Below are positions 1 to 32,153 of a stretch of 32,153 nt of DNA, piece after piece. Made by a program: the position numbers and the translations under genes. The DNA lies in the NCBI GenBank assembly GCA_020720455.1, contig DYOQ01000006.1, positions 31,439-63,591 on the forward strand. Reading direction: 5' to 3'. Under the pieces are notes generated by a model that had not been told where the DNA came from, ran no database searches, and saw only the letters and a program-made list of their open reading frames with translations. This DNA comes from Bdellovibrio sp. Its GTDB lineage: Bacteria > Bdellovibrionota > Bacteriovoracia > Bacteriovoracales > Bacteriovoracaceae. Within the stretch, counting starts at the first letter, position 1. Each line of letters starts with the position of its first letter.

Positions 1-123
1 TCTAATTTAATTAAAAAAATCTCCAAAACAATACGAGACCGACCATTTCAATCAATATTTATTGGTACAATTGACAAAAAAGAGTTTATTGTTCAAATAT
101 CTCGCACACCGAAAACTAATTAA
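1..123 (+). CDS. 3' end of an unknown protein (partial)
   Basis: Reading frame 1 is open from the window edge to a TAA at 121-123 and gives 40 residues ending in RTPKTN. The sequence alternates charged residues with short hydrophobic strands (FQSIFIGTIDKKEFIVQI), which looks like a genuine protein C-terminus. Nothing in it identifies a family. The next gene starts 36 nt downstream on the same strand, so they may be co-transcribed. Only the missing upstream sequence can settle the identity. Confidence 0.5.
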   Translation, partial: SNLIKKISKTIRDRPFQSIFIGTIDKKEFIVQISRTPKTN

Positions 124-159
124 TTTACATTTTTTTTGCGAAATAGGAGATATTTTTAG

Positions 160-576
160 ATGAAAAATAGTGATATTGAGATGAAAGAGCTGATTGAAAA
201 AAATCTAAGAAACAACGGTTTTCCCCAGAAAACTGTCTCACTTCCTCTTGAAAAACTATACGAAGTGGCAGACAAAAAGGGGGTCAATTTAAATACTATT
301 TTGGATAGCTACCGTAGCAATGGAGTTAGTGTTACTAGCAACGGAGATAAAATTATTTTCCAAGCAAATAGTGGAGATAAACGGTCGCCATTAGATGGCC
401 TAGATCTGTCTGAACTAAACTCAATGAATAAAAATGAACTGATGGAAAAATACAATGAGTTGATGAAAAACATCACTCCAGATCAGCTAAGTGAAATTAA
501 AAACATGTATGAAAAAATGACACCAAATGAACGTGAAGAGATAATGAGAAAAAGTAAAGAAATGGGAATCATATAA
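160..576 (+). CDS. Hypothetical 138-aa charged helical protein
   Basis: I do not recognise this protein. It starts with ATG preceded by an AGGAGA ribosome-binding site at about 147-152. There is no signal peptide or membrane segment, so it is probably cytoplasmic. Residues 1-75 are a mixed region containing the string VTSNGDKIIFQ. Residues 80-138 are rich in Glu, Lys, Met and Asn and predicted helical (LMEKYNELMKNITPDQLSEI, then MTPNEREEIMRK), like a small helical bundle or protein-interaction module. It precedes phnD by 71 nt on the same strand, but the gap has room for a separate phnD promoter. No function is proposed. Confidence 0.7.
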   Translation: MKNSDIEMKELIEKNLRNNGFPQKTVSLPLEKLYEVADKKGVNLNTILDSYRSNGVSVTSNGDKIIFQANSGDKRSPLDGLDLSELNSMNKNELMEKYNELMKNITPDQLSEIKNMYEKMTPNEREEIMRKSKEMGII

Positions 577-647
577 TCATTAGATTTATTTATATTTTAC
601 CAATATAATCACTGTAATATGTTGTAAATTTTATCGGAGATAATCGA

Positions 648-1562
648 ATGTTAAAATTAACGTTTTTGTTTTTATTAATCGGCTTAACAGTTTTTGGTTG
701 TTCAAAAAAAGACCAACAGTTAGGATCTATCGACAACCCAATAAAAATGTATTTTACTCCATCAGTAGATTCTGAAACAATCACCAATAACTCAGAAAAA
801 TTTTTAAAATATTTAGAAGAGAAAACGGGTTTGTATTTCAAATCTGGCATTCCAACTAGCTATATCGCAGTTGTTGAAGCGTTCGGTTCAAGTAAAGCTG
901 ATGTTGCTGTCATGAACTCGTTTGGATATATTCTTGCAAACCAAAAATATGGAGCTCAAGCAAAGCTTACCGTTGTTAGATATGGAAAAAAATCTTACCA
1001 AGGTCAAATTATAGCTAGGGTTGATTCTGGAATAAACACGATCAAAGATCTTGCTGGAAAAAACTTTGCATTTACTGATGCATCCTCTACTTCCGGCTTT
1101 ATGTTTCCTAAAAAAATTCTCAAAGATAATGGTATTGAACTTGGGAACACCGTCTTTGCAGTAAAACACGATAATGTTGTTACTATGGTTTATCAAAAAC
1201 AAGTAGATGCCGGAGCAACATTTTACTCTGAACCATCCGAAACTGGAGAGATTAGAGATGCAAGAGCAAGAGTCAAAGCGCAGTTTCCAGATGTTGCAGA
1301 AAAAGTAAAAATCATCGCAACGACTGATCCAATTCTTAATGATCCATTTGTATTTAGGAAAGATCTTGATAGTGCCATTACTCAAAAAATCATTGATGCC
1401 ATTCAAAGTTTTATCGCAACAGAAGAGGGCAAAGCTATCTTTACCAATATATATAGCGTTGACGGTGTAGAACTTGCCAGTGATAGCGACTATGATGGAC
1501 TAAGAGAGATGATCAAAACAAATGCAGTTGATCCAGCAGAACTTTTAAATGAAGGTAAATAA
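648..1562 (+). CDS. phnD: PhnD-like substrate-binding lipoprotein of a phosphonate/phosphite ABC importer
   Basis: The 304-aa product opens with a lipoprotein signal (hydrophobic residues 3-17, lipidated Cys18 in the string VFGCSKK), so it should be membrane-anchored on the outer face of the inner membrane. The body matches the PhnD family: IKMYFTPSVDSETI near the start, KADVAVMNSFGYILANQK, then DLAGKNFAFTDASSTSGFMFP and AGATFYSEP. These binding proteins capture phosphonates, phosphite or related oxyanions. The start follows a CGGAGA ribosome-binding site. It heads the phnD-phnC-phnE operon. No C-P lyase or phosphite dehydrogenase gene is nearby, so the true ligand is uncertain. The upstream gap has a TATAAT at 604-609 and two TGTAA words 10 nt apart, but no canonical Pho box. 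Confidence 0.9.
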   Translation: MLKLTFLFLLIGLTVFGCSKKDQQLGSIDNPIKMYFTPSVDSETITNNSEKFLKYLEEKTGLYFKSGIPTSYIAVVEAFGSSKADVAVMNSFGYILANQKYGAQAKLTVVRYGKKSYQGQIIARVDSGINTIKDLAGKNFAFTDASSTSGFMFPKKILKDNGIELGNTVFAVKHDNVVTMVYQKQVDAGATFYSEPSETGEIRDARARVKAQFPDVAEKVKIIATTDPILNDPFVFRKDLDSAITQKIIDAIQSFIATEEGKAIFTNIYSVDGVELASDSDYDGLREMIKTNAVDPAELLNEGK

Positions 1563-1582
1563 ACATAAATGAGAAGGACAAT

Positions 1583-2341
1583 ATGTTAAAGATAGGATCT
1601 TTAGAAAAAAAATATCCCAATGGTTGTCACGCTTTAAAGGGAGTCTCTTTTGATGTAGAGAAGGGAGAATTCCTTGTCATTATTGGCCTAAGCGGTTCTG
1701 GCAAATCAACACTACTACGTTGTATTAACCGAATTCATGATCCAACATCAGGGGTTGTTGAATTTAACGGAAAAAATATAACTAGTATTAAGGGAAAGGA
1801 ACTTCGTGAAGCAAGATCTAAAATCGGAATGATTTTTCAACACTTCAACCTCATTCCAAGAAGGAGTGTTCTGGTTAATGTTTTAACTGGAAAGATGGCA
1901 AAACTTGGACTAATTAAATCCATACTAGGACTCTATTCAGAAGAGGACAAAAAAGAGGCCCTTGAAAAAATTAAAATTGTAGGGCTTGAGGGCAAAGAAA
2001 ACGTTCGCGCTGACAATCTAAGTGGTGGGCAGCAACAACGTGTTTCAATCGCTAGGGCCCTAATGCAAAACCCAGAAGTCCTTTTGGCCGATGAACCTGT
2101 CGCAAGTCTCGATCCTGCGACCTCACACTCGGTTATGCAATATTTAGAAAAAATTAATAAAGAGTATGGTGTTACTGTTATATGTAACCTTCACTTTTTA
2201 TCGCTGGTAAGACAGTATGCTACAAGAGTCATTGCTTTAAAAAATGGTGAAATTGTCTTTCAAGGTGGCCCAAAGGAGATAAACGACACATGGTTTAAAG
2301 AGATTTACGGCGAAGAAGCGGTTGAAGTGACAATTAATTAA
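1583..2341 (+). CDS. phnC: PhnC-like ATPase of phosphonate/phosphite ABC importer
   Basis: This 252-aa ABC ATPase powers uptake by the PhnE permease. Visible motifs: Walker A GLSGSGKST (residues 35-43), Q-loop Gln86 in FQHFNLI, signature LSGGQQQR (146-153), Walker B LLADEP (167-172, catalytic Glu171), D-loop SLDPATS, and an H-loop histidine in NLHFLSL. The LIPRRSVLVNVL stretch and the overall length fit the PhnC subfamily. The ribosome-binding site is AGAAGGA. The gene lies 20 nt after phnD and its stop codon sits inside an AATT tandem repeat that continues to the phnE ribosome-binding site. Confidence 0.93.
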   Translation: MLKIGSLEKKYPNGCHALKGVSFDVEKGEFLVIIGLSGSGKSTLLRCINRIHDPTSGVVEFNGKNITSIKGKELREARSKIGMIFQHFNLIPRRSVLVNVLTGKMAKLGLIKSILGLYSEEDKKEALEKIKIVGLEGKENVRADNLSGGQQQRVSIARALMQNPEVLLADEPVASLDPATSHSVMQYLEKINKEYGVTVICNLHFLSLVRQYATRVIALKNGEIVFQGGPKEINDTWFKEIYGEEAVEVTIN

Positions 2342-2352
2342 TTAATTAATTA
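2332..2352. repeat. AATT tetranucleotide repeat (about 5 copies) at the phnC-phnE junction
   Basis: Positions 2332-2352 are an uninterrupted AATT tract of 21 nt. It contains the phnC stop codon (2339-2341) and ends directly at the AGGA ribosome-binding site of phnE. Copy-number change would leave the phnC reading frame ending in the same stop, and would alter only the distance between stop and next start. Confidence 0.9.
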
Positions 2353-2361
2353 GGAAAAAAA

Positions 2362-3387
2362 ATGAACAAGACAAAAAAGATAGATTTAGTTAAAGCGTAT
2401 CTTTCTGATGCTTTTTTTTGGAGCTACTCACTAATAGTTTGTCATAAAGTTATCTATGACAAACTGATTCTTGGAACGAGGTACCCCGTCTTTTCATGGA
2501 CAACAACTATCATCACTACTTTTATTGGTATTTTGATTGCAACGATTTTGTTTAATATCAAAAATTTTTCTGTTGGAAAAAAAATTAAGAATATTAGCGA
2601 AATAGAAAACAACAACTTCCCATTTTATAAATTTTTCTCATATTTTTTATTCATCATTACATTTGTAGCTGGTTTAAAAATCAGCCAAGTATCAATGGAC
2701 GACCTCTTCTCCAGTAGTGGAGCAAGCGGAGCTGGAAAACTTTTCGGAGCAATGCTCAATCCAAATTTTTCAATTTTTGAACCTGCTCTATTTGCTACTA
2801 TTGAGACTATTTTCATGGCGTTCATTGCAACAGTTTTTGCAATACCAATAGCGTTCTTATTATCGTTTTTCGCTGCAAGAAATTTAATGTCACATAACAT
2901 CTTTGCCAAATCTGCTTATGTCACAACACGATTTGTTCTAAATATAACAAGGTCGATAGAACCTCTAGTCTGGGCAACAATCCTATCTGTCTGGGTTGGT
3001 ATTGGCCCATTTGCCGGTATGCTTGCTCTTTGCCTTCACTCCGTTGCAAGCTTGGCCAAACTTTATTCTGAACAAATTGAAGGAATAAATGATGGCCCAA
3101 TAGAAGCGATGACAGCAACGGGGGCACATCAAATTCAAATCATCTGGTTTGGAGTTGTTCCTCAAATCGTGCTCCCATTTCTCTCTTTTACAATTTACCG
3201 CTGGGATATCAATGTCAGAATGGCAACTGTTATAGGATTAGTTGGTGGCGGTGGTATCGGTACACTTCTGATGCAGTACCAAGGCCTTGCAAAATGGAAT
3301 GAGGTTGGATTAATCGTATTAATTATTGCGATAGTTGTTATGATAATGGATTTTGCCTCAGCAAAAATTAGAGAAGCTATCAAGTAG
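2362..3387 (+). CDS. phnE: PhnE-like permease of phosphonate/phosphite ABC importer
   Basis: This 341-aa inner-membrane permease is the channel partner of the PhnC-like ATPase. Membrane segments are visible near residues 45-65, 92-110, 140-170, 195-232, 262-280 and 315-335. The cytoplasmic coupling loop reads GPIEAMTATGAHQIQIIWFG (residues 245-264), with the EAx3G spacing expected for contact with the ATPase. It ends with the PhnE-type VIGLVGGGGIGTLLMQY stretch. It is longer than typical PhnE proteins because of an N-terminal extension of roughly 90 residues holding an extra membrane segment. The ribosome-binding site AGGA is 7 nt before ATG. Its stop is only 4 nt from the convergent end of the 3392-4627 gene, leaving no room for a separate terminator. 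Confidence 0.9.
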   Translation: MNKTKKIDLVKAYLSDAFFWSYSLIVCHKVIYDKLILGTRYPVFSWTTTIITTFIGILIATILFNIKNFSVGKKIKNISEIENNNFPFYKFFSYFLFIITFVAGLKISQVSMDDLFSSSGASGAGKLFGAMLNPNFSIFEPALFATIETIFMAFIATVFAIPIAFLLSFFAARNLMSHNIFAKSAYVTTRFVLNITRSIEPLVWATILSVWVGIGPFAGMLALCLHSVASLAKLYSEQIEGINDGPIEAMTATGAHQIQIIWFGVVPQIVLPFLSFTIYRWDINVRMATVIGLVGGGGIGTLLMQYQGLAKWNEVGLIVLIIAIVVMIMDFASAKIREAIK

Positions 3388-3391
3388 TAAT

Positions 3392-4627
3392 TTATATTCT
3401 ACGATCGATTACAAGACGTTGCTTTCCAGTTCTCTCATTTATAATTAGTTCACTAGAAATAATAGATTTAATTATTACTGGAGCGATGACCTTTGAATCA
3501 AGCGCATCCTTAAGCATTTTTCGCTCTTGAAACAGGATATCCTTTAAATTTTCTAAATCATAAGCTGTACTTTTTTCAACAAAGAGTAAGCTTATGCTTA
3601 GTTGATCAACGCCATTTAAATGATCAATGATGAGCTGAAATGACAAAACTTTTTGATCTAATCCTGCAATTTTTAGAACCGATGCAATATCATCTCTTGT
3701 AATTGTTACTGGCCCTATGCGAGCACCACTATCGCTTCTTCCTGAAATTTTAAAAATATCACCATTACCTGTATAACATCCAACATCGCCAACAGGGTAT
3801 CTAATAATCGGCATGAGCTTTCTAGTAAGATTGGTGTAAACTAACATTCCAGTAACACCAGGAGCAGTAATAACTTCACCTGAGTCTTGATCTACTATTT
3901 CTAATATTGAAGAATCAAGAAACGGGCGATGTTCAAAATTTTTGCAAAGATTTGCATCAAAATATCCAAGATGGCCACCATCGACGCTTGCATATCCAAT
4001 AGAAAAAAGTTTTACACCAGGGAATGCTGACATTATTACTTTTGCTTGATCATCATAGAGTGCTTCTCCACCAAAGAATATTTTTTCAACCGCTAATTTT
4101 ATTCCGCGCTCCTTAACATAGGCGGCGAAATTTAAAAAAGTTGTTGGAACACCTGCGAGCACGTTTATTGATTGATCCTTAATAACATGAGAACATTCGG
4201 AAAACTTCATAGCACCAGTCATTGGAAAATGTGTTAATGAGAGCGAAGATTGCTCTAAAGATTTCATGATAAACATAAAAGAAGCATACAGATTTCCAGC
4301 ATAAAACAAGTTTCCAATGCGATCCCCATCTTGAAACCCATTTTTAGAAAAACCCTCTCCAAAAATTTTTGTAAACTTATTCCACTCATCTATTGTGAAG
4401 TATGAATATTTAGGATTACCGCTTGTACCACCACTTTTAAAAACGACTCCATTTTTCAGTTCACCTGTCAGAATATGCTTTATTGCTGGCATACTCCAAA
4501 ACTCATCAAGCTCAACAATCGGTAGCTGTGATATATCTGAAAACGTATTAACATTCTTATAGAGTTCTGAGTAATACTTAGAATTTTTCTTTGCATAAAT
4601 CGCAATCTCTTCTAAAGAATAAATCAT
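3392..4627 (-). CDS. PaaK/LuxE-like adenylate-forming ligase (last gene of Lux-like operon)
   Basis: This 411-aa protein belongs to the adenylate-forming superfamily, close to phenylacetate-CoA ligase/LuxE types. Such enzymes activate a carboxylic acid with ATP and pass the acyl group to a thiol. Evidence: phosphate-binding loop SGGTSGNPK (residues 65-73), a GVPTTF segment, FFGGEALYDDQ, the core motif RYPVGDVG, then SGRSD, and a C-terminal TGKQRLVIDRR with Lys402 placed like the catalytic A10 lysine. It has no LuxE-type C-terminal cysteine. The start ATG overlaps the previous gene's stop by 4 nt (ATGA), implying translational coupling. It resembles the C-terminal half of its upstream neighbour (shared NLFYAGNLY / NLFFGGNLY and GHLGY / GPLGY), suggesting a duplication. 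Substrate unknown. Confidence 0.8.
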   Translation of the reverse strand: MIYSLEEIAIYAKKNSKYYSELYKNVNTFSDISQLPIVELDEFWSMPAIKHILTGELKNGVVFKSGGTSGNPKYSYFTIDEWNKFTKIFGEGFSKNGFQDGDRIGNLFYAGNLYASFMFIMKSLEQSSLSLTHFPMTGAMKFSECSHVIKDQSINVLAGVPTTFLNFAAYVKERGIKLAVEKIFFGGEALYDDQAKVIMSAFPGVKLFSIGYASVDGGHLGYFDANLCKNFEHRPFLDSSILEIVDQDSGEVITAPGVTGMLVYTNLTRKLMPIIRYPVGDVGCYTGNGDIFKISGRSDSGARIGPVTITRDDIASVLKIAGLDQKVLSFQLIIDHLNGVDQLSISLLFVEKSTAYDLENLKDILFQERKMLKDALDSKVIAPVIIKSIISSELIINERTGKQRLVIDRRI

Positions 4628-7119
4628 TTTATTCTCCGATCAATAACATGAACAGTTTTTGCGCTTGAACTTGTTCGAGTAAAATCATTTTCACTAACAT
4701 AATCAATAAAGATCTCGATCGAACGCTCAACAAGATATAGCTCATTTAAAATCGGATATTTTTTTATAATATCAGTTACTAGATCAATCTCAACGCTAGG
4801 TCGCTTTTCCTTATTAAGAAGTACCGTAATCTTATCAATCCCTCTGGGTCTACTTATTAACAACTGAACCTCTCCAGCATAGTTTGCATCTACGAGAAGC
4901 GCCACAATCGTATTATAATTAACATACGCACTACTAACTCTAAATATATCACCATGCCGTCCTAAAAGTTCAAATTTTGGAGCGGTCTTACCACATTTAC
5001 AAGGTGAGTTTACCCAGCGGCCAAGATCTCCAATGTCATAACGTTCAATTTTAGAACCCATTCTTCGAAAGCTAGTAAATACCAACCTACCTATCTCACC
5101 ACAAACAGTAGGTATATCTGCGTCCATTTTTAAAACTTCCAAACGATGCAACTTATGATGCAAGTGGTGTTCACCACCTATACAATGAAGGCATTGATAT
5201 CCGAGTGGCCCAGCATCAACACTACCATAAGACGCAGAGACTATGTGCTTGATTCCAAACTTTGTCTCAATCCACTGACGTTGTCCTACTGTGAAATGTT
5301 CTCCGCCATAAAATATCTTATCAATCTTTCCGTAGGCAACGAACCGATCAATATTCTTGTCTAACAACATATTAATATATGTCGGTGTCCCTATTAAAAC
5401 ATTAACATCATGTTCAACAATGAACTCACCAACAGATTCAGCATCAAATACTGCGCCCATTGGAAATTGACAAACACCGAGATTTTCTAAAATTGTAAAA
5501 AAACTAATTAATCCACCATAAAGATTTCCACCAAAAAATAAGTTTATCACTCTATCACTCTTTGGATCAAGCCCTGCTGCGATTAATCCTTCTGCAGCAA
5601 AAAGCATCTGAGTCTTATAATCACTATATGTAAATGATGAAAGAGTGCGCTTTCCTGAACTTCCACCACTATGAAAAAACAGTTTAGCTTTTAAGTTTTT
5701 ATACTGCTCTGAAAACATTTCTTTATTCATAACAGGAAGTTCGTCAGAATTTACACTAGGTAAAACATAATCATAATCACTATATCGTCCACCATTTAAT
5801 CTCGACTCAGTCCTAACTCTCCTGCAAAAACGTCTAAGCGCATACTCTCCATCATGTGGTTCACCAAAATATGACTCAAGCATTTTTCCCGGTAGAGTTA
5901 CTCTCGTAACACCTGCAAGAATCAACTTTTGATGAAGATTAACACTCTCAAAATCATCTGCAATAACCGCTGCTGTTTGTAAGTATGACCTGTACGGTAG
6001 CAACGCTTTAAGAATTGTTTCAGGAAGTATGGGCCGAATATGGACAGTCCTATTAAGTGGAGACGCTGCAAGTAACGATCTGTTTTCAACAAACAATCGA
6101 CATCTTCTATTATCTGATTCTATAACCGCACACTCTCCATTCATAATAGATTTAAGTTCAAGCAACTCTTTTTCATTTGTTATCTCACTCTGCTCTGAAA
6201 TACCCGGGGCCGGTCGACTAGTGCCAGAAGAACAAACACCCAAAATTTCCGAAAACATTTTTGCAAAACTAATTAACTCATCCCATCTAGATGTCTCAAA
6301 AAAAATCGTTTGAGGTGAAGAGCAAGATTGTTGTTCATTTTTTATGCAATCTTTAGCAAGCTCTATTAGTGCAGATGTATCTCCCACCTTTTTTTTAGAA
6401 ACATACCCAAACGATATTTTATGTCCCCAAGGGATAAATCGTGTTTGAGGATTAAGTAAGTTTCTAATAGTTTTAACGGACTCATCACCACCCCATACAG
6501 AGACACCATCACTTACTCCAATTAACTTTGCAAGTACCACTGAATCACTATCATCTCTTGACGATAATGGAAGAACTGCAACCATTTTTCCTAAAGTTCC
6601 AGAATGATCAACAAGCGAGAGCTGTTCAAGTAACTTAACTGCAAAAAGGCCACTACCACTGACCTTTAAAATATTTACGTTTTTTGCTAACAACCCTTCT
6701 ATTACTGATAAAACTGCAACTGCTGCTGCATTGGTCGGCGCAATATGAGTAATGACTCCAAGCGGAGCATATCCTTCAAAATAGTTTTGAGTATAATTAG
6801 GTTTTACAAGATCAAAAGAATCAATTCCATCAAGCTCTCTGTTTAATTTTTCTAACAAATTATTTCTTTGGCAAAACGAAATAATATCATCAAGCAAACT
6901 ATTCGCATCATTTAAACACGATCCTTCCGTGATAAGTAGCTCTAGATAACGCTCCTTTTCTTTAGATATTGATACCGCAAGTTTTTCACAACTATCAAGA
7001 ACTATCTCCAAACGTAAATCACAATTTATTCCTTCTGATACACGATCATTAATAGAGTTAAGTTCATCTTCTAACGACTCTCTGTCTATTTTTTTACCAA
7101 ACCAAAAAAATTGAGACAT
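4624..7119 (-). CDS. LuxC-like acyl reductase fused to a PaaK/LuxE-like adenylating domain
   Basis: This 831-aa protein joins two activities usually encoded separately. Residues 1 to about 430 match LuxC (acyl-CoA/acyl-protein reductase, aldehyde-dehydrogenase-like fold): APTNAAAVAVLSVIEGLLAK (127-146), SVWGGDESVKTIR, WGHKISFGYV, and NEQQSCSSPQ, where Cys266 is the expected acyl-accepting nucleophile. LuxC reduces such a thioester to an aldehyde using NADPH. Residues from about 465 to 831 are an adenylate-forming domain: HSGGSSGKR (483-491), NVLIGTPTYIN, FYGGEHFT, SASYGSVDAGPLGY, ERYDIGDLGRW, CKCGKTAPKFELLGRHGD, and a terminal AKTVHVIDRR like the A10 lysine motif. The start codon shares its A with the upstream stop (TAATG). 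The frame runs through both domains without a break, so the fusion is real unless the sequence is misassembled. Confidence 0.85.
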   Translation of the reverse strand: MSQFFWFGKKIDRESLEDELNSINDRVSEGINCDLRLEIVLDSCEKLAVSISKEKERYLELLITEGSCLNDANSLLDDIISFCQRNNLLEKLNRELDGIDSFDLVKPNYTQNYFEGYAPLGVITHIAPTNAAAVAVLSVIEGLLAKNVNILKVSGSGLFAVKLLEQLSLVDHSGTLGKMVAVLPLSSRDDSDSVVLAKLIGVSDGVSVWGGDESVKTIRNLLNPQTRFIPWGHKISFGYVSKKKVGDTSALIELAKDCIKNEQQSCSSPQTIFFETSRWDELISFAKMFSEILGVCSSGTSRPAPGISEQSEITNEKELLELKSIMNGECAVIESDNRRCRLFVENRSLLAASPLNRTVHIRPILPETILKALLPYRSYLQTAAVIADDFESVNLHQKLILAGVTRVTLPGKMLESYFGEPHDGEYALRRFCRRVRTESRLNGGRYSDYDYVLPSVNSDELPVMNKEMFSEQYKNLKAKLFFHSGGSSGKRTLSSFTYSDYKTQMLFAAEGLIAAGLDPKSDRVINLFFGGNLYGGLISFFTILENLGVCQFPMGAVFDAESVGEFIVEHDVNVLIGTPTYINMLLDKNIDRFVAYGKIDKIFYGGEHFTVGQRQWIETKFGIKHIVSASYGSVDAGPLGYQCLHCIGGEHHLHHKLHRLEVLKMDADIPTVCGEIGRLVFTSFRRMGSKIERYDIGDLGRWVNSPCKCGKTAPKFELLGRHGDIFRVSSAYVNYNTIVALLVDANYAGEVQLLISRPRGIDKITVLLNKEKRPSVEIDLVTDIIKKYPILNELYLVERSIEIFIDYVSENDFTRTSSSAKTVHVIDRRIK

Positions 7120-8276
7120 TAATTCCTACCTTTTAATAAATCAAGCGCATTTACAGCACAACTTTTACTAGCAGTTGTTCCGGCCCTACCTACTATTTCA
7201 AAATAAGGGGTCTCAATTCCACATCCACACGATCTTGCTGGAAACATTTTAGCAAGATCTGTCATTAATACACTGTTGGCCGGTACAGATGTTATGTATG
7301 GTGAGATTAAATTTAAATAACCACTAATCCCATACTCAACAGGTTCAAGCGTAGCAACATCTCTAATTAATACTCTTGACCATTTTGGAATATGAAAATT
7401 ATGGTTCGCACACTCTATATAAGGGATGCAGTGTTCGACAGAGCCAAAACCATCTCGCAGCCTCTCATCTGGAATCCCTAAAATATCATTCGCCATTTTA
7501 TAGAGTTCCTTTTTTTTTATCGCTTTATTTTGATGATTCTTCCATCCTCCCCCTAAAAATACTAGCGAGTTAGGATTAAGCATATTTGAAACTCCACCCA
7601 TTGCTGCAAGATACTCTAGTGTAAAATAAAAAAATGCAGGAAATCCAAATATTCGAACAGGCAACCCTTCTAGTGAGAATCGTTCGAGTGCTTCAACTGT
7701 TCCAAAAAGATCAAACTCATATTTTCCAGGAGAACTCTCTTTTAATGCGTAGTGAACCGAGTTTGGTTTAGCGTACTTGCAAAGAAAGTTGTCAGTATAG
7801 GCCGTTCCTAGCTTCTCATGTTTTTTTACTGGTTCATACGAATACAAAAGATAATTAACATCACTCTCTGTTTCTATCCAGTTATAGTATCTAAAAATTT
7901 CATCGACCATTCCTTGGGCAACACCGATTGTCCACTTGTCAAAAAAAATTTGAGACTTTTGGCCTGTTGTTCCTGACGAAGTAAGGTGTAGTGCAACCTC
8001 ATCTCTAGAAACTGAGAGCAGCTCATACTGTTTAAAAAATGTTGCTAAAATAAAAGGAACATTTTTCAAATCATCTATTTGTTGCAAAGTATTCGATCGA
8101 TAATTTTTAAACTCAAGCAATCTATCATAAAAGCTATTTTGATCTCTATGCCACAAGATATTTTCTTTCATCGCAAGCAGAAACAAATCATCATCTAAAT
8201 CCGTATACGGATCTTTTGCTAAGCAAAGTTTAGCAATATTTTGCATTGATAATGGAAGTAAATTTCCAAGGCTCAT
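7119..8276 (-). CDS. luxE: LuxE-like acyl-protein synthetase
   Basis: This 385-aa protein matches the LuxE acyl-protein synthetase family, which adenylates a fatty or other carboxylic acid and carries the acyl group on a cysteine before handing it to LuxC. The nucleotide-binding loop is LTSSGTTGQKS (residues 98-108). Other family features are FGFPAFFYF, LGGGWKNHQNK, RDGFGSVEHCIPY, and the C-terminal CGCGIETPYFEIVGRAG. Cys373, 12 residues before the end, sits where the acylated cysteine of bacterial LuxE lies; Cys350 and Cys352 are also close. It overlaps the upstream gene by 4 nt and the downstream gene by 1 nt. Length agrees with LuxE. The name reflects family only; there is no luciferase here and the substrate need not be a myristoyl chain. 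Confidence 0.82.
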   Translation of the reverse strand: MSLGNLLPLSMQNIAKLCLAKDPYTDLDDDLFLLAMKENILWHRDQNSFYDRLLEFKNYRSNTLQQIDDLKNVPFILATFFKQYELLSVSRDEVALHLTSSGTTGQKSQIFFDKWTIGVAQGMVDEIFRYYNWIETESDVNYLLYSYEPVKKHEKLGTAYTDNFLCKYAKPNSVHYALKESSPGKYEFDLFGTVEALERFSLEGLPVRIFGFPAFFYFTLEYLAAMGGVSNMLNPNSLVFLGGGWKNHQNKAIKKKELYKMANDILGIPDERLRDGFGSVEHCIPYIECANHNFHIPKWSRVLIRDVATLEPVEYGISGYLNLISPYITSVPANSVLMTDLAKMFPARSCGCGIETPYFEIVGRAGTTASKSCAVNALDLLKGRN

Positions 8277-9451
8277 CTGTCTACCTTAAAAGATTCAAGG
8301 TTAACATGCGCCCACATTTTCACATACTGATCAATATACCCTTTAAACGCATGATCAACACTAATATCACTAAAATCAAGCGGAACCATCGTCCTTGCTA
8401 ATACAACAAAATCTCGATATATACCGTCAACTTTTATCATTGCCGGATAGAGTGCTGACGGTAAAAATCTATTCTGAACTAAAAAACAAAGCTCTTCGAG
8501 ATGGTCAACCTGAACGATCAACTCGATATAATAAACACCTAAATCTTTAATCGTAAAAATCATTCTCTCAAACGCTGCTCCCATTTCATGAATTTTACCA
8601 GTCGATGCAATCAATACGCAATAATGATCCTTTTTACTAAAATTAGCAAAGATCTCAACCTCACTACCATTAGTGATAACCATATTGGGTTGATTAAAAG
8701 GAAAATATGATCGTTGCCTTATAATTTTACCACTATCTAAAAAATCTTTGAAACGTCTTTCAACAAAGGAAGGGGCATAGATGTATTCAAACTCATCTGT
8801 TCTACCACCATCGTCAACAACACTCTCACTTCCTTTAATAAAATACTCTTCGCACAAGCAGTATTTTGAATTATACAAGTTCATTCTTAAATTATTACTA
8901 GCTTCTGCATAAAGTTCTGCTAGCATCGTTGGAAGTTTTTTTGGTGCAGATCTCTCTTTAAATAGAGCGAGTTCTTTATAGGCAACCAACAGCGCTAACG
9001 TCTCATACGTTTTAATCTTTCTCGCATTTGGGAAAATACCAAGAGCTAAAAAACCTGTACTTAGTAACATTCGTTGAGAAGAGAGCGAGATTGTTCTCGC
9101 CGTTGCGTATAAAGAGTTAATAGAATATTTATCAAAAACCTCTTTCATTCCATATTGAATTATCTCTTTAGCGAGTCCATACTCTCTAACCTCTTTTGAA
9201 ACCACTACACCTGAAAGTTTACCTATGGACTCCACTGGATCTAACTCAAATATTGCAGACGCAACGATTTTTCCCTCTGGCATAGCTCTTACTACTGGCC
9301 AGAAGCACTCTTGAGGGGAACTAAGTGCCTTTTTCATTACGTCACGATCTGTTCCAATTTTTAAAGGATAACTATCACCATAAGCAGAGTGATATAAGCC
9401 TAAAAGATCAGGAATATCTATAATCCTCGCCCTATCTATCTGAAAATCCAT
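8273..9451 (-). CDS. Two-domain GNAT-like acyltransferase, first gene of Lux-like operon
   Basis: This 392-aa protein begins with a GNAT N-acetyltransferase fold (residues 1 to about 150): RARIIDIPDLLGLYHSAYGD, GKLSGVVVSKEVREYGLAKE (acetyl-CoA-binding loop region, with a weak Q/RxxGxG/A match), then SLSSQRMLLSTGFLALG. The rest, residues 180-392, includes a region near 290-360 that looks like a second, degenerate GNAT fold (MGAAFERMIFTIKDLGVYYI then FLVQNRFLPSALYPAM). GNAT enzymes move an acyl group from CoA or a carrier to an amine. The gene has an AGGTAG ribosome-binding site and heads the four-gene operon, overlapping luxE by 4 nt. A link between GNAT chemistry and the aldehyde- or acyl-forming enzymes is inferred from the overlaps alone. 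Confidence 0.7.
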   Translation of the reverse strand: MDFQIDRARIIDIPDLLGLYHSAYGDSYPLKIGTDRDVMKKALSSPQECFWPVVRAMPEGKIVASAIFELDPVESIGKLSGVVVSKEVREYGLAKEIIQYGMKEVFDKYSINSLYATARTISLSSQRMLLSTGFLALGIFPNARKIKTYETLALLVAYKELALFKERSAPKKLPTMLAELYAEASNNLRMNLYNSKYCLCEEYFIKGSESVVDDGGRTDEFEYIYAPSFVERRFKDFLDSGKIIRQRSYFPFNQPNMVITNGSEVEIFANFSKKDHYCVLIASTGKIHEMGAAFERMIFTIKDLGVYYIELIVQVDHLEELCFLVQNRFLPSALYPAMIKVDGIYRDFVVLARTMVPLDFSDISVDHAFKGYIDQYVKMWAHVNLESFKVDR

Positions 9452-9524
9452 AAACTACCTACTAAAATTATTCCCTCTACAATCGAATAGTATTATCTAG
9501 TATCATAAGATATTGGGGGGAACA

Positions 9525-9989
9525 ATGAGTATGAAAAATCTACTAGGACTGGGCAGGGCAAAGCAAACTTTTCACTTTTTCTTGATAATTACAATGTCAC
9601 TATTACTATCTTTTTCTCTATATGCAAGAAAACCTGCCATAGAGCCAGTAATGGGACTATCTATCGAAGAGTATAACCACGTTCCAACCAACCCTAAAAA
9701 CTGGCCGGATTTTTCTAATAAAGTTGATCAAGAACAAATACAGATTGATCCAAGTAAAGTTCTCACCGTACAAACCACAGACTCTTTAACGAAAGAGAGT
9801 AGTTTTCCAGTCTATTTAGCTATACTAATTGGCCTACTCCCTTTTGTCATACTTGGAGGAGTTCTATTTCCTATTACACATAAAAAACAGAGTGAAAGTG
9901 GCATTGTTGCTTACAACAATGTGACAGATATAACTGATGCTATTAAACAGAAAAACGATAGTTCAAAAAAATTTCCAAAAGCGTCTTAG
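9525..9989 (+). CDS. Small membrane-anchored exported protein, unknown function
   Basis: I do not recognise this 154-aa protein. A hydrophobic segment near residues 17-34 (HFFLIITMSLLLSFSLYA) looks like a signal peptide. A second at about 94-114 (VYLAILIGLLPFVILGGVLF) looks like a membrane anchor, followed by a basic turn (THKKQ) and a charged tail. The middle, residues 35-90, would then be outside the cytoplasm and is rich in Pro, Asn, Asp and Gln. I chose ATG 9525 because a GGGGGG ribosome-binding site lies 4 nt before it; ATG 9531 is also possible, and an upstream TTG at 9513 would overlap that site. It diverges from the Lux-like operon across only 73 bp and could share regulation with it. 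Confidence 0.7.
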   Translation: MSMKNLLGLGRAKQTFHFFLIITMSLLLSFSLYARKPAIEPVMGLSIEEYNHVPTNPKNWPDFSNKVDQEQIQIDPSKVLTVQTTDSLTKESSFPVYLAILIGLLPFVILGGVLFPITHKKQSESGIVAYNNVTDITDAIKQKNDSSKKFPKAS

Positions 9990-11056
9990 GTTCCAGGTTT
10001 TGTTGTAACATCATCTGTATCAACAATCCCGCTCTTTGTTCCTCGTAAATCAGTTGTAAAAGCTGACATTATGGCGTTTTTAAATAGCTCCCAATATTGG
10101 TCAGTTTTAGCAGGATCACTTGTTGGTAGCTCAAGTGTAAAAGTAGGAATATTCCTTTCGTTACCTGCCCAATTACCAAGACTTCCTGGAAAGACTGGAT
10201 AATCTTTAATTCGATAGTTATTAGATTTTTTACTCATACCAACAAGAAGACTTTTTGCTGAAAACTCTCTTACTGCCAAAACCTCTCGCAGCACTTCAAT
10301 TGTATCATCTGGCCCATCATAGTCCCACATGGTAAGCGGCGCATGAACAGAGATTATTTTATCAGGAGAGTACCGCTTAATTATGTTCATTTGAAAAACA
10401 ACCTCTGGCTCACTAACCGCCTTTTTACCTGGAAATCTTCTTTTGTCACTCTTATAATAGTTTCGCCACATGGCCAACGCTTTTGCTGGCCAATCTTTTG
10501 TTGGAAAATTTCTATTAATATCCACGTTACGATGATTAGTTCTACTTGGAATTTTTTTGAAGAACGAATCTGGATTCACAATAGGAGCAATGACTAAAAA
10601 TCTATTCTTGAAAAAATCCTTATCGAGCTTTTCTACTGCGTAGATTGCATCGAAACAAAACTTAACTGGTGTAATCTCATCGCCATGAACACCACAAAAT
10701 AGCATCGTCGAATTTTGAGGGTTGCTTTCATGCTCCTTCTCATCTCCAAACGTTAACCAGATTAAAGGGTCTCCAAGTACTGAGTTCCGAACATGATTCC
10801 ACTGGAACTCATCACATCTGCTTTTACCCCAAGAATACTCTTGAAATTTTTCATCAATCTTTCTACAAAAGTCATTAACCTTTGCACTATTACTTACAGG
10901 TTGAATTTTCGCGACAAGAGTCGTCTCCGTGGTGTCAGTAGATTGTTTACTCTCCTCTTTTTGTCCACTTGTACTCTGAACAACGGGTAGACTAGAGCAA
11001 CCAGCAGCGATAATAAACATCAAGAAATATATAACTCTAACCATTTTAGACACCAT
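9986..11056 (-). CDS. M14-type zinc carboxypeptidase/murein peptide amidase (MpaA-like) lipoprotein
   Basis: The 356-aa product begins with a lipoprotein signal (IIAAGC, lipidated Cys20), followed by a Ser/Thr-rich linker to about residue 60. The catalytic domain carries the M14/succinylglutamate-desuccinylase-like zinc site: HGDE (His124, Glu127), VDINRNFP (178-185) typical of MpaA-like amidases, His238 in SVHAPLTMWDYDGP as the third ligand, and Glu309 in FTLELPTSD as the likely catalytic glutamate. MpaA cleaves the gamma-D-Glu-diaminopimelate bond of murein peptides. That enzyme is normally cytoplasmic, so a lipoprotein form would act in the envelope or on external wall peptides. ATG 11056 is used; an in-frame ATG at 11044 is a weaker alternative. 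It diverges from the ATP-grasp gene and overlaps the 9525 gene's end by 4 nt. Confidence 0.78.
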   Translation of the reverse strand: MVSKMVRVIYFLMFIIAAGCSSLPVVQSTSGQKEESKQSTDTTETTLVAKIQPVSNSAKVNDFCRKIDEKFQEYSWGKSRCDEFQWNHVRNSVLGDPLIWLTFGDEKEHESNPQNSTMLFCGVHGDEITPVKFCFDAIYAVEKLDKDFFKNRFLVIAPIVNPDSFFKKIPSRTNHRNVDINRNFPTKDWPAKALAMWRNYYKSDKRRFPGKKAVSEPEVVFQMNIIKRYSPDKIISVHAPLTMWDYDGPDDTIEVLREVLAVREFSAKSLLVGMSKKSNNYRIKDYPVFPGSLGNWAGNERNIPTFTLELPTSDPAKTDQYWELFKNAIMSAFTTDLRGTKSGIVDTDDVTTKPGT

Positions 11057-11124
11057 CTTTTACATATGCGGGTGAATTGTATATTTTTTATAGACAAACG
11101 TTAATCAAAATTTTAACCATAGAT

Positions 11125-12012
11125 ATGAACTTTACAGTTATTAGTGAAAACAGCTCGCTCAATAGCACCAGCAGATTGTTGAGCGAAGCGCAATTACTTG
11201 GTCTAAATCCAAACCATATATCTCTATATGAGAGTAGTGTAATTGACCTACACGTAAAAGAAACAACCAAATCTCAAGAAATCATTTTTCATCGAACAAC
11301 AGGGATTAGATTTGACGACTACGATTTGAATTTTTCAATAAAGCGTGAACTAGAAGGATCATCTATCTTTAATCCAATTGAATCGCTTGCAACCCTAAGA
11401 GATAAAGAGCGACAAACATTAATGCTCTCATCTCGTAATATACCAATCATCCCAACATTCTCATTCCGAGGAAGGCCAAGTCATGAACTAATCGACCAAT
11501 TAAATTCTTGCTTCGGAAATTTATCAAAAAAAAATCAATTTATTGTTAAAGCGATAAGAGGAAATCAAGGAATTGGCGTCTCTATTATAAATGGCACCGA
11601 CTCACTACTAAGCGTCCTAGAAACATTTTGGGGGATCAAGGATCAGAAATTTTTGATCCAACCATTTATCGAAGCTAGAGAGTTTAGATACTTTATTTGT
11701 AAAAATAAAATTTTAGCTATTATTGAAAAAAGTACCAGTAAAGATTTTAGAAAAAACAGCATGAGATCCTCTGGTGTTATTGTTCCTACTTCGACAAACA
11801 GTGAATTAAACAGTGTGGCCCTAAACTGTTTTAACAACTGTAATTTGCTCTATGCCGGAATAGATCTTTTGATGAACAAAGATGGGATTTACATTCTTGA
11901 AGTAAATCCTGTACCAGGTTTTAAACAGGTAGAAGAACTGGCCAAAATAAACATTGCCAAAATTTTAATTCAAGATGCATTGGAGATACATAATGAAAAA
12001 AAACAACATTGA
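11125..12012 (+). CDS. RimK-like ATP-grasp ligase
   Basis: This 295-aa protein has the ATP-grasp layout of RimK-type amino-acid or peptide ligases. The N-terminus MNFTVISENSSLNSTSRLL resembles the RimK start. Next come QFIVKAIRGNQGIGVSII (ATP-binding lysine and glycine-rich loop), FLIQPFIEAREFRYFICKNK, an AIIEKS strand, and YAGIDLLMNKDGIYILEVNP followed by VPGFKQVE, which contains the metal-binding Asp/Glu/Asn. Such enzymes form amide bonds through an acyl phosphate; the best-known one adds glutamates to ribosomal protein S6. I place the start at ATG 11125; an upstream TTG at 11077 would add 16 residues that do not fit the family. It diverges from the MpaA-like gene and overlaps the next gene by 20 nt, so it is coupled to the hydrolase downstream. 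Substrate unknown. Confidence 0.83.
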   Translation: MNFTVISENSSLNSTSRLLSEAQLLGLNPNHISLYESSVIDLHVKETTKSQEIIFHRTTGIRFDDYDLNFSIKRELEGSSIFNPIESLATLRDKERQTLMLSSRNIPIIPTFSFRGRPSHELIDQLNSCFGNLSKKNQFIVKAIRGNQGIGVSIINGTDSLLSVLETFWGIKDQKFLIQPFIEAREFRYFICKNKILAIIEKSTSKDFRKNSMRSSGVIVPTSTNSELNSVALNCFNNCNLLYAGIDLLMNKDGIYILEVNPVPGFKQVEELAKINIAKILIQDALEIHNEKKQH

Positions 12013-12637
12013 GGTAAAATATTTTCCAATAGGGCAACTCGAGGCCAACATGACATTACTGATAGATCATGACTCTCATGAAGCAATCGCTGTTGATCCT
12101 GGAAATGATTTTGTTAAGTTTTGTGATATTTGCAACAACCTTAACATAAAAGTAACGAAACTTCTCCATACCCATGGACACTTTGATCACATAGGACAGT
12201 CTCCAACTATCAAAAATAAATTTGGGGCCAAAATTTTGCTACATGGTGATGATTTAGATTTATATAACTCAATGACAAAGTCTGCTGCGCTTTACGGACA
12301 AAAAGTTGCGGCCCCAGTGGAGGCCGACACGCTATTTAATGAAAGTGATATTAATCTATTCAATGATGTAACCATAAGAATCATTCATACTCCTGGCCAC
12401 TCACTAGGTTCTTGTTGCTTCTATACAAACTATTTTGAGACACCACTACTCATTTCAGGTGATACTCTTTTTAAACGTTCAATTGGAAGAACTGATCTTC
12501 CTGGTGGTAGCTTTGAACAAATCATTAACTCTATTAAAACTAAACTGCTAACTCTTCCTAGCAACACTCTATGTATATGTGGACATGGGCCAACAACAAC
12601 TATCGGTGAGGAGATAAAGTTTAACCCATTTCTTTAA
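11993..12637 (+). CDS. Glyoxalase II-like metallo-beta-lactamase-fold hydrolase
   Basis: This 214-aa protein is a small metallo-beta-lactamase-fold hydrolase of the glyoxalase II-like (YcbL-like) group, which usually cleaves thioesters such as S-lactoylglutathione. The metal site is clear: HTHGHFDH (His61, His63, Asp65, His66), IIHTPGHSLGS, LISGDTLF and a final CGHGP. FKRSIGRTDLPGG after the bridging Asp is typical of the group. The start is ATG 11993, chosen because GGAG lies 7 nt upstream; it overlaps the ATP-grasp gene by 20 nt. The stop codon falls inside a tandem CTTTAATT repeat. The true substrate cannot be read from sequence. Confidence 0.87.
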   Translation: MKKNNIEVKYFPIGQLEANMTLLIDHDSHEAIAVDPGNDFVKFCDICNNLNIKVTKLLHTHGHFDHIGQSPTIKNKFGAKILLHGDDLDLYNSMTKSAALYGQKVAAPVEADTLFNESDINLFNDVTIRIIHTPGHSLGSCCFYTNYFETPLLISGDTLFKRSIGRTDLPGGSFEQIINSIKTKLLTLPSNTLCICGHGPTTTIGEEIKFNPFL

Positions 12638-12655
12638 TTCTTTAATTCTTTAATT
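12632..12655. repeat. Three tandem copies of CTTTAATT
   Basis: Three exact 8-nt copies, 12632-12639, 12640-12647 and 12648-12655, start at the last sense codon of the upstream hydrolase gene and include its stop. A partial copy follows. Replication slippage is the simplest explanation. Confidence 0.9.
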
Positions 12656-12666
12656 CTTAATCTCTA

Positions 12667-12686
12667 AAAATAACTGATGTTATTTT
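12667..12686. terminator. Possible bidirectional AT-rich terminator hairpin
   Basis: AAAATAAC (12667-12674) and GTTATTTT (12679-12686) are perfectly complementary around a 4-nt TGAT loop, placed between two convergent genes. Either strand would carry a short U-rich 3' arm, but the stem is AU-rich, so activity is uncertain. Confidence 0.4.
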
Positions 12687-13503
12687 ATCGAAGCGTATTA
12701 TCAAGAGATCCCATGTCAGTCTCTTTAAGCTCTTGAGGCCTCTCTCCTACTGGGTTATTCAAATCATGATCAAGATTCCATCTATCTGCAAATAGTTCCG
12801 ATTTTTCAACGCGATAATAGTCAATCTCTTTGTCTAACTTATCCAACTGAAAAGTTAATTCGCTCTGTATTGTCATTTGATCTTTTCGTTTCGTTAGTAA
12901 ATGGTCAAAGGCATTACTTTTAGCATCCTTGATCTCTTGAATTTTTTTATCATATACTGTCGCAACTTTTATCCTTTCTTCATTGTAATTTAAGATAAAG
13001 TTATTGATGTCATTAAGTTGCTTTAAAAAATCATTTCTTCTACTCAGGAGTAAACTTCGATATCTACTTGCCTCAAAAACTCTTCGTCTTAATGTAGGAG
13101 CATCAAAATATAGAAGTGTTCCTCTTCTAAAATAATCATCCGTGCTCCAACACTTGGCCAAATCTTTCACATACATGACAAAATGTTGCTCTTCAACTGT
13201 TCGAATAAAAGCTTCACAAAACTCTTTATCTTTTCTTGCAATTTTAAACTCTAAAAGATCTCCACCTCTAAAAAATTTAAAATTTTTATTCTCAGATGTT
13301 ATTTTAAAAACATTCCCAGCTTCGTTTCGATCGGTAACGCGTCCAGTAAATCTTGAGTAATCTGTTTTCTCATCGTAAAGTTCATCCGTAGCTGCCTGCG
13401 CCACCTTACTAGTTTTATCTGAACTCGTTTTATCTGATACATTTGCAAATGAGGCCGTGATAACTAACACCGAAAACAGTAATAAAACAATTCCTCTACT
13501 CAT
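12685..13503 (-). CDS. Exported coiled-coil protein, unknown function
   Basis: I do not recognise this 272-aa protein. The start is placed at the ATG complementing 13501-13503, because it opens a good Sec signal peptide (MSRGIVLLLFSVLVITASFA). The longer frame, to 13629, would put 42 unlikely residues before it and overlap the divergent fsa region. After cleavage a Ser/Asp/Lys-rich linker leads to a beta-rich part (RFTGRVTDRNEAGNVFKI, FFRGGDLLEFKI, EQHFVMYVKDLAKCW). From about residue 120 to 240 the protein is strongly helical with heptad-like spacing (LLSRRNDFLKQLNDINNFIL, IQSELTFQLDKLDKEIDYYR), so it is likely a periplasmic coiled coil. It has no close ribosome-binding site. Confidence 0.65.
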   Translation of the reverse strand: MSRGIVLLLFSVLVITASFANVSDKTSSDKTSKVAQAATDELYDEKTDYSRFTGRVTDRNEAGNVFKITSENKNFKFFRGGDLLEFKIARKDKEFCEAFIRTVEEQHFVMYVKDLAKCWSTDDYFRRGTLLYFDAPTLRRRVFEASRYRSLLLSRRNDFLKQLNDINNFILNYNEERIKVATVYDKKIQEIKDAKSNAFDHLLTKRKDQMTIQSELTFQLDKLDKEIDYYRVEKSELFADRWNLDHDLNNPVGERPQELKETDMGSLDNTLR

Positions 13504-13643
13504 AGAGTTTATTATCGCACAAAACTTCGATTTAGGTATAACCCAAATTTTGCCTGGCCAACTTGCAATGTCACATTTTGGCTTTTCTACTTCCGGATTT
13601 GTTGATAATCTCCAAATTTGAACAATCAATGTTGGAGAAGCCT

Positions 13644-14288
13644 ATGAAATTTTTTCTAGATACAGGAATTGTCGATGAAATTAAGAGAGCAAATGAGTGG
13701 GGTATAATTGATGGGGTAACGACCAACCCGTCACTAATTGCAAAAGCTGGAAGAACTCAAGCAGATGTCATAAAAGAGATCACTAGAATCGTTGATGGGC
13801 CAATCTCTGCAGAGGTTATTTCAACTAAAGCTAGTGGTATGGTAGATGAGGCACTTGTACTGACAAAAATTCACGAGAATGTTGTCATAAAACTTCCAAT
13901 GACAGTTGATGGAATAATTGCATGTAAACAGTTAAGCAAACAAAATATTAAAACAAACGTAACGCTTGTATTTTCTGTTAACCAAGCACTTCTTGCTGCA
14001 AAAAACGGAGCAACTTATGTATCTCCCTTTATTGGCAGACTTGATGATATCGGCCACGACGGCATGCAGCTAATAAGAGAGATGAGAGTAGTATTTGATA
14101 ATTACGGTTTTGCTACAGAGGTATTAGCAGCTTCAATCAGAAATTGTGTTCACGTAAGAGAGTGCGCATTAGCTGGTGCAGATGTAGCAACAATGCCATA
14201 TGATGTTATGAGAGCGTTATTTAACCATACGCTAACAGATATCGGTTTAGAAAAATTCTTGGCCGATTACAATAAATCACAGAGGTAA
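13644..14288 (+). CDS. fsa: Transaldolase / fructose-6-phosphate aldolase-like enzyme
   Basis: This 214-aa protein belongs to the short transaldolase group (TalC/FSA/MipB), which forms a Schiff base with a ketose phosphate in sugar interconversion. Diagnostic strings are [24 protein letters not shown] (24-34), VIKLPMT with catalytic Lys83, [30 protein letters not shown] and [18 protein letters not shown]. Length and lysine position agree with the family. Sequence alone does not separate true transaldolase from fructose-6-phosphate aldolase. The start is ATG 13644 with GGAG 6 nt upstream; a longer frame from 13563 would add 27 residues absent from the family. selD starts 7 nt after its stop, so the two are probably one transcript. 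Confidence 0.92.
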
Positions 14289-14295
14289 TTTTTAA

Positions 14296-15336
14296 ATGAG
14301 TGAGTTTAAACTTACTAAATTTAGTCCTGGCGCCGGTTGAGGTTGCAAAATTTCTCCAGAGGTTCTGGATAGAATTTTAGCAGGAAAAAAAGGGATTCAT
14401 GACCCGAGATTAGTTGTCGGAAACGACGATAGGGACGATGCTGCGGTCATTGATCTTGGAAATGGGACTGGATTAATTTCCACGACGGATTTCTTTACCC
14501 CAATTGTCGACGATCCATTCATCTTTGGAAAGATTGCTGCTACAAATGCAATAAGTGATATCTACGCGATGGGAGGAACTCCTCTAGCTGCCCTTGCAAT
14601 CTTAGTTTGGCCATTAAATAAACTCCCGGCCGAGATTGCTCAAAAAGTTCTTGATGGAGCAACTGAGGCCTGTAGCGAAGCTGGTATTAAACTTTCAGGA
14701 GGACATAGCATTGAAGCAAGTGATCCCATTTTTGGCCTGGCCGTAACAGGAACCATCGATCTAGTAAATCTCAAAAGAAACAACGGGGCCAAATCTCCAG
14801 CGGAACTATATTTAAGTAAACCAATCGGTATTGGAATAATGGCAACTGCCCAAAAAAATGGATTGCTACTGCCTAAGCACGAAGAAGAGATTATCAAACT
14901 AATGTGCAAACCAAACTCTCTTGGCCAACTTATATCAAAAGAAAAAGTTGTCTCTTCTATGACTGATGTTACTGGCTTTGGACTTTTAGGCCACCTCTTA
15001 GAAATTTGTAAAGCAAGCGGTGTTAATGCTCAGCTTGACCTTCAAGCAATTCCACTAATAGATGGACTTGCTGATTACTGCCAAAAAGGCCAGTTCCCTG
15101 GTGGTGCGATTAACAACTGGAAAAGTATCTTCAAAGATGTTGCTCAAGTTGATCCTATGATTGCAAAAATATTTTGCGATCCTCAAACCAGTGGCGGATT
15201 GCTAATTGCAATTGACGAAGGACAATCTGACACCGTTTTACAAATAGCAAAAACTCATGGAACTTCGCTAACCAAAATTGGCAAACTTACCCCAAGAAAT
15301 AGCGCCGAGGAAAAGTATATAACTTTTAAAATCTAG
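14296..15336 (+). CDS. selD: Selenophosphate synthetase, itself a selenoprotein (Sec15 encoded by UGA)
   Basis: SelD makes selenophosphate from selenide and ATP, the selenium donor for selenocysteine and selenouridine. The 346-aa protein starts at ATG 14296 and reads through an in-frame TGA at 14338-14340. The order around it is SPGAG-U-GCKISPEVLD, matching the E. coli SelD string HGAGCGCKISPKVL in which the first Cys is catalytic, so the UGA occupies the catalytic position as residue 15. Downstream family motifs are intact: ISTTDFFTPIVDDPF, AATNAISDIYAMGG, LSGGHSIE, TDVTGFGLLGHL and DPQTSGGLL. A hairpin with a GGU loop follows the UGA. Calling from the first ATG after the stop would give a false 255-aa protein starting at 14569. 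The gene is 7 nt after the transaldolase and overlaps the convergent next gene by 4 nt. Confidence 0.93.
14355..14369 (+). promoter_or_regulatory. SECIS-like hairpin for selenocysteine insertion in selD
   Basis: TCCAGA (14355-14360) pairs perfectly with TCTGGA (14364-14369) over a tight loop; if the last pair opens, the loop reads AGGTT. A GGU in the apical loop is the SelB-recognition feature of bacterial SECIS elements such as fdhF. The GGU begins 20 nt after the UGA, within the 16-25 nt spacing tolerated in bacteria. It lies inside the coding sequence, as bacterial SECIS elements do. Confidence 0.75.
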
Positions 15337-15761
15337 TTATCGAAATCACTGTAGCTTTGTTCAAAAAAATCATCATCCTCTTTTGTAAAAAATCTTCGAA
15401 CAAAATATTGTCCAGAACGAACAGTTTCAACAAAAAATAGCTCTTCAAGTTTTCTAATCGCACTATGAATCTCTTCTATTGAAATTTTAAGCCTCTTACT
15501 CATCTCTGTATGAGATAAGAGTTGTGAAATGCCATAATCTCTATACAAATTCGGCCAACACCAGACCTGCCGGTAAAGATACATCAGTACAATTATATCA
15601 ATTCTGCTCAACTTATATTCAACTAGAATTTTATCAAAAAAAAGATTAGGAATTTCAGCAGTAGAATCTTGGCCGCTCTTATTTGGAGGCAAACTCTCAG
15701 TGGAAGTTATCCTCCTCTTTTGTTTGCGATAATCTTCAAGGATCGAATGTAAATCGTCCAA
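15333..15761 (-). CDS. Small winged-helix DNA-binding protein (putative regulator)
   Basis: This 142-aa protein has a basic N-terminal segment (DYRKQKRRI) and a likely winged helix-turn-helix over residues 40-125: FFDKILVEYKLSRIDIIVLM, a linker containing SQLLSHTEMSKRLKISIEEI, then HSAIRKLEELFFVETVRSGQYFVRRFF, whose ending looks like a beta-wing. The last 15 residues are acidic. It is probably a transcription regulator, but no regulon or ligand domain is visible. The start codon is TTG at 15761, supported by a perfect AAGGAGG 4 nt upstream. The low-efficiency start next to a very strong ribosome-binding site is unusual. Its 3' end overlaps selD by 4 nt in convergent orientation. Confidence 0.65.
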   Translation of the reverse strand: MDDLHSILEDYRKQKRRITSTESLPPNKSGQDSTAEIPNLFFDKILVEYKLSRIDIIVLMYLYRQVWCWPNLYRDYGISQLLSHTEMSKRLKISIEEIHSAIRKLEELFFVETVRSGQYFVRRFFTKEDDDFFEQSYSDFDN

Positions 15762-15886
15762 GAAACCTCCTTAATATGTAACTATGCATTTACAATGAGT
15801 TACACCGACTAGCTTGACGCTACTAGATAACTTTCGAAAAAGCAATTTAATATCTAATTAATTTTCATTGTATCTTTTACATTTTC

Positions 15887-15915
15887 TTGCGCACTACGTC
15901 GCCATGTGCTATACC
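15887..15915 (+). promoter_or_regulatory. Possible sigma70-type promoter of the deacetylase gene
   Basis: A -35-like TTGCGC (15887-15892) and a -10-like TATACC (15910-15915) are separated by exactly 17 nt, and ATG 15946 follows 30 nt later. Each box matches consensus at four of six positions, so this is a moderate prediction. Confidence 0.35.
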
Positions 15916-15945
15916 GCTTTATTAAATAGAAATTGGAGGGCCAAT

Positions 15946-16824
15946 ATGAAAATCTCTTTAGCAATTTTAAGCATCGCTTTTTCGGCTTCATTATTTGGTA
16001 AATCAATCTTTGATCAATTCCCTGAACCTGATCACAACTACGGCGAAAAAGACAAAGGATGGTCACAATATCTTGCAAAATCAATTTATCACACAAATAC
16101 TATTGCTCTAACTTTTGACGATGGGCCTCACCCTGTGCTCACTCCTCGGCTTCTAGATATTCTTAAAAAACATAATGTTCATGCTACTTTTTTTGTCTTA
16201 GCAGAAAAGATAAATGAAAAGACAATACCAATAATTGAAAGAATTGTTAAAGAAGGACACATGCTTGCATCTCACGACTGGGACCATGCAAACAGCAACC
16301 AAAAGTCAGAGTCCACATTCAAAACTAATTTAAAAAAATCTGTTAGAAAAATTAAGCAACTCCAAGAACAATTTGGAAGTACCGAAAAATATATTTATTA
16401 TCGCTTTCCATACGGTGCCTATGGAACCAATAAAACTTATCACCACATGAACGCCATGAAAGATGTCTCTCGAGAACTGTTTGGTGAAAACTGTATCAAC
16501 TTTGTGTTCTGGGATATTGATACTTCTGACTGGGTATCAGGTATGAGTAGTGAAGATATCAACCAAACCTTTAGTGCCAACTTTGAAGGTGGAACTGCAT
16601 ACAGTTTTGCTACAGCAAATGGAACATATGTAAAAAAACCTTATCAGATCAAAAACCCGTTAGAAGGCGGAGTCGTTTTAATGCATGACATCCACGAACG
16701 ATCGATTAATAGCGTAGAAAGAATGATTGAGTATGCTAATCAAAACAAGATAGAGATTGTTCCTTTAAGCGAAATTAAAGAGTACTCATATGAATCAGAC
16801 AAAGATTGTCGATTGAAAGAATAA
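15946..16824 (+). CDS. Exported polysaccharide deacetylase (probable peptidoglycan N-acetylglucosamine deacetylase)
   Basis: This 292-aa NodB-family carbohydrate esterase 4 enzyme removes acetyl groups from N-acetylated sugars. The start at ATG 15946 follows a strong GGAGGG site and opens a signal peptide (MKISLAILSIAFSASLFG); a longer frame from 15868 lacks support. Motifs appear in order: TFDDGP (catalytic base Asp58, metal Asp59), SHDWDH (metal histidines 110 and 114), RFPYGAYG (153-160), DIDTSDW (191-197) and LMHDIH (His247). All catalytic positions are present. In Bdellovibrio, two exported CE4 enzymes deacetylate prey peptidoglycan during invasion; this gene is a plausible counterpart, with MltA and a murein-amidase-like enzyme nearby. 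Chitin or another polymer remains possible. Confidence 0.88.
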   Translation: MKISLAILSIAFSASLFGKSIFDQFPEPDHNYGEKDKGWSQYLAKSIYHTNTIALTFDDGPHPVLTPRLLDILKKHNVHATFFVLAEKINEKTIPIIERIVKEGHMLASHDWDHANSNQKSESTFKTNLKKSVRKIKQLQEQFGSTEKYIYYRFPYGAYGTNKTYHHMNAMKDVSRELFGENCINFVFWDIDTSDWVSGMSSEDINQTFSANFEGGTAYSFATANGTYVKKPYQIKNPLEGGVVLMHDIHERSINSVERMIEYANQNKIEIVPLSEIKEYSYESDKDCRLKE

Positions 16825-16920
16825 TTAGATTAATATACTCAAATCAATATTTGTAAGTTAATATTTCCATAACGTTTTTTCATAAAAGTAAAAAATTAAA
16901 ATTTTTCCAAGGATAGTTTT

Positions 16921-17376
16921 ATGAAATTGGCAATGTGTTTATCTGTGCTTTTAATAGTTGTATCTTGTGGCAATGATTCAAATAGTAACACAGAATCTAC
17001 TGAAAATTACTTACCAACTTTCAATATAAGCTGTGCTACCCCTGCTACAGCTTGTGCAAACAATAGCGCTAACGGCAAGAGGGTATCGGCCGGATGGTAT
17101 TTAGAAAATGGCTTAAACTTAAAAGCAGCGGGTGGGGCATATTTGACTTGTTCAAATGGAGTATGTACCGCGAATATAAGTGACTGGACTATTAATGATG
17201 GAAAAACAACTATTCCAGATGGAAATTACACGATTACTGTTTGTGTTGATATGAATAATAATGGTTGTCCAAATGAAACCGATCCAGAGGCAACAGATTT
17301 TGATGCAGGGTATATTTTAGATAATGACAACATTCCAACAACTCTCACCGTGGATAATTGGATAAATAACGCTTAA
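16921..17376 (+). CDS. Small cysteine-containing lipoprotein, unknown function
   Basis: I do not recognise this 151-aa product. The N-terminus is a clear lipoprotein signal (LIVVSCGN, lipidated Cys16), followed by an Asn/Ser/Thr-rich linker. The mature part has six more cysteines, likely in disulphides (ISCATPATAC, YLTCSNGVC, VCVDMNNNGC), and looks beta-rich (YLENGLNLKAAGGAYLTC, NYTITVCVDMNNNGCPNE). The DMNNNGCPNETDPEATDFD region is rich in Asp and Asn and could bind calcium, but no exact EF-hand spacing is present. The ribosome-binding site is AAGGA. It lies 96 nt after the deacetylase, on the same strand, in an AT-rich gap. Confidence 0.7.
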   Translation: MKLAMCLSVLLIVVSCGNDSNSNTESTENYLPTFNISCATPATACANNSANGKRVSAGWYLENGLNLKAAGGAYLTCSNGVCTANISDWTINDGKTTIPDGNYTITVCVDMNNNGCPNETDPEATDFDAGYILDNDNIPTTLTVDNWINNA

Positions 17377-17394
17377 TGTTCATTGATAATTTTA

Positions 17395-18537
17395 TTATTT
17401 TTTTTTAACTAAAAAAAACATCTGACCGTAAACGTCCATCGAATTAGATGCTAATTCGGCATATTGGCCAAATCCGAAATATAAATCTGCTCTTGCTTCA
17501 CCTTGTATCGCTCCACCGGTGTCTTGGTCGATATAAAACCTTGAGTAGTCCATCATTTCAACCTCGCCAGCTCCATTAACAGCGCCATCACGAGCATCAC
17601 GCGAAGATTTATTTTCAAGCGGCCGAGAAGCTTTTACAAATGCTAAAATTCCTTTTCTTGGATAAAACATTTTATCCTGAGCAAGTGTTCTATTATCTGT
17701 TAACGGGATATCTTCAAGGCCAAGAGGAGCACTCTTGCTCTCTTGAAAAAAAACATATCCTGGGCAATAACTATAGATACTTTTCCACTGGTCTGGATTT
17801 GACTCAATATACTCACGTTGAGACTTTAACGATTTATCTGTTATCAACCCAGTATCAAACATATAGTTAGAAATAAACTTAAAAACTTTTTTGTTTGATC
17901 CACTATAACTTAAATTATGAACTGTTCCATCCTGAAGAGAGACAGCACCTCCTCCTTCTACGTGAAGTAGATAAAGATCAAATAAATTTTTCACATAAAA
18001 GAGCTCTAAGTTATTCCCAGCAAGCTTATGATCAAAATCGATCTCAATTCTACTAAGACTCCTTAACTTTGTGCTGACTGGCAAAGAATAAATCGGATAT
18101 TTATAAATCTCTGTTTGTACTTTTGAACCACTAAGGATCGGAGAATAATAAGCAGTAAACCGAACTGGATTTAGTGAAGGAACATAAACATTAAAACTTT
18201 TCTTAATTTCATTTTTTAAAATCTGGTCACAGATGTCACGATCATCAACACAAGTTTTTCTGATCTTAACAATGTCACGAAAAAGTAAAATGGTCTCTTT
18301 CAAAACCGACATATCATAAGCGTCAGTCCCAAAAATGATCTTTCCAATAAGAGGCCGCCTATCGTAAGCCTGAAGTTGTCTTTCCATTGCCGTTTCAATT
18401 CCTGCGAACTCCAAATCATCTATAAACTCAGGGGTTTCTGATTCATTTAATCTAGTTGTAGGGGTTTTCATAGTACTTGCATCAGAACATGACACACAAA
18501 GCAACAGGGATAATATTAGTACTCCGATCTTTAGCAT
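17395..18537 (-). CDS. mltA: MltA-family lytic murein transglycosylase (lipoprotein)
   Basis: This 380-aa protein cleaves the MurNAc-GlcNAc bond of peptidoglycan with formation of 1,6-anhydro-MurNAc. It has a lipoprotein signal (LLCVSCSD, Cys17), so it is probably outer-membrane anchored. MltA landmarks: RFTAYYSP (126-133), LLHVEGGGAVSLQDG (190-204), CPGYVFFQES, IPLTDNRTLAQD (277-288), and the 3D-domain string DQDTGGAIQGEARADLYFGF (337-356) with Asp339 at the position of the catalytic aspartate. Residues 20 to about 115 are less conserved. Length agrees with MltA. It converges on the small lipoprotein gene with an 18-nt gap and no obvious terminator. All key residues are intact. Confidence 0.9.
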   Translation of the reverse strand: MLKIGVLILSLLLCVSCSDASTMKTPTTRLNESETPEFIDDLEFAGIETAMERQLQAYDRRPLIGKIIFGTDAYDMSVLKETILLFRDIVKIRKTCVDDRDICDQILKNEIKKSFNVYVPSLNPVRFTAYYSPILSGSKVQTEIYKYPIYSLPVSTKLRSLSRIEIDFDHKLAGNNLELFYVKNLFDLYLLHVEGGGAVSLQDGTVHNLSYSGSNKKVFKFISNYMFDTGLITDKSLKSQREYIESNPDQWKSIYSYCPGYVFFQESKSAPLGLEDIPLTDNRTLAQDKMFYPRKGILAFVKASRPLENKSSRDARDGAVNGAGEVEMMDYSRFYIDQDTGGAIQGEARADLYFGFGQYAELASNSMDVYGQMFFLVKKK

Positions 18538-18669
18538 TGATTGACCTTTTTAGTGGTTAACAACAGCACAACAAATTCCTCATCGTATTAAAACAAAATA
18601 CGAAGGAACATCTTTTCATAATGAGTTAAATTAATAATTATGTCAACGATTCGAGTTATCTTTTCACAA

Positions 18670-19194
18670 TCAAAGCGGCCTACCCATAAATAGTAGTGAC
18701 GAATTTTTATACAATCTCTCTATACAAAAAGAAAAATTATTTTTTTTATAGAAACTTATGTTTTGGCTTTTAGCAGACGTAACTATGTGACATCCTATGA
18801 CATTTTCCAACCGTAAATTAGCAAAAAAATGGTCCAACAAAATTGAACCCACACCTTTACTTCTAGCATCTGGATGACAGTTGATGTGTAAGTGCGCCGG
18901 ATATAACTTAAAATAGTCTTGAAAAATTCTAAGAGTTGGAACATCGTCAATCGTCAAAAAATAGTCACTATCTAACGTCCCACACACATATCCAAGCACT
19001 CGATCATTTTCAATATATAAGAAAGTAAGCTCTGGCCACCGTTCAAAATAGACGTTGGCCCACCTATTGAAAAACTGATCTTTCTGATTATCATTTTCAA
19101 ATTTAGATGAAGTTGAGATAAAAAAAATTGCTCTTAACCCATCAAGAATATTTTGGTCTGAACATCTATTTAACGTCGTTACATAACTAATCAT
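18670..19194 (-). CDS. GNAT-family acetyltransferase
   Basis: This 174-aa single-domain GNAT enzyme would transfer an acetyl group from acetyl-CoA to an unknown amine. The core is visible as LYIENDRVLGYVCGTLDS (beta strands), a linker, HLHINCHPDARSKGVGSILL (acetyl-CoA loop R-S-K-G-V-G), and GCHIVTSAKSQNISFYKKNNF (the C-terminal N-x-x-x-F-Y motif). It is the last gene of the LysR-cca-GNAT operon; its start shares an A with the cca stop (TAATG), so translation is coupled. The substrate cannot be inferred. Confidence 0.85.
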   Translation of the reverse strand: MISYVTTLNRCSDQNILDGLRAIFFISTSSKFENDNQKDQFFNRWANVYFERWPELTFLYIENDRVLGYVCGTLDSDYFLTIDDVPTLRIFQDYFKLYPAHLHINCHPDARSKGVGSILLDHFFANLRLENVIGCHIVTSAKSQNISFYKKNNFSFCIERLYKNSSLLFMGRPL

Positions 19195-20444
19195 TATATT
19201 TTTTTAGTAGGAGTAGTTTTCAAGTGAGCATAAAAACGAACTACAGATAAATCACTATCATCAAAACTCTCCTTTTTAATTAGATCACTAAACAATTCTC
19301 CTCCGGATAACTCTTCTGGGATAAGTTTTACAAGATCATTACTAATAAATGGAATAATCTGCTCCCACAACTTTCCAATTTTTTTTCTCACATTATACAA
19401 TTTAGAAAACGGTCTAAGACCTTCGATAGAAACAAAATCTTTTTGGCAAATATCATCAACAATTGTTTGCACATCTAATTTTCTTAATTTTCTCAATAAA
19501 GCTTTTGCTATAACGAGAGTAGACACCAGATCATTTTTTAACATCAGACCATTGGCTAAACGATCCAGTTCACCTTTAGTGACATCTAATCTATTCTGAA
19601 AAACAACATTTACAAAAAACTCACTAGCACCAGAGAATGCTACCTTTGAAAATTTTATATTTTCTAAAAACATCAAATCTTTGATTTGATCACTAACAGG
19701 GATATTCCATCTCTTAACAAACTCGAACAACTCTTTGAAAAATAGGTGATGCTTTGACTTGAAAAATTCATTGAAAAAATAAAAAAGAGTTAAATTTTGC
19801 AAACTCATTTTTTCCATCTGTGCCATACAACGTTCAGAAAAAAAACAACCAAGTTTTAGTTTAAATCTTACAGCTCTTAGAAAACGCACAGGGTCTAACG
19901 TAAAATCAGCACCACAAGGAGTAAGTAATCTATTTTGCAAATCCATCACACCATCAAATGGATCAACCAAAACGACTCTTTTTTCCTTGCAATTAAGCTC
20001 CACCCCTATCGCATTAATTGTAAAATCTCTACGTTTAAAACTACTCGCATAATCAAGAGAAGGATCTAGCTCTGCAGAAAAACCTCGATGTGAAACAATA
20101 TCTCCAGTTTGAAAAAATTCCAAACGAGGAGAGGTTATTTCAATTTCAAAACGATTTATAAAAATTCTTATTATACCGTAAGGCAGTTCTTCTATGTCGT
20201 AACTAAAACGATTTTCAATTTTATTCTTTAATTCGGTTAACTCTTTTAGCCATGCAACTCGTCCTGGTGTAATTTTTTTTCTTATCTCTATGTCAATGTC
20301 AGATGCTAACGTCCCAGTTAACAAATAATCCCTAACCACTCCACCAACCATAACCAACTTATATCCTGCCTCTTCAATGAAACAAAAAAGTTGCTGAAGC
20401 TCTAGTGGTATGCTGTGATAATCAAAATCGTCTAACGATTTCAT
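19194..20444 (-). CDS. cca: CCA-adding enzyme / tRNA nucleotidyltransferase (poly(A) polymerase superfamily)
   Basis: This 416-aa class II nucleotidyltransferase adds or repairs the 3' CCA of tRNA. The catalytic head is MVGGVVRDYLLTG (32-44) followed by ASDIDIEI with metal-binding Asp49 and Asp51. Then come KRRDFTINAIGVEL (about 137-150), VDPFDGVMDLQNRLLTP and DPVRFLRAVRFKLKLG. The C-terminal half is helical and diverges from common bacterial CCA enzymes; I see no HD phosphohydrolase motif. The gene begins 3 nt after the LysR gene ends and overlaps the GNAT gene by 1 nt. A poly(A) polymerase role cannot be excluded, because the two activities share the head motifs. Confidence 0.82.
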   Translation of the reverse strand: MKSLDDFDYHSIPLELQQLFCFIEEAGYKLVMVGGVVRDYLLTGTLASDIDIEIRKKITPGRVAWLKELTELKNKIENRFSYDIEELPYGIIRIFINRFEIEITSPRLEFFQTGDIVSHRGFSAELDPSLDYASSFKRRDFTINAIGVELNCKEKRVVLVDPFDGVMDLQNRLLTPCGADFTLDPVRFLRAVRFKLKLGCFFSERCMAQMEKMSLQNLTLFYFFNEFFKSKHHLFFKELFEFVKRWNIPVSDQIKDLMFLENIKFSKVAFSGASEFFVNVVFQNRLDVTKGELDRLANGLMLKNDLVSTLVIAKALLRKLRKLDVQTIVDDICQKDFVSIEGLRPFSKLYNVRKKIGKLWEQIIPFISNDLVKLIPEELSGGELFSDLIKKESFDDSDLSVVRFYAHLKTTPTKKI

Positions 20445-20447
20445 CTA

Positions 20448-21359
20448 CTACCTTAACTGCCGATCGAGAGGAGCTGACACACTTGTTAACATATCAATAG
20501 TCTCTTTAAGTCTTACAACAGTTTCAGCTTCATCATGATACGCAAGATAAAAGCTATAATTAGGAACTTCAAACTCATGGCCAAGAGTCGAAATATCATA
20601 TTTAAAAAATGATCTTTTTAAAACGTGAGTAGGGACAACAGCAACGCCAACACCCTTTGATACTGCCTGTAGCATATTCCCGTGAGAGTTAACTATATAC
20701 TTAACATTCAGACTCTCAGGGGTTTTACCAAAACGTTTTCGACACCAGTTCATATATAGATGGTCGTTCTTTTCAAATAGAACCGTTGGCAACGTTGCCA
20801 AATCATTTAGTGTAATATCTTTTGTGATATTAAAGTCTGAGTTATTTGGAAAAACGAGAATCGAGCTCTCTTTACTTAAAAACTTTCTTTTTCCAACAGA
20901 AGGCAGAGATCCTTCTGGTAAAATCAATATATCAAGACCCCTATTTTCAAAATCACGAATCAGGTCTTCTTGAAACCCAAGCGAAATTTGAACTTCAAGT
21001 TCAGGGTTCTTTAAAAAAAATTCTAGTAGCGTTGGTGCAAGCCATGACTTGCCAACACCGTTAAGCGTTCCAATCCTAACCCTTCCGGCCATAGAACTGG
21101 TGTCATGCTTTATCTCTTCTAAAGTTCTTTCTACGCTGATAAGAAATGAATCTGCAAGATCCCTTAATTTTTCTCCCTCATTAGTAAGAACAATTTTTTT
21201 TCCAACTTTTTGAACTAACGGAACACCGACCTTACTCTCAAGCCCTTTCATACTCTGACTTATTGCAGATTGAGTTACCCCAAGCTTTTCTGCGGCTTTT
21301 GAATAACTTCCCTCTTTTGATACTGCGGCCAATGTCTGTAACTGTGAACTCTCTATCAT
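20448..21359 (-). CDS. LysR-family transcriptional regulator
   Basis: This 303-aa protein has the LysR winged helix-turn-helix at residues 1-60 (LQTLAAVSKEGSYSKAAEKL, then GVTQSAISQSMKGLESKVGV, then LTNEGEKL). A helical linker and a periplasmic-binding-protein-like effector domain from about residue 90 to 295 follow. It contains VRIGTLNGVGKSWLAP, RDFENRGLDILILPEG and AVSKGVGVAVVPTHVLK. LysR regulators usually control a divergent gene, but here the flanking genes run in the same direction: EF-G upstream and cca 3 nt downstream. Its target is therefore not evident. The start lies just beyond the EF-G terminator hairpin. Confidence 0.9.
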   Translation of the reverse strand: MIESSQLQTLAAVSKEGSYSKAAEKLGVTQSAISQSMKGLESKVGVPLVQKVGKKIVLTNEGEKLRDLADSFLISVERTLEEIKHDTSSMAGRVRIGTLNGVGKSWLAPTLLEFFLKNPELEVQISLGFQEDLIRDFENRGLDILILPEGSLPSVGKRKFLSKESSILVFPNNSDFNITKDITLNDLATLPTVLFEKNDHLYMNWCRKRFGKTPESLNVKYIVNSHGNMLQAVSKGVGVAVVPTHVLKRSFFKYDISTLGHEFEVPNYSFYLAYHDEAETVVRLKETIDMLTSVSAPLDRQLR

Positions 21360-21372
21360 TTTAACAACCTAG

Positions 21373-21402
21373 AAAAAAAAGGGCACCATCATAGTGGTGC
21401 CC
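21373..21402 (-). terminator. Rho-independent terminator downstream of EF-G
   Basis: GGGCACCA and TGGTGCCC (21381-21388, 21395-21402) form a perfect 8-bp GC-rich stem with a 6-nt loop. On the minus strand it is followed by eight T residues (complement of 21373-21380). It lies 34 nt after the EF-G stop and just before the LysR start. Confidence 0.92.
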
Positions 21403-21436
21403 AAAATCATAAAAAAATTTAAAGAAAAACGAACAA

Positions 21437-23593
21437 TTAATCTCTTTCTTGAAGTTTGCTCGCTCTATCTTTCATTACCTTCTCAGCAATATTATGCGGA
21501 CACTCTGCATACCTTGCAAACTCCATCGTATATCCGGCCTTTCCAGCTGTCATAGATCTCAAATCTGTTGAGTATCCAAACATCTCTGAAAGAGGAACAA
21601 GCGCATTAACAACAGTATCGTTCCTATCATTTGTTTCAGAACCTTGAATAATCCCTCTTCTTGAAGATAGATCTCCAATTACTGAACCTTGAAACTCGTC
21701 TGGAGTTTCAACTTCAACTTTCATTAGTGGCTCAAGAAGAACTGGCTGTGCAGCTCTAATTGCTTGTCTCATCGCCATTCTTGCCGCAATTCTAAATGCC
21801 ATATCACTTGAGTCAACGTCATGGTGCTTTCCATCTTCTAAGAAAACTTCAACATTAATAAGTGGGAACGCGCCAAGAGGTCCCTTGTTCATAACATCTC
21901 CAAAACCTTTTTCACACGCCCCAATATACTCAGTTGGAATCGTTCCACCCTTAATATTGTTGTTGAATTTAAAGTTTTGATCTTCAGCTTCTTTATCCTC
22001 ATCTTTAAGAGGTCTAATTCTACCAATAACGTGTCCAAATTGGCCGGCACCACCAGTTTGCTTTTTATGTAGGTAATCAAACTTAGCCTCAGTATTAATA
22101 GTTTCTCTATAGTTAACCTGAGGGGCACCAACAATAACTTCAGCACCATACTCTCGCTTGATTCTTTCAACATAAATTTCAAGATGTAGCTCACCCATGC
22201 CAGCAATTCTTGTTTCACCAGACTCTTCGTCTGTGAATACATGAAAAGTTGGATCTTCTTTTAAAAAGCGCGCAAGAGCTTTTGACATCTTGGCCTGTTG
22301 ATCTTTATCTTTTGCTTCAACCTTTAACTCAATAACCGGAATTGGAACGTGCATCGCTTCACAAGACAGGTGTAACATATCGTCTGAACCAACAAAGGTA
22401 TCACCAGAAGCACAATCAATTCCAACCATTGCTATAATATCACCAGCTCCAGCACTATCAATATTAGATCTATCATTTGCATGCATTCTTACTATTCTAC
22501 CAACTCTTACTTTCTTTTTTGTACGAGAGTTATAAATCGTTTCACCTTTTTTCAACGTTCCTTGATAAATTCTAGTATAAGTTAATTGGCCAAACTGCTC
22601 TTCAGTAATTTTAAACGCCATACAGACAAGAGGTTTATCATCATCTGGCTCAAGAGCAATTAGCTCTTTACTCTCTATTGTCTGCGCCTTTGATTTCTCA
22701 CAAGATATTGGAGATGGTAAATATCTAGCAACTGCATCTAGTGCAAGCTGAACGCCTTTGTTTTTAAACGCTGAACCCATGAACACAGGTGTAAGTTCCA
22801 AAGTATTCGTACCAGCACGAACTGCCTTATGAATAAGCTCTTCAGAAACGGCTTCACCTTCTAGAAGCTTTTCCATCAACTCATCATCAAACGCACTAAC
22901 TGCATCCAACATGGCCTCTCTCTCTTCGTGTGCCTTATCCTTAAGATCAGCAGGAATCTCTTCAATTCTAACATTTTCGCCATTACTACCATCAAAATAG
23001 TATGCCTTCATCGTAACTAGATCAACTACTCCTCTAAACTGATCTTCATATCCAATTGGGATTTGCATTAAAACAGCGTTATGGCCAAGCTTCTCACGAA
23101 GTGACTTCACACCATTATAAGCATTTGCCCCCAAACGATCCATCTTATTTAAAAAAGCGATACGTGGAACTCTGTATCTCTTCATTTGACGGTCAACTGT
23201 GATTGACTGTGATTGAACACCAGCAACTGAACAGAGAACTAAGATCGCACCATCGAGAACACGCAATGATCTCTCAACCTCAACTGTAAAATCAACGTGG
23301 CCTGGAGTGTCGATAATATTGATCTTAATCTCCTTTTCTCCACCTTCGGCATAAGAAATGCCTGTTCCTGTACTACCTCTCCACTCAACAGTTGTTGCCG
23401 CCGATGTGATAGTAATCCCTTTCTCTTTTTCAAGCTCCATAAAGTCCATTTTGGCGCCCGCACCACCACCACGAACCTCTTCAATCTTATGAATTTTATC
23501 GCAGTAAAAGAGTATCCTCTCTGTTAATGTAGTCTTACCTGAATCGATATGGGCCGAAATCCCAATATTCCTAGTCTTTGCCAGATGCTTCAT
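21437..23593 (-). CDS. fusA: Translation elongation factor G (mitochondrial/spirochaete-type EFG1 branch)
   Basis: This 718-aa GTPase drives ribosomal translocation. The start ATG complementing 23591-23593 has a GGAGAG site and begins [20 protein letters not shown]; a longer frame to 23713 is unsupported. GTPase motifs: AHIDSGKTT (14-22), [17 protein letters not shown] (switch I), DTPGHVDF (95-102), NKMD (149-152) and GSAFKNKG. Later domains are intact ([41 protein letters not shown]). The variant AHIDSGKTT plus [20 protein letters not shown] and a short insert at about 72-88 point to the EFG1/spd branch rather than the canonical fusA of the ribosomal str operon. No tuf or ribosomal protein gene is adjacent. 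It has its own terminator. Confidence 0.93.
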
Positions 23594-23872
23594 TAGTCTC
23601 TCCAATAGTTTACAGCACTTTAATTTTTGAAATCGCATATTATTTAAAACCACATAATGAGTCAACGGAAAATCAGAAAAAATGAAATTATACAGACAAT
23701 ACCAGTTGCGCACCGAACATAAACAACAAACCCCCTCAATCTTAAGTTTACCTTTAGAAAAAAATAAATATGATATTTACAGACCGTTGGATTTACTTAA
23801 GAATCTCGGCCACGTATTTTTTATTTTAATCTATTTTATATTTTAAATTGAGTTGTTAGGGGAATCAGTAAA

Positions 23873-24532
23873 ATGGCATCGCAACTTAGTAAGCAAGAAC
23901 TGTATGAAGCAGTTAAAATCATGGTTGAAGCTGAACAGCACAGACATGTTCACTTAACTCAGCATAAACTTTTTACACTCTTTAGCATCGCTTTTCAATA
24001 CATGCTGTACACATCGACAAAAAAACCTGGTGTATACATAATTAGAGTTGAAGACTCGTCACTCGCTGAAAAACTCGCAAGAAAATCAAAAGACCTGAGC
24101 ACAAAAAAGTTTATTCAAAGTTTACTTCTTACTCGAAAATTAAAATATGGCAAATCAACCTTCTTATTGGATTTTTTCAATATTAGCTCTTGGTCACTGG
24201 CCGGCCAAGTCCCACCAGATAAGTTTAAAGCTGCACTCATTGTGAAAAATACCTCCGCAAAACCGATGAGTTCTCTTGCGGGCGATGATGATGACAATGC
24301 AGATGGTGAAAAAGTTTTTGAATCTTCAATAATTGATTCAGCATCGTTTCCAAAAGATTATTACAGAACATCATTAATGGAAGTTATTCCACGAACAATC
24401 ACAATTGCATACGGTGAAGAACTTGAAGGTACAAGCTCCATCACATTCCCGTTTATAAAAAACGACCAAAGAAAAGCGCTCGCTGGTGTTAAAATATCTG
24501 AAGATATAGATTTTGATGCTCTAGAGGACTAA
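23873..24532 (+). CDS. Hypothetical 219-aa cytoplasmic protein
   Basis: I do not recognise this protein. It starts at ATG 23873 with an AGGGGA site about 10 nt upstream. No signal peptide or membrane span is present. Residues 1-130 look like a mixed alpha/beta domain (ELYEAVKIMVEAEQHRHVHL, KKPGVYIIRVEDSSL, KFIQSLLLTRKLKYGKSTFL). An acidic, disordered linker (GDDDDNADGE) separates it from a beta-rich C-terminal part (LMEVIPRTITIAYGEELEG, SSITFPFIKNDQRKALAGVK). The tail is acidic (EDIDFDALED). It stands alone between EF-G (divergent) and a long non-coding stretch. No function is proposed. Confidence 0.72.
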   Translation: MASQLSKQELYEAVKIMVEAEQHRHVHLTQHKLFTLFSIAFQYMLYTSTKKPGVYIIRVEDSSLAEKLARKSKDLSTKKFIQSLLLTRKLKYGKSTFLLDFFNISSWSLAGQVPPDKFKAALIVKNTSAKPMSSLAGDDDDNADGEKVFESSIIDSASFPKDYYRTSLMEVIPRTITIAYGEELEGTSSITFPFIKNDQRKALAGVKISEDIDFDALED

Positions 24533-24942
24533 TAAAAAAAGAAGGTCTGCCCTGACCGACTAAACATACTTGATAGATTTTTTTTGATTTTTTGTGACAT
24601 AGGCCTATTCAGACTTATGTTCAGGTTGGTTTTAGAAATTGTTTTGACAAGTACAATTTACTTAATCCGATCAGGGCGAAACCTTGAACCAACCGGCGTT
24701 ACCATGTTAGTTGCATAAACGATGCCAAAAAAACAGAACATTCTTATCAACCATTTTCAATGAGTTACTTGATATAGTGGGGCCATTTGAGCATCGTGCG
24801 GTGCTTTTTGAGAACATGAAAAAGAACCAGTTTTTCAAAATGACACCAAGATGAGAGAAGTTTATATTTGGCATCTGGCAAAGAAACAGTATTTACCCAT
24901 CAAAACTTTTTTTGTATAGTCATACTCGAAGAGGAAGGTACC
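24533..24942. other. 410-nt intergenic region with paired inverted repeats; possible ncRNA or decayed element
   Basis: No convincing intact gene is present. GCCCTGA at 24549-24555 is complementary to TCAGGGC at 24671-24677, with similarity extending outward (GGTCT.. and ..GAAACC). GGTTGGTT at 24624-24631 is complementary to AACCAACC at 24687-24694. The two pairs interleave as in a pseudoknot. An AAATTG/CAATTT hairpin lies at 24636-24659. A plus-strand frame from about 24670 to 24853 is open except for one TAG and ends ENMKKNQFFKMTPR, which looks like a protein remnant. A folded RNA and a decayed mobile element both fit. Confidence 0.4.
24792..24811 (+). terminator. Possible intrinsic terminator in the intergenic region
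   Basis: AGCATC (24792-24797) pairs with GGTGCT (24802-24807), including one T-G pair, over a GTGC loop, and T residues follow to 24811. It would end a plus-strand transcript crossing the intergenic region before khpB. Confidence 0.4.
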
Positions 24943-25605
24943 ATGAGTGATCGTAAAGTTTTCACAGCTTCTAGAGATTTTGAAAAAGGTCTTGATGAGG
25001 CGATGAAGTTTTTTAAAGTAAATAATAAAGAGTTGATTGAACATCGAGCAACAGAAGGAAAGAAAACTCTGTTTGGACTTAAGAAAGGAGAGATGGAGTT
25101 TGAATTTTTCCTAGCAAATGATCCACTACTTTTAACTGATGAATTTTTAAATACTTTGTTTGAAAAATCTGGAATTAAAACTGAGACATCTTTAGAATTA
25201 AAAAATAACACAGTTATTGTTGCCATAAAAAAGTCAAGTGATGATAAGCTTTTCGCTGATAACGATGGTGAGCTAATTAAATCTATCGAACACTGTTTGA
25301 AAATTTATTTAAACAAGGTAATGAGATGTGATTCACCAATAAGAGCAAGAGTTGAGAGTGAGACATTTTCAAGCGAACACGAAGCACAACTTCACGATCT
25401 CGCTCTAAAGAAAAAAAAACAAGCACTCAACAATCAAGCTGATGCTATAATTAAACCTCTATCACCATCTGATAGATATATTATTCATCAATTTTTAGAC
25501 AAAGATCCACAAGTTACAACTGTCTCCATAGGAGAAGGACATTTTAAACGAATTAAAGTTAGTCCTATTATACTAGAAGGTGACGACGCTAACGAAGATT
25601 TTTAA
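24943..25605 (+). CDS. khpB: KhpB/Jag-type RNA-binding protein (Jag-N and R3H domains)
   Basis: This 220-aa protein matches the Jag/SpoIIIJ-associated (KhpB) family. The N-terminal Jag domain is clear at residues 5-50: TASRDFEKGLDEAMKFFKV, then a long linker with HRATEGKKTLFGLKKGEME. The middle, residues 75-125, would hold the KH domain. The R3H domain is at the end: IKPLSPSDRYIIHQFLDKDP followed by VTTVSIGEGHFKRIKVSP. KhpB proteins bind RNA and affect cell division in Firmicutes. The start at ATG 24943 follows GAGGAAGG. The gene usually sits after yidC in the rpmH-rnpA-yidC cluster; here it is alone. Its 3' end overlaps the convergent hydrolase by 17 nt. Confidence 0.88.
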   Translation: MSDRKVFTASRDFEKGLDEAMKFFKVNNKELIEHRATEGKKTLFGLKKGEMEFEFFLANDPLLLTDEFLNTLFEKSGIKTETSLELKNNTVIVAIKKSSDDKLFADNDGELIKSIEHCLKIYLNKVMRCDSPIRARVESETFSSEHEAQLHDLALKKKKQALNNQADAIIKPLSPSDRYIIHQFLDKDPQVTTVSIGEGHFKRIKVSPIILEGDDANEDF

Positions 25606-26779
25606 GTTGAAACACACTCCTTAAAAAATCACTATACCAGTGATCTTCTGAAAAACCATAATGGCCACCGCCATCAAGAATGATCACCCTCGAATCATTC
25701 AATGGCCAACTATCCTGATCGTTTAAAAAATCATCAGTCGTAGTAAGGGCCATTGACTCAATTCCATGTTCCTCAATCTCGGCCATAATTTTAAGAAGAT
25801 TATCCTGATTTGAGCCAACCCACATTTCACTCTTCTTATGATACATTGAAAAATAGCTCTTAAAATCTAGTTGAGCGGCCCATCTCTTATATGCTTTGCT
25901 TAAATTTCTCAATTCTCTACCTGGTACCAGATTTTGATTACTCATCTCATCATATAGCAGGGTTGATTCTTTCAAACTCCTTACAAAAAAAACATACGTC
26001 ATGAACTCTTTAATTTTTTTTATAGTATCTTCGTCTGGATTTTTTTGAAACCTACTAGTGCAAGCATACAGCATAGAGGGCAAATAGCTAACGATTTTTC
26101 CCTTTCTTAATCTTGATGGAAAATCCGCAATAAACCGATCAATCTTTTCATAGGCCACTCCTAGCTCGAGGGCAGGGGAGATTGCGATCACCTTTTTGAT
26201 TGGTATAGTTTTTTCAGTAGCACCATTTCGAGCAACAAGAGCTGCTAATGCCGCTCCATAACTCACACCAAACAACGAGACATCTCCAAATTTTTCACTT
26301 TTATGAATCTCTACTAAAGCTTGATAGTACTGTTTTGCTTCATGATCAGGAGATATTGGTGCTGCCCCAATTTTAGATTTTATGTAATCAGTTCCAAGCG
26401 GATTTGGAAATATAATTACAGAATAACCCAAAGAGTAAAAGATTGAAGATAAATATCTCGGTTGGTAATCATCTGTATTAACAAATGACCCAACAAATAT
26501 CGCCATAACGTGTGGCCCTTTGTTGTTCTTTAAAACTTTTATTTCAAGCGATCTTTTAGCTATAGAATCAATAGCAAATTTGTAATCAATAATCTGCTCA
26601 GTCAAGTCCTCATAATTATAACGTTGATCAGCAGGTAAACATGCATTCCTAGCAGCTAAAACGTATGGATTTGAAAACTGAGTCTTGTACATTTTAGCAA
26701 AATCGAATGCTTCTTGTGGCCAAGCTGAATAAATAATATTTGAATAAAAAAACAGTGACACAAACACAACTAACTTCAT
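25589..26779 (-). CDS. Exported alpha/beta-hydrolase-like protein
   Basis: This 396-aa protein starts with a Sec signal peptide (MKLVVFVSLFFYSNIIYSAW), so it is probably periplasmic or secreted. The serine-hydrolase signature is visible: HVMAIFVGSFV (oxyanion strand), SLFGVSYGAALAAL with nucleophile Ser173 in GVSYG, an acidic candidate in TTTDDFLND, and the catalytic histidine in ILDGGGHYGFSEDHW. The order Ser-Asp-His and spacing fit an esterase or lipase-like fold. A cap-like helical segment fills residues 210-300. Two cysteines (Cys47, and one in YACTSRF) could pair. No substrate is evident. It runs convergently into khpB and lies 90 nt downstream of a broken small gene on the same strand. 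Confidence 0.75.
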   Translation of the reverse strand: MKLVVFVSLFFYSNIIYSAWPQEAFDFAKMYKTQFSNPYVLAARNACLPADQRYNYEDLTEQIIDYKFAIDSIAKRSLEIKVLKNNKGPHVMAIFVGSFVNTDDYQPRYLSSIFYSLGYSVIIFPNPLGTDYIKSKIGAAPISPDHEAKQYYQALVEIHKSEKFGDVSLFGVSYGAALAALVARNGATEKTIPIKKVIAISPALELGVAYEKIDRFIADFPSRLRKGKIVSYLPSMLYACTSRFQKNPDEDTIKKIKEFMTYVFFVRSLKESTLLYDEMSNQNLVPGRELRNLSKAYKRWAAQLDFKSYFSMYHKKSEMWVGSNQDNLLKIMAEIEEHGIESMALTTTDDFLNDQDSWPLNDSRVIILDGGGHYGFSEDHWYSDFLRSVFQLKNLR

Positions 26780-26869
26780 TGCAATTTACCGGCATTAAAT
26801 AAATTAATTACGTGATAATAAGCCTATCGACTATTATCAAATAACCTTTACTAACTCTTGCGGTAAAAC

Positions 26870-27070
26870 TCATCTATTAACAATTTTAAGAAGAATAAGA
26901 GTCCCTGATAAATCTTTAAGATACAAAACTGGCCTCGAGGCATTTAATTGACCTGTCTCAAACTCTAAACTCTTTCCAGTGTTGCTATCTAGCACACCTT
27001 AAACACTATACTCATTTTTATTTAACTCAACAACCAGACCTTTTAGTTCTGAATTTTTTGCCGACTTATG
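26870..27070 (-). pseudogene. Remnant of a small beta-rich protein gene (in-frame stop, no start)
   Basis: On the minus strand one frame gives HKSAKNSELKGLVVELNKNE, then YSV, a TAA at 27001-26999, then GVLDSNTGKSLEFETGQLNA, then SRPVLYLKDLSG and a terminal TGA at 26872-26870. The amino-acid pattern on both sides of the TAA looks like one conserved beta-barrel-like domain. A nearby upstream ATG (MKISLT) is in another frame, so the gene probably suffered a nonsense mutation plus a 5' frameshift. I do not recognise the family. Chance similarity to protein is less likely given the length of protein-like sequence on both sides. Confidence 0.5.
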
Positions 27071-27113
27071 TTAATGATATTTTCATTAAGTTTTTTTTGA
27101 GATATTGAACTCT

Positions 27114-28088
27114 ATGAAAAACGACAAACAATATCTATATTTTTTAACAATCCCAGGAAATGAGTCTTTACTCAAAGAAGAGATTAGACTTAGCTTGCCC
27201 AATTTGAAATTTGCATACTCATGCAAAGGTTTTTGTACCTTTAAAAATAATGGTTCGCCAATTTCACTTTATGAGCTATCGAGACTTAATATAATTTTTG
27301 CTCTTACTTATGGTGAAACAGCTGCCAAAATAACCCTTAAAGATGTTGCAAATGAATACCATAGATTAAGTTCAGAATTGAAAGCTACAATTAATTTTCA
27401 TCAAACAGAAAGTATTCAACAAGCGATGTCGAAATGGATTCCAGAAAAACAGATAGAGTGCTCTGGCGATTTACAAATTGATTTTATAAGAACTGATAAC
27501 GATTCAGTGTTTATCGGAAGACGCGAACTAGACCCTTGGAATTCACCACTGCTTCGCCGCTTTTCACCAATTAGAAACGATATTATTTCAAGAGCATACT
27601 ATAAGGCCGCCGACGCTTTTTGTATGTTTCCAGTTAACCCAGGACGGCACATTTTAGAGTTAGGTTGCGTACCTGGTGGCATTACTCAGTACTTATTAGA
27701 AAATGGACACGTCGTAACCGGAGTTGATCCCGCAAAAGCTAACGAGGTGATACTATCCAACCCAAATTTTAAGTTTGAAAATATTGGCGTTCATGATTAT
27801 CGGCCACCAAGAAACGAGTTAATTGATACTCTTATTTCTGATATGAACCTTGCGCCTAAAATAGTTTTAAAAGAGTGTATTAGACTTTCTAAAAATCTTC
27901 CTAATCTCAAACAAGCGTTTATCACCTGCAAAATTAATGGAGAAAAAATGTTGCAAGATTTAGATCGCTACAAATCTCTTATGCAAGAGATGGGTTTTAA
28001 GACTGTTCACTTTGTACAACTCCCGTATCACCGACATGAGTTTTTGGCATATGGAATTTTACAGTCAAGCCGTAAAAACAAGACTTAA
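27114..28088 (+). CDS. FtsJ-like rRNA 2'-O-methyltransferase (RlmM-like)
   Basis: This 324-aa protein has an N-terminal domain (residues 1 to about 130) and a C-terminal FtsJ/RlmM-type methyltransferase domain that transfers methyl from S-adenosylmethionine to an RNA 2'-hydroxyl. Motifs: SRAYYKAADAF with Lys164 at the position of the first catalytic lysine, HILELGCVPGGITQYL (SAM motif I), VVTGVDPAK, ISDMNLAP (catalytic Asp243) and FITCKINGEKM (second lysine). The arrangement most resembles RlmM, which modifies C2498 of 23S rRNA, but the protein is a shorter, divergent member. I use ATG 27114; an upstream in-frame TTG at 27105 is less likely. Its stop lies in the loop of a long inverted repeat. 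Confidence 0.78.
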   Translation: MKNDKQYLYFLTIPGNESLLKEEIRLSLPNLKFAYSCKGFCTFKNNGSPISLYELSRLNIIFALTYGETAAKITLKDVANEYHRLSSELKATINFHQTESIQQAMSKWIPEKQIECSGDLQIDFIRTDNDSVFIGRRELDPWNSPLLRRFSPIRNDIISRAYYKAADAFCMFPVNPGRHILELGCVPGGITQYLLENGHVVTGVDPAKANEVILSNPNFKFENIGVHDYRPPRNELIDTLISDMNLAPKIVLKECIRLSKNLPNLKQAFITCKINGEKMLQDLDRYKSLMQEMGFKTVHFVQLPYHRHEFLAYGILQSSRKNKT

Positions 28089-28110
28089 TTTTACGGCTTG
28101 ACTGTAAAAT
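28056..28110. repeat. 22-bp perfect inverted repeat with 11-nt spacer
   Basis: The arm at 28056-28077 is the exact reverse complement of 28089-28110. The spacer 28078-28088 holds the methyltransferase stop codon, so the left arm is coding. Each arm carries TTTTAC and GTAAAA at its ends with 9 nt between (TTTTAC at 28057 and 28089; GTAAAA at 28072 and 28104). It could fold into a long hairpin in RNA or form a cruciform in DNA. No T-run follows, so it is not a standard terminator. Confidence 0.9.
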
Positions 28111-28133
28111 ATCGACATGGCAAGATGTAATAC

Positions 28134-29282
28134 ATGGAAAACATTAAAAGACACTTTACTCCACCAAGTAATCAAAGCTACTTCTTGTTTGGCCCTCGCG
28201 GAACGGGGAAAACGAAAATTTTACGTGAAATATACCAAAATGCAGTTAAAATCGATCTGCTAGATGAAAGAAAAATATTTGAGTTTAACGCACATCCAGA
28301 AAATCTAGAAAAAATTGTCTTGGCCATGAAAGATGGAGAGCATTTAATTCTAGATGAAGTACAAAAGGCCCCAAATCTTTTGGCAAAAATTCATCAAATG
28401 ATGGAATCACCTGAATACCCTCGTATCATCTATGTGCTCACAGGTTCCAGTGCAAGAAAACTTAAACGAGATGGTGTTGATCTACTAAGCGGTAGGGCCA
28501 TCATTAAAAATCTATACCCTTTTACAGCAAAAGAGCTGGGTGGAAAATTCAACTTAGAGGAAAGGTTAAAACTTGGAATGCTACCTCTTGTTTGGGCATC
28601 TACAAATCCCGTCGATACGCTTGAAAGCTATATTGCATTATACTTACGTGAAGAGATTAAATTAGAACGAGTAGTAAAAAAATTAGAAACTTTTTCTAGG
28701 TTTCTTGAAGCAATGGCATTTTCCCATGCAGAACTATTAAATATATCAAATGTATCAAGAGAGTGTGGTGTCAAACGAAGCACATGTGATGGCCACCTTG
28801 AAATTCTTGAGGATTTGCTTCTTGGCCACAGACTTCAACCATTTAAAATTAAAAATCGCAAACAGACTGTATCTTCAGAGAAATTCTACTACTTTGACTC
28901 TGGCGTTTTTCTATCACTACACCAAGTTGGACCACTTACAGATAATCAATCAATAATGGGCCGGGCACTTGAAGGATTTATCGAACAGCATTTACAAGCA
29001 TATCTTGCCTACAGAAACTGTAACGAGAAATTATATTTTTGGAGAACTAAAGCCGGCGCAGAAGTTGACTTTATTCTTTATGGCAAGGATCTTTTTCATG
29101 CAATTGAGGTAAAGGCCAGCAATAAAATTATTCCGCGAGACCTCGTTGGGCTTAAATCGTTTCTAGAAGATTACCCTACTGCTAATGCAACACTCGTTTA
29201 CAACGGAAAGTATAAAGTAAAACATGATAACATCATGTGTATTCCTGTTGAAGAGTTCCTTTTAAACTGGCCTACTATTTAA
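28134..29282 (+). CDS. AAA ATPase with C-terminal DUF4143 nuclease-like domain
   Basis: This 382-aa protein belongs to the AAA_14/DUF4143 family, ATPases common in mobile and accessory regions whose role is poorly known. Walker A is GPRGTGKT (20-27), Walker B LILDEV (71-76), with an arginine-containing sensor region near VLTGSSARKLKR. A winged-helix-like middle part is seen in the SRECGVKRSTCDGHLEILED stretch. The C-terminal part has AEVDFIL followed by HAIEVKAS, a D-x(n)-E-x-K pattern like the PD-(D/E)XK nuclease fold. It is intact and of typical family length. It starts 24 nt after the inverted repeat and its end overlaps the convergent YgbA-like gene by 8 nt. The ribosome-binding site is weak. 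Confidence 0.83.
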   Translation: MENIKRHFTPPSNQSYFLFGPRGTGKTKILREIYQNAVKIDLLDERKIFEFNAHPENLEKIVLAMKDGEHLILDEVQKAPNLLAKIHQMMESPEYPRIIYVLTGSSARKLKRDGVDLLSGRAIIKNLYPFTAKELGGKFNLEERLKLGMLPLVWASTNPVDTLESYIALYLREEIKLERVVKKLETFSRFLEAMAFSHAELLNISNVSRECGVKRSTCDGHLEILEDLLLGHRLQPFKIKNRKQTVSSEKFYYFDSGVFLSLHQVGPLTDNQSIMGRALEGFIEQHLQAYLAYRNCNEKLYFWRTKAGAEVDFILYGKDLFHAIEVKASNKIIPRDLVGLKSFLEDYPTANATLVYNGKYKVKHDNIMCIPVEEFLLNWPTI

Positions 29283-29580
29283 TTATTTTATCTACAAAAT
29301 GCATAAGAGATAAGTAAGGATGTGGGATAAACATTCTTGGCCCAGAGAATCGCATTACCTCTTTAATTTTTTCCTTCATCAATTTACTATAACAATGAGT
29401 CGGGCAACTCTGACAATCTGACTTATCATCACCATAATGACAAGCATCCAATCTCTTTGTTGCGTAAGCTAGCAAAACTTCACATTCATTACACAACTCC
29501 AACTTATTGCCGTGTTTGTTGCGACAAAAAATTTTAATCATTGTCATTACTGTTTTCTTTTCTCTAACTATATTTCCCAT
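29275..29580 (-). CDS. ygbA: YgbA-like cysteine-rich protein (nitrous oxide-stimulated promoter family)
   Basis: This 101-aa protein matches the YgbA/'nitrous oxide-stimulated promoter' family. Family features: REKKTVMTMIKIFCRNKHG, ELCNECEVLLAYATKRLDAC, QSCPTHCYSKLMKEKIKEVM and RFSGPRMFIPHPYLSLMHF. Cysteines at 19, 30, 33, 47, 56, 59 and 63 suggest a metal or Fe-S site. In E. coli, YgbA is induced under nitrosative stress through NsrR and is thought to help repair amino-acid pathways damaged by nitric oxide; whether that holds here is not known. An internal ATG at residue 12 or 14 is an alternative start. It lies opposite the ATPase end and downstream of the deiminase locus. Confidence 0.85.
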   Translation of the reverse strand: MGNIVREKKTVMTMIKIFCRNKHGNKLELCNECEVLLAYATKRLDACHYGDDKSDCQSCPTHCYSKLMKEKIKEVMRFSGPRMFIPHPYLSLMHFVDKIIK

Positions 29581-29601
29581 AACTTTTACTATTTGCTTAG
29601 C

Positions 29602-29625
29602 TCGTAAAAAAAATCGTAAAAAAAA
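29602..29625. repeat. Tandem pair of 12-nt TCGTAAAAAAAA
   Basis: TCGTAAAAAAAA occurs at 29602-29613 and again at 29614-29625, directly adjacent. It lies just upstream of the YgbA-like gene start on the minus strand, where it gives two T-rich tracts; slippage is the likely cause. Confidence 0.85.
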
Positions 29626-29659
29626 TCTATCACCTTATTGTATTAATCGATTATATTCT

Positions 29660-29770
29660 TTTTGATCCTTGCAGTAAACTAGTGAAGAAAGCTTAACAAA
29701 GGAGCAGCAATAGATACCGTTGCAGCGTTTTGAGTTCACCCCATAGATGTTAAGACTAAATTCAAATTTA
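29660..29770 (-). pseudogene. Decayed chemoreceptor fragment plus copied downstream sequence
   Basis: Positions 29660-29702 match 31126-31168 (both start TTTTGATC, then YTTGCAGTAAA, and share AAGCTTAAC and AAAGG). Immediately after, 29703-29735 resembles 31305-31330 inside the chemoreceptor gene (AGCAG..TAGATACC.TTGCAGCGTT). In the minus frame it reads NAATVSIAA, compared with NAAKVSTTA in the chemoreceptor. Further on, a TSMG string corresponds to VSLG. The receptor segment between the two matches is missing, consistent with a deletion at a short AAAGG/AGCAG junction. I read this as the scar of a second chemoreceptor copy. Confidence 0.55.
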
Positions 29771-29781
29771 TCAAACAAATA

Positions 29782-31116
29782 CTATTCTATTGGTTCACAA
29801 GAGTGAATCAAGTTAACTACACAATGTACAAATCCATCTGTAGATGACCCCGTATGCATCAAACTTGTAACTGGTATAAAATGAACAGAAAGATTCATCG
29901 CATGTAGCGTATTACTTAACGATTTACGAAAAGCTTCGTTACCTGGATCTGCTAAAAAATAATGCCCATTAATCAAAACACCATTAGTTAAACTTGGCAG
30001 CACAGACACGGCCAATTGTTTAAACACATTTATTCTTTTATCACCTTTATTGTTGAATTTAGTCGTCAAAAACAAGGCCGGCACAGGAATAAAATTAACA
30101 ACACACTTTTTGTCATTTTTATAAAGCTCTTGCAACGACTTCTTACTCTCGTTTATCTCTTTCTGAATTATATTATTCCATTTTAAAATATCACTACTCT
30201 TATTTATCCACTGTATAACATCCCGATTCGTTGCTTTTCTCTTCCCGTTTTGCAAAAGTTCAACAGAAGATGGAAGTTCTCCATCTCTCAAAATATCATA
30301 AAATGGCAGATCTAGATTGTCTGCAAGTAGCTTCAAGGCAAGATTTGTATCAACAACTAAAGCAGATGCTTCACAACTATCTTTTGTTTTCGTTAACCCT
30401 ATCGGCACAAGTACTTCATCAATATGTCCCAAAGGAAGCCATGAAGTCGACATTGAACCCACATTAATACCGGGTAAAACATCTTGCTGAAATAACATCA
30501 ACTTTTCTCTTGTAAATTCTGAAGTCCCAACCACTCCAAAATTCTGAGATATAACCTCAATGTTACCACCGACGCCTCCAAGCCATGCCTGTTGTGTAGA
30601 GAATGCCTGGCCAGAAACTGCCTTAATGCCAATATTATTTAACGCTGAAATTAAAGAACTTAAACTAGGACCTTTATTTTGCGGGAGGTATCCTTCACAC
30701 TGTCGAATGACGACACCTCCATCTGGATTATGGTAAGTCTGAAATACATCTTGTTGCCACAAAATAGGTCGGTCATCATCCACATGTATAAGCTTCGCCG
30801 CTAGATTCTCGCCTAATTTCGACTTATCCTTAGCAAATAGTAATTTTTTTAGCTTAGCAAAAGATACCGCTCTTCCACAAAAAAATATCATCGGGGTATC
30901 ATTCCCCAAAACGTGCAACAACGTTCTCGCAATCTCAAGCGGAATCTTGATTGAATCATCAGACACCACTGCCGTTCCTGACTCTGAGATAACAACCACC
31001 TTTACTGGATAATCATTGGACAAAGGAGACACATTACGAGGACAGTGATACAAACCGGCCCTCGAAACAAGTGAATAGAATAAACAAAAGACACACAAAT
31101 ATTTCAAAAAACTCAT
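29782..31116 (-). CDS. Secreted peptidylarginine deiminase-type enzyme (PAD catalytic domain)
   Basis: This 444-aa protein begins with a Sec signal peptide (MSFLKYLCVFCLFYSLVSRA). The rest resembles the catalytic domain of animal peptidylarginine deiminases, which convert protein arginine to citrulline. Matching positions: WQQD (Trp120, Asp123; WIQD in PAD4), LGGVGGNIEV (compare LDSFGNLEV), SWLPLGHIDEVLVP (His231, Asp233; compare DWLSVGHVDEFLSF), VINGR-like GVLINGHYFL, and FVHCVVNLI (Cys432; compare EVHCGTNV). So the Asp-His-Asp-Cys set is present. The mammalian N-terminal and middle domains are absent, as in known bacterial PAD homologues. Porphyromonas PPAD belongs to a different deiminase family. 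The start has a GGTGAAGG site. Arginine peptides versus free guanidino compounds cannot be distinguished. It lies between two chemoreceptor sequences. Confidence 0.8.
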   Translation of the reverse strand: MSFLKYLCVFCLFYSLVSRAGLYHCPRNVSPLSNDYPVKVVVISESGTAVVSDDSIKIPLEIARTLLHVLGNDTPMIFFCGRAVSFAKLKKLLFAKDKSKLGENLAAKLIHVDDDRPILWQQDVFQTYHNPDGGVVIRQCEGYLPQNKGPSLSSLISALNNIGIKAVSGQAFSTQQAWLGGVGGNIEVISQNFGVVGTSEFTREKLMLFQQDVLPGINVGSMSTSWLPLGHIDEVLVPIGLTKTKDSCEASALVVDTNLALKLLADNLDLPFYDILRDGELPSSVELLQNGKRKATNRDVIQWINKSSDILKWNNIIQKEINESKKSLQELYKNDKKCVVNFIPVPALFLTTKFNNKGDKRINVFKQLAVSVLPSLTNGVLINGHYFLADPGNEAFRKSLSNTLHAMNLSVHFIPVTSLMHTGSSTDGFVHCVVNLIHSCEPIE

Positions 31117-31125
31117 ACCTTCACC

Positions 31126-31168
31126 TTTTGATCTTTGCAGTAAATTAGTACCGAAGCTTAACCAAAGG
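31126..31168. repeat. Right copy of 43-bp imperfect direct repeat flanking the deiminase gene
   Basis: This segment matches 29660-29702 at roughly four in five positions, sharing TTTTGATC, TTGCAGTAAA, TAGT, AAGCTTAAC and AAAGG. It lies between the chemoreceptor stop (31180) and the deiminase start (31116), so it is downstream of one gene and just upstream of the other. Confidence 0.7.
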
Positions 31169-31179
31169 TTGGTGTAAGG

Positions 31180-32067
31180 CTAAGTGAGCTTATCTAATAA
31201 CTCAAACTGATCGACTAATTTTTTAAAGTCAGTTTTTAGTAACTCTATATCGGTGACCTGTTTCTCAATATTACGAGTAATTTTGTCAACAGTGTTAGCA
31301 GTAGTAGATACCTTTGCAGCGTTACTAGTTATCTCTGTCATACCAAGAGAGACATCTTTCGTAGACACAGCTATTGTCTCTACCTTTGTCCTGATAGAGT
31401 CTATACTTTTTGCAACTGATCCTACCGCACTAACAGAATCTTTTACAGTGACCGTTACATCGCTCGTAATTTTGGACTGGCCTGTGACAGTATTTGACAC
31501 ATCAGTATTTTTTTGTTGAATATCATCAATGATGTGAACAATCTGTTGAATTCTTTCATTGACAGCTCGAGATGCTTCTTGGATCTCTTGAATTTTTGTT
31601 GCGATATCTCCTGCTGAATTACCAGTCTGACGAGACAGCTCTTTCACCTCATTTGCTACAACCGCAAAACCTTTTCCTGCATCTCCGGCCCTAGCTGCCT
31701 CAATCGTTGCGTTTAATGCAAGCAGGTTTGTTTGTGATGCAATATTAGTAATCACGCCAATAAATCCTTCAATACTTTCAAATAAAACATTTAATTTTTC
31801 CATCGATGTTACAATTTCACCTGAGCTAGAAGATGCGTTCTGAGCTATATTTGAAGCAACATTTGTACTTTCAACAATAGACACAAAAGCAGCATTAAGC
31901 GAATCCATCGAATCAGAAACACTATCCATTCCACTTTTCATCTCTTCGGCACCTGCTGCAACAGCGTTTGTCTCTTTTGACGACGATGACGCCTGGTCTG
32001 CAACATTTGTAATACTTGCAGTAACCTCTTCAACTGCTGCAGAAGTTGTACTGGTCTGAACACTCAA
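31180..32067 (-). CDS. Methyl-accepting chemotaxis protein signalling domain, 5'-truncated
   Basis: This 295-aa frame encodes only the cytoplasmic signalling part of a chemoreceptor, which controls CheA. The hairpin tip is perfect: [20 protein letters not shown] (110-129) then [17 protein letters not shown], flanked by heptad-rich helices. No transmembrane, sensor or HAMP region precedes it; the frame opens with TTG at 32067 and there is an in-frame stop two codons further upstream. A nearby minus-strand ATG (ATGAAAATGAGT, then TAG) is in another frame; a one-base deletion there would join it to this frame. It is either a soluble chemoreceptor with an indel, a truncated gene, or a sequence error. 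The end of the gene leads into the direct repeat and the deiminase. Confidence 0.75.
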
Positions 32068-32109
32068 ACTAACTCATTTTCATCTATTTCTCTCTGAATA
32101 TATTTATAT

Positions 32110-32136
32110 TTTAAGTTTAAGTTTAAGTTTAAGTTT
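32110..32136. repeat. TTTAAG hexamer repeat (4 full copies)
   Basis: TTTAAG is repeated at 32110-32115, 32116-32121, 32122-32127 and 32128-32133, followed by a partial TTTAG. It is immediately upstream of the truncated chemoreceptor on the minus strand, where the N-terminal coding part would be expected. Confidence 0.9.
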
Positions 32137-32153
32137 AGAACGAACTAAATTTT

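Follow-up and report, generated by a model that had tools for sequence, protein, structure and literature searches.

Laboratories use leupeptin as a standard protease inhibitor, and the peptide aldehydes of Streptomyces are usually credited to NRPSs. In Xenorhabdus, leupeptin is reported to arise by a non-NRPS pathway whose AMP-dependent ligases are separate and which includes a reductase (PMC11212599). In Klebsiella michiganensis, leupABCD is reported to adjoin a transporter (CP011636.1, 315,353–321,183; leupA primer ATG at 315,403) (PMC8283571). Another system close to the present locus is the fatty-acid reductase of luxCDABE, represented by the solved LuxC–LuxE complex (PDB 7xc6); the LuxE cysteine of the known system was described as catalytic Cys362 (PMC12655506). 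In the present study, we analyzed a window of DNA (the whole stretch of 32,153 nucleotides from a Bdellovibrio sp. contig) containing a four-gene operon that probably encodes a leupeptin-type, non-NRPS pathway to an N-acyl peptide aldehyde.

The operon spans 6,060 bp (Table 1). The original prediction of four overlapping minus-strand genes for a GNAT-like protein, a LuxE-like protein, a LuxC-ligase fusion, and a ligase was confirmed for the open reading frames, the successive overlaps (4, 1, and 4 nt), and the domains. According to the ORF and domain analysis, the genes run from GNAT through the LuxE-like gene and the LuxC::ligase fusion to the second PaaK-like ligase. The host, a relative of predatory Bacteriovoracia, has a genome of 2.7 Mb in 92 contigs, with an assembly completeness of 97%. 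Profile searches of this genome revealed a single LuxE and a single LuxC, and the luciferase family PF00296 gave no match at E<=0.001. The luxA and luxB genes, which were predicted to be missing from the operon, were thus found nowhere else in the host genome, and luxD was absent among the cassette genes when the operon was inspected. A bioluminescence remnant was rejected because the genome has no PF00296 luciferase.

Table 1. Features of the operon (window coordinates)
Feature	Position	Strand	Basis
Gene 1, two-domain GNAT-like N-acyltransferase, 392 aa	8273..9451	-	PF00583; AblB beta-lysine N-acetyltransferase-like
N-terminal GNAT domain, residues 1-164	8960..9451	-	Z about 15 to RimI, NatA, NAGS C-domain
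C-terminal domain, residues 222-388, second GNAT-like strand/helix order	8288..8788	-	Model secondary structure
Gene 2, LuxE-like acyl-protein synthetase, 385 aa	7119..8276	-	PF04443, 115 bits; 7xc6 LuxE, E 9e-34
LuxE Cys373 codon, acyl-carrying cysteine	7158..7160	-	91/91 copies; aligned with C-terminal Cys of 7xc6 LuxE
Gene 3, fusion of LuxC reductase and PaaK-like ligase 1, 831 aa	4624..7119	-	PF05893, 258 bits; AMP-binding and PaaK models; several phyla have full-length homologues
LuxC acyl-thioester reductase domain, residues 1-440	5800..7119	-	7xc6 LuxC, E 2e-35
LuxC Cys266 codon, catalytic cysteine	6322..6324	-	93/93 copies; aligned with 7xc6 LuxC
AMP-forming PaaK-family ligase 1 domain, residues 446-831	4627..5784	-	Family models and profile match
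Ligase 1 Lys821 codon, A10-type lysine	4657..4659	-	Catalytic Lys in 92/92 copies
Gene 4, separate PaaK-like ligase 2, 411 aa	3392..4627	-	NCBIfam PaaK-related models; PDB PaaK and PaaK-like 6siw
Ligase 2 Lys402 codon, A10-type lysine	3422..3424	-	89/89 copies

No carrier or condensation domain was detected in the four cassette proteins by a Pfam scan, and the cassette contains no ACP, fatty-acid, thioesterase, or glycan genes. ACP, FabG, and glycan genes were also absent at 9.5–23.7 kb of the window and on the side of the neighboring PhnDCE genes. Promoter and terminator scans of the locus returned no more sites than shuffled sequences. A PhnD/PhnC/PhnE-like phosphonate/phosphite ABC transporter is encoded convergently on the plus strand (648–3387), 4 bases from the operon end. 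A phosphonate link was rejected because this transporter is convergent, lies outside the operon, and is not kept beside the cassette in the compared loci. On the other side, a short divergent gene without a Pfam match (9513–9989, plus strand) has homologues that hold the same position beside the cassette in related genomes.

The gene set is widely distributed. The fusion was matched in 46 of the 291 sampled genomes of the phylum at E<1e-100, which is far beyond chance, and tblastn located the full-length fusion on Streptomyces plasmids and two Salmonella plasmids. We retrieved 80 loci from named genomes of Bdellovibrionota, Actinomycetota, and Pseudomonadota, together with records labelled as one Elusimicrobia and one Bacteroidota MAG. 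Using profiles built in this analysis, all five domains were detected in nearly every fetched locus, and GNAT was nearly always present. The gene order varies: GNAT-LuxE-LuxC::LIG1-LIG2 in Bacteriovoracia, LIG2-(MFS)-GNAT-LuxE-LuxC::LIG1 in Streptomyces, and LuxE-LuxC::LIG1-LIG2-GNAT in Salmonella and other Proteobacteria. One genome (G127, L162) encodes LuxC and LIG1 separately. Since the content is constant despite the shuffled order across phyla, the five domains appear to act together as a functional unit. Furthermore, LIG1 and LIG2 each formed one group across phyla with 100% support in a quick tree; therefore, the pair is ancient and has moved jointly. Many cassettes of Actinomycetota, Pseudomonadota, and further Bdellovibrionota include or adjoin an MFS exporter gene of the DHA3 type, of the Mef (macrolide-efflux)/EntS kind; the window operon contains none.

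The cassette is present on Salmonella plasmids (entries L027 and L031; further records NC_019126.1 and CP053407.1). In CP053580, the GNAT sequence is split into two overlapping pieces, and on two other plasmids the match covers only part of LuxE. The E. coli genomes gave no match to the Salmonella plasmid cassette.

Counted over about 90 copies, Cys266, Cys373, and both ligase lysines were invariant. The expectation that Cys266 and the ligase loops would be conserved in homologues was borne out, with Cys266 present in every copy and the loops kept. In profile alignments, Cys266 and Cys373 fell on the matching cysteines of the 7xc6 complex; therefore, the last step is likely to be a thioester transfer from LuxE to LuxC followed by reduction, as judged from these sequence alignments. 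A LuxE-like protein with 33% identity to that of the window was found in a record labelled 'Bacteriophage sp.' from human faeces (MT835565.1:11722-12816), which may be a mislabelled contig.

The ligase profiles matched PaaK enzymes and the PaaK-like ligases PDB 6siw and 6wuq. Some of these PaaK-like ligases join an acyl-adenylate to amines or alcohols and not to CoA, which is a precedent for coupling it to a small nucleophile. The cassette ligases could form CoA thioesters or esters rather than amides.

The AlphaFold model of gene 1 (pLDDT 88.9) is a two-domain protein. In a fold search covering mainly residues 1–164 and barely probing the C-terminal domain, its N-terminal half was nearest to N-alpha-acetyltransferases such as RimI, Ard1, NatA, and N-acetylglutamate synthase. 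We propose that GNAT acylates the first amino acid or peptide on its amino group; the fold alone is no proof of substrate. Two Proteobacteria have a GNAT fusion with an RsbW-like HATPase domain (L062:13766-15274 and L081:13765-15237), and SpoIIE proteins are encoded near several cassettes (L062:5742-7895, L123:16076-18052, L070:4741-7179, and L096:4779-7271). The HATPase fusion and the nearby SpoIIE-type phosphatases hint at partner-switch regulation.

We favor a leupeptin-type pathway because two ligases, an N-acetyltransferase, a LuxE/LuxC reductase, and the MFS exporter of the relatives match the chemistry of leupeptin. In this pathway, GNAT would acylate the alpha-amino group of an amino acid, and the two AMP-forming PaaK-like ligases, one separate and one fused to LuxC, would make two amide bonds to yield an N-acyl tripeptide acid. 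LuxE would then activate the terminal carboxyl with ATP and hold it as a thioester on Cys373; LuxC would take it over on Cys266 and, using NAD(P)H, reduce it to the aldehyde. The resulting peptide aldehyde would inhibit serine and cysteine proteases covalently, and the MFS exporter would remove it from the cell in many relatives. The gene set, its co-occurrence, the conserved active sites, and the lack of luciferase are observed, whereas we infer the formation of peptide bonds by the ligases, the order of the steps, and the product. The product may be leupeptin itself, acetyl-Leu-Leu-argininal, an identity to which we give slightly less than even credence.

Several single cases concern the amino acids handled near the cassette. 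The Azorhizobium cassette is directly preceded, in the same orientation, by genes for arginine decarboxylase and for an arginine/agmatine antiporter (L121:4818-8675), and a clostripain-family gene, belonging to an Arg-specific protease family, directly follows a one-ligase cassette (L158:10087-11367). These two cases hint at a basic residue in the product. In Contendobacter, an amino-acid permease gene, not specifically arginine-like, immediately precedes LuxE, and a trypsin-like gene lies beyond the cassette of S. noursei.

If the number of ligases equals the number of amide bonds, relatives with one ligase are expected to exist. GNAT-LuxE-LuxC::ligase loci without the second ligase were identified in genomes of the same family, such as G240 (a one-contig genome), G211, G091, and G276. 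The fusion query hit one place in the whole genome of G240, whereas genomes with two ligases gave a second match. The fusions of one-ligase loci (L152, L153, L154, L160, L164, and L158) were about 25–32% identical to that of the window. We predict that one-ligase cassettes yield dipeptide aldehydes, provided that the ligases count amide bonds. If confirmed, these relatives would represent a new variant. A further type (L155–L157 and L161) combines two ligases with two GNAT-like genes.

We weighed this pathway against other uses of the gene set. The product may be a different small N-acyl amino aldehyde, or the aldehyde may be a mere intermediate that cyclizes to a pyrazinone- or imine-type signal, such that protease inhibition is not its purpose. 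Pyrazinone signals in Klebsiella arise from leupeptins (PMC11480411), for which the same gene set would serve, and SpoIIE and HATPase-type regulators adjoin some cassettes. However, no cyclase or protease gene was kept with the cassette in the examined flanks, and we regard this explanation as unlikely. It is very improbable that LuxE and LuxC produce a fatty aldehyde or alcohol in a Lux-like manner from acyl groups that the ligases supply from free fatty acids. While LuxC and LuxE resemble the bioluminescence pair and have both catalytic cysteines, they fell far short of the NCBIfam lux thresholds, with 57 against 750 bits and 91 against 550 bits. Moreover, the genome lacks luxAB, the operon has no ACP or thioesterase, the ligases are PaaK-like rather than of the long-chain fatty-acid type, and the near-constant GNAT is a further point against fatty-acid reduction.

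Flagellin glycosylation islands hold LuxE, LuxC, CoA ligases, and ACP (PMC4875605), and the cassette might similarly modify a sugar or surface glycan. We attach hardly any probability to this role: the window neighborhood has no glycan or ACP genes, the cassette is present in non-flagellated Streptomyces, and unfused Enterobacterales LuxC/LuxE scored only about 140–205/15 bits against the cassette profiles, in contrast to about 450–630/560–700 bits for cassette members. The original prediction of a biosynthetic operon for an acyl or aldehyde group stands in outline, as acid activation and reduction without luciferase; its suggestion of a lipid or modified sugar is not supported, given the same observations and the lack of fatty-acid genes in the cassette.

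The leupeptin-type pathway may have a wider meaning. We tentatively envision, with rather more doubt than confidence, NRPS-free peptide-aldehyde pathways as a family whose peptide length depends on how many stand-alone ligases are present (a dipeptide with one and a tripeptide with two). In this view, the family spread by gene transfer across several phyla, is the so far unrecognised genetic source of leupeptin in many actinomycetes, and serves predatory Bdellovibrionota as a protease-inhibitor system. We know of no report of such a pathway in Bdellovibrionota. As a compact unit present in several phyla, the cassette would give access to new peptide aldehydes through easy cloning and would provide actinomycete leupeptin with a gene basis that can be tested, and it would suggest that predatory lineages reliant on proteases also make protease inhibitors.

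Among known systems, the cassette shares with luxCDABE the two-enzyme chemistry of activation and reduction, and the acyl cysteine of LuxE and the catalytic cysteine of LuxC in 7xc6 are kept. However, it has no luciferase or LuxD, its LuxC is fused to a ligase, it has an extra ligase and GNAT, and it scores below the lux-specific cut-offs. The cassette ligases belong to the same PaaK-like family as 6siw and 6wuq, which act on aryl substrates; in contrast to these, two distinct ligases occur in one operon here. The NRPS peptide aldehydes antipain and flavopeptin, as well as livipeptin, are alike in product class, but the cassette has no condensation, carrier, or R domain and instead uses stand-alone PaaK-like ligases with LuxE/LuxC.

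The leup operon of Xenorhabdus, Photorhabdus, and K. michiganensis, reported to make leupeptin without an NRPS (Li et al. 2020, as cited in later papers), is a further system close to the cassette. Its gene number, its length, and the enzyme classes given in publications lead us to infer homology to the cassette. The leupA primer peptide MKIAIHN was absent from every fetched locus and from the sampled Enterobacteriaceae genomes, among which K. michiganensis is not known to be. A protein search within one further genus gave no match to leup, and a search by name found no paper on the known leupeptin producers. The primer-derived EQLKDH gave a weak match, a loose fit to an E-x-L-x-D stretch of the fusion close to where it would be expected. 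The window operon belongs to another phylum and has GNAT first, whereas the enterobacterial cassettes in this study have GNAT last. A transporter adjoins leupABCD, and many cassette relatives have an MFS exporter, which the window operon lacks. Both systems consist of four genes, with separate AMP-forming ligases, an aldehyde-forming reductase, and no NRPS. The leup operon is also nearly equal in length to the enterobacterial cassettes: as computed from the published coordinates, leupABCD extends over 5,781 bp if counted from the ATG of the leupA primer or 5,831 bp if counted from the stated cluster start, and the LuxE-LuxC::LIG1-LIG2-GNAT cassettes of the enterobacterial genomes G838 and G947 and a Salmonella plasmid measure 5,763, 5,778, and 5,759 bp, respectively.
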